Source: Tanticharoenia sakaeratensis NBRC 103193 | Lineage (GTDB): Bacteria > Pseudomonadota > Alphaproteobacteria > Acetobacterales > Acetobacteraceae | Direction: 5' to 3' | Assembly (NCBI RefSeq): GCF_000963885.1 | Contig: NZ_BALE01000015.1 | Coordinates: 1 to 64,000 of the forward strand | DNA length: 64,000 bases | Shown: positions 1 through 64,000 of the stretch, piece after piece | Numbering within the stretch: position 1 is the stretch's first letter | Layout: each line of letters begins with the position of its first letter | Translations under genes and position numbers: made by a program | The notes under the pieces: generated by a model | What the model saw: only the letters and a program-made list of their open reading frames with translations | Database searches by the model: none | What the model was told of the DNA's origin: nothing

Positions 1-25
1 TGTCACATCACCAACGAGTCAGCAG

Positions 26-214
26 CTATGCCCTTTGGTATGAGTTCTTTCTTACATTTGAGCCTGATGATAACCGGCAGTGTCGTCCCAGTTCACCACT
101 GTCCATTGCAGCCTTTGCCTCGCGCGCGACGTCTACCGGATCGAGCCAGCCCGCTGCATAGCCGTCCGCAAGCGCGTGAGCGTCTATGCCAAGGATGACG
201 GCGTTATCGATCAT
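26..214 (-). pseudogene. Broken 5' end of an amidase-like gene
   Basis: The start codon at 214 shares an ATGA overlap with the stop of the upstream sulfurtransferase gene, so this is the next cistron of the operon. The first 43 or so residues (MIDNAVILGIDAHALADGYA, then AGWLDPVDVAREA) resemble the N-terminus of amidase-signature enzymes, where a DAHALA..Y..G..dPV.V..ea helix precedes the catalytic domain. After about residue 43 the frame becomes unlike that family and stops at 26. The DNA to the left of about position 90 is visibly poorer in GC than the operon, so the gene may be cut by an insertion or rearrangement just at the window edge. The amidase call rests only on this short N-terminus. 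It could be another family. Confidence 0.4.
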
Positions 215-1083
215 GATGCACCCGCTTCCATGGGCAGGGTCGGATCGGCGGCCCATTCGTTGAGCGACCCGTCGAAGATGCGCGGCTGCGGCAGTCCCGC
301 GGCCGCCATGCCGAGTGCCAAGCCCGCCGCGTTGATTCCGCCTCCGCAATACAGGATCGTTTCGTGACGCCTGTCGCTCAGGCCGGAAAATGCGTCGTTC
401 ACGCGGGCTGGTTCGAGAACGCCGTCTGACAACGTTCCTGCGAACGGGATATTGATGCTTCCAGGAATATGGCCCCGCCGGGGCGACGGATCGCCATGGC
501 CCGCGAAGGCGTCGGGCCGAAGCGCGCAGACCAGATCCGCGGCCCTTCCGTTCGTCAGAACCGATTTCACATAGGCCAGATCGACGAAATAACCCGGGCG
601 CTCGATCGGCTGGAACGTGCCGGATATCGGAGGCTCTGTGTCGCCCGTCTCGACATGTCCGCCCGCTGCACGCCAGGCATCCAGACCGCCGTTGAGCACC
701 GACACGGCATCGAGGTCGAATGCCCGCAGGACCCACCAGACGCGCGCGGCCCAGGTCATGTTGAGCCCGTCATAGACGACGATGCGGCTTTCCGGCCGGA
801 TACCCAGCGCCCGGCACGCATCCCGCATCGCGGCGAGGCCGGGGCGCGTGAACGGAAAGGCCCCGTTCGGGTCGGAAAATGTCGAAAACAGGTCAGCATG
901 GTGCGCCGTCGGAATATGCGCTGTTCGGAACGCCCGGACACCCGGACCGTAAGGGAAGGCGCCCGTCTGCTGCCGGGCGATGCTGGCATCGAGGATGACA
1001 AGATCGGGGTCGGACAGATGGTCCTTCAGCCAAGTAGCCGTGACCAGAGGCGTCGGGAACGGCACCGGCGCGTCCGTATTCAT
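211..1083 (-). CDS. Tandem-rhodanese sulfurtransferase (thiosulfate/3-mercaptopyruvate type)
   Basis: 290 residues with two rhodanese domains, roughly 10-140 (ends LNGGLDAWRAAGG) and 160-285. The catalytic loop of the second domain is ILYCGGGINAAG with the persulfide-forming cysteine at about 246. Such enzymes move sulfane sulfur from thiosulfate or 3-mercaptopyruvate to a thiophilic acceptor. The loop is neither the classic thiosulfate (CRKGVT) nor the mercaptopyruvate (CGSGVT) form, so the donor is uncertain. The ATG at 1083 is chosen because it makes an ATGA overlap with the stop of the flavin monooxygenase gene; a longer start at 1122 would run into that gene. No signal peptide is seen, so it is cytoplasmic. 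Its place in a thiM operon suggests handling of sulfur from a thiazole or thiamine analogue, which is inference. Confidence 0.88.
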   Translation of the reverse strand: MNTDAPVPFPTPLVTATWLKDHLSDPDLVILDASIARQQTGAFPYGPGVRAFRTAHIPTAHHADLFSTFSDPNGAFPFTRPGLAAMRDACRALGIRPESRIVVYDGLNMTWAARVWWVLRAFDLDAVSVLNGGLDAWRAAGGHVETGDTEPPISGTFQPIERPGYFVDLAYVKSVLTNGRAADLVCALRPDAFAGHGDPSPRRGHIPGSINIPFAGTLSDGVLEPARVNDAFSGLSDRRHETILYCGGGINAAGLALGMAAAGLPQPRIFDGSLNEWAADPTLPMEAGAS

Positions 1084-2447
1084 GCGTCGAGGGTATCCGT
1101 CATGCGCGCGCGCATCTGCCACGCACCGCGTTCCGGCCGGGCCAGGCCGAGTGCGTCGCGCAGGGTGCCTGCTTCATAGGCGCTCTTGAAGAGGCCACGC
1201 GCGCGCAGCTCCGGCACGACCATGTCGATGAAATCATCGAAGGCGCCGGGAAGATGTGTCGGCTGGATCATGAAGCCGTCTGCGGCGCCGCTCGCAATCC
1301 ACTCCTCCATCCGGTCGACGATCTGCGCGGGTGTTCCGATCATTTCGCCTTCTGTCCGGGCGCCATACCAGCGCCCGATATCGCGTACCGTCAGGTTTTC
1401 GCGCGCCGCGAATTCGACGACTTCACGATAATGACCCTCGACGCCGACCTCATCGAGTGTCGGAAGCGGCCCGTCCAGATCGTATTGTGTGAGATCCACG
1501 TTGACGTGGTAGGCAAGGCGCGACAGGCCCGCTTCCGGCACGACCAGTGCCTCGAAGGCCCGATGCTTCGCCAGTGCGTCATCCCATGTCGCGCCGACGA
1601 CCGGCGTTGTTGCCGGCAGGATCTTCAACTGGTCGGGGTCGCGTCCATGGCGGGAGACGCGCGCCTTCAGGTCCGCATAAAAGTCGACGGCACTGTCGAG
1701 CGATTCATGGCTGCAGAACACGACGTCCGCCCAGCGCGCCGCGAAATCCCGTCCCGCCGGCGAGGAGCCGGCCTGGATGATGACCGGATAACCTTGAGGA
1801 CATCGCGGCACGCCGAGCGGACCGGCCGTTGCCACATGCGCACCCTGGTAATCAACGGCGCTGACCTGCTCGACATCGCCAAACCGGCCGCTCTCCTTGT
1901 CCAGGATCAGGGCCTCGTCGCCCCAGCTGTCCCACAAACGCGTGGTGGCGGTCAGAACTTCCTCGGCCCGCTCATAGCGCTCATGGCGGGGCGGCAGACG
2001 CTCCTGCCCGAAATTGCGTGCTTCCGCATCCTGAAAGCTGGTCACGACATTCCAGCCTGCGCGCCCGTTCGTCATGTGGTCGAACGTCGCGAAACTCCGT
2101 GCGAGATTGTAGGGCTCGTTATAGCCGGTGGACACTGTCGCCGCGAGGCCGATATGCCGGGTGACGCCCGCCATGACGCCGAGCACGGTCATCGGGTCGA
2201 GCCGCGGCGTGCCCGCGCCCCAGCGCACTGCGGGCAAAAAGGTGCCGCCCAGGCTGCGTGGCACCGAGAGCGCATCGGGAATGAAGACCATGTCGAAACA
2301 TGCCTCCTCCAGCCGGCGTGCGATCCGCCGGTAATAGTCGGCCGACAGGAAGTCTGACGCTGCGTCCGGATGGCGCCAGCCCGCAGTCCCTTGCGGGCCC
2401 GCGTTCATGAAGGCCGCCAGGGGGATCGAGCGGGAGGCGCTGGTCAT
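1080..2447 (-). CDS. LLM-class FMN-dependent monooxygenase (NtaA/SnaA/DszA family)
   Basis: 455 residues in the luciferase-like TIM-barrel fold. Family hallmarks include an N-terminal AFMN.G.....WRHPDA, the DPMTVLGVMAGVTRHIGL strand-helix, the NLARSFATFDHMTNGRAGWN segment, and GYPVIIQAGSSPAGRDFAAR in the middle. Relatives oxidise nitrilotriacetate, pristinamycin or dibenzothiophene sulfone using FMNH2 supplied by a separate reductase; no reductase is seen next to it. The start at 2447 forms an ATGA overlap with the thiM stop, and the stop overlaps the sulfurtransferase start in the same way, so translation is probably coupled. Substrate is unknown. The thiM/thiaminase context makes a thiazole, a pyrimidine or a thiamine analogue a reasonable guess. 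Confidence 0.9.
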   Translation of the reverse strand: MTSASRSIPLAAFMNAGPQGTAGWRHPDAASDFLSADYYRRIARRLEEACFDMVFIPDALSVPRSLGGTFLPAVRWGAGTPRLDPMTVLGVMAGVTRHIGLAATVSTGYNEPYNLARSFATFDHMTNGRAGWNVVTSFQDAEARNFGQERLPPRHERYERAEEVLTATTRLWDSWGDEALILDKESGRFGDVEQVSAVDYQGAHVATAGPLGVPRCPQGYPVIIQAGSSPAGRDFAARWADVVFCSHESLDSAVDFYADLKARVSRHGRDPDQLKILPATTPVVGATWDDALAKHRAFEALVVPEAGLSRLAYHVNVDLTQYDLDGPLPTLDEVGVEGHYREVVEFAARENLTVRDIGRWYGARTEGEMIGTPAQIVDRMEEWIASGAADGFMIQPTHLPGAFDDFIDMVVPELRARGLFKSAYEAGTLRDALGLARPERGAWQMRARMTDTLDA

Positions 2448-3238
2448 CGGGCATTGAGCTCCGGCTCGAGAAGGGAGAGCTGATCGACGAATGCCGTCGC
2501 GAAGGAGGCTGATCCCCGTGCCTGTCCGGATGCGCGCGCAGCGGCCTCGGCGTAAAGCGCATGTGCGGCGAGTGTCGCTTCCAGCGGATCGCCGTGCGCG
2601 CCCAGCGCCGCGGCGATCAGCGCACCCAGCGCGCAACCGGCGCCGGTGACCTTGGTCAGACGTGCATCGCCGCCCGGAATGGCAAAGATTTCGTCGCCTG
2701 ACGCGACGTAATCCGTGGCACCGCTGACTGCCACGATTGCACCGGCCTGACGCGACAGGCTGGCGATGGCGCCGAGCGCCTCGGACGTCTGGGCCGTCGT
2801 CTCGACGCCTTTGCCGGTTGCATCCCCTCCGGAAAACGCGATCAGTTCGCTGGCATTTCCACGGATGACTGTCGGCGAATGCACGAGAAGGCCACGCACG
2901 GCCGCGTCGTAGACGGGAGCTCCGGCACCAAAGGCGACAGGATCGAGCACCCAGGGTGTTCCTGCCTGGTCGGCCGCGCGCGCTGCGCGTTCGAGGGCGT
3001 CGATATCCGCGCTCATCAATGCGGCGGCATTGATCCAGACGCCCCTCGCACCCGATGCGAAATGCTCCGGCCAGTCGAGCGCCGGGCCGATGGCCGGCCC
3101 TGCGCCGACGGCCAGCAGGACGTTGGCCGACAGCGTCGCCGCGACATAGTTGGTCAGGCCGTAAATGAACGGTTTGTGGGTCTGAATGGACGCAAGCACC
3201 TGCCTGACGAAAGGCGTATCCCAGGTGATGGTCTGCAT
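2444..3238 (-). CDS. thiM: Hydroxyethylthiazole kinase ThiM
   Basis: 264 residues, the usual ThiM length, aligned along the whole protein to this ribokinase-like family. Recognisable segments are GLTNYVAATLSANVLLAVGA near residue 27, the TPWVLDPVAFGAG strand near 94, PTVIRGNASEL near 122, and the anion-hole/catalytic loop KVTGAGCALGALIAA with the conserved cysteine at 202. ThiM phosphorylates 4-methyl-5-(2-hydroxyethyl)thiazole so that it can be rejoined with the pyrimidine half by ThiE. It is the second gene after the LysR regulator on this strand and the first of three genes joined by 4-base overlaps. No THI-box (TPP riboswitch) consensus was seen in the 118 bases upstream. This enzyme ties the operon to the thiaminase operon on the other strand. 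Confidence 0.95.
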   Translation of the reverse strand: MQTITWDTPFVRQVLASIQTHKPFIYGLTNYVAATLSANVLLAVGAGPAIGPALDWPEHFASGARGVWINAAALMSADIDALERAARAADQAGTPWVLDPVAFGAGAPVYDAAVRGLLVHSPTVIRGNASELIAFSGGDATGKGVETTAQTSEALGAIASLSRQAGAIVAVSGATDYVASGDEIFAIPGGDARLTKVTGAGCALGALIAAALGAHGDPLEATLAAHALYAEAAARASGQARGSASFATAFVDQLSLLEPELNAR

Positions 3239-3356
3239 GGTGGTTTCTCCCTCACGCAGCGCGCGCAGGCGGGCAGGTCGTCGTTTCTGCCAGACTAAGG
3301 GCGCGCGCCGTCATTCTCCACGCGTTTTCATCATCCTCCGTGATAGACCGCAGGCA

Positions 3357-4304
3357 TCACGGACGGGGTCTGGCGATCGCTTTTCGACGCTGGCGGAGCG
3401 GCGACAGGCCCCAGTCCCCGGTGTCCGCGCCGCCGAGAATGATGCGCGCGGCGTGAAGGAAACGCAGGACGACCGGGTTCGATTCCCCCGGCCGCCAGGC
3501 AAGCGCCACCTCCCATGCACCCTGTGGTTCGGCCAGCGGATGAACGATGATGCTCTCCCATGCCAACCCGACCATCGCGCTCTCATGAATCAGGGCTATG
3601 CCAAGCCGGTTCGCCACCATGGAAATCAGCGTCATGGCGGCGCCGACGCGATGCACGAGGCGCGGCTCAACCTCATAATGACGCAGGACAGAATGCACGT
3701 GTCGTTCAAGACCCGGTGAGCTTTCCGATCGCAGGGCAATGAACGGCATGTCGCGGACGGCGGGGCTGTCGAGCCCCTGGATACGGTCCTGCCATGCCGC
3801 CGGATAGAGCAGGGCGAGGCGATCGGCGCCGATGCGGCGGCTCTGGAGATCGGGCGGGACCGGCATGCGCACGAAACCGACATCGAGCACGCCTTCCCGA
3901 ATGCGATCGACCTGCGTATCCGATGCCACGTCATCAAACGCGAGTTCGATCTCGGGATAGTCGCGGGCGAACACGTCGAGCACGCTGGACATGGCGGCGA
4001 CGGCCGAGAACGTAAAACCCACGGCCAGCCGGCCACGCTCGCCCGTCGCGCTGCGCAGGCCGCGTTGCCAGACCTGCTCGCTCAGCGCGAGAATGGGCCG
4101 CGTGTCGTTCAGGAACTGACGGCCGAACGGCGTCAGCTTGGTGCCCTGACGACCTCGCGTGAACAATGGCGCGCCAAGCAGGTCTTCCAGGCGGCGGATC
4201 TGTTTCGTCAGCGACGGCTGTGATACGCCGAGCGCGCGCGCTGCCTCGCCATAATGACATGTATGGCCGAGGACCGTGAAAGAGCGGATGAGATCGAGGT
4301 TCAT
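3357..4304 (-). CDS. LysR-family transcriptional regulator
   Basis: 315 residues from the ATG at 4304 (an ATG 12 bases upstream at 4316 is possible). The N-terminal winged HTH covers about residues 1-60, with AARALGVSQPSLTKQIRRLE as the DNA-reading helices and FTRGRQGTKLTPFG as the wing. The co-inducer-binding domain follows (LAVGFTFSAVAAM near 90). It lies between the leftward thiM operon and the rightward TonB receptor/thiaminase operon and is divergent from the latter with 198 bases between start codons. This is the common arrangement for a LysR activator of its neighbours, so it is the best candidate for the local thiamine-responsive switch. The ligand is not deducible. Confidence 0.92.
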   Translation of the reverse strand: MNLDLIRSFTVLGHTCHYGEAARALGVSQPSLTKQIRRLEDLLGAPLFTRGRQGTKLTPFGRQFLNDTRPILALSEQVWQRGLRSATGERGRLAVGFTFSAVAAMSSVLDVFARDYPEIELAFDDVASDTQVDRIREGVLDVGFVRMPVPPDLQSRRIGADRLALLYPAAWQDRIQGLDSPAVRDMPFIALRSESSPGLERHVHSVLRHYEVEPRLVHRVGAAMTLISMVANRLGIALIHESAMVGLAWESIIVHPLAEPQGAWEVALAWRPGESNPVVLRFLHAARIILGGADTGDWGLSPLRQRRKAIARPRP

Positions 4305-4502
4305 GCTCACGGGCATCCTCTTTACGGGATCGCGACCGAACGGACGGCCATGCGGGCTGATGCCCGCGAGCTATCACCGTAACATTCGAATAGATCATTG
4401 TCGCAAGCTCGCAGGGCCTGCCTACTGTTTCCAGACGGCAACGTTTGTCCAGCAAGCCATGCCGGCTCCGTGGCATAACCGGGCGACGCCCGCATTCTCC
4501 TG
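4305..4502. promoter_or_regulatory. Divergent control region, LysR gene / thiaminase operon
   Basis: This is the gap between the LysR start and the GTG start of the TonB receptor. A more AT-rich stretch at about 4371-4402 includes a TTCGAA palindrome and is the likeliest place for the LysR-type operator and overlapping promoters. No match to the THI-box consensus (CTGAGA ... ACCTGA) was found on either strand. Exact -35/-10 boxes cannot be assigned by eye. Confidence 0.4.
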
Positions 4503-6935
4503 GTGAGAAAGATCGTGAACAGAACGAGCGTCCTGACTGTTGCGACCGCATTGTCCCTGAGCATGGGCGCAGGCCACGCCGCGCCAGCAGCCAATGCCGG
4601 CAGAACACAGGATGCCGGGCATCGTACAAAGCCGACAGCGGGGCGTGCTCGAGCCCTGACGGGCGAAAACATCCTCGTCAGCGCGCATGCGTTGCAGTCT
4701 GCGAACGGTGTCACCGGCACCACGCCGGGCGGCGGCATGATGGTGACGGAAACGAGCGCGCATTCTGTCACGACGATCAGCCGCGACTTCATTGCAAAAC
4801 TCGCTCCCGCAACGTCTGCCGCGCAGATCGCGGAATATGCGCCCGGCGCCAACATCGGATCATCCGATCCCTTTGGACTGTCGGATCAGACGGCGATCAA
4901 CATTCGCGGCATGCAGGCCTCCGAGCTCGGTTACCTTTACGACGGCGCCCCGATCGCCGACGTGGATTCATCGATCCCCTATACGTCACAATGGGGCGAT
5001 ACCGAGAATTATCGCCAGATTTCCCTGACGCCGGGGCAGTCACCTCTGGACGCCCCCCTGACCAACGCCACCGCCGGAACGCTGAGCCTCGAGACAACCG
5101 ATCCGGCCATGAAGCGCGGTGGCCTGATCGACTATTCCTACGGTTCGCACATGACGAACCGGAGTTTCGTCAGGCTCGAATCCGGCCTGATCGGACATAC
5201 GGGCCTGCGAGGCTATATTTCCTACTCGAACACGACCTTCCGGCCCTGGCGCGGGGCGGGCATCGGCAACCGCCAGCATGTCGATGCCAAGCTGCTGCGG
5301 GAATGGGGCGAGGGAAGCAGACAGGCGCTCGATATCGCCTTCAACACGAACAACCAGCCATCCTACAACAACGTGACGATGGCTCAGTGGCAGGCGTTCG
5401 GCCCGAAAGGACCCAACAATTTCACGGAGCAATACGACCCGACAAATCCCTCCTCCTACTGGAAGGTCAATGTCGGCGGATTTTCAAACATCATCCTGAC
5501 GGCGCCGGGCCGTTATCAGGTCACGCGCGCGCTGTGGTTCGACGTGCTGCCGTACTTCTACTGGGGCGCGGGCGCCTCGGGCTACGGGGAAACGATCGGT
5601 GCCACGGGCAATTACATCGGGACCGCGCAATTCCCCGGAAGCCTGCAATTTCCACAACCGTCATTGCAGAATGCGGATGGCACGTATCCGGTCCAGGCCG
5701 CCTATTTCGAGCGCATATTTCACCCGGGTCTTAATCTGTCGGCCCGGTATCAATTCGATTCACACAACACGACGACACTCGGCTGGTGGTACGATTATGC
5801 CGACGATCTCGAGCAGCAGACCTACAACCAGTTGGGTGCCGATGGCGCGCCGTCGAGCTACTGGGCATCCCAGCAGCTTCGCAACGCATTTGGACAGATC
5901 CTTTATGGCGTAAACTATCATCTGATCAGCCAGACGAACGGCATCTATCTGGCGCACAGAATGTCCTATCTGGCGGACCGTCTGCAGATCGAACTGGGTT
6001 TCAAGGAGGCGATCGTCAACCGGACCGGCACGAACGCGCTGCCCGGGCCGCAATATCATGTGGGCATGAATACGGCTGAGCCGCTGCCGCGCGGTTCGGC
6101 CAGTTTCCGCATCGACCCGCACAACCAGATCTACGGGTCGGTCTCCACCAATTTCAAGATGCCGTCAGCCCCTGTCTATTTCGACGTCTATGACGGTGCG
6201 GGGAACGGGTCGCCGGGAGGTGTCGGCGTCAGGAACGAATATGCCGTAACGGAAGAGATCGGCTACCGGCATACCGGCGTCGTGAACGTATCGGCGTCCC
6301 TGTTCAACACTGAAATTCACCATCGCAACATCGCCTCGTCGATCTATACGAACGGGTTTGATTTCGGCACGACGATCAATGGCGGCAATCAGCGGCTTCG
6401 CGGCGCTGATCTGGAATTCAGCACGCGTCCCTGGCATCATCTCAGCCCTTATATCGCGGCGGAATATCTCGACAGCCGGATGCAGAGCAATCTTGGCGCA
6501 GCAGGGGTCGATGCGGACGGTGATACGGTCAACGACACTCTGCCAACCCGCGGGCGGCAATCGGTGCTGGCACCGAAATGGACCGTCAGCGCCGCTCTCA
6601 GTTATGACGACGGGACCATTTTCGGCAACGTGATGTATCGCTGGATCGATGCGCAGTACGCTGACTTCATGAACCAGGAGCAGCTCCCGGCGCACGGCCA
6701 GGTCGATACCACCCTCGGGCTGCGTCTGCCGGACATCAGTTTCTTCAAACATCCGCAGATCCAGCTCAATCTCTACAACCTTGGAAGCGCGCGCTATCTG
6801 TCCGGCGTCAGCACGGTCTCGTCGAACGCGCTCGACACGACGGGCATCCGGGGGAGCACGATCCCGGGCAGCAGCCCGTATTATTATGTCGCCAGCACGT
6901 TCGCCGCCATGGCGACAGTGACGACCGGGTTCTGA
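4503..6935 (+). CDS. TonB-dependent outer-membrane receptor, thiaminase-operon type
   Basis: 810 residues from a GTG start, with a signal peptide (basic MRKIVNR, hydrophobic core, cleavage after GHA). The mature N-terminus is short and Ala-rich, then the plug domain begins near residue 85 (TTISRDFIAKLAP, INIRGMQASELGYLYDGAPI). The rest is the 22-strand barrel ending in an aromatic residue (ATVTTGF), as expected for BamA insertion. It would import a scarce ligand across the outer membrane using TonB energy. The next genes are a thiaminase homologue, 3 bases away, and a PnuC-type transporter, so thiamine or a thiamine analogue is the predicted ligand (inference). The protein is clearly paralogous to the receptor at 35264-37732 (shared TTPGGG, SRDFIAK/TRDFIAK and barrel strand pattern). 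Confidence 0.93.
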   Translation: MRKIVNRTSVLTVATALSLSMGAGHAAPAANAGRTQDAGHRTKPTAGRARALTGENILVSAHALQSANGVTGTTPGGGMMVTETSAHSVTTISRDFIAKLAPATSAAQIAEYAPGANIGSSDPFGLSDQTAINIRGMQASELGYLYDGAPIADVDSSIPYTSQWGDTENYRQISLTPGQSPLDAPLTNATAGTLSLETTDPAMKRGGLIDYSYGSHMTNRSFVRLESGLIGHTGLRGYISYSNTTFRPWRGAGIGNRQHVDAKLLREWGEGSRQALDIAFNTNNQPSYNNVTMAQWQAFGPKGPNNFTEQYDPTNPSSYWKVNVGGFSNIILTAPGRYQVTRALWFDVLPYFYWGAGASGYGETIGATGNYIGTAQFPGSLQFPQPSLQNADGTYPVQAAYFERIFHPGLNLSARYQFDSHNTTTLGWWYDYADDLEQQTYNQLGADGAPSSYWASQQLRNAFGQILYGVNYHLISQTNGIYLAHRMSYLADRLQIELGFKEAIVNRTGTNALPGPQYHVGMNTAEPLPRGSASFRIDPHNQIYGSVSTNFKMPSAPVYFDVYDGAGNGSPGGVGVRNEYAVTEEIGYRHTGVVNVSASLFNTEIHHRNIASSIYTNGFDFGTTINGGNQRLRGADLEFSTRPWHHLSPYIAAEYLDSRMQSNLGAAGVDADGDTVNDTLPTRGRQSVLAPKWTVSAALSYDDGTIFGNVMYRWIDAQYADFMNQEQLPAHGQVDTTLGLRLPDISFFKHPQIQLNLYNLGSARYLSGVSTVSSNALDTTGIRGSTIPGSSPYYYVASTFAAMATVTTGF

Positions 6936-6938
6936 GCT

Positions 6939-8426
6939 GTGATCCGGCTCCTGCCTTGCGCGGATCGCATGCGTCGTGCCGCATTGCGCGTCCTGATGAC
7001 AATCGTATCGCTTCTGGTCGGCGCGGGCGGCGCGCATGCCCAGCGCCTGTCGATCCGAAACGATGCGCAGACACCGGCTTCATGCCGGATTGAACCGTCC
7101 GGCCGCATGATCGCGGTCCCGCCGCGAACGATGGTCAGCATCGTGCCAGCAGGGGACGAGACGATCGATACCGCGCGGTGCAATGGGTTGTCCGTGCGCG
7201 CACTGGGCGTATTGCGTGATGGCGTCGGCGCCATGCTGCGCCTGAACGGGCGCCAGACCCGCGTCCTGAACGTGGCACTTTACCCGTTCATACCGAGCCT
7301 GCCTGACGGCAATTTCGATGCGCTGGTCGCCCATGTCGTGGCCGTCTATCAACATGAACATCCCGATGTCCTGCTGCATGCCGCCATGAGCGATCGGATC
7401 GACATCTATGACCCGGCGAAACTGAAGCGCTTCCTGTCCCGTGGCGGCTTCGACGTCATGGAAATCGACACGCTCTATCTGCGCATGCTGGCCGGATCAG
7501 GCACGATTTTGCCCGCTCATCCGGCCAGCCAGACGACATGGCCCGCAGGCCTGGATGCCGTGACGGTGGATGGAGTGTTCTACGGCGTGCCGAGCTGGCT
7601 GTGCCTCGACTTCATCTACATGCGCGACCCGGCGCTGAAATCCGTCCGTTCGCTCCCGGATCTTCTGGCGGTGCTGTCCCGTCATTCCGCAAAGGAACGT
7701 CTGCTGTCCGCCGACCTGTCAGGCACGACGCGCCTGCCTTCGATCTACATGAATGCTTACGCGCAGGACCATGGATACGAGAGCCTGTCCGCGGCGATGA
7801 AGAAGGCGCCCGACGCTGACGTAATCCACGATCTCGCAGCCCTTGCCGCGACCTGCAGTCAGGGCACGCGCAACCCATGTGCCGACGGCACCTTGACCCG
7901 TGCACCTGATGGCGAGATCGACCGGCAGTTCGCAATCGGCGAAAGCGTCGCGGATATCGGCTTTTCCGAACAGAGTTTCTACATTGATCGGTATGCCCCG
8001 AAGGGCGCCACGGTTCCGACCATGATCCCGGTCGCGTGGGGCAGGAGCCCGGCTCCGATGCTCTACAGCGACGCATTTGTAACCAGCGCACAGACTTGTT
8101 CAAACGCCGCGTGCGGGCGTGACGCCGAAGCGTTTACCCGGATGATGACGGGTGCGGCGATGAAGACGTTCATTGCCTTTTCGGAAGACCTGCGCGGACA
8201 CGCGCCGCCCCGGCATCTTCTCGTCGCCACACGGCCCTTCTGGGACCAGTCACGGGTCCGGAAAGACCCGGTGTATCGACAGGTTATTCCGGCCGTCCGG
8301 ACGGCCCGTGCATTTCCGAGCGATCTTGATGGCGCCACGCGCGACACGATGGCGCTGGATATCTGCCGCGCCCTGCGGCGGAGCATACCAAGTTACGACT
8401 GCGGTGATACACGCGGCCCCATGTGA
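6939..8426 (+). CDS. Exported thiaminase I (thiamine pyridinylase) homologue
   Basis: 495 residues from a GTG start 3 bases after the receptor stop. A signal peptide ends at AHA-Q near residue 35, so it acts in the periplasm or outside. Residues 108-470 follow the thiaminase I order of motifs: VLNVALYPFIPS, GFDVMEIDTLYL, GVFYGVPSWLCLDFIYM, SGTTRLPSIYMNAY, ADIGFSEQSFYI, PMLYSDAFVTS and PRHLLVATRPFW. The catalytic nucleophile (Cys222, in PSWLC) and the general base (Glu344, in GFSE) are both present. The fold is that of a type-2 periplasmic solute-binding protein. The enzyme breaks thiamine at the methylene bridge and attaches a nucleophile to the pyrimidine, releasing the thiazole. An extra beta-rich segment of about 70 residues (36-105) precedes the catalytic domain. 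Recognition is from remembered family sequences, without a database search. Confidence 0.85.
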   Translation: MIRLLPCADRMRRAALRVLMTIVSLLVGAGGAHAQRLSIRNDAQTPASCRIEPSGRMIAVPPRTMVSIVPAGDETIDTARCNGLSVRALGVLRDGVGAMLRLNGRQTRVLNVALYPFIPSLPDGNFDALVAHVVAVYQHEHPDVLLHAAMSDRIDIYDPAKLKRFLSRGGFDVMEIDTLYLRMLAGSGTILPAHPASQTTWPAGLDAVTVDGVFYGVPSWLCLDFIYMRDPALKSVRSLPDLLAVLSRHSAKERLLSADLSGTTRLPSIYMNAYAQDHGYESLSAAMKKAPDADVIHDLAALAATCSQGTRNPCADGTLTRAPDGEIDRQFAIGESVADIGFSEQSFYIDRYAPKGATVPTMIPVAWGRSPAPMLYSDAFVTSAQTCSNAACGRDAEAFTRMMTGAAMKTFIAFSEDLRGHAPPRHLLVATRPFWDQSRVRKDPVYRQVIPAVRTARAFPSDLDGATRDTMALDICRALRRSIPSYDCGDTRGPM

Positions 8427-8458
8427 CCGGCTCGAAACAGTAGCGGAGCGATGCGTCC

Positions 8459-9187
8459 ATGACGATGGCCGACTATTTCAGCGTCCATACGACCCTTGTG
8501 CATATCCCGCTCGGCCGGGGCGGCTATGATCTGTCCTGGATCGAGGCTGTGGGCACGGCTTTCTGTCTGCCCTGCATCTGGCTGGCCAGCCGGGAGAGGA
8601 TCGAGAACTTTCCGTTCGGCGTGGTGAACGCGAGCTGTTTCGCTGTCATCTTCTTTCAGATTCAGCTCTATGCAAGCCTGCTCCTGCAAATCTATTTCGT
8701 GGCGGCCAACATCTACGGATGGTGTTGCTGGGGACCCGGCGCGTCGCAGGCCTCTGATAGTCTTCATGTGCGATGGATGCTCGCGCGGCCTCGCGCCATC
8801 GCAGGCATGACCTGCGCCGCCGCCATCGCCATCATGACCTGGCGGATTGATGCCCTGTTCCGGGAAATATCGGCGATGATGGTGCATCTGGGTGCGCCGT
8901 CACCGGGCGCGATCCCGTCGGACCCTTACCCGTTCTGGGATTCGGCGATTCTTGTGCTTCAGGTAGCCGCGATGATCCTGATGGCGCGGAAATTTGTCGA
9001 GAGCTGGATTTTGTGGACATTTACCTATGCGCTTGGCGCCATCATCTATTTCGAACAGGGCGTCCTGGTCATGGCGCTGGAGAATATCGTTCTGACCATG
9101 ATCTCCCTTGGCGGCCTGATGAACTGGATGGCTGCGGCGAAATCCAGCGCCATGCCGGCCGAAGCTTTACCCAAGGTTGTTATCTGA
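8459..9187 (+). CDS. pnuC: PnuC/PnuT-family vitamin transporter
   Basis: 242 residues with about seven predicted membrane spans. The family core is present: NFPFGVVNASCFAVIFFQ..LYASLLLQIYFVAANIYGWCCW matches the usual NxWxxGxx...YADxxLQxxYxxxxxYGWxxW pattern, followed by a second half (WDSAILVLQ ... ESWILWTFTYALGAIIYF ... GGLMNWM). PnuC proteins carry nicotinamide riboside by facilitated diffusion driven by kinase trapping; PnuT members carry thiamine. Being third in the receptor/thiaminase operon favours thiamine or one of its halves as cargo, with ThiM as a possible trapping kinase for the thiazole. Start: ATG at 8459, 32 bases after the thiaminase stop; an alternative in-frame ATG lies 6 bases on. 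Confidence 0.88.
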   Translation: MTMADYFSVHTTLVHIPLGRGGYDLSWIEAVGTAFCLPCIWLASRERIENFPFGVVNASCFAVIFFQIQLYASLLLQIYFVAANIYGWCCWGPGASQASDSLHVRWMLARPRAIAGMTCAAAIAIMTWRIDALFREISAMMVHLGAPSPGAIPSDPYPFWDSAILVLQVAAMILMARKFVESWILWTFTYALGAIIYFEQGVLVMALENIVLTMISLGGLMNWMAAAKSSAMPAEALPKVVI

Positions 9188-9264
9188 TCAGTTGCCTTGG
9201 GCAACACAGTCCCATCGCGCCATTTCCGTCGTCATGGGTAACTCGTATATCTGGATCGAAACGA

Positions 9265-9286
9265 GGCGGCCGACTTTATAGCCGCC
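9265..9286 (+). terminator. Possible hairpin after the pnuC-type gene
   Basis: GGCGGC (9265-9270) and GCCGCC (9281-9286) can pair around a 10-base AT-rich loop, 78 bases after the transporter stop. There is no T-run, so termination is only suggested. A second small hairpin (GGCCTT 9352-9357 with AAGGCC 9361-9366) follows. Confidence 0.35.
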
Positions 9287-9897
9287 GGAAGAGGCCGGAC
9301 GACCGAACCTCAAATCCGTGATGAACAGGCATGAAAATTTGCAATGTTCCTGGCCTTCTAAAGGCCGGGAAATATGTCCACATCGACCTTTAGATTGACG
9401 TCCGTGATGCAGGCAGCGAGCAAGCTGAAAAGGAAAACAGCAGCGCTCGCTATATCCTCCAGCCGCCTGACGGTCAGCAAGGCCTCGCAAAAACCGACAG
9501 AACTGCACGCTTGATCTCGCCTTACGAACAGTCTTGCCCCTACGGCCCCAGCTTCGCGCGGCTGCTTGAAGCCTTTTCGTTTACGTTGCGCGCTGCAACT
9601 CCAGCACCTGCCCTCAGTCTCGAGGCAATACTCGCCCCAGTCGGAAATCACAGGGCGCCACGATCCAGTCGATCAGCGCATGGACTTCCATCCGCGTCTT
9701 AGGCGCGTCAGGCGAGGTAAGTAAGGGCCGTCACCTGTGACGCGCAGATCGACGTCAGATCGTTGTGCAGGGCAAGCGCCTGCTCGCGGGGCAGAGCCAG
9801 CGTCCGTATTTCGGACCTGTCAAACGTGAAAAACCGACCAGCTGCGTGGCTGCCGCTTCTGCACAATGCCCCCTGACAGGATCGTAGCGTCCAGCGC
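9287..9897. other. Non-coding or decayed stretch between thiamine and nitrate loci
   Basis: About 600 bases with no convincing gene on either strand. The only protein-like reading is on the minus strand just after the nasS stop, ending at about 9714. A short frame there (FFTFDRSEIRTLALPREQAL..., ending TALTYLA) has a natural amino-acid composition but no good start codon. It may be a small unannotated protein or the tail of a lost gene. No transposase motif was identified. The stretch probably marks the boundary between two separately acquired blocks. Confidence 0.4.
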
Positions 9898-10794
9898 TCA
9901 AAGGCTGAAATTCAGCTCGCCGATTTCCATGGGAGTTACCCAGCCAAGTTCGACCATTTCGCTCAACATCGGCTCTGGCGCGGTCACATGTTCGCTGCCG
10001 AAGGTCATGGCGTCATGATTGGTCGCGCCAGGCAGGATTTCGCGTGTCGCACCCAAGGGAAGGGCGAGGCCACCATCTGCAAGTGGCGCAGTGAGCAGCC
10101 GCACAAGCACGTCGCGGTTTTCGATCCGGTTGCAGAATGCGATGGCGTCCTGAAGAGCGCTGCGTAGCGCTTCGGACGCATCAGCATTTGCCTCCCTCCA
10201 GGATCCGGTCGTGACAAGAATCTTCTCGATGTGGTCAGCCCAAATGGAGGACGATCCGGCGACGATACGGCCGATTCCCTCGTGCTCGGCGGCAGCGCCC
10301 CATGGTGGTCCCGCACAGAATCCGTCGATCCTGTCATCGCGCAATGCATCCAGCATGGTATCCGGCGGCATGGCGACAATCTGCGCAAGGTCATCAGCCG
10401 TGCTGGATTTCATTGCGAGATAACGGCGCAGAAGGAGGAAATGGGTTGAGTACGGATGCACCACTGCAAGCCTGGGGCGCTGCCCGTTCGGTTGAGGTTC
10501 CAGAGCGCCATGTCGCAGGACAATAGTATTTCCGCCTTTCGACAGGATCAGAAGCGGATCAAGTGCCACGGGCCTGCCGCGCCGTCCCAGAGCGGTCATG
10601 ATCGCGAGCGGCGGAAAGACGACAGCTGCATCCAGCCGGTTCCAGGCAAGGCCGTCGGCAATATTTGACCAGGACGGCTCGACCATGATGGAGACGTTGA
10701 GCCCGTTGCGACGGAAATATCCGAGATGGTCGGCTACGAGGACAGGCGCGCTGTCGGCAAGGCGGAGCAGGCCGATGCGGATGGAGGCAGTCAT
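9898..10794 (-). CDS. nasS: NasS-type nitrate/nitrite sensor (NrtA/CmpA-like, cytoplasmic)
   Basis: 298 residues of the NrtA/CmpA-like solute-binding fold (IRIGLLRLADSAPVLVADHLGYFRRNGLNV at the start, IDGFCAGPPWGAAAEHEG in the middle) but with no signal peptide. It is therefore the soluble sensor NasS, not a transporter component. NasS holds the RNA-binding antiterminator NasT inactive and releases it when nitrate or nitrite binds. The GPPW segment typical of nitrate-binding relatives is kept. The start codon abuts the nasT stop (TAA then ATG at 10794), so the partners are translated in step. It is the last gene of the nitrate operon. Confidence 0.9.
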   Translation of the reverse strand: MTASIRIGLLRLADSAPVLVADHLGYFRRNGLNVSIMVEPSWSNIADGLAWNRLDAAVVFPPLAIMTALGRRGRPVALDPLLILSKGGNTIVLRHGALEPQPNGQRPRLAVVHPYSTHFLLLRRYLAMKSSTADDLAQIVAMPPDTMLDALRDDRIDGFCAGPPWGAAAEHEGIGRIVAGSSSIWADHIEKILVTTGSWREANADASEALRSALQDAIAFCNRIENRDVLVRLLTAPLADGGLALPLGATREILPGATNHDAMTFGSEHVTAPEPMLSEMVELGWVTPMEIGELNFSL

Positions 10795-11382
10795 TTATTT
10801 CGTATCCTCGGCTGCAGGTGCCTGCATGGTCAGGTAGCTTGCACAAACATCCACGATCTTGCGGGCTTCCCGCATCGCCTGCCGCCGAAACCAGCGATAC
10901 GCTTCGGCCTCGCCGCAACGCTCGTTTTTCATGAACAGCTTTTTGGCGCGATCGACCAGATCACGTTCGGAAAGCGTTTTTTGCGCTGTATCGAGTGCGC
11001 GTTGCGTGCGCCGGAAACGCGCATAAAGTGAAATTGCCGCGCGGAGCAACGGCTTGACGTCGCGCGGCGGCGTGTCGATCACGTTATAGGAGCACACGCC
11101 GGCTTCGAACGCATCTTCCATCAGATGTTCGTCGTCCTTGTCGACAAACAACGCCACCGGCCGCTCCATATCGGACCCCGACAAGGCGCGCACGCTGTCG
11201 AGCGCGTCGCGGTCGGGTCGCGCCAGATCGACGAGCACGATATCGGGCTGGAACTGCCGCACGGCGTCGATGAGCGCCGTGCCCGCAGTCAGCCGGATAA
11301 GGGTAAGCGATGCGTCGGCCGCAAGCAGATCGGACAAGGCATTGACGCGTCCGGAGTTCTCATCTGCCAGAAGCACGCGCAT
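10795..11382 (-). CDS. nasT: NasT-type response regulator with ANTAR RNA-binding domain
   Basis: 195 residues: a receiver domain at 1-115 (MRVLLADENSGR start, DIVLVDLARPD around the usual phospho-acceptor site) and a C-terminal ANTAR three-helix domain at about 130-188 (ALDTAQKTLSERDLVDRAKKLFM, then AYRWFRRQAM). ANTAR proteins bind paired short hairpins in leader RNA and prevent early termination. Directly followed by nasS, the pair should couple nitrate sensing to read-through of the nitrate operon leader. A hairpin that might be part of such a leader is noted upstream of the narK-type gene. Confidence 0.93.
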   Translation of the reverse strand: MRVLLADENSGRVNALSDLLAADASLTLIRLTAGTALIDAVRQFQPDIVLVDLARPDRDALDSVRALSGSDMERPVALFVDKDDEHLMEDAFEAGVCSYNVIDTPPRDVKPLLRAAISLYARFRRTQRALDTAQKTLSERDLVDRAKKLFMKNERCGEAEAYRWFRRQAMREARKIVDVCASYLTMQAPAAEDTK

Positions 11383-11385
11383 GGA

Positions 11386-14300
11386 TCAGTAAACGTCCCG
11401 GCGATAACGCCCCGCGCGCGTCAGATCCGAGACGAACGTATCGGCTGCAGTGAAGCTCATGTCGCCATGGCGCGCCACGATACGGCGCAAGGCCGCATGC
11501 ACGTCGCGGGCCATGCGGGCGGCGTCGCCGCAGATATAGACGTGCGCTCCGGCGCTGAGCCAGGACCAGAGTTCGGCACCATGTTCCTCCATGCGATCCT
11601 GAACATAGATACGTGCATCCTGATCGCGCGAGAACGCCGTGTCGAGACGCGTCAGTGTTCCGGATGCCAGGAAAGACTTGAGTTCCTCCTCGAAATAGAA
11701 GCTGCTGGCGGCGTGCCGCTCGCCAAAGAACAACCACGCGCGGCCCGATGCTCCGGTTACCGCACGCTCCTGCAGGAAGCTGCGGAACGGCGCAATCCCG
11801 GTGCCTGGGCCGATCATGATGATTGGTGTCGCACTCTCGGTCGGCAGCCGGAAATGCGCATTCGACTGGATGAAGACGTCTGCTGTGTCGCCTGAAGCGA
11901 GATCCGCAAGCCACGGCGAGCAGAGGCCACGGTATGGCATCTGGCTGATGCCGACTGTCAGATGGACTTCCCCGGCATGAAAACGCTGGGACGACGCAAT
12001 GGAATAGAGACGCGGCTGGAGCTTGCGGAACAGACGCGGAATATCATCCCGGCTCGCAGAAAGCCGTGCACTCATTAGCAACTCCGGCAGATACCCTGCC
12101 GTCAGGCCAAGACGCTCGAGCATGGCGGGCGACGGACGTCCCAGATCGAAATGACGGGTCAATGCGTCGCGAAGCGGAACAACTCCATGGTGCTTCAGTG
12201 CAAGCGGCGCGTCCGCGGGCAGGCCGATGGCAGATAACGCCGCTTCCACCGCATCGGGATGATTGAGCGGCCATATGCCAAGCGCGTCGCCGGGTTCGTA
12301 GCGCAGGCCGCTTGCGGTCAGGTCGAAACCGATCAGGCGGGTGTCGCGTCCGGAGCAATCCGATGTCAGGCGCTCGTTGCGACAGAGCGTGGCGACGACC
12401 GGGGTATCGCGCTGGGATGTCTTCGTCTTCGGAGCCGTCGTGGCCGCAGTCGATGCGGTGGGAACCAGAGCTGCAAGCAACTGCACCTGCCAGTCGGCCA
12501 CCGCATCTTCGTAGTCCGGCTCGCATTCCCGCCGTGGGACGAGAATTCGACTGCCGAGTTCGGCAAGTCTCCCGTCAAGCGCGCGACCGAAGCCGCAAAA
12601 GCGTGCATAGGTGGAATCGCCCAGCGCGAGCACGGCGTGCGACGTGTCGTCCAGCGGCATCTTGCGGGCCTGCATCCCGTCCCAGAATGCCGTCGCGCAA
12701 TCCGGTGGATCCCCGTCGCCGAATGTCGAAGTAACAAAAATAATGGGCCCGTTCGGCACTGTATCGGCCGAGACGGTATCAAGGCACGCCATGGAAACGC
12801 GCTGACCTGCAGCCTTCAGGGCCTGGGCGACTTCAGCGGCCACTGTCTCGGCACGCCCGGTCTGGGAGGCCCAGAGCATTGTGACGTCGGGGTCGGCGTC
12901 GTCGCCCGGCCCGGCCTGGGCGATCTGCGAGACGCTCGTCGCCCGCGAATAAAGGCCTGACAACAGGCCGTCGACCCGAAGCCGCTCGTCGGCCGTCAGC
13001 GGGGCATGATCCGGCACGACAGGCAGTTGAGTATCGGGAGGCGAGAGGCGCAGGCCCTCAAGAAACCCTGACAGCCAGGTCGTGGCCGAAGTGGACAGGG
13101 GCGCAGCAGGCTGGGCGGCGAGCCTCAGATGCGCGGCAATCCGGTCGGGGATCGTGTCGGCGGTCACAGGCTGGCGCTCCTCCGTCGGCGGTTCCAGCCA
13201 GCTGATGGCCACGGCACACAATTTGAAGCCCGGCTGCAGCGAGATTGGATCGACCGCATCAGGTGTCAGGGCATTGACCGCGAGGTCATCGCCGAAACGG
13301 TCATTCCAGTGGAATGGGGCAAAGCAGACGCCCGGACTGACCCGATCGGTAATGCGTGCGGGCAGAACGACACGCCCGCGACGAGACCGGATTTCGATGC
13401 GATCTTCGGGCCCGATGCCATGCTGCCGGGCGTCATGCTGCGACAGTTCGACGAATGGCCCGGCGTTCAGTTTGTTCAGGCTGTCCACGCGGCCGGTCTT
13501 GGTCAGCGTGTGCCACTGGTGTTGCAGGCGCCCCGTGCCGAGCACGAGCGGGAAGTCGTCGTCCGGCCATTCGCCGGCACCAAGATACGGGCGTGCGAGG
13601 AAGCGCGCGCGGCCATCCGGAAATGGAAAACGCGGACCGGGAAGATAGCGCATCGGATGACGGGTTGCAGGATCGCCGGGCGCGCAGGGCCACTGCACCG
13701 GCCCCTGACGCAGGCGTTCGTGGCTGATCCCCGATATGTCGTAATCCGTTTTCGGGTTTGCGAACCGACTGGCCTCGGCGAAAACCTCGGCTGCCGACGC
13801 ATACGAAAACCCGTCGGAAAACCCCATGGCCTGTGCAACGCGGGCAATCAGTTCCCAGTCCGCCAATGCATCTCCCGGGGGCGCGACTGCCTGACGGGTC
13901 AGCGTCATGGTCCGGTCGGAATTGACCTGAACGCCGTCCGCTTCCGCCCATAATGCTGCGGGAAGCAGAATGTCGGCGTGACAGCCGGTCTCGGAATCCG
14001 CATAGGCATCCTGCACGATGACGCAGTCAGCTGCCCGGAGCGCTTCCACGACGTTGGCACGCCGTGCGACGGTTGCGACCGGATTGGTGCAGATGATCCA
14101 GCAGGCGCGAATTTCCTGCCGTCGCATGGCATCGAACATCGCGATGGCACCGACGCCCGCCTCGTCACGGATCGTCCCCGGCGGCAGGTGCCACAATCGT
14201 TCGGCCAACGCGCGATCTTCTGGCACCAGCGCCGAGCGCTGTCCGGGCAGGCCCGGCCCCATGTAGCCCATTTCGCGCCCGCCCATGGCGTTGGGCTGGC

Positions 14301-15294
14301 CGGTCAGGGAAAATGGGCCGGACCCCGGTCGACAGATGGCGCCGGTTGCGAGGTGCAGGTTGCAGATGGCGTTGGTGTTCCATGCCCCGGTGACGCTCTG
14401 GTTGAGACCCATCGTCCACAGGCTCATCCAGTCGGGCGAGTCCGCTATCCATCGGGCTGCCTGCTCGATCTTTTCCGGCTCGATCCCGGTAATGGCGGCG
14501 CAGCGCTCGAGTGTGTAGTCCGCCAGGAACGCGGGCATCTCGTCCCAGCCTATCGTGTGCGCTGCGATGAAATCGGCATCGATTGCGGACCACCTGACCA
14601 GCAGATGCAGGATACCGTTCAGCAGGGCGAGATCCGTGCCGGGGCGGATCTGTAGGAAAAGATCGGCCTTGTCGGCCGTGGCCGTGCGCCGGGGATCGAC
14701 CACGATCAGCTTCGCGCCGGTCCGCTTGCGATCGAGCAACCGCAGGAAAAGGATCGGGTGGCAATCGGCCATGTTTGCGCCGATGACGAAGAACAGGTCG
14801 GTCTGGTCAAAGTCTTCGTACGACCCGGGCGGAGCGTCGGCACCGAGCGAGAGTTTGTAGCCCGCGCCGGCTGCTGCCATGCACAGGCGCGAATTGGATT
14901 CGATATGTTGTGTGCGGATATAACCTTTGGCGAGCTTGTTCGCGAGATATTGCGCTTCCATCGACATCTGGCCGGACACGTAGAGCGCGATGGCATCCGG
15001 GCCGTGTGTCTCGAGAATGCTGAGCAACCGCCGGGCAGTTTCGGAAATGGCCTCATCGATCGCAGCAGCCACCGGCGGCGCCGTGCGATCTCGTCTGATC
15101 TGCGCACGATCGAGCCGCGCCGGCGACGTGATCGGCTGGTGGCAGGAACTGCCCTTCGTGCACAGGCGACCGCCATTGGCCGGATGGTCCGGATCGCCGC
15201 GCAGCTTGACGATCCGGCCGTCCTCGACCTCAAACACGATGCCGCAGCCGACACCGCAATAAGGACAGGCTGAGCGGGTCTGCGTACGTGTCAT
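11386..15294 (-). CDS. nasA: Assimilatory nitrate reductase fused to a CysJ-like flavoprotein reductase
   Basis: 1302 residues in two parts. Residues 1-700 are a NasA/NarB-type molybdopterin reductase: 4Fe-4S cysteines at 10, 13, 17 and 45, the probable molybdenum-ligand cysteine at 138 (ESNSRLCMA), and the dinucleotide-binding C-terminal barrel near 580-700. A Pro/Ala linker (700-800) leads to a flavodoxin domain at 804-945 (TMLWASQTGRAETVA; STFGDGDPPD; LGDSTYARFCG). A CysJ/P450-reductase-type FAD domain follows at 965-1145 (RLYSIASS), then an NADPH domain at 1155-1302 (GPGTGIAPFRSF; YICGDAARM). The fusion should pass electrons NADPH-FAD-FMN-FeS-Mo within one chain, replacing a separate NasB/C reductase. 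The start is 3 bases after the nirBD stop. Confidence 0.95.
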   Translation of the reverse strand: MTRTQTRSACPYCGVGCGIVFEVEDGRIVKLRGDPDHPANGGRLCTKGSSCHQPITSPARLDRAQIRRDRTAPPVAAAIDEAISETARRLLSILETHGPDAIALYVSGQMSMEAQYLANKLAKGYIRTQHIESNSRLCMAAAGAGYKLSLGADAPPGSYEDFDQTDLFFVIGANMADCHPILFLRLLDRKRTGAKLIVVDPRRTATADKADLFLQIRPGTDLALLNGILHLLVRWSAIDADFIAAHTIGWDEMPAFLADYTLERCAAITGIEPEKIEQAARWIADSPDWMSLWTMGLNQSVTGAWNTNAICNLHLATGAICRPGSGPFSLTGQPNAMGGREMGYMGPGLPGQRSALVPEDRALAERLWHLPPGTIRDEAGVGAIAMFDAMRRQEIRACWIICTNPVATVARRANVVEALRAADCVIVQDAYADSETGCHADILLPAALWAEADGVQVNSDRTMTLTRQAVAPPGDALADWELIARVAQAMGFSDGFSYASAAEVFAEASRFANPKTDYDISGISHERLRQGPVQWPCAPGDPATRHPMRYLPGPRFPFPDGRARFLARPYLGAGEWPDDDFPLVLGTGRLQHQWHTLTKTGRVDSLNKLNAGPFVELSQHDARQHGIGPEDRIEIRSRRGRVVLPARITDRVSPGVCFAPFHWNDRFGDDLAVNALTPDAVDPISLQPGFKLCAVAISWLEPPTEERQPVTADTIPDRIAAHLRLAAQPAAPLSTSATTWLSGFLEGLRLSPPDTQLPVVPDHAPLTADERLRVDGLLSGLYSRATSVSQIAQAGPGDDADPDVTMLWASQTGRAETVAAEVAQALKAAGQRVSMACLDTVSADTVPNGPIIFVTSTFGDGDPPDCATAFWDGMQARKMPLDDTSHAVLALGDSTYARFCGFGRALDGRLAELGSRILVPRRECEPDYEDAVADWQVQLLAALVPTASTAATTAPKTKTSQRDTPVVATLCRNERLTSDCSGRDTRLIGFDLTASGLRYEPGDALGIWPLNHPDAVEAALSAIGLPADAPLALKHHGVVPLRDALTRHFDLGRPSPAMLERLGLTAGYLPELLMSARLSASRDDIPRLFRKLQPRLYSIASSQRFHAGEVHLTVGISQMPYRGLCSPWLADLASGDTADVFIQSNAHFRLPTESATPIIMIGPGTGIAPFRSFLQERAVTGASGRAWLFFGERHAASSFYFEEELKSFLASGTLTRLDTAFSRDQDARIYVQDRMEEHGAELWSWLSAGAHVYICGDAARMARDVHAALRRIVARHGDMSFTAADTFVSDLTRAGRYRRDVY

Positions 15295-15297
15295 CGA

Positions 15298-18201
15298 TCA
15301 GACGGGCGCAAGGTCCGGCTGACGTGCCGAGGCATCCTCCCGCGCGCGGATCTCGACGCGTCCTTCGACGATGCGTGCGTCCCACGTCCGGAGCTGCTTC
15401 GTCGCGTCCTCGAGGCAGATGCCGTCGAGCAGGCGGAAATGCTGCTTGTAGAGAGGGGAGGCGACCACGAGCTGTCCTGCGATGTCACCGATGATGCCGC
15501 GGCCGATGACGTTGGCATTCGAGAACGGGTCGTGGTTGTCGATCGCGAAGACTTCGGCCGGGCGGCCATGCCGCTCGGGGATCAGGAACAAGGCAATTTG
15601 CGCACCATCGTGCCACGCCACGACACCGGAGCGTGCGACCAGATCGCTCTCGTCACACAGCACCCGCCATTCCTGCGGTCCGGCGGGCGTCGCCGGAGCC
15701 GGTGCAGTGTCGGCGGGCTTGACCTGATCGCGTTCCGGCACGGTCGCGATATTCGGGTCCGGCCGGCTGTCGTTCACGAATGTCCGGAAACGCTTGAGCT
15801 TTTCCTGGTCCGAAAGGGCGTCGCGCCATTCGCAATGATACGTGTCGACGACAGCCTGCATCTGCTGCTCAAGCTCTTCGGCGATGCCGAGCGTGTCGCG
15901 GATGATGACGTCCTTGAGATAATCCAGACCTCCTTCGAGGCCTTCGCGCCAGACGGACGTGCGTTGCAGCTTGTCGGCCGTACGGATGTAGAACATCAGG
16001 AACCGGTCTATGTATTTCACGAGCGTTTCGGAATCGAGGTCGGTCGCGAAAAGCTCGGCGTGGCGGGGGCGCATGCCGCCATTGCCACAGACATAGAGGT
16101 TCCAGCCGTTTTCGGTGGCGATGACGCCGACGTCCTTGCCCTGCGCCTCGGCGCATTCGCGCGTGCAGCCGGAGACGGCGAACTTGAGTTTGTGCGGAGA
16201 GCGCAGCCCCTTGTAACGGTTCTCGAGAGCGAGCGCCTGGCTCACGCTGTCCTGCACGCCGTACCGACACCACGTGCTGCCGACGCAGGATTTCACGGTG
16301 CGCGTCGATTTTCCATATGCATGTCCGGTCTCGAAACCGGCCTCGATCAGTTCGGCCCAGATATCGGGAAGCTGATGGATCTGCGCCCCGAACAGGTCGA
16401 TCCGCTGTCCGCCGGTGATCTTGGTGTACAGGCCGTATTTGCGGGCGACCGAGCCCAGCACGATCAGCTTCTCCGGCGTGATCTCGCCCCCGGCAATCCG
16501 CGGCATGACCGAATATGTGCCGTTCTTCTGCATGTTGGCCATGAACGTATCGTTCGTGTCCTGCAGTGGGATGTAGGCCGGATCGGTGATCGGCTTGTTC
16601 CAGGCGGACGCGAGGATCGAGCCCACGGTGGGCTTGCAGATATCGCACCCCAGGCCACCATTGCCGTGGCGGTCCATCAGATCCTCGAAGGTGCGGATGT
16701 CATGCACCCGCACGAGGGAATACAGTTCCTGTCGCGTGTGCGAGAAATGTTCGCACAGGGAATGATCGACCTCGATTCCACGTGCCGAAAGCTCCGTTTC
16801 GAACACGCTTTTCAGCAACGCCGTGCAGCCGCCGCAGCCTGTGGACGCCTTGGTAATCCCTTTCAGGCCCGGCAGATCCGCGCAGCCGTCATCGATCGCG
16901 GAACAGATCGCGCCCTTGGTGACGTTGTGGCAGGAGCAGATCGTGGCCGTGTCCGGCAGGGCATTCGCGCCTAGAAGCTCCGCGCCTTCACCACGCGGAA
17001 GGATCAGGGCCGCGGGATCGGCAGGCGGCTTGATGCCGTTCTGCACGAACTGCAGGATCGTGTCGTAATACGCATTATCGCCGACCAGAACGGCGCCCGT
17101 GACCCGTGATCCGTCGGCCGAGAGCACCAGGCGGCGGTAGGAACCGTCCGTTTCCCCGATGAAGCGATAACTCGTCGAGCCGGCCTCGGCGCCGTGCGCA
17201 TCACCGATCGAGCCGACATCGACGCCCAGCAGCTTGAGCTTCGTGGACATGTCGGCGCCCGTGAAGGCCGCGTCCTCGCCCGCGATCACGGCCGCCGCCG
17301 TGCGCGCCATGGTATAGCCGGGGGCGACAAGGCCGAAGACACGGTCCTGCCATGCGGCACACTCACCAATCGCGAAGATGTGGGGGTCGGACGTGCGGCA
17401 GTGGTTGTCGATTGCAATCCCGCCGCGCTGGCCCAGCGTCAGTCCACACATGCGCGCTAACCTGTCGTTCGGCCGGATGCCGGCTGAAAAGACGACGAGA
17501 TCCGTTTCGAGAACATCGCCGTCGGCAAATGTGAGCCTGTGGCGTCGGGATTCCCCGGCTTCGATGCCCTGTGTGGTGTGACTGGTCCGGACCTCGATGC
17601 CCATCGCCTCGATCCGGTGCCGGAGTGCAGCACCACCCTCCGCGTCGAGCTGCACCGGCATCAGGCGCGGCGCAAACTCCACGACCGAGACATCGAGGCC
17701 GAGCGACTTGACCGCATTGGCAGCCTCGAGCCCCAGCAGCCCGCCGCCAATGACGACACCATGACGCGCACCCTCGGCGGCCGCCCGGATCTGATCAAGA
17801 TCGTCGAGCGTGCGATAGACCAGACCAGCGGTGCCAGTATTGCCCGGGACTGGCGGCACGAACGGGTAGGAGCCGGTCGCGATGATGAGAGACTGGTAGG
17901 GATACGGCCCATGGTCGGTCTGGATGATGCGTGCGTCGCGGTCGATATCGATGACATGGACGCCGAGATGCAGCTCGATGCCATGGGCCGCGTGGAAATC
18001 GTCCTGATGCAGCCGCAGGGACAGCGCGTCCTGCCCAGTCATGTATTCCGTGAGATGGACGCGGTCGTAGGCCGGATGTTTCTCCGCGCCGAAGACATGG
18101 ATGCGGTGGCTCTCATGCAGGCCGTGGGTCACGAGCTGTTCGGCGCAGTAGTGGCCGACCATGCCGTTGCCGATGACGATGATGTTCGGTTTGTCCGTCA
18201 T
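15298..18201 (-). CDS. nirB: NAD(P)H nitrite reductase, NirB-NirD fusion
   Basis: 967 residues. The first 840 or so are NirB: two Rossmann folds of a pyridine-nucleotide oxidoreductase (IIVIGNGMVGHYCAEQL start; GVVIGGGLLGLEAANAV), then the BFD-type 2Fe-2S domain (CSCHNVTKG ... STGCGGC). The sulfite/nitrite reductase repeat follows, with siroheme/4Fe-4S cysteines in KSCVGSTWCRYG and VSGCTRECAEA. From about residue 845 a NirD domain is appended (EWRVLCDESDL ... VIGRGIIGDIAGQLVVASPLYKQHFRL), the Rieske-like fold that lacks the iron-binding Cys/His. It reduces nitrite to ammonium. NirB and NirD are usually separate genes, so the fusion fixes their ratio at 1:1. A Ala/Pro-rich linker separates the parts. 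Confidence 0.96.
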   Translation of the reverse strand: MTDKPNIIVIGNGMVGHYCAEQLVTHGLHESHRIHVFGAEKHPAYDRVHLTEYMTGQDALSLRLHQDDFHAAHGIELHLGVHVIDIDRDARIIQTDHGPYPYQSLIIATGSYPFVPPVPGNTGTAGLVYRTLDDLDQIRAAAEGARHGVVIGGGLLGLEAANAVKSLGLDVSVVEFAPRLMPVQLDAEGGAALRHRIEAMGIEVRTSHTTQGIEAGESRRHRLTFADGDVLETDLVVFSAGIRPNDRLARMCGLTLGQRGGIAIDNHCRTSDPHIFAIGECAAWQDRVFGLVAPGYTMARTAAAVIAGEDAAFTGADMSTKLKLLGVDVGSIGDAHGAEAGSTSYRFIGETDGSYRRLVLSADGSRVTGAVLVGDNAYYDTILQFVQNGIKPPADPAALILPRGEGAELLGANALPDTATICSCHNVTKGAICSAIDDGCADLPGLKGITKASTGCGGCTALLKSVFETELSARGIEVDHSLCEHFSHTRQELYSLVRVHDIRTFEDLMDRHGNGGLGCDICKPTVGSILASAWNKPITDPAYIPLQDTNDTFMANMQKNGTYSVMPRIAGGEITPEKLIVLGSVARKYGLYTKITGGQRIDLFGAQIHQLPDIWAELIEAGFETGHAYGKSTRTVKSCVGSTWCRYGVQDSVSQALALENRYKGLRSPHKLKFAVSGCTRECAEAQGKDVGVIATENGWNLYVCGNGGMRPRHAELFATDLDSETLVKYIDRFLMFYIRTADKLQRTSVWREGLEGGLDYLKDVIIRDTLGIAEELEQQMQAVVDTYHCEWRDALSDQEKLKRFRTFVNDSRPDPNIATVPERDQVKPADTAPAPATPAGPQEWRVLCDESDLVARSGVVAWHDGAQIALFLIPERHGRPAEVFAIDNHDPFSNANVIGRGIIGDIAGQLVVASPLYKQHFRLLDGICLEDATKQLRTWDARIVEGRVEIRAREDASARQPDLAPV

Positions 18202-18219
18202 GGTTCGGGTGTCCTTTGC

Positions 18220-19755
18220 TCAGAATCTGAAGGCCAGGGTCTGCATGATGAAGACGTCGTTCTTCGCGCCGGCGCGGTGCATCCCGTGTGATGCCACGAG
18301 GCCCGCGAGATCTTCCGTCCAGGTCCAGTGCGGGGCGAAGTTCCACGACCCTTGCGCTTGCGGAATCGTGCCGATGAAGCCGCCTGACAGGTTGTCGCGC
18401 CACGAGTAGGTCTTGCCGACAGCATAGACGGCGTCATTGGTGCTGTCTCGCCAGAATAGCGGCACATGCAGCTTGAAATGAAGGTTGCGGGCCGGTGCGA
18501 AGTCCATGATCGGCCCGGCGCCGACCAGGTTCTGCGAGGTCAGGGACAACGTGACGTCATTGTAATACGGGAGCGGAAAATACGGTGTCGCGAATGTACC
18601 GACCGCACCGTCCTTCGAACGATAGGACCCGCCGGAGAACAGGTCGGCCTGAATGCCGATCGACGGACGCCCGGCAAGGTCACGCCGGTTGTAGGTGATG
18701 GCGGCATTGACCGCGTAGGCTCGCACCGCGCGTGTGGGCTGGGCTTCGCTGGCCGGGCGGAACTGGCCACCCTGAAAGACCCCCGTCAGATTGACGCCGA
18801 ACGGGCCGGCCGTGCCCCACAGTTTCGCGCCGACATTGTCGCGACGCGTCGACCCGGCCTGTGATTTGCCTGGCGTCGCCGTGGGCAGAGCGGCCAGCGC
18901 ACCGCCATAGAGGTAGCCGATATAGAAGACGTCGGCGAAGAGTTGGCTCTTGTGGCCCATCAGCGTGAAGGCGGGCAGGGCCGTGGACGTATAGGCGCCA
19001 TACATGCGGGCGTTGTAGTTCGTGCCGTCGGAAAACACGCCGAGCGGCAGCTTGTTGGTCTGCATGAAATCGAACAGGTCGATCCGGAACCGCTTCCAGA
19101 TCGCATAGCCGCGAAATCCGTCCCAGGTCTGCTGAACGTTGGTCAGGTCGCGTGCGGACTGCATGGAAACAGGCGCATCCAGAAACACCTGCCGCCCGCC
19201 CATCACGCCGGTTTTCGCCCCGAGCAGTGTGCCCTTGACCTCGAGGATGCCTTGCTGGAGATCCAGGCGCTCGCGCTGCGTGCCGGTCTGATACCCGTAA
19301 TAATTCGATCCGCCGGCATTCCCGTACAGGAACTCGGCATACGCGCGGACGTGCTCGCCGAGATGCAGGTCGGCACCGTACTGGCTCCTGAGCAGGAGGC
19401 GGTTCGCATCGGTCTTGCCGGCCGTTCCCATGACGGGCTGGTTCTCGAAGATGTAGCGAAGCCGCTCTTCTCCTGAAAACGAGATCCAGACATCGTCCTT
19501 GTCGGTCAGTTTGACGTGCTTGAGTCGGTTGAACCAGTCCTGCCGACGACGTTCCGGCGGCGTCGATGTGAGGTTGGACCAGTCCTCCGCCCAGCGGGCC
19601 TGCCCGACGCCTCCGACGGCCCCGAAGCCCGCGGCTGCACCATCGCCTGTGCTGAAGACACCATAGTCGGTGCTGCCACCCGGCGGCGCGGCATGAGCCG
19701 GAACCGCGAGCGCAAGGGCTGTGAGGGGCGCGAGACCGAATGCGCGCGGGCTCAC
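18220..19755 (-). CDS. Alginate-export-family outer-membrane porin in the nitrate operon
   Basis: 511 residues from a GTG at 19755 that makes a GTGA overlap with the nitrate-transporter stop. This start gives a clean signal peptide (SPRAFGLAPLTALALAVPAHA). The body is an outer-membrane beta-barrel of the AlgE-like alginate-export family: alternating strands rich in Tyr/Phe/Trp/Gly, a typical LKHVKLTDKDDVWISFSGEE entry segment, and an aromatic C-terminal end (IMQTLAFRF). It lies between narK and nirB, so it probably serves as a diffusion channel for nitrate or another anion rather than alginate. No alginate genes are nearby. The role is inferred only from position. Confidence 0.85.
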   Translation of the reverse strand: MSPRAFGLAPLTALALAVPAHAAPPGGSTDYGVFSTGDGAAAGFGAVGGVGQARWAEDWSNLTSTPPERRRQDWFNRLKHVKLTDKDDVWISFSGEERLRYIFENQPVMGTAGKTDANRLLLRSQYGADLHLGEHVRAYAEFLYGNAGGSNYYGYQTGTQRERLDLQQGILEVKGTLLGAKTGVMGGRQVFLDAPVSMQSARDLTNVQQTWDGFRGYAIWKRFRIDLFDFMQTNKLPLGVFSDGTNYNARMYGAYTSTALPAFTLMGHKSQLFADVFYIGYLYGGALAALPTATPGKSQAGSTRRDNVGAKLWGTAGPFGVNLTGVFQGGQFRPASEAQPTRAVRAYAVNAAITYNRRDLAGRPSIGIQADLFSGGSYRSKDGAVGTFATPYFPLPYYNDVTLSLTSQNLVGAGPIMDFAPARNLHFKLHVPLFWRDSTNDAVYAVGKTYSWRDNLSGGFIGTIPQAQGSWNFAPHWTWTEDLAGLVASHGMHRAGAKNDVFIMQTLAFRF

Positions 19756-20990
19756 TGCGCAGCCTCCGATGCGCCCCAAGGTGCCGGCTGCTGCGTCCAC
19801 CGCCGCTTGCAGAACAGGACGCATACGAGCGCCACCAGTGCGATGCCCGCGAAGGCAAGGAAGCCGGGACCATACGAGCCGCTGGCCTGACGGGCCGCAC
19901 CGAGGGACGCCGCAAGATAGAACCCGCCGACGCCTCCGCTCATGCCGACCAGGCCGGTCAGAATGCCAACCTTGTGGGGAAAGCGCGTCGGGACCAGCTG
20001 GAACACGGCCCCGTTGCCGAGCCCGAGCACGATCATGCCGAGAAAGAAGATCGGGAATGCCAACATGATGGAGGGCAGTCCGATTGCGATCACTGCGTAG
20101 ATGGCGGCTGCCGCGGCATAGAGCAGGGTCAGGGCCTGCGTGCCGCCGATCCGGTCCGCCAGGGCGCCGCCCAGTGGCCGCACGAATGATCCCACGAAGA
20201 CGATGGCCGCCGTGCAGGCGCCGGCCATTGCCGGTGAGAGGCCATACTGATCATTGAAATAGATGGTCAGGAACGAGGCAAGGCCCACGAAACCGCCGAA
20301 GGTCACGCCATAGAACAGCATAAGGGACCAGCAATCGGCAGAGCGAAGCACCGGCCACCATGATGCGATCCCGTCGGTGTTCGGACGGCGTGCCGGCTCG
20401 CGCGCGAAGGTCAGGAAAATCCCCAGGACGATGACAAGCGGCACGCTCGCAAGCCCAAGGACGTTGACCCATCCGACGAGCGCCGCGAGCCCGGGTGCGA
20501 ACAGCGATGCCAGTGCCGTGCCGGAGTTGCCCGCACCCGCGATGCCGAGCGCCGTTCCCTGGTAGCGCGGCGGATACCATCCCGACACCAGCGGGAGTGC
20601 GATGGCGAAGGATGCGCCGGCAACGCCAAGGACGAGCGCCACACTGAACATGGCAGCATAGCTGTGCGGGGCGAGCAGCCATGTCAGCCACAACCCGACA
20701 ATTACGATCAACTGCGCTGCGATCGCTGTCCGATAGGGGCCGAACAGGTCCACGCATGCCCCGGCCAGGACACGGAAGGCCGCACCCGCCAGGACAGGTG
20801 TCGCAACCAGCAGCCCTTTCTGGCCCGGGTTGAGATGCAGGTCATGGGCGATCGCAACGCCCAAGGGGCCGAGCAGCACCCAGACCATGAACGACACGTC
20901 GAAATAGAGAAAGGCGGCAAGCAGCGTCGGCGCGTGGCCGGCCTTGAGAAAGCCTCTGTCCACAATCGGTTCCGAATGATGCGTGCGCAT
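19752..20990 (-). CDS. narK: NNP-family nitrate/nitrite transporter (NarK/NasA-type MFS)
   Basis: 412 residues, 12 predicted membrane helices. Both nitrate-porter signatures are present: GIAGAGNSGTALASLFAPGL in helix 5 and the GLGNGAVFQLVP motif in helix 11. The conserved arginines that bind nitrate should sit in helix 2 (AFRVLAGACVDLFGPYRT) and helix 8 (GSFVRPLGGALADRIGG). It imports nitrate through the inner membrane as the first gene of the operon. The next gene starts inside its stop codon. Regulation is probably by NasT acting on the 5' leader. Confidence 0.95.
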   Translation of the reverse strand: MRTHHSEPIVDRGFLKAGHAPTLLAAFLYFDVSFMVWVLLGPLGVAIAHDLHLNPGQKGLLVATPVLAGAAFRVLAGACVDLFGPYRTAIAAQLIVIVGLWLTWLLAPHSYAAMFSVALVLGVAGASFAIALPLVSGWYPPRYQGTALGIAGAGNSGTALASLFAPGLAALVGWVNVLGLASVPLVIVLGIFLTFAREPARRPNTDGIASWWPVLRSADCWSLMLFYGVTFGGFVGLASFLTIYFNDQYGLSPAMAGACTAAIVFVGSFVRPLGGALADRIGGTQALTLLYAAAAAIYAVIAIGLPSIMLAFPIFFLGMIVLGLGNGAVFQLVPTRFPHKVGILTGLVGMSGGVGGFYLAASLGAARQASGSYGPGFLAFAGIALVALVCVLFCKRRWTQQPAPWGASEAAQ

Positions 20991-21471
20991 GCGCAGGCAT
21001 CACGCCCTGGTCAGGCTGACGAACCGCCGTTGATTCGTCGTGTGTCGGGTCCGCAGTGCGCCGCGCCGCCGCTGACGGGCGCTGATGTGAAGGAAGCGTA
21101 TCAGCCGCAACGATCTGACGTCAAAATGTTTGTGCAAATGTGTCTGATGCATGGATCGCTGGAAGGGTAAGCCGGCGGCTGGCCGGCGCCCGTCTCGTCC
21201 AGCGCCGATGCATCAGGAGACGCTCGTTCGGCCCTGCCCGCGCACCCGGCTCGCGAGCACATGTAACGCCGTTTCAACTCCTGGCTTCACAGGAAACTGC
21301 CAGATCTGCATGGGCGCGGGCCGGTGTCTGCAGGCGGGCCAGCGGATGGCACTGCACGGAATGCCGGGGCAGGCGCAAATGGCGCCCGGTGCGCTCAGGC
21401 GTGGTCTCATCCGGGAAGGATCGCGCCGCTATGACGAGTAATCCATGGTGAGCTGCTCGCGGGACGGGAGT
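20991..21471 (-). promoter_or_regulatory. Leader/promoter region of the nitrate operon
   Basis: 480 bases without a gene. On the minus strand, just before narK, GACGAA and TTCGTC (21018-21023 and 21034-21039) can form a 6-bp stem with a 10-base loop. ANTAR proteins such as NasT act on leader hairpins, so this is a candidate, but the typical pair of adjacent hairpins with six-base loops was not clearly seen. A more AT-rich patch around 21115-21145 is the likely promoter. The distal part (21200-21471) shows nothing recognisable. Confidence 0.4.
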
Positions 21472-22821
21472 TCAGCGCCGGCCGGACGGAGGCGCCTGCA
21501 GCCCGACGCGGCCGTAGCGACGGGCGAATGCCAGGATCGCCACATACGACGGCAGGACCAGCGCCGTGAACGTGCCCTGGAAGCCGAAATGCATCTTCAG
21601 CCAGACATAGATCTGCGGAACGATCGCACCACCGCTGTAGGTCATGATCATCAATGCGGACGCGAGTGGTGTCGCGGAACCGGCCCCGCGAATGGCGATC
21701 GGGAAGATCGTCGGCATGATCATGGCATTGGCGACGCCGAGCAGGGCAACACACAGCACAGAGACATAGCCGTGCGTCAGGAAGGCGCAGGTTGTCAGGA
21801 CGATCCCGAGGGCACAGGAAAGCTCGAGGTAGCGTTCCTGCGATATGCGGCGCGGCACGACGATGAAACCTGCGGCGTAGCCGATCAGCATGCCGCCCAA
21901 TGTGAGGGACGTGAAGAATTTGGTCTGGTCAAGCGGCAGGCCGAATCCCTGTCCGTAGGTGCCGATCGCATCGCCCGCCATGACTTCGACGCCGACATAT
22001 AGGAACATTGCGACGATGCCGGCCAGGAGATGTGGTTTCAGCAGGCGATGGGTCGCATCGCCGGAGAGTGTCGGAAGAGGCGGCGCCTGCAGATCCGGGA
22101 GCGACGAACGCGCGACCATCATCGCGACCAGCACCAGCAGGGCGGCCATGCCGAGATACGGCCAGTAGATCGCCTTCACAAATGCTGCAAGGATTGCCGC
22201 GCGTGCCGTCGGATCGGAGGTTGCCTGCGCATGGGCGGCCACCCCGCCGATATCGTGCATGACGAGTGTGGCCAACACGATGGGGGCCAGGATACCCGCG
22301 AACTTGTTGCAGATCCCCATGATGGCGATGCGCTTCGCGGCCTGGGTTGGCGGACCGAGCAGGCTGACCAGTGGATTGATGACCACCTGCATCAGCGAAA
22401 GTCCGGCACCGAGCATGAGAAGACCGCCGAGCGCGCCGGCATAGATCCTGAGTGCGATGAACTGGCCGAACAGGGCGACGCCCATGGCGGAGACGAGAAT
22501 GGAGAAGGCCAAGCCGCGCTTGAGGCCGAGGCGTCGGGCGACGATCGATGCCGGAATGGAAAAGACGAGATAGGACACATAGAAAACGAGGGGAATGAAG
22601 AACGCATTGAAGTCGTTGAGGGAAAAGGCGACCCGGACGAACGAGATCAGCGGCCCGTTCAGCCACGTGACGAAGCCCATGGCGAAAAAGATGACGGCTG
22701 CCACGATCAGGGGCCCCCAGCCATGTGCACCGACCAGGCCCTCATCGGGCTCTGACGAAGCGGGGAAAGGGACGTCGTTCCTGCGCGCGGAAGATCGGGT
22801 GGTCATGGGTGTATCGCTCAT
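21472..22821 (-). CDS. Fucose-permease-family (FHS) sugar transporter, possibly N-acetylglucosamine
   Basis: 449 residues from the ATG at 22821, which overlaps the last base of the kinase stop (TGATG). Twelve predicted helices. The first helices FFAMGFVTWLNGPLISFVRV and FFIPLVFYVSYLVFSIPASI are typical of FHS-family MFS porters (FucP, GluP, NagP). A sugar kinase precedes it and a GH20 hexosaminidase lies in the same island, so N-acetylglucosamine is the likely cargo (NagP-like). Fucose, glucose or galactose cannot be excluded from sequence alone. Last gene of the leftward operon. Confidence 0.85.
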   Translation of the reverse strand: MSDTPMTTRSSARRNDVPFPASSEPDEGLVGAHGWGPLIVAAVIFFAMGFVTWLNGPLISFVRVAFSLNDFNAFFIPLVFYVSYLVFSIPASIVARRLGLKRGLAFSILVSAMGVALFGQFIALRIYAGALGGLLMLGAGLSLMQVVINPLVSLLGPPTQAAKRIAIMGICNKFAGILAPIVLATLVMHDIGGVAAHAQATSDPTARAAILAAFVKAIYWPYLGMAALLVLVAMMVARSSLPDLQAPPLPTLSGDATHRLLKPHLLAGIVAMFLYVGVEVMAGDAIGTYGQGFGLPLDQTKFFTSLTLGGMLIGYAAGFIVVPRRISQERYLELSCALGIVLTTCAFLTHGYVSVLCVALLGVANAMIMPTIFPIAIRGAGSATPLASALMIMTYSGGAIVPQIYVWLKMHFGFQGTFTALVLPSYVAILAFARRYGRVGLQAPPSGRR

Positions 22822-23717
22822 CAGAGAAAGGCCGCGCCGATCAGGCCGGCATCGCCGCCCAGGCGGGACGCGCTCAGGAGGGGCGGGGTGTTGGTGCGAA
22901 GGATGCGTGTCCTGACTGCCCGGTCGAGTGCCGCGATCAGATCTGGTGCGTTTGAAAGGCCGCCGCCGACGGGCACCGCAGTCGTACCGGTCAGGTTGAC
23001 GGCCAGCGCCAGCGCCGACGAGACGTAGCCGATGTAATAATCGAGCGTCCGGCACGCGTCAGGCTGGCCATTACGCCAGGCGGCAAGGATCGCGCGGCTG
23101 TCGAGCGCCCTGCCGCAGGACCAGTGGTGCAGACGTTCCAGCCCCCGGGCGCCCCCGATCGTATCGATACAGCCGCGCTGTCCGCAACCGCAGGGAAAGC
23201 AGGGGGTCGTTTTTTCGGCGCCCACGATGTGGGGGATGATGGGGCCGTGACCCCATTCGCCGGTCAGGCCGCCCGCGCCGGTTACCAGTCTGCCGCCGAG
23301 GACCAGCGCGCCGCCGACGCCTGTGCCGAGGATGATGCCCAGCACATTCTCGTGGCCTTGCGCCGCGCCAAGGCGACTTTCGGCGAGGGCGAAGCAATCC
23401 GCATCGTTGCCGATCCGGACGCGACGGCCGGTCAAGGCGCTCAGACGACCGGCGAGACCGACGCCGTTGACGCAAGGGATGTTTGCCGCCGTGCAGATCC
23501 CGGTCGCCGGATCCTGCAGTCCTGCCAGCGCGATGTGGAGATCGACGCCCGGGTGTCGGGCGGCAATGTCCGCCATTGCTGTCAGGAACGCATCGAGATC
23601 GTCGGTCGGCGTGGGTGTCCGGTCTCGCGGACCGAGCGTTCCGTCCGGATAGACCTGCGCGCAGTCGATGAACGAGCCGCCGATATCGGCGCAGAGAAGA
23701 GGGGATGTGAGTGTCAT
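22821..23717 (-). CDS. ROK-family sugar kinase (N-acetylglucosamine kinase-like)
   Basis: 298 residues. The ATP-binding LCADIGGSFIDCAQVYPDG at the N-terminus, GTGVGGALVLGGRLVTGAGG in the middle, and the ROK zinc motif CGCGQRGCIDTIGG are all present. The segment EWGHGPI just before the zinc site carries the sugar-binding Glu/His of NagK- and NanK-type kinases. It would phosphorylate free N-acetylglucosamine (or N-acetylmannosamine/glucose) after import. Start at 23717, 8 bases after the permease stop; a much longer open frame upstream is a shadow of the permease gene. No nagA or nagB follows, so the 6-phosphate must be used by genes elsewhere. Confidence 0.88.
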   Translation of the reverse strand: MTLTSPLLCADIGGSFIDCAQVYPDGTLGPRDRTPTPTDDLDAFLTAMADIAARHPGVDLHIALAGLQDPATGICTAANIPCVNGVGLAGRLSALTGRRVRIGNDADCFALAESRLGAAQGHENVLGIILGTGVGGALVLGGRLVTGAGGLTGEWGHGPIIPHIVGAEKTTPCFPCGCGQRGCIDTIGGARGLERLHHWSCGRALDSRAILAAWRNGQPDACRTLDYYIGYVSSALALAVNLTGTTAVPVGGGLSNAPDLIAALDRAVRTRILRTNTPPLLSASRLGGDAGLIGAAFL

Positions 23718-23725
23718 TGTCTCGT

Positions 23726-24550
23726 TCAGGATTGTTCGGACCGGGCGTCCAGTGCTTCGCGTAGTCCATCTCCCAGGCAGTTGAGCCCGATGACGGCCAG
23801 CGCGATGGCAAGTCCCGGAAACAGGCATGGCCAGAATGCGGCTCCAAGCACGTTGCGCCCGTCGCTCATCATCGTGCCCCATTCCGGCATGGGCGGTTGT
23901 GCGCCGAGACCGAGAAAAGAGAGACTTGCCGCGGACAGGACGACCGTACCTGCGCCCAGGGTGATCTGCACGAGAACGGGTGCCGCGATGTTGCGCAGCA
24001 TGTGACGGAACAGGATGCGCGCGCGCGATGCGCCCAGCACCTGCAATGCCTCGATATAGGTCGCATGCCGCAGCGCATGCGTCAGGTTTCGCGCAAGCCG
24101 CGTGTAGATCGGAATCGAGAAGGCCGCTATCGCCAGCAGGGCGTGAAACAGGCCCGGTCCCAGCAGACTGACGATCAGCAATGCCAGCACCAGGCCGGGA
24201 AAGGCGAAGGCCATGTCGGACAGGCCCATGATCGCGCGATCCAGCCACGATGGCGCCATGGCGGAGAAAAGACCGAGCGGAATGCCGATGCCCGCGGCGC
24301 ATGCCGTGCTGACGACCACTTCATACATCGTCAGCCGCAGACCGTAGATCAGCCGCAGGAAGATATCGCGACCAAAGGCATCGGTGCCGCAGGGATGGGT
24401 CCATGAAGGCGGTTGCAGCACATGATAGAGGTCCTGTGCCGAAGGGTCGCCTCCGATCACGACGGGGCCGATGGCGCCCAGCACGAGGGCAAGCCCGCAG
24501 AGCATGGCTCCGAGGCACAGGGCAGGATGGCGGCGCATGATGCGGATCAT
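23726..24550 (-). CDS. Peptide ABC transporter permease, DppC/OppC type
   Basis: 274 residues from the ATG at 24550, one base after the partner permease stop. N-terminal helix then a periplasmic segment (HPCGTDAFGRDIFLRLIYGLR, the usual GTDxxGRDxxSRxxxGxR motif). The binding-protein-dependent transport domain follows, with the EAA loop YIEALQVLGASRARILFRHML for contact with the ATPase. It forms the inner-membrane channel together with the DppB-type partner. Confidence 0.94.
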   Translation of the reverse strand: MIRIMRRHPALCLGAMLCGLALVLGAIGPVVIGGDPSAQDLYHVLQPPSWTHPCGTDAFGRDIFLRLIYGLRLTMYEVVVSTACAAGIGIPLGLFSAMAPSWLDRAIMGLSDMAFAFPGLVLALLIVSLLGPGLFHALLAIAAFSIPIYTRLARNLTHALRHATYIEALQVLGASRARILFRHMLRNIAAPVLVQITLGAGTVVLSAASLSFLGLGAQPPMPEWGTMMSDGRNVLGAAFWPCLFPGLAIALAVIGLNCLGDGLREALDARSEQS

Positions 24551-24551
24551 G

Positions 24552-25469
24552 TCAGTTGCCCCGCGTGCGGGGATCAAGCCACGCGATCAGGATTTCCGCG
24601 ACCAGGTTGGCGCCGAGGACGCCCAGGATCGACAGAAGCGTGATGCCCTGGATCATCGGGTAGTCGCGATAGCGCACGGCATCGATCAGCAGGCGTCCGA
24701 TGCCCGGCCAGTCGAACACCGTCTCCGTGACCACCGCGCCGCTGATCAGCCCGCCGAGATTGAGGCAGATGACTGTGACGACCGGCACCATGGCGTTTCG
24801 CAACGCGTGACGCGTCAGAACGATGGCAGGCGGAAGTCCCTTGGCGCGGGCCGTGCGGATATAGTCCTGACGCAGAACGTCGCGCATTCCGGTGCGCGTC
24901 ATGCGAAGGATCAGCGCGGCCGGCATCAGGGCCAGCACCATGACCGGCAGGATATAGTGCCGCCAGTCGCCCGCGCCCATAAGCGGCAGCCAGTGAAGCC
25001 TGACGGCGAAGATCTCCATGCCGAGAAGGGCAACCCAGAATCCGGCCAACGATGCGCCCACCAGGGTCGCGGCCATCAGCAGGTGATCGGGCCACTGGCC
25101 GACACGGACCGCGGCCAGCGTTCCGCCCGGCACGCCGATCACGATGGCCAGCACATAGGACAGGCCGCCCAGCAGGAGCGAGTAGGGCAGGCGCTGTGCG
25201 ATGGCAGCACCGACCGGCGTCCCGTCGCGAAGGGAAAGGCCGAAATCCCCGCTGAGGGCGCGTTTCAGGAAATGGACGTATTGTGCTGACAGCGGTTCAT
25301 CCAGACCGAGGCGGGCATGAAGGGCATCGATCACGCTCCGGGGTGCCTGTGGGCCTGCCATCAGCCGCGCTGGATCACCGGGCAATGAATGAATTGCCAC
25401 GAAGACAACGGCCGAGACGAACAGCATGACCACAAGAAGGGTGGTAACCCGGCGCGCGACACCTGTCAT
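24552..25469 (-). CDS. Peptide ABC transporter permease, DppB/OppB type
   Basis: 305 residues, six predicted helices. N-terminal TLLVVMLFVSAVVFVAIHSLPGDPA is the classic DppB opening. The EAA loop DYIRTARAKGLPPAIVLTRH is present and the C-terminus VTETVFDWPGIGRLLIDAV...RDYPMIQG is diagnostic. The start makes an ATGA overlap with the solute-binding protein stop. The cognate ATPases are encoded across the divergent promoter at 29746-31517. Confidence 0.95.
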   Translation of the reverse strand: MTGVARRVTTLLVVMLFVSAVVFVAIHSLPGDPARLMAGPQAPRSVIDALHARLGLDEPLSAQYVHFLKRALSGDFGLSLRDGTPVGAAIAQRLPYSLLLGGLSYVLAIVIGVPGGTLAAVRVGQWPDHLLMAATLVGASLAGFWVALLGMEIFAVRLHWLPLMGAGDWRHYILPVMVLALMPAALILRMTRTGMRDVLRQDYIRTARAKGLPPAIVLTRHALRNAMVPVVTVICLNLGGLISGAVVTETVFDWPGIGRLLIDAVRYRDYPMIQGITLLSILGVLGANLVAEILIAWLDPRTRGN

Positions 25470-27004
25470 CGAACGGGCCTCCGGTGCGCCTGTGTCACGA
25501 CGATTTCCCCATCCGGAAGGCTGGTGACACCTTCGATGTCGCGGCGAACGCCGAACAGATCGTCCTGCACGTAGAGAGGCAGCATGGGCGCATCATCTGC
25601 AAGGCGTGTCTGGATCGTGCCGTACAACGCCGCGCGTCCGATCGGATCGAGTGTACCGGCGGCCGCCTCGATCTCCGCATCGACTATCGGATTATCGTAG
25701 AAGCCCAGATTGGCGCCGGCCGGTGCGGCACTGGCCGCGGCATAGAGCGGGCGGATCTGGAGATCGGCGACGAACGGCGCGGACCATGAGGAAATGATGA
25801 CGCCGGTTTCGCTGCGCTTCTTCTCATCCGGCGGGGCGAAGGCGGACTGCACCCAGACACCGGCTTCCTGCCGCCTGATGACGAGCCTGACGCCGATGCT
25901 GCGCCACATCGCCTGCAGGGCCTCGGCGATCGGCTCCTCCGGCTCCTGCACGACGGCGGTGATGGAAAAGCCCTTGTGCCATCCGGCCTGTTCCAGAAGC
26001 GTCCGTGCCTGATCGATATCTGCGCCCGCCGCAGCGCCGCAGCCGCGTGCACCCGGCGTTTCCGGCGTGATTGCGAAACAGGCCGGCTGTCCGTTTCCAT
26101 GCAGCAGCCCCGCGACAAGCGCGCGACGATCGATGGACAGGCTCAGGGCACGCCGGACGCGCGGGTCGTTCAGCGGGGGCAGGCGCGTGTTCAGCGCCGC
26201 CCAGAACAGCGCACTGCCCGGAGCCCGGTAAACGACAGCTTCGGCCGATGCCGGCCGCCCCGGCGTATACAGGTCTGCAAAGACAGGAGAGATCGGCATG
26301 ACCACGTTGGCATCTCCCGTCTGCAGGGCCATGTTGACCACCGAGGGCTCTGGCGACCATGTCCAGTTGATCCAGTCGAGCGACGGTGCCGCACCCCAGT
26401 AGCGGTCGAATCGCAGCGCACGCACGTGGTCGCCGTCCTGCCAGTCCCCGAAACGAAACGGTCCCGTTCCATCCGCATGTCGTCCGAGCGTGCCGCCTCG
26501 GGCTGCGATCGGAGAGACGACGGCAGCCTGTGTCATGGCCAGAAGGTGGAGGATGTCCGCATAAGGGCGTGCAAGCGTGATGACGACGTCCTGCCCGTCC
26601 TCTGCAACGTCCATGATCAGGCCTCGGAATACGCCAGCGCCGGCAAGCCCGGCTTTTGGATCGATGAGCCGTTTCAGAGAGGCTGCGACTGCTTCCGGAT
26701 CGCACGGTGCGCCGTCATGAAAGAGAACATGCGGACGCAAGGTGAAACGCCAGACGCGACCATCTACCGAGCCTGACCATCTTGTTGCCAATCCGGGACG
26801 GATCGAGCCCGTTTCATCTTGTTGCACCAGACTCTCGTAGAATGGTGCAAGGATGGAGTGGGTCGCGGTCGCGTTCTGATCGGCCGGGTCCATGCTGCGT
26901 GGTGGCTCGGCCAGCATGACCGTCAGGCCGGCCGCACAGGCGGCGGCCGCACTTTTCATCGCGAAACCGGCAGTGATGCAGCAGAGGAAGACAGATCGTC
27001 GCAT
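25466..27004 (-). CDS. Peptide/glycopeptide ABC transporter solute-binding protein (SBP_bac_5)
   Basis: 512 residues with a signal peptide (MRRSVFLCCITAGFAMKSAAAACA). The mature protein is a cluster-C binding protein: GLTVMLAEPPRSMDPAD at the start, TFHDG-like HVLFHDGAPCDPEAVAASLKRL, ADGTGPFRFGDW, and a Pro/Ala-rich C-terminal lobe. DppA/OppA relatives bind di- to oligopeptides, and some bind murein peptides, nickel or sugars. Cysteines at 22-23 near the cleavage site do not form a convincing lipobox. First gene of the leftward operon; the ligand is undetermined. Confidence 0.92.
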   Translation of the reverse strand: MRRSVFLCCITAGFAMKSAAAACAAGLTVMLAEPPRSMDPADQNATATHSILAPFYESLVQQDETGSIRPGLATRWSGSVDGRVWRFTLRPHVLFHDGAPCDPEAVAASLKRLIDPKAGLAGAGVFRGLIMDVAEDGQDVVITLARPYADILHLLAMTQAAVVSPIAARGGTLGRHADGTGPFRFGDWQDGDHVRALRFDRYWGAAPSLDWINWTWSPEPSVVNMALQTGDANVVMPISPVFADLYTPGRPASAEAVVYRAPGSALFWAALNTRLPPLNDPRVRRALSLSIDRRALVAGLLHGNGQPACFAITPETPGARGCGAAAGADIDQARTLLEQAGWHKGFSITAVVQEPEEPIAEALQAMWRSIGVRLVIRRQEAGVWVQSAFAPPDEKKRSETGVIISSWSAPFVADLQIRPLYAAASAAPAGANLGFYDNPIVDAEIEAAAGTLDPIGRAALYGTIQTRLADDAPMLPLYVQDDLFGVRRDIEGVTSLPDGEIVVTQAHRRPVR

Positions 27005-27158
27005 AGGCGCTCGTGCGTGATCGAAAATGACCCTTGGGGCGTCGCGAGAAATCCCAAGGAAAACAAGTGCTGTCGTTAATTCACCTCATTCTTCTATTGA
27101 CAGGAAGTTGGTTTATCAAACGAAATAAGTTCTTCACCAGTCGGACGTATCGCGCGCA
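27005..27158. promoter_or_regulatory. Divergent promoter of the amino-sugar/peptide island
   Basis: This 154-base gap separates the leftward transporter operon from the ROK regulator operon. It is far more AT-rich than its surroundings between 27058 and 27135. A TTGACA-like -35 box lies at about 27097-27102 for rightward transcription. Imperfect inverted repeats rich in A and T around 27108-27135 are a plausible operator for the ROK repressor encoded next door. Confidence 0.45.
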
Positions 27159-28298
27159 ATGTTCTCAGCGGGCCACCATCGCATCCTCAGCACGCTCAGC
27201 CGGCTCGGCGCTATGAGCCGTACCGACCTTGCGCGCGCGCTCGACGTCAGCAAGGCCAGCATATCGATGCTGGTGCGCGACCTGATTGCGCGCGGCGTCC
27301 TGCGTGAGGAGGCGGTCGTTTTCGGGCAGGGACGCCCGTCGATCACGCTCGGCCTGTGCAGCGACGCGGCGAGCTTCATCGGTATCTCCCTTCACGCCGA
27401 CCCGACGACGGTCGTCATGACCGATCCACATGGGCGCATCCTGGCCCGGTATGTCATGCCGCGCGAGACGGACCCGCATGCATGTTTCGAAGGCCTGGCC
27501 CGGGCGGTCGATATCGTGCGCAAGCGGGCGGGCTCCGGCGCCGGGCCGATTGCGGGCATCGGTGTCGCCCAGCCGGGTTTCGTATCGCGCGACGGGCGTA
27601 TCTCGCTGGCATCGACGGCACTCGGCTGGGTAAACGTCGATGTCGCGGGTGGCCTGTCGGCCGTGACCGGGCTGCCTGTCTTCGTGGAGAACGACGCCAA
27701 TGCGCTGATCCTGGGGGAGCAGTTGTTCGGCCCATCCGGCGATTGTCCCGATTTCAGCCTCGTGTTTGTCGGCGATGGCATCGGCAGCGCACACATCGTG
27801 AATGGCCGGCTTCACCGTGGCCACCATGGGGGAGCCGGCGAGATTTCGCATTCGCCGATCGCACTGGATGGAAGCGGCGCGCTGCCGTGCCGTTGCGGCA
27901 ATCGCGGCTGTCTGGAAACCGTGTCGTCGCTTCAGGCCATCCGGGGGGCCGCGCGGCAGGCGGGGCTCACATCGGACATCGACGAACTGGCGGCGATGAC
28001 GGCCGATGGCCATCCCGAAGCGCTGGCCATCCTGCATCGTGCCGGTGCAGCGCTCGGCATTGCCCTGGCACAGCTGGTTCAGATGTTCGACCCGAGCCAG
28101 GTTCTGGTCATTCTCGATCCGGCTCTGAAGGACAGTGTCTTCGGTCGGGTCCTGCGGCAGGAGATGGAAACCCATGTACTGCGTCGCGCCGGTGTCCAGA
28201 CGACGCTGACATTGCGCGGGCTGGAAGACGACAGTTTTGCCAAGGGCGCTGCCAGTCTCGCAGCGCAGAAATTTCTTTTCGGGAACGAATGGACATGA
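27159..28298 (+). CDS. ROK-family transcriptional regulator (NagC/XylR type)
   Basis: 379 residues: an N-terminal winged HTH at 5-60 (LSRLGAMSRTDLARALDVSK, ASISMLVRDLIARGVL), then a ROK domain. The ROK domain has IGVAQPGFVSRDGRI, VENDANALILGEQLFG, the HHGGAGEISHSPI sugar site and the zinc motif CRCGNRGCLETVSSL. Such proteins repress sugar-uptake genes until a sugar or sugar phosphate binds. It starts next to the divergent promoter and probably controls both arms of the island, with the amino sugar or its phosphate as inducer (inference). Confidence 0.93.
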   Translation: MFSAGHHRILSTLSRLGAMSRTDLARALDVSKASISMLVRDLIARGVLREEAVVFGQGRPSITLGLCSDAASFIGISLHADPTTVVMTDPHGRILARYVMPRETDPHACFEGLARAVDIVRKRAGSGAGPIAGIGVAQPGFVSRDGRISLASTALGWVNVDVAGGLSAVTGLPVFVENDANALILGEQLFGPSGDCPDFSLVFVGDGIGSAHIVNGRLHRGHHGGAGEISHSPIALDGSGALPCRCGNRGCLETVSSLQAIRGAARQAGLTSDIDELAAMTADGHPEALAILHRAGAALGIALAQLVQMFDPSQVLVILDPALKDSVFGRVLRQEMETHVLRRAGVQTTLTLRGLEDDSFAKGAASLAAQKFLFGNEWT

Positions 28299-29749
28299 AC
28301 ACGCGCCCGCGTATTGCCGTCGGTGGAATCCATACCGAGTGCAGCACCTACAATCCCGTCCTGATGACGGAAGACGTCTTCCGCATCAACAGCGAAAGCG
28401 ATCTCGCGGCCATGCCGTATTTCGCGTTCCTGAAGGATTTCGAAGCTGATTTCCTGCCGCTTCTGCACGCGCGCGCGGTCCCCGGCGGTCCGATTGCGCG
28501 CGCGGCCTACGAGGCCATGAAAGGCAGGTTTCTCACGCTCCTGCGCGCCAGCCTGCCGCTCGACGGGCTGTATCTCGCGATGCATGGCGCGATGTCGGTC
28601 GAGGGGCTCGATGACGCCGAGGCCGACTGGATCACCGCTGCCCGGGCGGTCGTGGGGCCGGACTGCATCGTTGCCGCGAGTTACGACCTGCACGGCAACG
28701 TAAGCCAGCCCATCACCGATGCGCTCGATATCTTCTCCGCCTACCGCACGGCACCTCACATCGATGTCGAACGCACGATGCGCCGGGCCGTCGAGATGCT
28801 GGTCGACGCGCTGCACACCGGCGTGCGCCCGATGATCGTATGGGCGCCCGTTCCGGTGCTGTTGCCCGGCGAGAGAACGAGTACGGAGGACGAGCCGGCC
28901 AAAGGGCTCTATGCGCGCCTGCCGGCCTTGGATGCGCGACCCGGCATATGGGACGCGTCGCTGATGGTCGGCTATGTATGGGCGGACGAGCCGCGCGCGA
29001 CGGCATCTGTCGTCTTCACCGGGACGGACTACGGACAGCTGACATCGGCCGCTTCGGAACTCGCCGACGCCTATTGGCAGGCACGAAACGCCTTTGCCTT
29101 CGGCTGCGAAACCGGCACGATCGCAGAGTGCGTCGGCAAGGCCATGGAAAGTCGGACATCGCCTGCCATCATCGCGGATTCCGGCGATAATCCGACGGGC
29201 GGCGGTGTGGGCGATCGTGCCGACGTTCTGGCGGAACTGGCATTGCGCGATGCGCAGGGCGTCGTCATCGCGGCCATTACGGATGCTCCGGCCTGCGCGC
29301 ACGCGTTTGCCATCGGCGCGGGGGCAGAGGCGATTTTCGATATCGGAGCAACGCTCGATCCGTCGGGCGGGCGCGTATCGCTGCCGTGCGTGGTGACGCG
29401 TCTGATTGACGCGCAGGATCCGCGCGACCGCGAGGCCGTGCTGCAACATCGCGGTATCACGATCGTCCTGGCAGCCCGTCGTCGTCCGTATCACAACCTG
29501 GGCGATTTCGAGCGCCTTGGCCGGGATCCGGGCACAACGCGCATTCTGGTCGTCAAATCGGGCTATCTCTCGCCGGATCTCGCGCCTCTTGCGAACCCCT
29601 CGTTGATGGCCTTGTCCGACGGCGTCGTCAATCAGGACGTAGCGAACCTGCAGCGCCTGCGCACGCATCGCCCGACGTATCCGTTCGATCCGGTCTTCGA
29701 CTGGTCGCCGCAACCGCGGGGGCAGACACCGCGGAACGGGGCTGCATGA
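28295..29749 (+). CDS. M81-family (MlrC-like) metallopeptidase
   Basis: 484 residues from the ATG at 28295, which overlaps the regulator stop as ATGA; an ATG 6 bases upstream is also possible. M81 hallmarks are RIAVGGIHTECSTYNPV at the start, LYLAMHGAM, SYDLHGNVSQ, YRTAPHIDVERT, and the C-terminal IADSGDNPTGGGVGDRADVL, followed by KSGYLSPDLAPLANPSLMALSDG. The His/Asp/Glu residues in these motifs form the metal site. The founding member cleaves linearised microcystin, a peptide with unusual beta- and D-amino acids. Here it is flanked by peptide-transporter genes, so it probably hydrolyses an imported non-standard peptide or amide. Confidence 0.9.
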   Translation: MNTRPRIAVGGIHTECSTYNPVLMTEDVFRINSESDLAAMPYFAFLKDFEADFLPLLHARAVPGGPIARAAYEAMKGRFLTLLRASLPLDGLYLAMHGAMSVEGLDDAEADWITAARAVVGPDCIVAASYDLHGNVSQPITDALDIFSAYRTAPHIDVERTMRRAVEMLVDALHTGVRPMIVWAPVPVLLPGERTSTEDEPAKGLYARLPALDARPGIWDASLMVGYVWADEPRATASVVFTGTDYGQLTSAASELADAYWQARNAFAFGCETGTIAECVGKAMESRTSPAIIADSGDNPTGGGVGDRADVLAELALRDAQGVVIAAITDAPACAHAFAIGAGAEAIFDIGATLDPSGGRVSLPCVVTRLIDAQDPRDREAVLQHRGITIVLAARRRPYHNLGDFERLGRDPGTTRILVVKSGYLSPDLAPLANPSLMALSDGVVNQDVANLQRLRTHRPTYPFDPVFDWSPQPRGQTPRNGAA

Positions 29750-30753
29750 CGCAGGACCCTGTTCTCGAAGTCTCGGGACTGCGCGTCGATTTTGCCGATG
29801 TGGCGGCACTCGACGCCGTATCGTTTCACATCGCGCGGGGCGAGACGCTGGCGCTGGTGGGCGAGTCCGGTTCCGGCAAGAGCGTCACGGCTCTGGCGGT
29901 CATGGGATTGTTGCGGGGTGGTTCGATCCGTGATGGACGGATCCTTTTCTCGGACGGAGAGAAGCGCGTCGATCTTGCAGCGCTGACGGCCAGGCAGAGG
30001 CGTGCGGTGCAGGGGCGAGGCATCGGCATGATCTTTCAGGAACCGATGAGTGCCCTGAATCCGTCCATGCGGATCGGCGCGCAGATCGGCGAATGTCTGG
30101 CTCTGCATCGACCTGATATCGTCGGCCGCCGCGCCACGCGGCAGGCGGCGGAAGCCTTGCTCGGACGTACCGGTATCGCGGATCCGGCGCAGTGCCTCGA
30201 GGCCTATCCGCACCGGCTGTCCGGCGGAATGCGCCAGCGGGTCATGATCGCGATGGCCCTGAGCGCCAGGCCGGCCCTGCTGATCGCCGACGAACCGACG
30301 ACGGCGCTGGATGCCAGCACGCAGGGTCGCATTCTCGCCCTGATCCGCGAACTGGCGACCGAGATGGGCACGAGCACGCTGTTCATCACCCATGACCTCG
30401 GCGCGGCCGCAGTGATCGCGGATCGTGTCGCGGTCCTGTATGCCGGCCGCCTGATGGAAGAGGGCCCGATCCGGGAAGTCCTGCGCGCCCCCCGTCATCC
30501 TTATACGCGTGGTCTGCTGGCTTCGATGCCCGACCCGTCGTCCATGATCGTGGATGCGACAGGACGACGGCGCCTGCGCGTGATGCCGGGCTCGGTGCCG
30601 CTGCCTGCCGCGCGCCCCGTTTCCTGTGCATTCGCCCCACGTTGCGATCAGAGCCTTCCGCCATGCGTTGCTGCACCGGTTCAGGCGCGGGAATTTGTCG
30701 GTGCGCGGCGCGTTGCCTGCGTGCGCGCCGATGAATGGGCTGTCGCGCCATGA
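29746..30753 (+). CDS. Peptide ABC transporter ATPase, DppD/OppD type
   Basis: 335 residues, ATGA overlap with the M81 gene. Walker A GESGSGKS near residue 43, Q-loop FQEPMSALNPS, signature LSGGMRQRV, Walker B LLIADEPTTALD, and switch His in FITHDLG. The C-terminal extension ends in the family cysteine motif CAFAPRCDQSLPPCVAAP typical of oligopeptide transporters. Pairs with the DppF-type ATPase downstream and powers the permeases encoded on the other strand. Confidence 0.95.
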   Translation: MTQDPVLEVSGLRVDFADVAALDAVSFHIARGETLALVGESGSGKSVTALAVMGLLRGGSIRDGRILFSDGEKRVDLAALTARQRRAVQGRGIGMIFQEPMSALNPSMRIGAQIGECLALHRPDIVGRRATRQAAEALLGRTGIADPAQCLEAYPHRLSGGMRQRVMIAMALSARPALLIADEPTTALDASTQGRILALIRELATEMGTSTLFITHDLGAAAVIADRVAVLYAGRLMEEGPIREVLRAPRHPYTRGLLASMPDPSSMIVDATGRRRLRVMPGSVPLPAARPVSCAFAPRCDQSLPPCVAAPVQAREFVGARRVACVRADEWAVAP

Positions 30754-31517
30754 GTCCGCTTCTGGATATCGACGATCTGCACGTCTCTTTTCGTGCCGGA
30801 CCGCCATGGCGCAAACGTGACGTGCCGGTCGTCAGGGGGGTGTCCCTGCGCGTCGCACCGGGAGAAATCGTCGGGCTGATCGGCGAGTCCGGGTCGGGCA
30901 AGAGCACGATCGCCCGGGCGGTCGTAGGCCTGGCCCCGGTCAGCGCCGGCCGCATCACGCTCGGCGATGACATGGCGCGTCGATCGCGTGCCCGTCATGT
31001 GCAGATGATCTTTCAGGATCCCGTGGCCAGTCTGGATCCGAAGATGACAGTCGGCGCCCAGATTGCGGAACCGCTTGCGATTCATGGCATCGTTCCTGCG
31101 CGCGAACGACGTCGGCGGGTCATGACCCTGCTCGGACGCGTCGGCCTTCCGGAGAGCGCCTATGACCGCATGCCGCACATGTTCTCCGGTGGGCAGCGCG
31201 CGCGCATCGGTATTGCCCGGGCGCTGGCCGTCGAACCGCAGCTGTTGATCGCCGACGAGGCGACGGCCGCTCTCGACATCTCGGTACAGGCGCAGATTCT
31301 CAATCTTCTCATGGATCTGCGTGATGATCTGGGCTTGTCGCTCCTGTTCATCACACATGATCTGGCGGTCGTGCGCGTGTTGTGCGACCGGGGCATTGTC
31401 CTTCAGGGTGGCCGGATCGTGGAGGAGGGCGCGCCTGAGACGCTGCTCGAGGCACCGAGACATCCCTACACGCGCGCGCTGTTCGCCGCGCATATCTCGA
31501 AGGCGGCATGGGCATGA
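30750..31517 (+). CDS. Peptide ABC transporter ATPase, DppF/OppF type
   Basis: 255 residues from the ATG at 30750 (ATGA overlap with the previous gene; an upstream ATG at 30735 lies inside it). Walker A GESGSGKST, Q-loop FQDPVASLDPKMTV, signature FSGGQRARIGIARAL, Walker B LLIADEATAALD, and switch His in FITHDLA. It lacks the C-terminal cysteine extension of its partner, so only one ATPase carries that domain. It completes a five-protein peptide importer split across the divergent promoter. Confidence 0.94.
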   Translation: MSPLLDIDDLHVSFRAGPPWRKRDVPVVRGVSLRVAPGEIVGLIGESGSGKSTIARAVVGLAPVSAGRITLGDDMARRSRARHVQMIFQDPVASLDPKMTVGAQIAEPLAIHGIVPARERRRRVMTLLGRVGLPESAYDRMPHMFSGGQRARIGIARALAVEPQLLIADEATAALDISVQAQILNLLMDLRDDLGLSLLFITHDLAVVRVLCDRGIVLQGGRIVEEGAPETLLEAPRHPYTRALFAAHISKAAWA

Positions 31518-32233
31518 TCGATCTCGAAATCTGCCTGGACGACGCTGGCAGTCTGCACGCGGTCCAGGTCCCGGAAGTGTCACGCATCGAGCTGTGCGCG
31601 GCGCTGTCAGTTGGTGGGCTGACGCCCAGTGCTGGTTTGATGCGGCAGGCCGCAGACAGCAGCGTGCCGGTCTATGCAATGATCCGGCCGCGTGCAGGCG
31701 ATTTCGTGTTCGCCCCCGATGAGGAGGCGATCATGCTGGCCGACATCGCCGTCGCCCGCGAGAGCGGCCTCGCAGGTGTCGTTCTGGGGGCAAGCCGTGC
31801 GGACGGGACGCTCGATGAAGCGATGTTGTCGCGGCTGAGCGATGCGTGCGGGCCGCTTGGCCGCACGCTTCATCGCGCGTTCGATCTGGTGCCGGATCCG
31901 TTCGCTGCGATGGAGGCCGCGATCCGCCTCGGGTTCGAACGTATTCTGACGTCAGGCGGTGCACCGGCGGCTTCCGATGGTGCCGGGACGCTCCGGGCGC
32001 TTGTTCAGGCTTCGGCCGGGCGCATCGACATCATGGCGGGCAGTGGCGTGCGACCCGAGAATGTCGCGGCCCTGCTGCATGAAACCGGTGTCCGCGCGGT
32101 CCATGCGTCCTGCCGCGGCCGGCCGATCCGTTACGCCGAGACTGTGGGCGCGCTGGGCTTTGGTGCCACCCGCGCGGCTGCCGATCCGGACGTGATCCGC
32201 GCATTTCGCGCGGCACTTCGGCCTTTCGACTGA
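31514..32233 (+). CDS. cutC: CutC-family protein
   Basis: 239 residues from the ATG at 31514, in ATGA overlap with the ATPase stop. CutC features are LEICLDD at the start, RIELCAALSVGGLTPSAGLM, VYAMIRPRAGDFVF, GVVLGASRADGTLDE, RTLHRAFD, FERILTSGGAPAA and IDIMAGSGVRPENVAAL, together a TIM barrel. Although named for copper tolerance, the family has no proven enzymatic role. It is often found with amino-sugar or murein-recycling genes, as here, which argues for a carbohydrate-related function. Confidence 0.92.
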   Translation: MIDLEICLDDAGSLHAVQVPEVSRIELCAALSVGGLTPSAGLMRQAADSSVPVYAMIRPRAGDFVFAPDEEAIMLADIAVARESGLAGVVLGASRADGTLDEAMLSRLSDACGPLGRTLHRAFDLVPDPFAAMEAAIRLGFERILTSGGAPAASDGAGTLRALVQASAGRIDIMAGSGVRPENVAALLHETGVRAVHASCRGRPIRYAETVGALGFGATRAAADPDVIRAFRAALRPFD

Positions 32234-32274
32234 TCAATCCAATCCTTTATCACCAGCACAGGAAATTGCCTGAC

Positions 32275-34473
32275 ATGACGCCATTCTGTCGACGCCATGC
32301 ATCGCGCCTTCTCGCCGGCTGCGCAGCTCTTGCCCTGTTGTCCGCACGGGCGGGCCAGGCCGAAGCCGCCCCGGCGCTGATGCCGATACCGCAGAGCGCC
32401 TCATTCGATGGTGGCGCAGCACCGTTGGGGCAGGGCGTGCAGGTTGTCTGGGACGGAATGCGTCCAACACCCCTGCTGCGTCGCGCGGTCACCCGGTTCG
32501 AGACGCGCCTGTCCGCGCTTGCAGGGCCCATGACCGGCGGCGCGCCCTTGATGCTGCACATCCGCTTTGGTGCGGATCCTGCCTATCTGACGCTTCAGGA
32601 AAAGGAAAATTATACTCTCAAGGTTGCGCCGAACGGCGTCGAGCTGAGCGCCAACGGCCCGGCCGGCGTATTGCACGGTCTGGCGACGCTTCTGCAACTC
32701 GTGCAGAGAACACCGCAGGGGGCGACATTCGCCGATGCCGTGATCGACGATGCGCCGCGCTTCCCCTGGCGCGGCATCATGATCGATGTCTCGCGCCATT
32801 TCATGTCGGTCGATTCGGTCGAGCGGCAACTCGATGCGATGGAAATGACCAAGCTCAACGTGCTGCACTGGCATCTGAGCGACGGCACCGGATTCCGCGT
32901 CGAAAGCAGGCTGTATCCGAAGCTGCAGGACGTCGGCGGTCACAACCAGTACTACACGCAGGCACAGATCCGGACGGTCGTGTCGTATGCCGCCGATCGC
33001 GGCATCCGCATCGTCCCCGAGTTCGATATTCCCGGACACTCTCTGTCCCTGCTTCAAGCCTATCCGGGTCTGGCCGCACAGCAGCCGGTGCCAATGACCA
33101 AGAACTGGAAAAGCTCCTGCGCCACGACGTCCGTCGCGGGGGAAACGCGGACGACGTGTTCTCAGCACCTCAATCTGAACACGGCAGCCCTGGACCCGAC
33201 CCAGCCGGACGTCCTGCATTTCATGGATGCGCTCTATGGTGAAATGAGCGCGCTGTTCCCGGACCGGTATTTCCATTCCGGCGGCGATGAGGTGTCGCCC
33301 TCGCAATGGACGGACAACCCGAAGATCGCTGCCTATATGAAGGCTCATGGCTATGCCGATGCGCCGGCCCTCCAGGCGGCTTTCACCGCGAAGGTCGAGC
33401 ATATGCTTGCCCGCCGGGGAAAGATCATGATGGGGTGGGACGAGGTCAGTGAGGCGCCGATCCCGAAGGATGTCGTTGTCGAAGCCTGGCGCGGATCGAA
33501 ATGGATCGGTTCGGCGACGAAGGCCGGACACCCTGTGGTCGTCTCGTCCGGCTATTATCTCGATCTGCTGAGACCCTCACGGCAGCACTATGCGGTCGAT
33601 CCGTTTGACGTCAAAGCGGATGGCCTGCCCCCGGAAGCGCCTACGCCCGGTCAGGCGCCCGATCCGGCACGCGAGGCCTTTACCCTCGATCCGAACGCGC
33701 CGCCACTCGATGACGCGCAGAAGGCGCTCGTGCTGGGCGGCGATGCGCCGCTCTGGAGCGAAATCGTCTCGGACGAGATGCTTGACGCACGCCTCTGGCC
33801 GCGCTCGGCGGCCATTGCCGAGCGTTTCTGGTCGCCGCAATCTGTCTCGGATAGCGCGGACATGGAGCGTCGGCTTCCGATCGTGCAGGCCGAGCTCGAG
33901 ACCACCGGGATCGAGGCATCGCGAAACGAAGCGCGTATGATCGCGCGTTTGACGCCGGCCAACATCACGCCGCTGACCGTGCTGACATCGGTGACGAGTC
34001 CCGTCCGGAACTATGCGATGAACCGGCTTGCGTACCATGGTGGCGACGAGATGCTGAATGCGCCCGGTGCGATCGCGGCTCCCGACAGTTTCGTGGCAAT
34101 GACGTTCAACGGCCTGGCGGAACGCTACGCCGCGGGCGACAGGACCGTCGAAGCAGATCTGCGTGCGCGTCTCGAGACGCTTGCCGGCAATGACGCGGCT
34201 TACGCGACGGTGGCCAACACGCCGATGCTGCAGGCCGCGCGTCCCGTCTCGCAACAGCTTTCGGCGCTCGCCATCACTGGCCTCGAGGCAATGGAGCGTG
34301 GCCGACACGACGCCGCCTGGCATGCCAAGGCCGCACGTCAGATCGACGTTCAGAAACAGGCCTTTGCGGCATGCGAAAGCCATGTTGCGTCCTACAAGAG
34401 CAAGCTGCCGCCCAGCGGCCTGCTGATCGATATTCTGCCGGGACTTGAGGCGCTGGTTAACGCGGCGCACTGA
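32275..34473 (+). CDS. Exported GH20 beta-N-acetylhexosaminidase
   Basis: 732 residues from the ATG at 32275, 41 bases after cutC. A signal peptide (RRHASRLLAGCAALALLSARAGQAEA) directs export; LAGC resembles a lipobox but lacks a proper hydrophobic run before it. The GH20b N-domain covers about 35-165, and the catalytic barrel follows: PRFPWRGIMIDVSRHFM, LNVLHWHLSDGTGF, IVPEFDIPGH and YFHSGGDEVSPSQW. The catalytic Asp-Glu pair is at 338-339. WRGSKWIG and GGDAPLWSEIVSDEMLDARLWPR belong to the sugar pocket. It releases terminal N-acetylglucosamine or N-acetylgalactosamine by substrate-assisted catalysis, probably feeding the transporter and kinase of the island. Confidence 0.95.
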   Translation: MTPFCRRHASRLLAGCAALALLSARAGQAEAAPALMPIPQSASFDGGAAPLGQGVQVVWDGMRPTPLLRRAVTRFETRLSALAGPMTGGAPLMLHIRFGADPAYLTLQEKENYTLKVAPNGVELSANGPAGVLHGLATLLQLVQRTPQGATFADAVIDDAPRFPWRGIMIDVSRHFMSVDSVERQLDAMEMTKLNVLHWHLSDGTGFRVESRLYPKLQDVGGHNQYYTQAQIRTVVSYAADRGIRIVPEFDIPGHSLSLLQAYPGLAAQQPVPMTKNWKSSCATTSVAGETRTTCSQHLNLNTAALDPTQPDVLHFMDALYGEMSALFPDRYFHSGGDEVSPSQWTDNPKIAAYMKAHGYADAPALQAAFTAKVEHMLARRGKIMMGWDEVSEAPIPKDVVVEAWRGSKWIGSATKAGHPVVVSSGYYLDLLRPSRQHYAVDPFDVKADGLPPEAPTPGQAPDPAREAFTLDPNAPPLDDAQKALVLGGDAPLWSEIVSDEMLDARLWPRSAAIAERFWSPQSVSDSADMERRLPIVQAELETTGIEASRNEARMIARLTPANITPLTVLTSVTSPVRNYAMNRLAYHGGDEMLNAPGAIAAPDSFVAMTFNGLAERYAAGDRTVEADLRARLETLAGNDAAYATVANTPMLQAARPVSQQLSALAITGLEAMERGRHDAAWHAKAARQIDVQKQAFAACESHVASYKSKLPPSGLLIDILPGLEALVNAAH

Positions 34474-34489
34474 GGAAAGGCCGGGATAT

Positions 34490-34524
34490 GCTCCCGGAGC
34501 CGTGTAAACTCGCGCTCCGGGAGC
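34490..34524 (+). terminator. Strong hairpin after the hexosaminidase gene
   Basis: Perfect 11-bp arms GCTCCCGGAGC (34490-34500) and GCTCCGGGAGC (34514-34524) with a 13-base loop, 16 bases after the stop codon. No T-run follows, so it may terminate weakly or protect the mRNA end. Confidence 0.6.
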
Positions 34525-34594
34525 AGTCCGTCATGGGGGAGTGCGGGCGTCGAATGCCCTCACGCCTCGCATGACCGGACAGGACGAGGTCCGG

Positions 34595-34816
34595 TCAGAA
34601 AAGACGGGCGAGACGCGCCCGGACCACTCCCGGCTCATTCTCAGGCGGGTTGCGAACAGCGCGAAGCGCGGGCGGCAAGGCTGTAGCGTCGACATCGACC
34701 TGCGCACGGCTATCGCGAGACAGCGACGTGCCGATGCGCAGGCGTCCGGCGCGATCATCGGGACCGAATGACGCGATATCGAAAAGTGCGATCTTGCCCG
34801 GCGTGTTGCTCCGAAG
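34595..34816 (-). pseudogene. Orphan C-terminal remnant of an unidentified protein
   Basis: A 73-codon open frame on the minus strand reads like real protein: GKIALFDIASFGPDDRAGRL, then RIGTSLSRDSRAQ, DVDATALPPALRAV and a C-terminal ENEPGVVRARLARLF before the stop at 34595. It has no usable start codon, and directly upstream the same frame contains a stop preceded by another protein-like tail (MNYGTPVR). I read this as the last part of a deleted gene whose front was lost when the present island was assembled. The family is not recognised. Confidence 0.35.
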
Positions 34817-34836
34817 TCAGCGCACAGGCGTTCCAT

Positions 34837-35263
34837 AGTTCATCCGGGCGCAAGGATGATTACGGGCATCCTCCGGTTGCGCCGACAAGGCTGCTTCAGT
34901 CGCCGCGGCGATTGCGTTGCCTGAAGGAAGACGAGCTTCAGACGTCGGTGTGCCGGAGGGCAGTCCACGATGAAACGCCGCTTTGTTTACTGACGAAAAC
35001 TAAGTGGGCTGTTGCTTTATGTGCCGAGACGCCCGTGCTTTGGAGGCGGATTCGTCGCAGTTTTACAACGCAAAACGCCGCTGTCACAAAAAAGACCTTT
35101 GTTCCATCATTAAACTATTGCGATCCAGAAACGCTCTGGATAGGGTTTCGGTGTGGGTGCAAAACGATCGTTGATAACAACGCGCGTGCGCGCCTTTCTT
35201 GGCAATTACGAGCGCGAATAGCGTGTTGAAAACGCAATCATCAACCTGATCCGGGATGTCGGC
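34837..35263 (+). promoter_or_regulatory. Upstream region of the second TonB receptor
   Basis: About 430 bases without a convincing gene. From 34980 onward the base composition turns AT-richer (runs of A and T near 34990-35110), as expected for a long regulated 5' region. The last 40 bases contain no clear ribosome-binding site except a weak GGGATGTCGG. Nothing else is recognised here. Confidence 0.35.
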
Positions 35264-37732
35264 ATGCGCCTGTCAAATCGAAACATTCTTCTGTGTTGCG
35301 CAGCCTTTCTTTCTGGAAACGGTCTGCATTTCAGCAAGGCGGTCGCGCAGGACAGCGCGCAGCCCCAGCTGAAGGCGCACCGTGCTCATCCTGCCAAGGC
35401 TTCGGCCACGCCGCCTGCACAACATCGCCGTCCAAGCGTGACGGAAAGTGGCGTTCTCGGGCCGGCCACGCCGCAGACCGAGGAAATTTCCGTCTCAGGT
35501 GCGCGTCGCAATGCAGACGGCACGACGAACACAACGCCCGGCGGCGGCCTGATGCCGCATCAGACGGCGCCACGTTCGCAAAGTGGTGTCACGCGCGATT
35601 TCATCGCCAAACAGGCGCCTACGGGCAACATCTCGTCGATGATCGCCAATCTTCCCGGTGTGACGTTCGGCAGCCAGGATCCGCTCGGCGTGACCGGCGA
35701 TACGATTACCATGCGCGGCTTCAATGAGAGCCAGATCGGGTATCTGTTCGAAGGCGCGCCGCTGGCCGATCCGATCAATTACCAGCCTTACACATCGATG
35801 CTCGTCGACACCGAAAATCTCGCATCCGTGACTGTTTCGCAGGGATCGCCCGATCTGAACGCGCCGCTGTTCAATGCAACGGGTGGTGAAATCACGGCGA
35901 CGGCGCTCAACCCGAGCCATCATGCGGGCGGATACATGAGCGTGATGGGTGGAACCCATAGCGCAAACAAGGAATTCATGCGTCTGGAAACGGGCGATAT
36001 CGGCCAGAGCGGCATTCGCGGCTATGTGTCGTTTTCTCACCTGTCGAATAATAACTGGCGCGGCCCCGGCGGACTTCATCGCTATCATATCGATGCAAAA
36101 TTCGTGAAGGAATGGGGTCAGGACAATTCGATTTCCGCCATTTTCGGATATAACGCCCAGCAGCAGACGAGCTGGCGCGAGCCAACGGCCGCCCAGTGGG
36201 CAGCCAGCAAGGCGAGCGTTTATTACAGCCCGACCTACACGCCGGGCAATGCGAATTACTACAAGCTGAATTTCTCCGGCTTCAATTCGCTTGATGTCGT
36301 GGCGCCCATGCACTTCACGCTGAGCGACGAAATACACCTGAATATTACGCCGTATTTCGTGCATCAGCACGGTCCCTCGACCGGCGGCGAGAACATCCCG
36401 GCGTCCGGTGGCTATAACGGGACCGAGCAATATGGAAATCTCAATCAGCCTTATGCCACGAACAATACGCTGACTACGGCGAGCGTTGACCCGTGGGACC
36501 AGAATTCGAGCGCCATCAACAACTCGATTTCCTGGACGCACGGCCACAACAACGTGACCTTCGGCTACTGGTATTCTTATACGACCCACCAGGAAGTCGA
36601 GACGTTCACGCCCGTTAATTATGAGGGCGAGGCGGCCAATCTGTACGGCAAATACCCGATCTACGTTCCGGGCGGCCGCATCCTGTCGGGCTACAACCTG
36701 AATTTCAAGCAGCAGGTCAATGCGCTGTTCATCGCCGACACGTTGAAGCTTCTCAACAACAAGCTGACGATTTCGGCCGGCTTCCGCGCTGCCATGGTGT
36801 CGCGCTCCGGCACCAACAATGTCCCGGGCGCCGATCCCTATAAGGTCGCGGGGAATTATTTCGAGCCGCTGCCTCAGTTCTCGGCGAGTTATCAGATCAC
36901 GCCGCGTGACCAGGTCTATATCAACGGCTCAACATCGTTTCGTGCGCCGGAATCTGTTGAGGCGTACAGCCAGATCTTTGACCCGAACTCGGCTTCGGCT
37001 GTCGAACAGCCCGGCTCCCTCAAGTCGGAATACGACATCTCGGAAGAAATCGGCTATCGCCATTCCGGTCTCTATAACTTCCAGATCTCGCTGTTCAACG
37101 CGAACATGACCAACCATCAGGTGACGTCGTCCGGCTATCTGCCCTACACGAACACCCTGATATCCGAGCCGATCAACGTGGGCGGCCAGACTTCCCGCGG
37201 TGTGCAGGCGGAACTCGGCCTTCGCCCATGGCATCATTTCAGCCCGTATGTCTCGGGGCAGTATCTGCATGCCACGATGGACAACAACGTGCCGGTCGCT
37301 GCGACCAACGCTGCGGGAATTTCAGTCATCGACTATCTGCCCACGGCCGGAAAAAAAGCTGTGGATTCACCGAAGTTCACGGCTTCGGTCGGCCTCGCAT
37401 ATGACTCGGGTCACTTCTTCGGCAATTTCGATCTTCGCTACCAGAGCAAGATGTATTCGACGTTCATGAACGATCAGAGCATGCCGGGCTATGTCGTCTC
37501 CGATCTGGCCCTCGGCTATCGCCTGAGCAAGGTCGGTCCGCTGAAGGGGCCGAAGATTCAGCTCAACCTGATCAATCTCGGCAACAACATCTATCGATCC
37601 ATTCCGGGCAGTTCAGCCGCGACGGCCATGAGCCGGAAGGGTATCTTCGGCAACAGCGTAAGTGCTGGCTCACCTGTCTACCTCGTCGGTGGCAACTTTG
37701 CCGCCCTCGTCACACTGTCAACGGGCTTTTAA
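35264..37732 (+). CDS. TonB-dependent outer-membrane receptor, island type
   Basis: 822 residues with a signal peptide (MRLSNRNILLCCAAFLSGNG ... KAVA-Q). An Ala/Pro/His-rich linker precedes the plug (GVTRDFIAKQAP near 105, ITMRGFNESQIGYLFEGAPL) and a long barrel ends in the aromatic strand ALVTLSTGF. It is a close paralogue in architecture of the receptor at 4503-6935. It follows the GH20/peptide-importer island in the same direction, but a hairpin and 790 bases intervene, so it may have its own promoter. Likely cargo is a chito-oligosaccharide, glycopeptide or peptide used by the island (inference). Confidence 0.92.
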   Translation: MRLSNRNILLCCAAFLSGNGLHFSKAVAQDSAQPQLKAHRAHPAKASATPPAQHRRPSVTESGVLGPATPQTEEISVSGARRNADGTTNTTPGGGLMPHQTAPRSQSGVTRDFIAKQAPTGNISSMIANLPGVTFGSQDPLGVTGDTITMRGFNESQIGYLFEGAPLADPINYQPYTSMLVDTENLASVTVSQGSPDLNAPLFNATGGEITATALNPSHHAGGYMSVMGGTHSANKEFMRLETGDIGQSGIRGYVSFSHLSNNNWRGPGGLHRYHIDAKFVKEWGQDNSISAIFGYNAQQQTSWREPTAAQWAASKASVYYSPTYTPGNANYYKLNFSGFNSLDVVAPMHFTLSDEIHLNITPYFVHQHGPSTGGENIPASGGYNGTEQYGNLNQPYATNNTLTTASVDPWDQNSSAINNSISWTHGHNNVTFGYWYSYTTHQEVETFTPVNYEGEAANLYGKYPIYVPGGRILSGYNLNFKQQVNALFIADTLKLLNNKLTISAGFRAAMVSRSGTNNVPGADPYKVAGNYFEPLPQFSASYQITPRDQVYINGSTSFRAPESVEAYSQIFDPNSASAVEQPGSLKSEYDISEEIGYRHSGLYNFQISLFNANMTNHQVTSSGYLPYTNTLISEPINVGGQTSRGVQAELGLRPWHHFSPYVSGQYLHATMDNNVPVAATNAAGISVIDYLPTAGKKAVDSPKFTASVGLAYDSGHFFGNFDLRYQSKMYSTFMNDQSMPGYVVSDLALGYRLSKVGPLKGPKIQLNLINLGNNIYRSIPGSSAATAMSRKGIFGNSVSAGSPVYLVGGNFAALVTLSTGF

Positions 37733-37768
37733 AACTTTCCGCTGGCAGTAAGGCATTTCATCAGGGTG

Positions 37769-37807
37769 CGTTGCTTCGGACGGCTGTGATGCCTGTCCGA
37801 AGCAACG
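37769..37807. terminator. Bidirectional terminator hairpin
   Basis: A perfect 12-bp inverted repeat, CGTTGCTTCGGA (37769-37780) and TCCGAAGCAACG (37796-37807), with a 15-base loop. It lies between the convergent TonB receptor and beta-glucan synthase genes and could serve both. Confidence 0.7.
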
Positions 37808-37880
37808 TATCTCGACCTTCCGGGGTCCAATGGGTGTCGATACTCCAGCCCCGAAATTTCTGCGCTTTGCCAGAGTACTC

Positions 37881-40800
37881 TTAGAGGGCCGCAGCCGCTT
37901 GCAAGCGTCCTCCGAGTTGAACGTCCACCTCATGCCGGCCGCCATCATCGACAAGGTTGACGATGTTCGTAACGGACAGGGCGTTCCCATCGAGCTTGAT
38001 CTGGCTGACGCCACGGCAGACGTGCATGGGATTGAAAACCGAGACATGATAGCTGGTGCGACGCCAGCGGATCGTTGCCTCGAAGTCTGGCCAGCCGCGG
38101 GGGATGCAGGGATCGATGAGCAGGCTGTCGCCCCGAATCTGAATGCCCAGGATGAATTCCGTGCCCACGCGCTGCATCCAGCCTGCCGAGCCGGTGTACC
38201 ACGACCAGCCACCTCGACCGACATGTGGCTCTGTCGAATAAATGTCAGCCGCGACCACATAGGGTTCCAGATGATAGCGGGCGACTTCTTCCGGAGTCCG
38301 CGCGTGATTGACCGGATTAAGGGTGTGAAACAATGCCTGCGCCCGATCGCCGTCACCCAAAGATGCAACGGCCATGACCGTCCAGAGTGCGGCATGAGTG
38401 TACTGGCCGCCATTCTCGCGTATCCCGGGAGGATACCCACGTATATAACCCGGGTCAGGACTTGCCGTATCAAACGGGGGCGATAGGACCAGCACAAGCT
38501 TGTCCTTCGGGCGGCTCAGGCGTGCAAGCACGGAGCGCATGGCATGTTCCGCGCGCTCCGGCGAGGCTGCCTTCGACAGGACGGCCCATGACTGCGCGAT
38601 GGCATCGATCTGGCATTCGGTATCGAGCCGGGACCCAAGCGGCGTTCCGCCATCGAAATAGGCCCGAAGATACCAGTCTCCATCCCATGTCGTTTCCAGT
38701 GCGGTCACCAGAGCGCTCGCGTGATCCTGCCACGCCCGGGCACGCGCGCTCTCGCGGCGCGCCTGCGCAAGCGGGATGAATGCGTGGAGTGCAGCATGCA
38801 GAAACCAGCCCAGCCAGATGCTCTCGCCGCGCCCCTGTTCACCGACACGGTTCATGCCGTCGTTCCAGTCGCCCGTTCCCATGAGCGGCAATCCATGGGC
38901 GCCCACTGCCATGCTGTGATCGAGCGCGCGTGCGCAATGTTCGAACAGGGACCCTGTCTCTACAGAGGTGGCGGGTATCGCGAAGCGATCGTGCTCACTG
39001 ATTGGCAGGGCAGGGGCTTCGAGGAAGTTCACGACTTCATCGAGTATCCCGGCATCGCCCGTTGTCGTGATGTAGTGCGCGACTGCATATGCAAGCCACG
39101 CGCGGTCGTCAGAGATATGTGTGCGGACTCCGGCACCGGTCTGGGGCAGCCACCAATGCTGTACGTCGCCTTCGATGAACTGCTGACCTGCAGCGCGGAG
39201 CAGATGGCCGCGGACACGTTCGGGACATGACAGTGCGAGCGCCATTCCGTCCTGCAGCTGATCCCGAAAGCCGTAAGCGCCGCTGGCCTGATAAAAACCG
39301 GCCCGTGCCTGGACCCTGCTGGAAAGTGTCTGATACAGCAGCCAGCCGTTGAGCATGAGATCCATGCTGCGATCAGGTGTCCGGACCTGGATCATGTCGG
39401 TCACATGGCGCCAGTGTTCCTGAACGGTGTTCAGCACCGCATCAAGGTCGATGGTGCGATAGCGCGCGACAAGGGCGCGGGCAGCATCGGCGGACGCACC
39501 TTCGCCAAGCAGAAACAGGACCTCCACCTTTCCACCCGGCGGAAGCGTGACGATCGTCTGAAGCACGCCGCATGGATCGAGGCCGGCCCCGGTCTGTCCT
39601 TTCACGCCATCGGGCCGGGAAAAGGCTGCGGGATTCTCCGTCGTGCCATTACGCCCCAGGAAGTGGGTGCGGTCGCCGGAGACGGCCGTGAGATAGCCGC
39701 CGATATCGGCAAAGGCGACGCATCCGCCGTAGGTCGCATCCCAGCTGTTCCGCGCAAACAGCGTTCCCGTTTCCTCGTCGAGTTCGGTGACGGTGAACGG
39801 CGCGGTCGATCCCCGGGCCGCTCCCAGGACCCATTCCACATAAGCCGTGACGGACAGGGTCCGTGGCTGGCTGGAGTGGTTGTGAAGCGCAAGACGGGTG
39901 ATCTTGATCGGATCGGCAGGCGGCACGTACTGGAGCAATGTGCTCGCGATGCCATGCGCAACGCGCTCCTGTCGCGAATATCCCCGCCCATGGTGCGTCA
40001 CGTAGGTCGCGTTGCGATCCCGTCGAACAGCAGCGGCAGGACACCAGAGAGTGCCCGTGTTTTCGTCCCGCAAATAAAAGACTTCGCCTGCGCGATCGCA
40101 GACCGGGTCGTTCGACCATGGCGTGATCTGATGATCGCGGCTGTTGCCCGACCATGTATAGCCGCTGCCGTCGGCGGAGACCTGAAACCCGAACGTATCG
40201 TTTGCAATGACGTTGACCCAGGGTGCCGGCGTGGTCTGGCCGGGGCGAAGAACCACCACGTATTCTGCGCCATCGTCCGCAAATCCGCCGTGACCATTGA
40301 AAAACTCGAGGTCCTGCATGGCGGGTAGGGCAAAAGCGGAAGCAGGATGATCGACCCTCGGTGCGGGCGATACCGGAGGATGCATGTCCGACCGCTCCGC
40401 CTGATCGAGTTGCTGCAGCAGGCTTTGGTCGGCCGTCAACACGACACGCGCCGTCGACAGGATCATGCTTCTGGCTGCGGATGATACCAGGTCGGTGCGC
40501 AGGACACGCACGGCGCCTGCTGCCTCGCCAGCGCGAGGCACGGCATGAATCATCTGTTCCAGCGACGTCTGCAGCTCCTGCAGATAGGAGGTCGGCTGTT
40601 CATTCAGGATGACGAAATCGGCCGCCAGGAGCTTCAGCCGGAAATACTCATGGGCAAGCAGAAGCGTGCGGACGGTATCCATGTTGGAATTCTTGCCGAC
40701 GCGGAGGACAAGAATCGGAAGATCTCCGGATATCCCCTGTTCCCAGAGAAGCGACTGCGCCCCGGCTCCCCTGCTCATGGCGCCGGATTCGCGGCGAAGC

Positions 40801-43800
40801 GACGGGCCTGCGTACAGGATGTGCGATGCCAGACGCTGAAAAAGCTCGGCTGTTGGAGGCATGATATCGAGATGTCGCAACTGCACTTGCGCCTGGGTCC
40901 ACGAAAGCGTCCGGACTCGTTCGAGAGCCGCCTGGTCCGCGTGCGTGTCGATCATGTCCAACAATGCCGCGCGGCTGCTGGCTGTCATCGTCCAGAATGC
41001 AACATGCACCGTGCTTCCGGCGCGGACTGAAATGCGCGTGCGGATCGAGAAGATGGGATCGAGAACCGTGCCCGTCGAGCCTGACAGTGCGGTGTCGTCC
41101 GTAATGGTCAGTGCGCGGCTCAGGTCCCGGCCGCGGCCGATGAAGCGGGCACGGTCGGTTTCGATCTCGATCGGACCGGGGGTCACGATCAGATGGGCGG
41201 CCCAGATTTCCGGCTCGTCCGACATGCGCTTCCGGCGCGTCGCGATCAGGGCCCGTGCCTGCGGCATATATTCCGTCTGAACGAAGAGCTTGGTGAACGC
41301 AGGATGAGCCAGGTCGGCGTTCTGGGCCAGCAAAGCCAGCTCGATATAAGAGGTTACGTCGAGCTCCGCAGCTTCACTGCCTGTATTCAGGAGCGATACC
41401 ACGCGGACTTCGGCATCGTCTTCCGCGGACACGCGAATTTCGAGCGTCGTGATAATTGCATCATCCTGACGGACGAAATCAGCGCGGTCTTCATGAAACG
41501 CCACGCCATATGTGTCCGGACGCTTGTCGCACGGTTGAAGTCCTGCGGACCAGATGCTGCCCGTCCGGCGGTTTTTCATAAACAGATATGATCCGTGATC
41601 GTCTCGGGTAAGATCTTCCCGCCACCGCGTGACGGCCTGTCCGTTCCAGCGGCTGTATCCGGATCCGGCCGCCGTCAGCATGACCGAGTAGCGCCCGTTG
41701 GACAGGAGATGTGTCACCGGTTCCGGTGTGTCCGCGCTGTTCAGGAAGCGACCTGCGGGTGCGGTCGTGGGATAGACCGCTTGAGGTCGGCTCTCGCTTT
41801 CAGAAGGCAGAGGGCGTGCGACCGCGCCCGCACGTGGTGCGCGTTCCTGCAGCAGCAACTCGGCGGATGCGATGACGGGGTCGTCGTGAAAACGTGCACG
41901 CATGATGCCGTTCATGACCGCATCGGCTGCAGCCAGGATCGACATGCCCTGATGATGAGCCATGTAGGCGCGCACGATCGCGACATCGCTTCCATCGGGG
42001 ATACGCTCCCGCGTGAAATCGAGAGCTTCGTAGAAGCCGAAGTGACCCAGGGCCCCGGTCCGTTCCAGCCGGGTCAGGTTGGCAACAGCCTGCTGAGGGT
42101 CGACCATCGCGGCGAGAAGCGTCGCGTAAGGGGCGATCACCAGATTGAGACCCAGACCACGCTTGAGACCAAGCCCGGGGACGCCGAAATTCGAATACTG
42201 ATAGGTGTAGTCCAGATCACGCAGATTGTATGCGGATTCCGAAACGCCCCATGGACGATGATGCGCCTGCCCATAAGCGATCTGGCGCTCGACGATCAGG
42301 GCGTTCGTCTGCTCCAGCAGGCTGCCGATCGGCGCGCGCATCACGAGCGAGGGCATCAGATATTCGAACATGGAGCCCGACCATGAAATCAGTGCTGCCC
42401 CATTGCCGGCGGGCGTCATGGTGCGGCCGAGTTTGAACCAGTCGCGTGCGGTCATGTCTCCCTTGGCAATGGCGAAGAAAACTGCAAGCCGTGCTTCGGA
42501 CGCGAGCAGGTCATAGCAACTGACGTCGCATGCATCCTCGGAAACGACATAACCGATGGAAAGCAGGTGGCGGGACTGGTTGCAGAGAAACCGGAAGTCC
42601 ATCTCATGCGCCATCGCTGCGGCCTTCCGTGCCAGGACTGCGAAGCGCTCGGCGAGGGTTGAATGCAGTTGCGGATCGAGATCGCGGATGCGGCTTTCGA
42701 TTGTCCGGCGCGGGGCCAAGATCCAGAAGAGGCGGTCGGAAGCACGTGCCTTTGCACTGTCGGAGTGATGCGCCGCATCCGAAACAGTTACAAAATCTTC
42801 GACGGTCCTGGCCTTTCGGCACAAATCCTCGAGCGCCGGGGGCAACGCATCGTCGGGCGTCGACATGATCGCGCCTTTCAGTGCCGCAAGCAGCCGGAGA
42901 AGGCGCCGCCCGGATCCGTCGTTCGGCAGTCGCACGCCGTTCTGAAACGTCAGGTTCGTCATGGCGATGTTCAGCGCATCGACAGCGCCTTCGCGCCATT
43001 CCCCGGTCTGCTGCGGCTCGGCAGACCAGTCCTGACAGGCTCTGGACAGGGCGATCAGGTGGCCGGCAAGGTTGCCGCTGTCGACGCTCGAAATGTAGAC
43101 GGGATCGAGCGGCTTCAGATCGTCGGTGGCATACCAGTTGTAGAAATGCCCCCTGTAGCGCGGCATGCGTTCGAGCGTCGCAAAGGTCTCTTCCAGGCGC
43201 TGCACCGTGTCGACAAGACCGGCCCACCCGAAATCGTGCGCACTGGCGGCGCAGAGCAGATACAGGCCGATATTCGTGGGCGAGGTGCGATGTGCCAGAA
43301 CCGGGGCCGGTTCCTCCTGGAAATTGTCCGGAGGAAGCATATGGTCCTCCGGCGTCACGAATGTTTCGAAGAAGCGCCACGTGCGGCGGGCCGTCATGCG
43401 AAGGGTTCGGATATCGGTGCGCGACGGCCTGGTGCGGGCAGCGATGACCGGCGTGCGGCTCGCCCACATGGCCAGCGCGGGCGACAGGAGCCATGGCAGC
43501 GAAAGCATCCCGCAGGGAAGCAGGTTTTCGGGCGCATTGATGGCAACGATCACGATGATCGCCACGACCAGCACGGGGACGGCCGCCATTCGGAAATAGT
43601 ATCCGGCAAGCGTCGATCGGCGCGGTCCCTGGATCTGCGCCGCCGGCACCCATTGCAGCATGTGTTGTCGTGTCAGAAAGACGCGCACCAGGGTGCGCCA
43701 GATCGCATCGGCCATGAGATGCGCCTGATGCACCATGAAGACGATGTTGAGAGACGTCATGATCGCCGCCTCGCGCGCCACGGCACTGAGGCCACGCAGG

Positions 43801-46487
43801 TAGCTGTTCCACGTGATCCAGTCCCGCCGCGGCAGGAGCTCCGGCAGAACAGGCAGGAAAGTCGGCACGCTCATGGCGAGCAGGACGGCAATCGTCCAGA
43901 CGACTGCTGCATGGAACGGCAGCAGCCACGTGGCAAGAAGGGCCAGAAGGCGCAGGGGCGGGCAGAGCGTGCGCCGCAGGTTGTCCAGCATCTTCCACTG
44001 TGCAATGCCCGAAAACCGCTCGCGCGGTGTGGGATCACGACGAAACAGCCCTCCGACAAGCCACGGCAGAAGCTGCCAGTCACCCCGTGTCCAGCGATGG
44101 CCCCTCTGGGCGGCAACGAGATAATCGCCCGGAAATTCCTCGACGACCTCGATATCCGTCACGAGGCCCGCGCGGGCGAAGATGCCTTCGAAGAGGTCGT
44201 GGCTGAGAAGGGTGGAGTCCGGGACGCGGCCGGACAGGGCTGCCTCGAACGCATCAACGTGATAGATGCCCTTGCCGGCGTAGGACCCCTCTCCGAACAT
44301 GTCCTGATAGAGATCGGATACGGCTGCGGAATAGCCATCGATGCCGCGGATGCTGGCGAAGACGCGTTGAAACAACGTGCTCTCATGGCCGATCGGCAGC
44401 GATGGCGTAACGCGGGGCTGCAGGATCGCATATCCCTCGCAGACGCGGCTGCTTGCCTGATCGAAGACAGGAGCATTCAGCGGATGGGACATCTTTCCTA
44501 TCAGGCGGTGGATCGTCTCCAGCGGCAGGCGCGTATCGGCATCGAGGGTGACGACGTATTGCACGCTAGCGGGCAGGGGATGATCCGGCGTCAGAAACGT
44601 CGTGTCGCTCGCCCCGCGCAACAGGCGGTTGAATTCGTGGAGCTTGCCGCGCTTGCGCTCCCATCCCATCCAGACCCGCTCGCTTTCGGACCAGACGCGG
44701 GATCGATGAAGGAGATGAAAGCGCACGCCGCCCGGCGCCGGCCCGTATTTGGAATTCAGTCTGGCCACACCCTGCTTTGCCAGATCCAGCAGGGTGTCAT
44801 CTGCTGGCGCATTGGGACCATTATGGTCCGTCCAGTCCGTCAGCAAGGCGAAGTGCACAGCGTCTTCGCGCGTGGAGAGGTGATGCAGCTCCAGTCGTGC
44901 GACGAGGTCGTCGATCGTGTCCCTGGTGGTCAGCAGGGCCGGTATGACCACCATGGTCCGCAGATGGTCAGGGATCCCGTCGCGAAATGCGAACCCCGGC
45001 AGCATCGTCGCATGAAATGTCTTCAGTGCCATTCGATTGACGAGGGCGACCGCGGCATCCGACAACGGAATGCTGGCCAGCACGATGACCAGGATCAGCA
45101 GCCCGGCAGACGGGTGTTGCCAGCTCATCGCCGTCGTGATGCCAAGAAACAGCATCGTCAGGACAATGACTGCGGCACAGTAGCCCGCAATCCCAGCCGC
45201 GCGGAGATGGCGGCCGGCCATATGGCGCCACGGGAGCCGATATCCGATCACCATCTCCAGTTCGGCGCGGCCGGCCATCAGCAGGTAGTAGCCCGGATCC
45301 GTTCGGCGGGCGTCCGAAGACGCGTCAGCCTTCGCGGTATGCGCCATCGTGACCGCCAGTTCTGCCACGGTCATCTCGCTGAATGTGCTTCCATAGGCGA
45401 GCTCTTCGACGGCCTTGTAGTAAAGGTCCCGGCTCGCAAAAGTCGCCTGTGTGAAGCTCTCGAATTCCGCCAGGACCAGATTGATGGGGCAGACCCGGTC
45501 GAATGCTTCCGTCCAGTCGAGGCTTCCGATCAGGCGCAGGCTGGTGATGATGTTCCGGATTGTTGCGTTGAATGCGCCCTGTTCCTGCAGGTCGGCGCGA
45601 ACCGCGCTTTCGATCGTGGCGCCGTGATCGACGAGCCGCTGTTCGAGCCAGACGAGAGCCGGATCCTTTTCCGGATCGAGACCCCGCAGGCGATGAGAAA
45701 GCTGGGCCGCGAATGCATGATCGAAGATGTCGGGATCGATCGTCTCCAGAAGACCGGAAATCGCGCCCGGTGTATCCTTGCGATGGAGGCCGAGTTCGTC
45801 GGCCAGCCTGTCGGCGTTGTCCTTGCTTGCGTTGTGTCTCATGATGCCGCCTACGACGCGGCGAAGATTTTCGATCAGGACGATCCGCAACGTGATCGAC
45901 ACGGCCCAGAGTTCACCGACACCCAGCGGAACCACACTCTGATAGGCGAGAAGGTAATTATACAGGGTCTCGGGCAGCACATGGCTGTCCGTATGAGCGA
46001 TGTAGGCCCACGCCACGCCGAAGACCCGCGGCAGGCCGGAGAAAGGCCCGTCGGCCAGCTTGGGCAGACGCGCGTAAAAACGCGGTGGCAGATCGAGATC
46101 GGTCTCCCTGATCTGCATGTCGATGAGCGTGTAGTTGTCCGCAAGCCACTGCGCCGCAGGGGTCAGGGTGGACCCGAGAGCGATCGCTTCGGAAATTCGC
46201 GCATCGGCGTTCCGAAGAAAGGCCCGGTTGTTTGAAAGCCGTTTTGATAGCGGGCGATTGTGCCGTCCGGTTGGAACGGCAAGAGTCTGGGCGGCGGCAA
46301 GGCTTCTGGCATGTGCCTCGAGCCGTTCCATGCCGAAAATCTCGCTTTTGACCAGGCTCTCGTCGTTCTGCCACGCGAGGTCTGGCGTGTCCTTCTGCAG
46401 ACGGCCGGAAATACTGGCTACCCAGCCATGATGCGAAGTCCGGGATGCGCGATTGGCTTTCGTCAGAAAAGCAGCATATCCACCCAT
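37881..46487 (-). CDS. ndvB: Cyclic beta-1,2-glucan synthase (NdvB/ChvB-like)
   Basis: 2868 residues, the size of rhizobial NdvB/ChvB. Order: an N-terminal region with two membrane helices near 435-490, the GT84 glycosyltransferase core (DxD-type YVVTLDADTRLP near 648, QRGHRWTRGDWQLLPW near 797) and more helices at 855-990. A glycoamylase-like middle domain follows (DLDYTYQYSNFGVPGLGLKRG; ARAYMAHHQGMSI-type segment). Last are the C-terminal GH94 phosphorylase-like domains, with GTGDWNDGMNRVG near 2539. The enzyme builds linear beta-1,2-glucan on itself from UDP-glucose, trims it by phosphorolysis and cyclises it. The product is a periplasmic osmoadaptation and host-interaction glucan. No ndvA-type exporter is adjacent. 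The start may be 46487 or the downstream Met at 46331. Confidence 0.95.
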   Translation of the reverse strand: MGGYAAFLTKANRASRTSHHGWVASISGRLQKDTPDLAWQNDESLVKSEIFGMERLEAHARSLAAAQTLAVPTGRHNRPLSKRLSNNRAFLRNADARISEAIALGSTLTPAAQWLADNYTLIDMQIRETDLDLPPRFYARLPKLADGPFSGLPRVFGVAWAYIAHTDSHVLPETLYNYLLAYQSVVPLGVGELWAVSITLRIVLIENLRRVVGGIMRHNASKDNADRLADELGLHRKDTPGAISGLLETIDPDIFDHAFAAQLSHRLRGLDPEKDPALVWLEQRLVDHGATIESAVRADLQEQGAFNATIRNIITSLRLIGSLDWTEAFDRVCPINLVLAEFESFTQATFASRDLYYKAVEELAYGSTFSEMTVAELAVTMAHTAKADASSDARRTDPGYYLLMAGRAELEMVIGYRLPWRHMAGRHLRAAGIAGYCAAVIVLTMLFLGITTAMSWQHPSAGLLILVIVLASIPLSDAAVALVNRMALKTFHATMLPGFAFRDGIPDHLRTMVVIPALLTTRDTIDDLVARLELHHLSTREDAVHFALLTDWTDHNGPNAPADDTLLDLAKQGVARLNSKYGPAPGGVRFHLLHRSRVWSESERVWMGWERKRGKLHEFNRLLRGASDTTFLTPDHPLPASVQYVVTLDADTRLPLETIHRLIGKMSHPLNAPVFDQASSRVCEGYAILQPRVTPSLPIGHESTLFQRVFASIRGIDGYSAAVSDLYQDMFGEGSYAGKGIYHVDAFEAALSGRVPDSTLLSHDLFEGIFARAGLVTDIEVVEEFPGDYLVAAQRGHRWTRGDWQLLPWLVGGLFRRDPTPRERFSGIAQWKMLDNLRRTLCPPLRLLALLATWLLPFHAAVVWTIAVLLAMSVPTFLPVLPELLPRRDWITWNSYLRGLSAVAREAAIMTSLNIVFMVHQAHLMADAIWRTLVRVFLTRQHMLQWVPAAQIQGPRRSTLAGYYFRMAAVPVLVVAIIVIVAINAPENLLPCGMLSLPWLLSPALAMWASRTPVIAARTRPSRTDIRTLRMTARRTWRFFETFVTPEDHMLPPDNFQEEPAPVLAHRTSPTNIGLYLLCAASAHDFGWAGLVDTVQRLEETFATLERMPRYRGHFYNWYATDDLKPLDPVYISSVDSGNLAGHLIALSRACQDWSAEPQQTGEWREGAVDALNIAMTNLTFQNGVRLPNDGSGRRLLRLLAALKGAIMSTPDDALPPALEDLCRKARTVEDFVTVSDAAHHSDSAKARASDRLFWILAPRRTIESRIRDLDPQLHSTLAERFAVLARKAAAMAHEMDFRFLCNQSRHLLSIGYVVSEDACDVSCYDLLASEARLAVFFAIAKGDMTARDWFKLGRTMTPAGNGAALISWSGSMFEYLMPSLVMRAPIGSLLEQTNALIVERQIAYGQAHHRPWGVSESAYNLRDLDYTYQYSNFGVPGLGLKRGLGLNLVIAPYATLLAAMVDPQQAVANLTRLERTGALGHFGFYEALDFTRERIPDGSDVAIVRAYMAHHQGMSILAAADAVMNGIMRARFHDDPVIASAELLLQERAPRAGAVARPLPSESESRPQAVYPTTAPAGRFLNSADTPEPVTHLLSNGRYSVMLTAAGSGYSRWNGQAVTRWREDLTRDDHGSYLFMKNRRTGSIWSAGLQPCDKRPDTYGVAFHEDRADFVRQDDAIITTLEIRVSAEDDAEVRVVSLLNTGSEAAELDVTSYIELALLAQNADLAHPAFTKLFVQTEYMPQARALIATRRKRMSDEPEIWAAHLIVTPGPIEIETDRARFIGRGRDLSRALTITDDTALSGSTGTVLDPIFSIRTRISVRAGSTVHVAFWTMTASSRAALLDMIDTHADQAALERVRTLSWTQAQVQLRHLDIMPPTAELFQRLASHILYAGPSLRRESGAMSRGAGAQSLLWEQGISGDLPILVLRVGKNSNMDTVRTLLLAHEYFRLKLLAADFVILNEQPTSYLQELQTSLEQMIHAVPRAGEAAGAVRVLRTDLVSSAARSMILSTARVVLTADQSLLQQLDQAERSDMHPPVSPAPRVDHPASAFALPAMQDLEFFNGHGGFADDGAEYVVVLRPGQTTPAPWVNVIANDTFGFQVSADGSGYTWSGNSRDHQITPWSNDPVCDRAGEVFYLRDENTGTLWCPAAAVRRDRNATYVTHHGRGYSRQERVAHGIASTLLQYVPPADPIKITRLALHNHSSQPRTLSVTAYVEWVLGAARGSTAPFTVTELDEETGTLFARNSWDATYGGCVAFADIGGYLTAVSGDRTHFLGRNGTTENPAAFSRPDGVKGQTGAGLDPCGVLQTIVTLPPGGKVEVLFLLGEGASADAARALVARYRTIDLDAVLNTVQEHWRHVTDMIQVRTPDRSMDLMLNGWLLYQTLSSRVQARAGFYQASGAYGFRDQLQDGMALALSCPERVRGHLLRAAGQQFIEGDVQHWWLPQTGAGVRTHISDDRAWLAYAVAHYITTTGDAGILDEVVNFLEAPALPISEHDRFAIPATSVETGSLFEHCARALDHSMAVGAHGLPLMGTGDWNDGMNRVGEQGRGESIWLGWFLHAALHAFIPLAQARRESARARAWQDHASALVTALETTWDGDWYLRAYFDGGTPLGSRLDTECQIDAIAQSWAVLSKAASPERAEHAMRSVLARLSRPKDKLVLVLSPPFDTASPDPGYIRGYPPGIRENGGQYTHAALWTVMAVASLGDGDRAQALFHTLNPVNHARTPEEVARYHLEPYVVAADIYSTEPHVGRGGWSWYTGSAGWMQRVGTEFILGIQIRGDSLLIDPCIPRGWPDFEATIRWRRTSYHVSVFNPMHVCRGVSQIKLDGNALSVTNIVNLVDDGGRHEVDVQLGGRLQAAAAL

Positions 46488-47597
46488 CGTTCTGCTCCAG
46501 TGACCGCGTCGAAACGCTTGCTGACGGAACAGGCTTGGACGAGCGAAAGAAACCGGTGTCGAAAGCGTGTAACGCAGCTAGATTGGCTGTGCCCGGCTCA
46601 TCCCCGAGGTTCTGCCTGTAAATGTCTCGGGTGAGCGTCCCATCGTGGCCGTTTCATCGAAGGTGATACGAAGCTTCTGCGCTTCCGCAGGCCACGACTG
46701 CCCGGTCCGGCGTCGGCGGGATATCGTTGCGAAATTGCCGTCACGTTTCCGCTCCGTTTTCTCAGGAAACCGAGATGCTTTGACAATCTTTACAAACAAC
46801 GAAACGACGCATCACAAAGATCTGCTCGCCGAGGTGATGTAAACGTTCCCTTCTAGGTTATGTTCCTGCGGTATTTTCATGTAACGCGAGGCTGCCAGAA
46901 CATGAGGCCAACTTGCTCATCCGTAAGATGGGCAAGTCAGATGGTACTGGAAAAACAGGCTTCTCCTGACGGGAATGGCCGGCGCCTGGTCGAAGCCTGG
47001 TCAGCTGGGCAGGGTGCGAAGCCCGAGCATCACCGGTTTTCTGATCGGCGCTGGTCCTGCGCCGGAGTCAGGACGCGCAGTCATCGCACAAGTGCGCAAG
47101 GCCTATGGTCAGGGATGCCGAACGTAGGCAGCCTAGATGGTCAGCGACCTCACTGGTGTCCGTTTGCTTTTGAAGCCGAAGAAGACCATTGGCCGTGCCC
47201 ATGCCCGATCGCATCTCGGCTAAGAGGGCGCTTTAGGATGGCACTTGCCACGTGCAAGAGACGATCCAGGGACATGGACCCGGAAATTTCCGGCGCTATC
47301 CAGCAAGGGCCAGCGATCGGCGCTTTTTTGCCGCGATATGTGGACGACGCTTTCGCGGGCGGAAGCGCTGTCGAGTGGACGCTCCTGTCGCTTCCGGCTG
47401 ACCCTTCCTCGTTCCGCAGATCATCCCCAACGGCATCCCGACCGGGGATCCGGGACGTGATTTTGAAAGCGGTGCGAAAGACTTGCGCCATGGCGGGAGG
47501 ACGGGCATGCACTATGGGCCGGTCGTTCCACGGCCCTCTATCATCGTCCGCCAGACCGGCCGCAATGTCTGCGTGCCGGTTTCCAATCAGGTAGCCT
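46488..47597. other. 1.1-kb intergenic stretch
   Basis: No gene is supported. The proximal 300 bases (46488-46800) should hold the promoter of the glucan synthase on the minus strand; AT content rises at 46775-46860. Frames of 180-244 codons exist on both strands but their composition (rich in Arg, Ser, Pro and Cys without domain motifs) looks like shadow reading of high-GC DNA. The last part, in one frame, reads HYGPVVPRPSIIVRQTGRN and similar, which is protein-like but lacks a start and runs into the next gene; it may be a decayed gene. Confidence 0.4.
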
Positions 47598-50027
47598 ATG
47601 ACTGTCACGGCCGATCTTCCGTCTGCGTCCGCCGGTTCGGACGCGACGCCAGGCAATTCCCGCCCGCGCACCGCGCTGTTCACGATCTGCTCCAACAATT
47701 ACCTGCCGGGTGCCCGCGTCCTGCTGGAGTCCGTCCGGGCCCGGCACCCCGACATGGCGCTGTTTGTCTGCCTGGCGGACCGTCCCGATCCGATGCCGGG
47801 CCTTTATGATGGCCCATTCGAGATCATCCCGGCCGATGCCCTGGGTATCCCGGCATTCGAGAGCTTCGCGTTCTCCTATGACATCATGGAGTTCAATACG
47901 GCACTCAAGCCGTTCATGTTCGGTCATCTCATGACCGCGCTGGGCTTCGAGCGCGTTCTCTACTTCGACCCCGACATCCTGCTTCTCGCCCCGCTCGAGC
48001 CCGTCCTCGAAGCCTTCGACACGGGCGCCTCGTTCGTGCTGACCCCGCATCTGCGGCAGCCTGCCGAGGGCGATGCCGATCCTGACGACGTCGCGATCAT
48101 GCGCGCCGGCGTGTACAATCTCGGCTTCCTCGGCGTCTCGGCGCGAACGGAAAGCCTGCCGCTGATCTACTGGTGGCAGCGCCGGCTCTATCGGCACTGC
48201 ATCAATGCCCAGGACAAGGGCATCTTCGTCGATCAGAAGTTCATGGACCTCATCCCGGGGTTCGCGCCGAACGCGCGTATTCTTCATCATCCGGGCCTCA
48301 ATCTGGCCTACTGGAATCTCGGGCAGGCCCGGCTTGAGAAGTCCGCGGACGGATGGTTTGCAAACGACCTGCCGCTGATCTTCTTCCATTTCAGCGGCTA
48401 CGACCCCCGCCGTCCCCATGTGCTGAGCAAGCACAGCCGCAATTTCCGCGGGACTCACAGCGGCCCGCTCGCGGAGCTGCTCGATCATTATGCGCGACTG
48501 CTGAAAGCGCACGGTCACGGCCAGATACCGGGCGGGGCCTATGCATATGGCCGGTTCGCATCCGACGTGCCGATCCCGCCGCTCGTGCGGCAGATGTTCC
48601 GTGAGACGGCCCCCGACTGGCCGACCGACCCGTTCCGGACGTTCGAGGCCCATCTGCATCGGGCCGCGCCCGGCGCCAATCGCGACCGGCCATCGCTCGT
48701 CTTCACCAACTTCCAGGCATTCCTGCACCAGCACTTCCCGAACCAGCGCCTGTTCCGGGACCCGCGCCGGCTGGAGGACGTGCTTGGGCTCACGCTGTGG
48801 TATCTGCGCCACTTCTCCCACGAGCAGGGGATCGACCCGCGCCTGATCGAACCGGTGGCACGTCGCCTGGGCGAACGCGTGCCCCAGATCCGGCCCGTGC
48901 CGGAGCCTGCCGCACGACCGGACGTCACGGTCGTCGGCTATCTCCGCACGGTCAGCGGGGTCGGCATGGTCGCGCGCCATACGCTCTCGACGCTGGTCAA
49001 CAGTCCGTTGCAGGTTGAAGGCGCGGATGTGGCGTTCGGCGTCGTGTCGGATCGATCCGAACACGGGCACGATGCCTATCTGGTCGAGCCGATCCGGGGG
49101 CGGATCCAGCTGTTCGCCAACATCAATGCCGACCAGCTGCCGCTGGTGCTGGCCGATCTGGCGCCCCGACTTGTGTCCGGCTACCGGATCAGCATGCCGG
49201 CCTGGGAGCTGGAAGAGTTTCCCGAAGCATGGCTCGGTGCGTTCGATCAGGTGGACGAAATCTGGGCCCAGAGCCGATGGATCCAGCGCATGCTGGCCGG
49301 GCGCGTCGACCGCCCGGTGGTGCACATGCCTGTGGCGCTCACGCTCGAAGCCCCCGATACGACCGGCATTCGCGAACGGTTCGGTCTGCCCGCGGATTCG
49401 TTCCTGTTCTACAACTCGTTCGACTTCCTTTCCTTCATCGAACGCAAGAATCCCGAAGGCGTGATTGCGGCCTTCCAAGCGGCCAGGCGTGCCATGCCGG
49501 AGCGCCGGATGACGCTGGTCATCAAGACATTGAACGGCGCGCAGGTGTCCGGGAAGCAGGCGGCATTGCGAGCGCTGATCGAGGCCGACCCGGACATCGT
49601 CATGATCGATCGTGTCCTCAGCCGGGCGGATACGCTCGGCCTGATGGCGGCCTGCGACTGTCTGGTCTCGCTGCATCGCTGCGAGGGGCTTGGGTTGCTG
49701 GTGGCCGAGGGGATGGCGCTGGGCAAACCTGTGATCGCAACGGATTACGCAGCCACGACCGACCTTCTGACCAGCAGGACAGGATATCCGGTTTCCTTCA
49801 CCATGATCCCGGTTGGCGAGAACGAGTATCCCATGGCGCAGGGCCAGCGCTGGGCAGACCCTGACGTCGTTCACGCGGCGTGGCAGATGCAGGAAGTTCT
49901 CCGAAACCCGGCGGACGCTGCCGAACGTGCCGCTGCCGCCAGGCGCTTCATCGATGAACATCACAGCGAACGCGCCGTCCGGGAGCGTCAGCTCGCCCGG
50001 TTCACAGCGCTTGGTCTTCTGTCGTGA
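47598..50027 (+). CDS. Two-domain glycosyltransferase (GT-A-like plus GT4)
   Basis: 809 residues. The N-terminal half (25-400) resembles GT8/LPS-type transferases: LFTICSNNYLPGARVLLESV opening and the metal-binding DPD at 124-126 in LYFDPDILLL. The C-terminal half (415-809) is a GT4-type GT-B transferase: VTVVGYLRTVSGVGMVAR, FLFYNSFDFLSFIERKNPEG, and the nucleotide-sugar motif HRCEGLGLLVAEGMALGKPV with the E-x7-E pair. One chain may therefore add two successive sugars. First gene of a three-gene cluster. The substrate (O-antigen, exopolysaccharide or glycoprotein) is unknown. Confidence 0.9.
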   Translation: MTVTADLPSASAGSDATPGNSRPRTALFTICSNNYLPGARVLLESVRARHPDMALFVCLADRPDPMPGLYDGPFEIIPADALGIPAFESFAFSYDIMEFNTALKPFMFGHLMTALGFERVLYFDPDILLLAPLEPVLEAFDTGASFVLTPHLRQPAEGDADPDDVAIMRAGVYNLGFLGVSARTESLPLIYWWQRRLYRHCINAQDKGIFVDQKFMDLIPGFAPNARILHHPGLNLAYWNLGQARLEKSADGWFANDLPLIFFHFSGYDPRRPHVLSKHSRNFRGTHSGPLAELLDHYARLLKAHGHGQIPGGAYAYGRFASDVPIPPLVRQMFRETAPDWPTDPFRTFEAHLHRAAPGANRDRPSLVFTNFQAFLHQHFPNQRLFRDPRRLEDVLGLTLWYLRHFSHEQGIDPRLIEPVARRLGERVPQIRPVPEPAARPDVTVVGYLRTVSGVGMVARHTLSTLVNSPLQVEGADVAFGVVSDRSEHGHDAYLVEPIRGRIQLFANINADQLPLVLADLAPRLVSGYRISMPAWELEEFPEAWLGAFDQVDEIWAQSRWIQRMLAGRVDRPVVHMPVALTLEAPDTTGIRERFGLPADSFLFYNSFDFLSFIERKNPEGVIAAFQAARRAMPERRMTLVIKTLNGAQVSGKQAALRALIEADPDIVMIDRVLSRADTLGLMAACDCLVSLHRCEGLGLLVAEGMALGKPVIATDYAATTDLLTSRTGYPVSFTMIPVGENEYPMAQGQRWADPDVVHAAWQMQEVLRNPADAAERAAAARRFIDEHHSERAVRERQLARFTALGLLS

Positions 50028-50059
50028 CCCAGGAGCCCATCCCGCAAGGAGAGACGCTC

Positions 50060-51448
50060 ATGAACAAGCCGTCTGACAACACGCCCCCCGTCTTCATCTC
50101 CTACAGCCGCAATTTCGAGGACGTGCTTCTCAACCGCCTGTTTCGCGACCAGCCGGACGGGTTCTACGTCGATGTCGGCGCCGCCGATCCGAAGATGGAG
50201 AACGACTGCCGCGCCCTTTACGAGCGCGGCTGGCACGGGATCAACATCGAGCCCAATCCGGCTCTGGCAAGTCTCTATGCGGAGCAGCGTCCGCGCGACG
50301 TGACGCTCGAGGTCGCGGTCGATGCGGAAGAGGGGCGGCAGCCTTACTTCGTCGTGGAAGGAACGGGCCTGTCGACCCTGGACAAGGCCGAGGCCGAGCG
50401 TTGCCGCGTCGACGGCTGGACCGTTCGCGAAATCACGATCCCGACCCGGACGCTGGCGGGGATCCTGGCCAACCACGCTCCGGCCAGGATCGACGTCCTG
50501 AAGATCGACGTCGAGGGGTGGGAAGAGCCGGTCCTGCGCAGCAACGACTGGGCGCAGTATACCCCCCGCGTGATCCTGCTCGAATGCACGCTGCCCGAGC
50601 GGCCCGAACGTCGGGAGACCGGCATCGAGGCCTATCTGGCTGGTCACGGCTATCGCCGCGTCTGGTTCGACGGGCTCAATGACTTCTACCTGCATGCCGA
50701 TTCCGGCCTAAGCGCGGATGCTTTCCAGGTCCCGGTCAATGTGTTCGACAATTTCGAGAGCTATCAGCTCGAGGAACTCCGGCAGCACGCCGCAAACCTC
50801 GATCACTCCCTGAAGGTCGCATCGACGTTCGCCGAGGACGAGCGGCACATGATCGCCCGCAAGGACGACGAACTCTCCACGCTGCATGAGCAGCTGGCCG
50901 CCGCGACCCGGCGGATCGCGGACATCGGCGCCGGGCATCAGGACGCGCTGCGGGCAATTGCCGATCTGGATGCGCGCTATCACGGCGTGCTCGCCGAAAA
51001 CCATCACCTCACCACGCGCACGATGACGCTCGAGGCGGTCCGCAACGAAGCACTCCTGCAGGCCGACACCATCCGGAGCCTGCGCACGAGCCTGGCCGCA
51101 ACACAGGCCCGCTGCGATCTCTATGCGGCAGAAATCGAGGCGGCGCACGGCGAGCGCGAGGAGATCATCCGCCTGCGTGAACAATGCAGCATGCCGGCAA
51201 TCCCACTGGACAGCAGCCTGGATCTGACGGCCACCCACGAACTCGAACGCGCCCGTCACGCGACCGTGCTGGCCGGCCTGCAGGGCGAAATCATCGCGCT
51301 TCAGAGCGCGCTTGTGGACGTCACGGCCGAGCGCGACGAAGCGAAGGGATGGTGGGATGCGATCCGCCAGTCGACATCATGGCGCGTGACCCGTCCATTC
51401 CGCGTGGCGGGACGCGTCGCACTCAAGACACTGGGTCGCGGCAGATAG
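50060..51448 (+). CDS. FkbM-family methyltransferase with C-terminal coiled coil
   Basis: 462 residues from the ATG at 50060, chosen because AAGGAGA lies 8-9 bases upstream. A GTG at 50024 overlapping the previous stop would add 12 residues. Residues 20-215 are an FkbM SAM-dependent methyltransferase (GFYVDVGAADPKMENDCRAL, HGINIEPNP, IDVLKIDVEGWEEPVLRS, ILLECTLPE). Residues about 245-420 are rich in heptad-like Leu/Ala/Glu/Arg and should form a long coiled coil, ending in a WW..IR.STSWRVT motif typical of polysaccharide-biosynthesis proteins. It probably O-methylates a sugar made by the neighbouring transferases, with the coiled coil as scaffold. Confidence 0.9.
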   Translation: MNKPSDNTPPVFISYSRNFEDVLLNRLFRDQPDGFYVDVGAADPKMENDCRALYERGWHGINIEPNPALASLYAEQRPRDVTLEVAVDAEEGRQPYFVVEGTGLSTLDKAEAERCRVDGWTVREITIPTRTLAGILANHAPARIDVLKIDVEGWEEPVLRSNDWAQYTPRVILLECTLPERPERRETGIEAYLAGHGYRRVWFDGLNDFYLHADSGLSADAFQVPVNVFDNFESYQLEELRQHAANLDHSLKVASTFAEDERHMIARKDDELSTLHEQLAAATRRIADIGAGHQDALRAIADLDARYHGVLAENHHLTTRTMTLEAVRNEALLQADTIRSLRTSLAATQARCDLYAAEIEAAHGEREEIIRLREQCSMPAIPLDSSLDLTATHELERARHATVLAGLQGEIIALQSALVDVTAERDEAKGWWDAIRQSTSWRVTRPFRVAGRVALKTLGRGR

Positions 51449-51449
51449 A

Positions 51450-53444
51450 ATGAAGGGACGCGTTGCCGCCGTCGCCCCTCGTCTGGCGATGGCATTTCTT
51501 TCCGCGTGCGTGGGTCTCTTCTACTTGTGGGCGTGGTCGGTTTCTCCCGAGCGCCCGGTCGCACCGGTCCTGACGAGCGGCTGGTGGCACAACTACGACC
51601 AGACACACTACATGCGCTCGGCGCTGGCCTTCGCGCATGGTGACCTTGCTCCGGCCAGTCACTGGTATCTGCCGCTCTATCCCCTGCTGGCTGCGCCGTT
51701 TGTCTGGCTCGGTATCGCCGATCCGTTCCTGCCGCTCAATCTGGGCTGCCTGATCGCATCGGTGGTTCTGACGGCGGCACTGTGCAGCCGCCTGGCGCCG
51801 GATCTCCGGGGCGCGGGCCTGATCGGTGCGGTCTGCTTCGCGCTGTGCGAACTGGTGCCGCCTCCGATCCGCGCCGTCTGGGTCACGCCCTGGACCAGCA
51901 CGCTTGCCACGCCGCTGACGCTGGCAGCGCTTCTCGCATTTCTGTCATGGCTCCAGAGGCCGCGTGCGCTTGCCGCATTCGGATGCGGGTTCTTCGGAGC
52001 ACTGGTCGGAAGCGGGCGACCGATCGATGGCGCGCTGATCCTGGCTGCCTTGGGGCTCGGCGCGCTGGTCGCGACCGGGCTCCGGCGGATCGACAGACGC
52101 ACCTGCGTGCGCTCGATCCTGACGTATGGCGGCGGTGTCATCGTGGGTGCCCTGCCGGTATTCGGCCTTTATCTCGCAATCTGGGGTCTTCATGAGAGCC
52201 CCTATGTTCAGAGCTCGGCACAGATCGGGTTCGCAGCACGGCTGATCCCCCTGCATTGGGTGGAACTGATGATTTCGCCCAAGCCCGCATTGCCGGTCGG
52301 GCAGGGCATGATCGCGACGCTGCCGTTCGTCCTCACCGGGCTGCTCGGTCTTGCGAGCGCGATCGTGACTGGCCGCCATCTGCGCGACATGGTCATGGGC
52401 GGCACGATCCTGGGCTCGACGCTGCTGTATCTCAGCTATCGCGATCTGCATGCGCCCGGGCTGTGGGACTATCACAACATCCACTATTTCAAGTGGGCGT
52501 TTGGCCTGCTTGGGTTCTACAGCCTGTTCCTGATCAGGGATGTCGTGCGTCGTCCGGCCGCGCTCCTTTGGCTGGTCCCGCTTGCTGCGCTGCTCACGTG
52601 CTGGCGGGCAACGCCCGAGCCGCTTGTCACGACGGGCCGTGTCACCGGCCCCGCCGCAGTGGCGCTCGATGTCGCACCCATGGGAGTGATGGATGCCATC
52701 GCCGTGCCCGCCGACGGCCGGATCGACCAGTTCTACTTCGGTGCCCATCATCTCACGATCGGATCGCACCTCGTCGCGCCCATTGCCGACTTCAAGGCCT
52801 TTGCAATCCCGGGCGGCGTGATGCTCCAGCCGCTGCGGCCCTGGCCGGCCGGGCGTCTCGACATCGGTTTCGAAGACGGCATTCACGTGCGCGGCGCACC
52901 GTGGCGCGGTCGCATCATCCTTCTGCCGGCGCTGCCCTGCTGGGGAACGGACTGGCCGCGTGCCTGCATCGAGCACACGATGCTGCCACCGCCGGCCATT
53001 CCGGCCGGGATCGCGATTTCTCCAGCCGCCCCGACCGCGGACGGCATGGCGGCCAGCGGCTGGTTCGATCCGGAAGGCAACGGGAGATGGACACGCGGCA
53101 ACGTGGCCGTGCTGCGCTTCCGTCCGGCCGTCCGCCCCCGGGGCGACATCGTCGTGCGTCTCGATACAAGTGCGATCGCGGCAGGCACGCCGTCGCCTGT
53201 TCGTTTCAGCCTGGAGGATGACCGGCGTGCTCTCGGGCACTGGCAGTATCCGGATGGCAAGCCCCACGAACTCGTGCTGCATGTGCCTCATGGCGACATT
53301 CCCCCCGACGGGACGATCAATCTCTTCATCGACGTCAGCAACCCCACACCGCCGCACGACATCTTCCCCGGCTCGGATGATGTGCGCCCCTTGGGCATCT
53401 TCGTCCGCTCGGTTGCCTGGGACGACGTGCATCGCCCGGAGTGA
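51450..53444 (+). CDS. Polytopic membrane protein, probable GT-C-type glycosyltransferase
   Basis: 664 residues starting one base after the methyltransferase stop. About ten predicted helices lie between residues 8 and 395. An extracytoplasmic loop after the first helix carries acidic and aromatic residues (WWHNYDQTHYMRSALAFAHG), resembling the D-containing first loop of GT39/ArnT-type enzymes. From about 400 to the end is a soluble, beta-rich periplasmic domain with repeated Trp/Asp/Pro strands. The layout fits a lipid-linked-sugar transferase acting outside the inner membrane on the product of the two preceding enzymes. The family assignment is by architecture only. Confidence 0.7.
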   Translation: MKGRVAAVAPRLAMAFLSACVGLFYLWAWSVSPERPVAPVLTSGWWHNYDQTHYMRSALAFAHGDLAPASHWYLPLYPLLAAPFVWLGIADPFLPLNLGCLIASVVLTAALCSRLAPDLRGAGLIGAVCFALCELVPPPIRAVWVTPWTSTLATPLTLAALLAFLSWLQRPRALAAFGCGFFGALVGSGRPIDGALILAALGLGALVATGLRRIDRRTCVRSILTYGGGVIVGALPVFGLYLAIWGLHESPYVQSSAQIGFAARLIPLHWVELMISPKPALPVGQGMIATLPFVLTGLLGLASAIVTGRHLRDMVMGGTILGSTLLYLSYRDLHAPGLWDYHNIHYFKWAFGLLGFYSLFLIRDVVRRPAALLWLVPLAALLTCWRATPEPLVTTGRVTGPAAVALDVAPMGVMDAIAVPADGRIDQFYFGAHHLTIGSHLVAPIADFKAFAIPGGVMLQPLRPWPAGRLDIGFEDGIHVRGAPWRGRIILLPALPCWGTDWPRACIEHTMLPPPAIPAGIAISPAAPTADGMAASGWFDPEGNGRWTRGNVAVLRFRPAVRPRGDIVVRLDTSAIAAGTPSPVRFSLEDDRRALGHWQYPDGKPHELVLHVPHGDIPPDGTINLFIDVSNPTPPHDIFPGSDDVRPLGIFVRSVAWDDVHRPE

Positions 53445-53743
53445 CCACAGCAGGCACCGTCCGCCAGCATACGGACGATGCCTCAAATCCAGTATTCTGC
53501 CTCGGAAAGGCGAAGTTTCCTCGTCGGCATCATCCCGGTCGGTCAGGTTAGCGTCTTCCGACACAGGTCGGCCGGCGCGGCGGGCGAGGGTGTTGCGTTT
53601 GATGTATATCCCGGCACAGGCTGTGTTCGTCAGGGGATGTCAGGCAGAGTGGGCCTGTCACCGCCCCATGGATATATGCCCGGCGTTGCCACATCCGGCG
53701 AGCAGCCTAATCTTCCCATCCCGAAGCGTCATGCCGGAGCGCC
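53445..53743 (+). other. Intergenic region before the MocA-TetR fusion
   Basis: About 300 bases with no supported gene. Short inverted repeats occur, but no convincing terminator or riboswitch was identified. A modest AT-richer patch near 53598-53612 may carry the promoter of the next gene. Confidence 0.35.
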
Positions 53744-54895
53744 ATGAGACGTCACAAAGCAGTCCTTCTTGCCGCGGGCGGTAGTCAGCGCCTTGGACAA
53801 CCCAAGCAGGAACTCACGATAAACGGCGAGCCGCTGATCCGGCATATGGCGCGCCTGCTGCTCGACACGTCCCCGAAGCGTCTGTTCGTGGTCGTCAACG
53901 TCCCGGTCATCGCGCGCCATCTGGATGGGCTGGACGTCGAGATTGTTCATAACCCGAACTGGCGGCAAGGGCTGTCGACTTCCGTGCAGGCTGCGGCACG
54001 CGCGCTGCGACGCAACGCCGCACCGGTTCTATTCGCGGCGGTCGATCAATGCCGTCTCGATCCCGCCCATCTTCAGGCCCTTCTCGCGAAGGCATCCGAT
54101 ACGCGCGATGTCGTCACGCGGTATAACCGCGAAGCGTTCGGCATCCCGGCCGTCGTGACAGCCGCGACAGTGCGCCATGCCGAGCGTCTCGAAGGAGACC
54201 GGGGCTTCGGCCAGATATGGAAATCAAAGGTCGAGGACATCGTTTTAGTCGATGCGCCGCATATGGGCTTCGATCTGGACACGCCCGCCGAACTGGCTAC
54301 CGCGATCAGGAACCGTTGGATCGATGCCCCGTCCGCGACGCCGGCGCGCGTCATCAAGCATGCCAAAACCCGCCAGACGCTGATGGACGCAGCGCATACG
54401 CTGTTCGTCCGGCACGGCTATGACGAGACGTCGTTCGACGACATCGCCAAGGCGGCTGAAACGTCCCGGCGGACGGTCTTTCGTTATTTCGACAGCAAGT
54501 CCGACATCGCTTTGGCATGGATGACCGATGTCGGGGAAACCCTTGGGGCTGCCATCCGGGACGCACCGGCCGGCCTTTCAACGGCTGGTCTTCTCGAACA
54601 CGGCTTTGCGCGCTTCGCAAGTGACGACCGGCCACGCATCAGCTTGGGAACGATCGCGCGGGCAGGGGCGGGCGACGTGAAGGATCTATCTCTGGCGGGG
54701 TTTGCCCGCTGGGAGACGATAGTGGCCGATGCGCTGGCGGGCCGCGGCATCGTTGCACCTGTCCTGACGGCTCGTATCGGAATCGCGTTGCTGCGAACCG
54801 CGCTCGACCTGTGCAACGCGGACCCGAACGCCCGTTTCGAGAACGTTGTGACGGATCTTTTGCGTCAGGCCCGTGCCAACCTCACGAATTCGTGA
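53744..54895 (+). CDS. Fusion of MocA-like nucleotidyltransferase and TetR-type regulator
   Basis: 383 residues in one uninterrupted frame. Residues 4-190 form a MobA/MocA-like NTP-transferase: KAVLLAAGGSQRLGQPKQEL carries the LxxGxSxRxGxxK nucleotide-binding motif, FAAVDQCRLDP the metal-binding aspartate (about 101), and GFDLDTPAELATAI the closing DxDTPxDL motif. Residues 209-255 are a TetR helix-turn-helix (RQTLMDAAHTLFVRHGYDET, FDDIAKAAETSRRTVFRYFD), followed by an all-helical ligand domain. MocA transfers CMP to molybdopterin; related enzymes use other substrates. A regulator fused to it is unusual and suggests sensing of, or coupling to, cofactor synthesis. The downstream neighbour is a siderophore-type receptor. 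Confidence 0.88.
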   Translation: MRRHKAVLLAAGGSQRLGQPKQELTINGEPLIRHMARLLLDTSPKRLFVVVNVPVIARHLDGLDVEIVHNPNWRQGLSTSVQAAARALRRNAAPVLFAAVDQCRLDPAHLQALLAKASDTRDVVTRYNREAFGIPAVVTAATVRHAERLEGDRGFGQIWKSKVEDIVLVDAPHMGFDLDTPAELATAIRNRWIDAPSATPARVIKHAKTRQTLMDAAHTLFVRHGYDETSFDDIAKAAETSRRTVFRYFDSKSDIALAWMTDVGETLGAAIRDAPAGLSTAGLLEHGFARFASDDRPRISLGTIARAGAGDVKDLSLAGFARWETIVADALAGRGIVAPVLTARIGIALLRTALDLCNADPNARFENVVTDLLRQARANLTNS

Positions 54896-54905
54896 GGTTG
54901 GCACG
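54872..54905. terminator. 34-base perfect palindrome at the end of the fusion gene
   Basis: Two 17-base arms meet without a spacer (CGTGCCAACCTCACGAA then its reverse complement). The stop codon at 54893-54895 lies inside the palindrome. It probably acts as a terminator hairpin, followed by only a short A/T stretch. Because a TetR-type protein is encoded just before it and a promoter just after, an operator role is also possible. Confidence 0.6.
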
Positions 54906-55083
54906 GAATGTAAAAACACAAACTATAATTATGAATATTATCAATGACTTAATCATTTCGAACGATGCCGTTTCAGCTCCATAAAACTGGATGGCATGCT
55001 GGACAATTCATTCTGGGACCGTCAGGGAACACAAACGAACGACCGGGAGTCGTTCGCTTCCGGGCCCTGACGAAAGAGTTTCA
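54906..55083 (+). promoter_or_regulatory. Promoter region of the siderophore-type receptor
   Basis: Strongly AT-rich at 54911-54960. A perfect TATAAT lies at 54924-54929. The surrounding stretch 54924-54946 has GATAAT/ATTCAT-like hexamers on the minus strand that loosely resemble a Fur box, which would fit an iron-uptake receptor. The match is partial. Confidence 0.4.
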
Positions 55084-57315
55084 ATGTACCCTGCCAAACG
55101 GATGGCTGTCTTTGTCGGTGCGACGGTGCTTGCGAGCATCGTATCCCCAGCAGCCATGGCGCAGACGACGGCCCTGACGCCCGTTCCGGCCCGACAGGCC
55201 ACGACGGCCAGAAACCCTGCCTCAAAATCGTCCGACAACACGATTCAGGCCGCCAGGGGTGAGCACATCACGGTTAATCGTCGCATGGCGACCGGCACCA
55301 ACGCCCAGTACAACCATACGACGGCGTCGCTTGGTCCGCTGGGCAACCGTTCGATCCTGGATACGCCGTTTTCCATCATGACGGTGACGCAGGACATCAT
55401 TGCGAACCAGCAGGCTCGAAACGTCAACGATCTCGCGGCTTACATGCCGTCCGTGCAGCTCGAGATCCGCGGTGACCCCAACACCAGCCGCCCGCAGTCT
55501 CGCGGCTTCGAGGCCGACGTGGTGTCCAATTCGCGGATGGATGGCCTGAACATGGTCATCACCACGCCGTATGCCGCGGAACAGTTCGACAGCCTTCAGG
55601 TTCTGAACGGTCTGGCAGGCGCCCTGTATGGGCCGCAGAACCCGGCGGGGACATTCGACTATTCGCTCAAGCGCCCGACGGACCGGATGACCGAGCGACT
55701 GACGGTCGGCGTCGATTCGATTGGCGCGCCGCTGGAAAGCGGAGATTTTTCCGGTCGCGTGGGCCGGAACGGCTGGTTCGGCTATCGTCTGAACCTGCTG
55801 AACCAGCAAGGCATGAGTTATGTCGAGGGCTCGCACATCCGCCGCAATCTGGTCAGTGGCGACTTCGATATTCACCTGTCGCCCAACACGGTTATCCAGA
55901 TCGATGCAAGCCAGTACAGCTATGCCGAACGCGGATTTGCCGGACAGTTCTCCTATGGTCCCACAATCCAGCTTCCGAATGCGCCGGATCTGTCGAACCG
56001 GGGATACGGACAGTCGCAGGGCGGCTACAATGCTGAAACGAACACGGCGCTGGCCAAGATCATCCATCACTTCAACGATGACTGGAGCCTGACGCTCGGC
56101 GGCCTGTATCAGAACGCCTATCGCGATGTGTTCACGGTCGCCAACCAACTGACCGACAACCGGGGAGATTATAACCAGACGATCTCCGCAGCGGCCACTG
56201 CCAAGAACTTCAAGGTCGGCAGCAATCTCGCCTATCTGAACGGGCGTTTCTACACCGGACCGCTCAAGCACGAGATTGAGCTGGGCTCCAACGGTTACAC
56301 GATGGGGAACTACAACCCGACACTGGGTCAGTCATTCAGCCTCGGCAAGGCGAACATCAACGATCCGAAGGTCGTCTCCAGTCCGCAGCCCTACTTCTCG
56401 GGAAACTACAAGTCGGCGGACACCACGAACCAGTCCTTGCTGGCCGGCGATACCATCTCGCTCGGGAAGCACTGGTCGATCATGGGCACGCTCGCCTGGA
56501 GCTGGCTCAGCACCAACAACTACAACACCAGGAACGTGAAGACCTCGAGCTACAGCCGCAACGCGGCCTTCAGCCCGATGACGAGCCTGATCTACAAGCC
56601 CGCTGCCAATCAGAGTGCGTATTTCACCTGGGGACGTGCGCTCGAGGCTGGTCCGACGGCGCCGGCCGGCGCGGCCAATGTCAACGAGGTCCTGGCTCCG
56701 CTCCGGTCCGAGGAATACGAGGTCGGCTACAAATACCTCGTCTCCAAGAGGCTGCAGCTCAATGTCGCGGCGTTCCGGATGACGCGGCCATACGGATACA
56801 CCGATCCGACGACCAACGTGTTCGGCACGTTCGGCAACCAGCGCAACTATGGTGTCGAGTTTCAGGCAGCTGGCAGCGTCACGCGCGACCTGAGCGTCTT
56901 CGGCGGCATGACCTGGATGGATGCCCAGTTGGGCAGCACCGGGGTTGCCAGCACGTCGCATAAGGAAGTCGTTGGCGTTCCGCCTGTTCAGGCGAACGTA
57001 ATCGTCGACTATCGTCTGCCGTTCCTGCGCGGCGCTGCCGTCAACGCGAACGTTCATTATACCGGGCGCCGCGCGGCGAATGTGACCAACACGACATTCG
57101 CCGGGTCCTATGTCACGCTCGACCTCGGCACCCGTTACGCGACACGTGTCTATGATGAACCGATCGTCTTCCGGTTCGGCGTCAACAACGTCACCAACCA
57201 GAGCTATTGGGCGTCGGTCTATCCCTCCAGCATCAACGGTGGCGGCAGTGCGACCAATGCTGCCGTTGCGGGCCTGCCGCGCATCTACCACTTCACGATC
57301 GAACTGGATTTCTGA
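55084..57315 (+). CDS. TonB-dependent siderophore-type receptor
   Basis: 743 residues from the ATG at 55084; the open frame runs 31 codons further upstream but only this Met gives a signal peptide (AKRMAVFVGATVLASIVSPAAMA-Q). The plug has NRSILDTPFSIMTVTQDIIAN, NDLAAYMPSVQ, RGFEAD..SNSRMDGLNM and QVLNGLAGALYGPQNPAGTFDY, typical of the FhuA/FpvA siderophore group. The barrel ends in FTIELDF with a C-terminal Phe. Likely role: uptake of a ferric siderophore. It may be controlled by the TetR fusion upstream or by Fur. Confidence 0.93.
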   Translation: MYPAKRMAVFVGATVLASIVSPAAMAQTTALTPVPARQATTARNPASKSSDNTIQAARGEHITVNRRMATGTNAQYNHTTASLGPLGNRSILDTPFSIMTVTQDIIANQQARNVNDLAAYMPSVQLEIRGDPNTSRPQSRGFEADVVSNSRMDGLNMVITTPYAAEQFDSLQVLNGLAGALYGPQNPAGTFDYSLKRPTDRMTERLTVGVDSIGAPLESGDFSGRVGRNGWFGYRLNLLNQQGMSYVEGSHIRRNLVSGDFDIHLSPNTVIQIDASQYSYAERGFAGQFSYGPTIQLPNAPDLSNRGYGQSQGGYNAETNTALAKIIHHFNDDWSLTLGGLYQNAYRDVFTVANQLTDNRGDYNQTISAAATAKNFKVGSNLAYLNGRFYTGPLKHEIELGSNGYTMGNYNPTLGQSFSLGKANINDPKVVSSPQPYFSGNYKSADTTNQSLLAGDTISLGKHWSIMGTLAWSWLSTNNYNTRNVKTSSYSRNAAFSPMTSLIYKPAANQSAYFTWGRALEAGPTAPAGAANVNEVLAPLRSEEYEVGYKYLVSKRLQLNVAAFRMTRPYGYTDPTTNVFGTFGNQRNYGVEFQAAGSVTRDLSVFGGMTWMDAQLGSTGVASTSHKEVVGVPPVQANVIVDYRLPFLRGAAVNANVHYTGRRAANVTNTTFAGSYVTLDLGTRYATRVYDEPIVFRFGVNNVTNQSYWASVYPSSINGGGSATNAAVAGLPRIYHFTIELDF

Positions 57316-57934
57316 TTTGGGCGGCATGATGCCGCCTTATGCCGCAAGCCTCGGCCGGGTCCATCCCGGTCGACCAGCCCAAGGCACGATGTAGAACAGC
57401 GTCGTCCGGAAGCATCAACATTGAAGACTTTTATGTCGGATGCGAAAACTCGACCCACGATCAAGAACAAGTCCGGCTTCTTCAGACCGAAGTCGATTTG
57501 CAGCGTCGTTCAGTGGCGTGCGTGCCGAACACAAAAAGCATCCATAGAGCCGACGCGCGGCAAGACGTAAGGTAGTCCGCAGGCTGCCAGGCTGCCAGGC
57601 TGCGACGATCGGCGATTGCCACGAAGCAGATGCAACAGCTCAGCGCGTAGGCTAGCCCAAGGCAGCTATGACATCAGGCACCCGCCGCGTCGGATACTCC
57701 CCCCAGGTGCCGGTTTTCTGCGGGCAGATGGATGCGCAAAGCAGCCGAGACCGGAGCCGGATCCGGGCGAACGCTGCCTCGAGCAGTTCGAGTGCCTGCC
57801 GGCAGATCGTCCACGGCATTTTCTTTGAACTTGCACAGGCTCCGGATGAGCGCCATTCCGGCCCGGGCCGACGACATGTTCGGGCTGGACGATATTCAGT
57901 CGTTCGCCGAAGCTCCTCGGCCCGACAAACGAAA
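57316..57934. other. Intergenic stretch between two TonB receptor genes
   Basis: About 620 bases without a convincing gene. Several frames of 70-120 codons occur on both strands but lack domain motifs and have shadow-like composition. A three-unit tandem repeat is listed separately. No transposase remnant was recognised. Confidence 0.35.
57580..57603. repeat. Tandem repeat of CAGGCTGC, three copies
   Basis: Three perfect 8-base units lie head to tail in the intergenic region. Such short repeats can slip during replication, but no gene or promoter is obviously placed to be affected. Confidence 0.8.
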
Positions 57935-57960
57935 AGGGGCGGCTCCATGGAGCCGCCCCT
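57935..57960 (-). terminator. Rho-independent terminator of the large TonB receptor gene
   Basis: A perfect 26-base palindrome with 13-base arms (AGGGGCGGCTCCA and its complement). On the minus strand it is followed by TTTTCGTTTG, and it starts 27 bases after the receptor stop. This is the clearest intrinsic terminator in the window. Confidence 0.85.
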
Positions 57961-57986
57961 CGATAGTGGGTCTGGATTGCAGTCGA

Positions 57987-60900
57987 TCAGAGGCTGCCGA
58001 CAACACCAAACTGGAACGAGCGCATGATCACGCCCTGCTGCGACCAGGACGAGTTGTAGAGGTAGCCGCCGTATGTGCCGTAGTCATACGGTGCCCGGAA
58101 GCCGAGCAGGTTGTAGACGTTGGCATACACGGACCAGCGCTTGGTCACGTTGTAGTTGACGGTCAGGTCGACGTCCCAGAAGCCCTTGGTGTGGCAACGG
58201 TAGGGAACGAAGTTGTTGCCTGCGAGAACGTTGGCGCATCCCGAGGTCGAGCTGCCCGTCTGCGCATCGTCAGCAACGTTGCGATAGCCGCTCGTGTAAT
58301 AGACCGTCGGTGTGACCGACAGCTTCTTGTAGATGAACGTGTTGGACCAGTTGGCGCGCCACTTCGGCGTTCCCGAGCCCGAAACGGCTTCGTACGGACC
58401 AAGCGTTCCAGCATACCGGTTCACAGTGCCGTCCGGGAGGACGAGGTTGAACCGATGCACGAACGTCGCATTGCCCTGGCTGATCCAGCGCACGTCATGC
58501 AGTGCGCCGGGGAGCCTGGTATTGGCCTGGATCGAGAAATCGGCGCCGTCGGTATAGATCTTGTTGGCGTTGATGTAGCCGACATTGACGATACCGGGTG
58601 CAGGGGCACCGTTCGGGTTCTGCGTGTCGACCGGGTTCGGCGTGATCGTGACCGTGCCCGGGACTGCGCGTGCGGCAGCGCTTGCTCCGCCTGTGGCATA
58701 GGCTGCCGCCCAGTCATTGGCCCAGTCCTGATAGCCGGTCGAATCCGACGTGATGTAGTGATTCTTGCGAATATAGTAGTAGTCAGCCGAAATCGTCAGC
58801 CAACGAGTCGGTGTGAAGACCGGCCCAGCGTTGAAGTTGGTCGAGATTTCCGGCTTCAGGTTCGGATTTCCAACCGTGTTGATGCCGAGATAATAGTTCT
58901 GGGCATACGCGTCTGGCGCGCCACCGACCTGATGCTGGGCAAGCCATGCAGCATTCGTGACCTGGAATGGCGTATAACCGACGTTGCTGCCACCGGTCTC
59001 TGCGAAGCTCGGAACGCGGAAACCTCGCGAGAACGTCCCGCGCAGCGTCAGTTCCTTCATGGGCTTGAACTGCACGCCGACCTTCGGCGAGAAGTGCGAG
59101 AAGCCTTCCGAATAATGATCGTAGCGGCCGGACACGTCCGCGTTCAGCATCTTTACGATCGGCACGTTGAGTTCGAAGAAGCCGGATTCGACCCAACGAT
59201 GGCCATGTGCGTTGACCGGGTTGATGCTGTAATACTGCTCAGCCGGGTCAGCCAGGTTTGCCGGGTTGGCGCTCGGATCATTCAGGTATTCGTAACGGAT
59301 GTTACCACCGATGGCGAGGCGAACCATGCCGCCGGGCAGCTTGAACAGTCCCTTGTTGATCGTTGCCTCGCCCGAGTATTCCTTGGTCAAGGCATGGATC
59401 TTGTTGGCAGGCGCAATGTAGTCAAGAACCGACTGCGGCGTCGCGGACGGATCATAGAAATTGTATGCGCCGGTGCTGATGGCGTTCTGGAGATGGCTGA
59501 TATACGGATAGCCGGTGTTCGTCTGGTCCAGAGTCGAGTTCATGCCGACGAAGTTGACGTCGTAGTTCCAGTCACCGCCCCAGTTCGAGTTGAGGAAGCC
59601 CGAATAACGAGCCGACCCGCGGAAGTTCTGGCTGTACTCGGTGGTATGCCTGACGATGTTCGGCATGTCGCCGTAGACGGTCGACTGCAGGCCCTGCGCG
59701 GCATAGGGATTGCTGGGGTTCAGCTGACCATTGGCAAGAAGAACCGGCTCGTAGGTCTGCAGCGTGGACGCACCAAGGCTCTGCGTGTAGGCGCGGGCCG
59801 GTGAGGGGCCGTCGGCAGCAAGATCGGTCAGCGTCTGGGAATAATTGAACATCGTGACCAGCTGAGACTGATCGTTGACGTTCACGGTGCCGTGGATCGT
59901 CGCGTTGATACGACGAAGCGACGGCGCCACCTGCGCATAACGCTGGCTGTTCTGCGTGCAGGCCTGGGTCTGGCCGTTGTCGCCGGAATACACGGAACCG
60001 GTCACGACACTGCCGAGCGAGCCGCAGCCGGCCTGCTGGTTGATCAGGCGGGCAGGGCCTGTCGGCACGCCATTGACGACAGCACGTGCGCTGGGCACGG
60101 GAGTCTGGTTGAAGTTGGCAATCGAACCGCCTTCAAGAACGTTGGTGTTCCCGTTCGTTCCGCCGAGCCCCGTGAGATCGCCGTTGTTATAAGGCGCCTG
60201 AAGCTGGCGATACCACACCGGATCGTCCTGCTGGTATTCGGAGTTGACGTAGACGTTGTAACCGTCGCGGTCGAGATCACCGAAACCGTAGGTCGCGTAA
60301 AGCTTCTGGTGTCCTGCGTCGCCACGCTGGCTCAGGCCGCCTTCGGCGTTACCTTCGAAGCCCTTGATTTCCTTGCGCGTCGTGTAGTTGATCACGCCCG
60401 CGACGGCGTCGGCGCCGTATGTGGCCGATCCGCCGTCCTGCAGGACGTCCACCGACTGCATGATCGAGGACGGCATCCAGTTCGTGTCGACGTAGTTGCG
60501 CTCGCCGTCGTCAGCCAGCGGGTAGTAGGACAGACGCTGGCCGTCCATGAGGACGAGCGTCGAGTCCGTGCTGAGGCCGCGGAGCGATGGCGCGGAAGAA
60601 CCTGCCGCGAAACCGCCGCCGGCCGACCAGGAGTTGGTCAGGTTGCCCGCGCCGTTGGACGACAGCGACTGCAGGGCATCGGTGACGTTATGAATGCCGC
60701 GCTGCTGCAACTCGCTCGCGGTCATGCGCACGATCGGCGAGGCGCTCTGGATATTCGGATCCCGGAACAGCGATCCCGTGACCACGATGCTTTCATGCTG
60801 CGGCGTCGGTGCTGCAACGGACGCATTCAGCGTCCGGCGATCCTGGGCCGTGATCGGCGCGGACGGCGTCGTGGAGGTTGCCGCCGGTGCGGGCACCGCG

Positions 60901-61100
60901 CTGGCGGCAGCCGGACGCACGACCTGCTTCACGGGCCGCTTGCGCGCGTGATGGGCCTTGGCATGAGTGGTCGCAGGGGAGGCGACGCTGGGAGAAGTAG
61001 CGGTCTGAGCAGAAGCAGACGCAACGCCTGCCACGAGCCAGCCTGCCGCAAGGCTGGTCGACAGCAGGATCCTTTTGCGAAACCGCAATGAATGGCCCAT
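57987..61100 (-). CDS. Large TonB-dependent receptor (CirA/oar-like)
   Basis: 1037 residues. A signal peptide (KRILLSTSLAAGWLVAGVASASA) is followed by a long Ala/Pro/Lys/His linker (35-100) that could span the periplasm, a TonB box-like ESIVVTGSLF near 102, and a plug (MTASELQQRGIHNVTDALQSL, APSLRGLSTDSTLVLMDGQRL, VDVLQDGGSATYGADAVAGVINY). The barrel contains the usual GTFSRGFRVPSFAE motif and ends with MRSFQFGVVGSL. Receptors of this size and plug type are common for plant-derived sugars, peptides or unknown nutrients in this group of bacteria. No substrate-specific neighbours are present. Confidence 0.93.
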   Translation of the reverse strand: MGHSLRFRKRILLSTSLAAGWLVAGVASASAQTATSPSVASPATTHAKAHHARKRPVKQVVRPAAASAVPAPAATSTTPSAPITAQDRRTLNASVAAPTPQHESIVVTGSLFRDPNIQSASPIVRMTASELQQRGIHNVTDALQSLSSNGAGNLTNSWSAGGGFAAGSSAPSLRGLSTDSTLVLMDGQRLSYYPLADDGERNYVDTNWMPSSIMQSVDVLQDGGSATYGADAVAGVINYTTRKEIKGFEGNAEGGLSQRGDAGHQKLYATYGFGDLDRDGYNVYVNSEYQQDDPVWYRQLQAPYNNGDLTGLGGTNGNTNVLEGGSIANFNQTPVPSARAVVNGVPTGPARLINQQAGCGSLGSVVTGSVYSGDNGQTQACTQNSQRYAQVAPSLRRINATIHGTVNVNDQSQLVTMFNYSQTLTDLAADGPSPARAYTQSLGASTLQTYEPVLLANGQLNPSNPYAAQGLQSTVYGDMPNIVRHTTEYSQNFRGSARYSGFLNSNWGGDWNYDVNFVGMNSTLDQTNTGYPYISHLQNAISTGAYNFYDPSATPQSVLDYIAPANKIHALTKEYSGEATINKGLFKLPGGMVRLAIGGNIRYEYLNDPSANPANLADPAEQYYSINPVNAHGHRWVESGFFELNVPIVKMLNADVSGRYDHYSEGFSHFSPKVGVQFKPMKELTLRGTFSRGFRVPSFAETGGSNVGYTPFQVTNAAWLAQHQVGGAPDAYAQNYYLGINTVGNPNLKPEISTNFNAGPVFTPTRWLTISADYYYIRKNHYITSDSTGYQDWANDWAAAYATGGASAAARAVPGTVTITPNPVDTQNPNGAPAPGIVNVGYINANKIYTDGADFSIQANTRLPGALHDVRWISQGNATFVHRFNLVLPDGTVNRYAGTLGPYEAVSGSGTPKWRANWSNTFIYKKLSVTPTVYYTSGYRNVADDAQTGSSTSGCANVLAGNNFVPYRCHTKGFWDVDLTVNYNVTKRWSVYANVYNLLGFRAPYDYGTYGGYLYNSSWSQQGVIMRSFQFGVVGSL

Positions 61101-61696
61101 CGAGATTTCCTTCGATGCTGATGTGCAACGGAAACAGCGCGGGCGGCGACGCCCCGTGCTTCAAATGTGATGTTCAGTTACACGCAATGGTCCAACCGCA
61201 TCTGCCGTTCGGTATTTGCTCGATAAAACGACCGCCGTTGTGCGTCCTGTACTGCCGCATATTCAGATCCGGACCGATCCGGATACACGAGCCGCGTGAC
61301 GTCAGGATTCAAATCTGCCCGGAGATTTTTCCTGGACGTTCCAGCACTTTTACGAATGCGTGGCACTGCCGCGCATTACAGCGAAGTCGGTTTGATCGAT
61401 GCAGTCGTTCCTTGAGCAGGGCATTGGACATTGTCGTCACTGCGATCATCGGTCGCACATGGCAGGCTCGGGGATCAATACGGTTTATTACATAAAAGAG
61501 AGCAATTGCAACCTATGTTGCAGAAGTGTCACGTTCGTTGCAAACGATGTATGACTTTATGTTTCCAGTATCAAATGACTTTGGGTCGGGTCCGAGTCGA
61601 GCAACAGAACGTAATGAAGGGCTCGTATTGCGAATGTGATCAAGACTCGACGAAACGATAGTGTGACCAGGGGCGAGCGTTCTGATAACCTCAGGT
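61101..61696. promoter_or_regulatory. Upstream region of the large TonB receptor
   Basis: About 600 bases without a gene. AT content is raised at 61480-61600. Here TGCAAC (61507-61512) and GTTGCA (61517-61522) form an inverted repeat with a 4-base spacer, and a related CGTTGCAAACG lies at 61536-61546. These repeated GTTGCA elements are a candidate operator. No small RNA could be defined by eye. Confidence 0.4.
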
Positions 61697-62440
61697 TCAG
61701 GACACCTTGCGACCGGTATACGAATGAAAGACGCCCAGCGATGTCTGTTGCCTGACATCGGAGAAACCAACTCTTTTCAGGGACGATATGATTTCAGCAG
61801 GCGGCACGCATGTTGCAATTGTATCCCAATAGTAACGCATCAGGGTGCCGCTGTCCTTGCTTGCCGCGACACCTGACAGCAGGGGCACGACCCGTCCGAG
61901 ATAAAACCTGAGCACGGTGCGCGCGAGGCTGTAACGCGCTTGCCCGATCTCGAGGATCATCACGCGGCCGCCCGGCTTCAGAACGTCGCGAAATGCTTCG
62001 AAAGCCCGGTCCAGATCGCCGACATGTCGCAGGGCATAGCCCATGCTCAGGAAATCGACGCTCTCATCCGCGAACGGAAGCTGTTGCGCATCGGCAAGGA
62101 CCAGGGCGATGGGCAGAGTTCGTCGGCACTGCGCGAGCATGCCGGCACTCATGTCGAGACCCGTCACATGAGCCGGACCCGCAATGGCGGCGGCCTCGCG
62201 CGCCAGAAGCCCCGTGCCTGTCGCGATATCGAGCACGCGATCCCCTGCCTTCAGACCGGCCTGCCGCAACATCCAGCGTCGATACCAGCGGCCTGTTCCC
62301 AGCGAGAAGATTGCATTGATGCGGTCGTAATGACGGGCCGTGCGGTCGAAGATTGCCCGAACGAATGCGGGTCGTTTTTCCATCTTGTCGTAATAGGCGG
62401 CGAGAAGCGGATGCGGCGGATGCGGTTCTTTTTCGGACAT
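61697..62440 (-). CDS. UbiE/COQ5-family methyltransferase
   Basis: 247 residues. N-terminal VRAIFDRTARHYDRINAIFSLGTGRWYRRWML is the UbiE opening. The SAM-binding motif VLDIATGTGLLAREAA, then VTGLDMSAGMLAQC, ADAQQLPFADESVDFLSMGYALRH and DVLKPGGRVMILEIGQ follow. The classical enzyme methylates ubiquinone or menaquinone precursors. It is divergent by 93 bases from a glycosyltransferase of an aryl-polyene-like gene set, where dedicated UbiE-like methyltransferases of the polyene head group occur. It could therefore be a specialised paralogue. Confidence 0.88.
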   Translation of the reverse strand: MSEKEPHPPHPLLAAYYDKMEKRPAFVRAIFDRTARHYDRINAIFSLGTGRWYRRWMLRQAGLKAGDRVLDIATGTGLLAREAAAIAGPAHVTGLDMSAGMLAQCRRTLPIALVLADAQQLPFADESVDFLSMGYALRHVGDLDRAFEAFRDVLKPGGRVMILEIGQARYSLARTVLRFYLGRVVPLLSGVAASKDSGTLMRYYWDTIATCVPPAEIISSLKRVGFSDVRQQTSLGVFHSYTGRKVS

Positions 62441-62533
62441 CGGTTCTGGGCTTCTCCGGCAGGGCGTATGGCTCTTATCGCAACAGGCCTATAAGGCACA
62501 GCCGCAACGCGAAGCGAGAGGCGCGCAGCAGTG

Positions 62534-63337
62534 ATGGCGATGAATGCGCACTACGCCGTGGTTATTCCGTCCTATAATTCCGGGGCCCTGCTGGTCCCGA
62601 CGGTCCTGGGGGCGCTGGCCTTCTGGCCGGACGTGTTTGTCGTCATCGACGGCAGCACGGACGGCAGCGAGAGCGGGCTTGCCGATTTCAAGGCCGACCA
62701 CGCGGGTCTGCGCGTCGTGCGGTGTCGGCGCAATGCGGGCAAGGGGAGGGCGGTCCGGACCGGGGCCGAACAGGCGAGCCGGGCCGGATTTACGCATATT
62801 CTCACGATGGACGCCGATGGGCAGCATCCTGCCGGCCATATCATGCGGCTGATTGAAGCGTCGCAACGGCAACCGGATGCGATGATACTGGGCAAGCCCA
62901 TCTTCGGGCCGGAAGCGCCTCGCCTGCGCGTGTGGGGACGGCTGGGCTCCAATTCGTGCGCGTGGATCGAATCAGGCGGCGCTGTTGCCGACTCACTCTT
63001 CGGCTTTCGGATCTATCCAGTGGCCTCGCTTCTTGCCGTCCTGCGCAAAAGCCTCTTCATGCGGGGATTCGATTTCGATCCGGAAGTGGCGGTGCGCTTG
63101 TGCTGGGCGGGTGTTCCGGCCGTCAATCTGGCCGTCCCCGTCCGATATCTCTCACGCGGCGAAGGCGGGATCTCCCATTTCCGCTATGGGCGGGACAATC
63201 TGCGCCTGACATTCATGCATTTGCGCCTCGGTCTCTGCTGGCTTCTGCGTTGCGCGCACGAAACGTTGCGACAGACTGCGCGAAGGACGCGTGGTCGAAA
63301 TCGCGGATCACGATACGGCGGATCGGATACTCCGTAA
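62534..63337 (+). CDS. Family-2 glycosyltransferase
   Basis: 267 residues. GT2 hallmarks: YAVVIPSYNSGALLVPTVLG at the start, VFVVIDGSTDGSE, NAGKGRAVRTGAEQAS, and the metal-binding ILTMDADGQHPA; GGISHFRYGRDNLRLTFMH near the end. Of three in-frame starts, the ATG at 62534 is chosen; the GTG at 62531 and ATG at 62540 are also possible. The 3' end overlaps the convergent membrane-protein gene by about 125 bases. Such transferases sit beside COG4648 proteins in aryl-polyene clusters. Confidence 0.88.
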   Translation: MAMNAHYAVVIPSYNSGALLVPTVLGALAFWPDVFVVIDGSTDGSESGLADFKADHAGLRVVRCRRNAGKGRAVRTGAEQASRAGFTHILTMDADGQHPAGHIMRLIEASQRQPDAMILGKPIFGPEAPRLRVWGRLGSNSCAWIESGGAVADSLFGFRIYPVASLLAVLRKSLFMRGFDFDPEVAVRLCWAGVPAVNLAVPVRYLSRGEGGISHFRYGRDNLRLTFMHLRLGLCWLLRCAHETLRQTARRTRGRNRGSRYGGSDTP

Positions 63338-63899
63338 GCATCAGCACGGCTGCGGCCGCCAGAGCGCCGCCATTCATCGGCCATCGCCACGCGCCTGCGG
63401 GCCCGGTGACCAGCAGGACGACAGGCGCCAGAAGGCTGGCCGCGAAGAGCCCGCACCAGATCCCTGTCAGCCAGCGTGTGTAACGGGCGACATCCGGACG
63501 CAGCGCGCCATGCACGCGGCGGGCGAGGGATGACACAAGCGGCTCCGCTCCCGGCCTCAGCGTGGCCGAGAATGCAATGAGCGGCGCTCCGAGCGCTGCC
63601 GCATAGATCAGAACAGCGTCCGCGATCCGGGCTTCCTGCGGCCAGCGCAGCACCGCCGGCGCCAGCAGGACTTCGAGGACGCAGCACAGGACCAATCGTC
63701 CCGTCACGAGAGCCAGTCCGAGCGCCTGAATGGCCAGGATGCTCGCTGCCGTGAGAGGCCGGACCGGCAGGAGATGGCTCAGGAGGACGCTTGCGATCAG
63801 CAGGGCACTCCCCGTCGTCGCTCGCTTTGCGTCGGGTCGCGGGCGTGGTAGCAGGGCACTCAAGTCTGGTTCACCATTGGAATACTCGTGGATACGCAC
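63213..63899 (-). CDS. COG4648-type inner-membrane protein
   Basis: 228 residues from a GTG at 63899, chosen because the ATG at 63932 would overlap the divergent acyl-carrier-protein start. Five or six predicted helices (ALLIASVLLSHLLPV, ALGLALVTGRLVLCCVL, AVLIYAAALGAPLIAF, LTGIWCGLFAASLLAPVVLL, GGALAAAAVLMLTEYPIRR) and a C-terminal soluble tail (HASFAQSVATFRARN) match this small uncharacterised family, which is found almost only next to acyl-carrier and glycosyltransferase genes of aryl-polyene loci. Biochemical role unknown. Confidence 0.75.
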   Translation of the reverse strand: MRIHEYSNGEPDLSALLPRPRPDAKRATTGSALLIASVLLSHLLPVRPLTAASILAIQALGLALVTGRLVLCCVLEVLLAPAVLRWPQEARIADAVLIYAAALGAPLIAFSATLRPGAEPLVSSLARRVHGALRPDVARYTRWLTGIWCGLFAASLLAPVVLLVTGPAGAWRWPMNGGALAAAAVLMLTEYPIRRIVIRDFDHASFAQSVATFRARNAEASRDRGANA

Positions 63900-63911
63900 C
63901 CCTCGACCGTG

Positions 63912-64000
63912 ATGCAAACGCCGTTCGAGCACGATATGGCCGAGCGTCTCGTCGCGGCCCTGCAGCTCGAGGTGGCCGCCGAGGCCATCGATCCCGAAGC
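63912..64000 (+). CDS. Acyl carrier protein, 5' part only (cut by window end)
   Basis: The ATG at 63912 opens a frame that runs off the window. It reads MQTPFEHDMAERLVAALQLE followed by VAAEAIDPEA. This matches the first helix and loop of acyl carrier proteins (xLxxLIxxxLxLExxxPEDIDPExPLFG); the serine that would carry phosphopantetheine lies beyond the end. It is divergent from the COG4648 gene. Confidence 0.6.
   Translation, partial: MQTPFEHDMAERLVAALQLEVAAEAIDPE

Follow-up and report, generated by a model that had tools for sequence, protein, structure and literature searches.

The window, by which we mean the whole 64,000-nucleotide stretch of Tanticharoenia sakaeratensis DNA analysed here, carries a locus that we read as a system for breaking down vitamin B1, with release of sulfur, nitrogen and carbon, and not mainly as a salvage system (probability roughly 0.55). 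In a wider version of this reading, a dedicated and horizontally spread pathway (LysR-NtaA-SseA-amidase-HAD-RidA-ThiM, with an FMN reductase) would serve to catabolise the thiazole ring of vitamin B1 in two phyla. Here a TonB receptor and a periplasmic thiaminase I would feed it, the latter as its entry enzyme; to this version we give about even odds. Our data show the gene content of the locus, a predicted fold, catalytic residues, a recurring module and the genome's own biosynthesis genes. What thiaminase I does for bacteria has long been unclear and was called enigmatic (PMC5627462); if our reading is true, the enzyme gains a clear job. The locus ties thiaminase I to outer-membrane uptake and to a recurring enzyme set, and this set seems to be the first route of thiazole ring cleavage in vitamin B1 for which the genes are defined. 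Such a system might also form a vitamin B1 sink in acetic acid bacteria living with plants, fungi and insects. A literature search that covered mainly open-access papers found no thiamine or thiazole catabolic gene cluster.

Layout of the locus

Family matches recovered all the genes that the original prediction had named. On the plus strand, the gene of an exported thiaminase I-like enzyme (6939..8426) is placed between those of a TonB-dependent outer-membrane receptor (4503..6935; PF07715 and PF00593) and a PnuC-family inner-membrane porter (8459..9187; PF04973 at 5e-40). This supports the predicted arrangement, in which the exported protein with thiaminase I fold is encoded together with the TonB receptor and the inner-membrane porter in one operon, next to an operon of thiazole enzymes. 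A divergent intergenic region (4317..4502, no strand assigned), which is presumed to be regulatory, leads to the gene of a LysR-type regulator (3357..4316, minus strand); four other genomes have an orthologue of this regulator (43-45%) alongside the same module. LysR is the only regulator seen in the locus. No conserved LysR operator was found in the intergenic region, and a scan of the window with Rfam thresholds yielded no TPP riboswitch.

The minus strand further encodes ThiM, a hydroxyethylthiazole kinase (2444..3238), an FMN-dependent monooxygenase of the NtaA/DmoA/DszA family (1080..2447) and a 3-mercaptopyruvate-type sulfurtransferase (rhodanese; 211..1083) with the active-site loop CGGGINAAGLAL. 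ThiM matched PF02110 at 3e-58 and passed the NF006830 cut-off (212 vs. 180 bits), while its TIGR00694 score of 195 bits was lower than the respective threshold of 256. The monooxygenase, which we predict to open the thiazole ring, reached 508 bits with TIGR03860 (cut-off 280). Its nearest solved structure is the dibenzothiophene sulfone monooxygenase DszA (5TLC), which was matched over the full length at 2.4e-112. DszA catalyses FMN-dependent C-S bond cleavage and thereby opens a sulfur heterocycle. In contrast to DszA, the window enzyme has a thiazole as predicted substrate and is ThiM-linked in every locus examined. The sulfurtransferase matched PF00581 (8e-24) but missed the NF008557 cut-off (140 vs. 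250 bits), and its loop reads CGGGINA where SseA has CG[ST]GVTA. We therefore call it SseA-like only.

ATGA overlaps connect ThiM with the monooxygenase, the monooxygenase with the sulfurtransferase and the sulfurtransferase with the fourth gene of this minus-strand operon, an amidase of which only the 5' start is present (1..214, minus strand, starting at position 214). This reading frame is open to about position 29, where a stop follows, and the gene is cut by the contig end. When its N-terminus was compared with the amidase N-termini of four syntenic loci, it beat 500 of 500 shuffles, and for two other loci 493-496 of 500 were beaten. A high-identity remainder of the amidase was not found elsewhere in the genome, and the search for an insertion element at this contig end gave no match among plasmids. 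Because of the truncated amidase, the locus is not complete, contrary to what had been proposed, and pyrimidine enzymes are absent from it as well. The window's copy of the module also lacks RidA, HAD phosphatase and FMN reductase. A gene at 9898-10794 with an NMT1_2 match was excluded from the locus since its neighbours are an ANTAR regulator and an apparent nitrate reductase. Relatives were not detected among viral contigs.

The thiaminase I-like protein and the neighbouring transport proteins

The catalytic Cys222 and Glu344 of the original prediction are in place. In the alignment with B. thiaminolyticus thiaminase I they correspond to Cys113 and Glu241, and their equivalents are invariant in eight diverse homologues; the counterparts of Asp64, Asp272, Tyr16 and Tyr50 are also invariant in homologues. 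For the canonical aromatic site we assumed the Tyr set of the 2THI paper, and we found that Tyr16, Tyr50 and Tyr270 are kept, whereas Tyr18 is replaced by Phe, Tyr222 by Ile/Val and Tyr239 by Phe. Fold, export, the Cys113/Glu241 pair and the equivalents of Asp64, Asp272, Tyr16 and Tyr50 are shared with thiaminase I (thiamine pyridinylase; B. thiaminolyticus 2THI/3THI, 4KYS). The differences comprise the exchanges of Tyr222 and Tyr239, an extra N-terminal beta domain (about residues 35-105) and a TIGR04541 (thiaminase_BcmE) score of 44.1 bits, far below the curated cut-off of 175, which none of the genome's matches passed. This low score indicates a distant branch and not a typical thiaminase I. 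Hence, the homology that had been proposed holds for fold and catalytic residues but not for typical family membership, and we describe the protein as an exported, thiaminase I-like enzyme of predicted activity.

Is this protein a dead enzyme or an ordinary solute-binding protein of thiaminase fold? Binding proteins do share this fold, as the comparison of the predicted structure indicated, the sole Pfam match was SBP_bac_8 at 0.06, and a Bradyrhizobium homologue is annotated as a binding protein. However, the family profile search suggested as a check placed the protein with structure-known thiaminase I (1.1e-45) and not with binding proteins, of which SmoF was the best (6e-10). Thiaminase I also ranked first to third among the fold matches of the predicted structure (TM 0.76-0.79 by target), so that sequence profile and fold both point to thiaminase I as the nearest solved structure. 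Together with the invariant Cys and Glu and the lack of an ABC permease gene directly 3' of the thiaminase I-like gene, these data make both possibilities very improbable. The third weak TIGR04541 match in this genome (C93) belongs to an ordinary ABC operon as its binding protein.

The genome carries a second thiaminase I-like gene on another contig and appears prototrophic. Both observations would fit an exported enzyme that destroys vitamin B1 or its antivitamins in the surroundings of the cell, a function proposed for the myxobacterial thiaminase I, which in outer-membrane vesicles deprives Phytophthora of thiamine (PMC10499793). We attach little weight to such a competitive or protective function: the operon also encodes a TonB receptor and a porter, which implies that this cell itself takes up the substrate, the signal peptide resembles the ordinary Sec type on visual inspection, and depletion needs no thiazole module.

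The porter exceeded the TIGR01528 (PnuC) cut-off of 42 with 142 bits and shares 48-50% identity with enterobacterial nicotinamide riboside porters, the closest among the PnuC sequences compared. Of the predicted PnuC/PnuT type, the PnuC family was thus retained, but nothing assigns the porter to PnuT. The thiaminase-PnuC pair is also found in genome G768 (61% identity). Relatives of the TonB receptor adjoin varied genes in other genomes and one of them, in Sphingomonas, is grouped with a phosphotransferase, PnuC and a nicotinamidase. Because of these varied neighbours and the similarity of the porter to nicotinamide riboside PnuC, thiamine uptake is read here solely from the gene neighbourhood. 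The same data would suit the import of another compound, e.g. nicotinamide riboside, on which the thiaminase-like protein acts or which it binds. This we consider improbable. Homologous thiaminase genes adjoin TenA in K. rhaeticus (52% homologue; TenA is encoded immediately upstream of it, and an NMT1/THI5 transporter is close by) and sit in a ThiM/TenA supercluster of genome G557, the receptor/thiaminase/PnuC operon is divergent from ThiM, and the catalytic carboxylates and the Cys are all kept. The window's receptor shares 33% full-length identity with that of the G557 thiamine cluster; a receptor from genome G771 was dropped as support since its identity was only 22%. A TonB receptor (OMthi) and a PnuC-superfamily porter (PnuT) likewise serve thiamine uptake in Bacteroides, where genetic data show that BT2390 and BT2396 matter for this uptake (PMC5613172). 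Unlike the window locus, the Bacteroides system involves no thiaminase and is under TPP riboswitch control, and the window porter is nearer to PnuC.

Recurrence of the thiazole module

The gene-neighbourhood survey that had been proposed revealed a recurring module. ThiM, the monooxygenase and the sulfurtransferase with its CGGGINA loop occur together in all nine loci examined in which the monooxygenase shares at least 67% identity (range across the module loci 67-73%). These are the window, six other Acetobacteraceae genomes of several genera, a plasmid of Paracoccaceae (Rhodobacterales) and a plasmid of Pseudonocardia (Actinomycetota). The sulfurtransferase loop is invariant in the nine loci. 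Monooxygenases with 50-52% identity lack ThiM and sulfurtransferase neighbours, and in a sample of 399 genomes of the phylum no relative of the monooxygenase was found except in the window's own genome. Fuller copies of the module also carry an amidase, RidA, a HAD phosphatase or an FMN reductase. A thiaminase I-like gene is nearby in only two of the nine loci (window, G557), and the others have TenA or neither. In G557, a distant relative, a TonB receptor, FMN monooxygenases, ThiM, the sulfurtransferase, TenA and a thiaminase I-like gene lie within about 30 kb, and this cluster carries its thiamine gene set independently of the window locus.

Salvage, breakdown and the proposed route

Imported halves of thiamine had been predicted to be reused. 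In such a salvage scheme, periplasmic cleavage of thiamine or damaged analogues would be followed by import of hydroxyethylthiazole (HET) and the pyrimidine, which would be phosphorylated and then joined again by ThiE, and the monooxygenase and sulfurtransferase would clean up oxidised analogues. ThiM fits this scheme too, the genome encodes ThiE, and salvage was proposed for a Paenibacillus thiaminase I that occurs with thiM, thiD and thiE (PMC5627462). However, the genome carries its own ThiC (near a TPP-riboswitch-like element), ThiG and ThiE (on another contig than the locus), so both thiamine halves should be made and salvage is not needed. Moreover, thiD and thiE are absent from the locus, LysR stands in place of a TPP riboswitch, and the amidase, RidA, HAD phosphatase and FMN reductase found beside ThiM elsewhere have no role in salvage. 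We therefore consider salvage unlikely, and the recurring ThiM-linked enzymes shift our reading to breakdown. None of the enzymes that accompany ThiM (monooxygenase, sulfurtransferase, amidase, RidA, phosphatase) has a place in salvage, but together they make a ring-opening route plausible.

We infer all substrates, the order of the steps and the site of action of each enzyme as follows. The TonB receptor would take up thiamine or a close analogue, which the periplasmic thiaminase I-like enzyme would convert to a pyrimidine adduct and HET. HET would then cross the inner membrane, perhaps via the PnuC-family porter, and be trapped by ThiM as HET phosphate. Destruction of the ring would fall to the cytoplasmic operon: the DszA-like monooxygenase may attack C2 between nitrogen and sulfur and open the ring, after which the amidase would strip the one-carbon unit from the nitrogen (deformylation). 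In the fuller copies, RidA would hydrolyse the enamine, with release of ammonia and a ketone. This product, an alpha-mercaptoketone similar to 3-mercaptopyruvate, could donate its sulfur to the SseA-like sulfurtransferase, and the HAD phosphatase would take off the phosphate.

Thiaminase I and ThiM have been described in one Gram-negative cell before, in Burkholderia, where HET is a product, as predicted here, but no linked receptor, monooxygenase or sulfurtransferase was reported (PMC4475313). A packaging of thiaminase I of this kind had been thought to lack precedent. This does not hold for ThiM, since the Paenibacillus operon also has thiaminase I beside it (thiM-thiD-thiE-bacimethrin genes; PMC5627462). 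That operon differs in its thiD, thiE and TPP riboswitch and in the lack of an outer membrane, whereas the window locus has a TonB receptor, a porter, an FMN monooxygenase, a sulfurtransferase and LysR. The novelty lies in the TonB receptor and in the arm formed by monooxygenase and sulfurtransferase.

Identity of the thiaminase I-like protein

When the protein encoded at 6939-8426 (plus strand) was searched as a single sequence against the PDB, only thiaminase I entries were matched (6.5e-5). A profile of eight homologues yielded values of 1.1e-45 and 1.1e-37 for thiaminase I, compared with 6e-10 for the best binding protein. In the fold ranking of an AlphaFold2 model (mean pLDDT 76.6), thiaminase I occupied the first three places (TM-score by target 0.76-0.79), followed by maltose-type binding proteins. 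Residue counting in the profile alignment paired Cys222 with Cys113 and Glu344 with Glu241, and the equivalents of Asp64, Asp272, Tyr16 and Tyr50 were also invariant among the thiaminase I-like homologues. The kinship with structure-known thiaminase I suggested in the original prediction was thus borne out by profile, fold and catalytic residues. Since the protein did not reach the curated cut-off of TIGR04541, we classify it from its sequence as thiaminase I-like.

The homologues fall into two subfamilies. Long members (window copy, Komagataeibacter rhaeticus, Chthonobacter and G768, another searched genome) carry an N-terminal beta domain, and Ile or Val replaces Tyr222 and Phe replaces Tyr239. 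Both tyrosines are kept in the short members (G557, a further searched genome, Bradyrhizobium, a Bacteroidetes MAG and a second copy in the own genome). This second copy (contig C94, L007:25-1308, minus strand) shares 27% identity with the window copy, retains Cys and Glu, and sits at a contig end adjoining ribosomal protein genes.

Locus layout and related neighbourhoods

On the plus strand, HMM matches identified a TonB receptor (4503-6935), the thiaminase I-like protein and a PnuC-family porter (8459-9187), with gene spacings of 3 and 32 bases. On the minus strand, they identified a LysR regulator (3357-4316), ThiM (2444-3238), an NtaA/DmoA-family FMN monooxygenase (1080-2447) and a rhodanese-type sulfurtransferase (211-1083), and the start of an amidase gene follows (from 214). 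Because every junction from ThiM through the amidase start is an ATGA overlap, these genes form one translationally coupled operon. The amidase gene is interrupted at the contig end, by an assembly break or a mutation, and the locus is therefore not the complete one that had been claimed. The contig measures 101.5 kb, its first 64 kb being the window, and the genome 3.5 Mb. A 1302-residue frame at 11386-15294 (minus strand) looks like the catalytic part of a nitrate reductase fused to a flavoprotein part of CysJ type; its neighbours include an ANTAR regulator and an NMT1_2 protein.

Thiaminase I-like genes were present in one of 385 sampled class genomes, in four of 398 genomes of the family Acetobacteraceae and at no fewer than three loci in a non-exhaustive pattern scan of 84,980 species (one genome each). 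In K. rhaeticus, the gene begins inside the last part of a TenA gene. Its neighbours include a GntR regulator, an aldehyde dehydrogenase, amide-hydrolase relatives, an NMT1/THI5-type ABC transporter and a cytosine-deaminase-like enzyme. This cluster is likely a candidate set for pyrimidine (HMP) breakdown. In G768, a PnuC gene (61% identity to the window PnuC) follows. In G557 (contig C101; L019, L020), about 30 kb hold ThiM, two FMN monooxygenases, a sulfurtransferase, an amidase, TenA, an alcohol dehydrogenase, a Rieske oxygenase, an amidohydrolase (the last three named by eye from their sequences), an ABC transporter, a TonB receptor (33% identical to that of the window over its full length) and a short-type thiaminase I-like gene, apparently a gene set for breakdown of both thiamine halves. 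In view of these neighbourhoods, the window genes are no chance grouping.

The K. rhaeticus stretch L010:820-16869 holds its TenA, thiaminase I-like, NMT1/THI5 transporter and cytosine-deaminase-like genes together with RutB-like, creatininase-like and DMFA2-like genes. In Chthonobacter albigriseus (L009:9929-11455), a long-type gene lies without thiamine genes around it. On the conjugative Bradyrhizobium japonicum plasmid p1S06B (L006:9944-11242), the gene is annotated as extracellular solute-binding protein and surrounded by hypothetical genes alone.

A recurring module and its possible function in thiazole breakdown

With the window FMN monooxygenase as bait, copies of at least 67% identity were found in 7 of 398 family genomes (own genome counted), and ThiM and the sulfurtransferase lay beside it in all seven. 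Three plasmid records carried the monooxygenase at 60-80%, and gene order was read in two: LysR-NtaA-SseA-amidase-HAD-RidA-ThiM (Paracoccaceae) and ABC transporter-ThiM-NtaA-rhodanese (Pseudonocardia). In three genomes (G767, G629, G558), LysR, monooxygenase, sulfurtransferase, amidase, RidA and ThiM occur together; G767 adds an FMN reductase and G629 a HAD gene. A relative of ammonium transporters belongs to the module in G558 (Pfam match) and G629 (same sequence start); a gene of this family adjoins ThiM in two genomes (L041:3842-5215, L043:3402-4775). As negative control, monooxygenases at 50-52% identity (G467, G490, G775) had no module neighbours. The sulfurtransferase loop CGGGINAAGLAL was identical in every module copy of both phyla. 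The module was joined to a thiaminase I-like gene at only two loci.

FMN monooxygenases of the NtaA/DmoA type cleave C-S or C-N bonds beside an electrophilic carbon, and DszA is the nearest solved structure to the window enzyme. The monooxygenase might oxygenate C2 of the thiazole to give an N-acyl enamine thiol, from which the amidase would remove the one-carbon group. RidA would convert the enamine to ketone and ammonia. The resulting alpha-mercaptoketone would chemically resemble 3-mercaptopyruvate, on which SseA acts. Phosphorylation by ThiM would trap the substrate, and HAD would take the phosphate off later. Each step of this mechanism is inferred. Nowhere in the literature searched did we find a thiazole breakdown pathway that had been defined genetically.

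The original prediction had favoured salvage, with import and reuse of both halves. Thiaminase I of B. thailandensis reportedly aids growth via precursor salvage (a 2018 study). Thiaminase I accompanies thiM-thiD-thiE and bacimethrin genes in Paenibacillus (PMC5627462). Burkholderia possesses the enzyme and, in part, thiM (PMC4475313), and myxobacteria secrete it in vesicles (PMC10499793). Against salvage here, the locus contains no thiD, thiE or TPP riboswitch. In the own genome, one open frame resembles ThiC (motif CSMCGPKFC) and adjoins a sub-threshold TPP riboswitch, and ThiG lies next to ThiE; judged from these frames, this genome should make thiamine itself. We prefer breakdown since each module gene has a step in it.

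Thiamine uptake in Bacteroides involves a TonB receptor and PnuT (PMC5613172). Here, the window PnuC is 48-50% identical to enterobacterial PnuC and may therefore carry nicotinamide riboside. PnuC-family porters transport downhill, and a cytoplasmic kinase traps the substrate. ThiM is such a kinase at hand, which would fit hydroxyethylthiazole as the substrate of the porter. Relatives of the window TonB receptor have varied neighbour genes.
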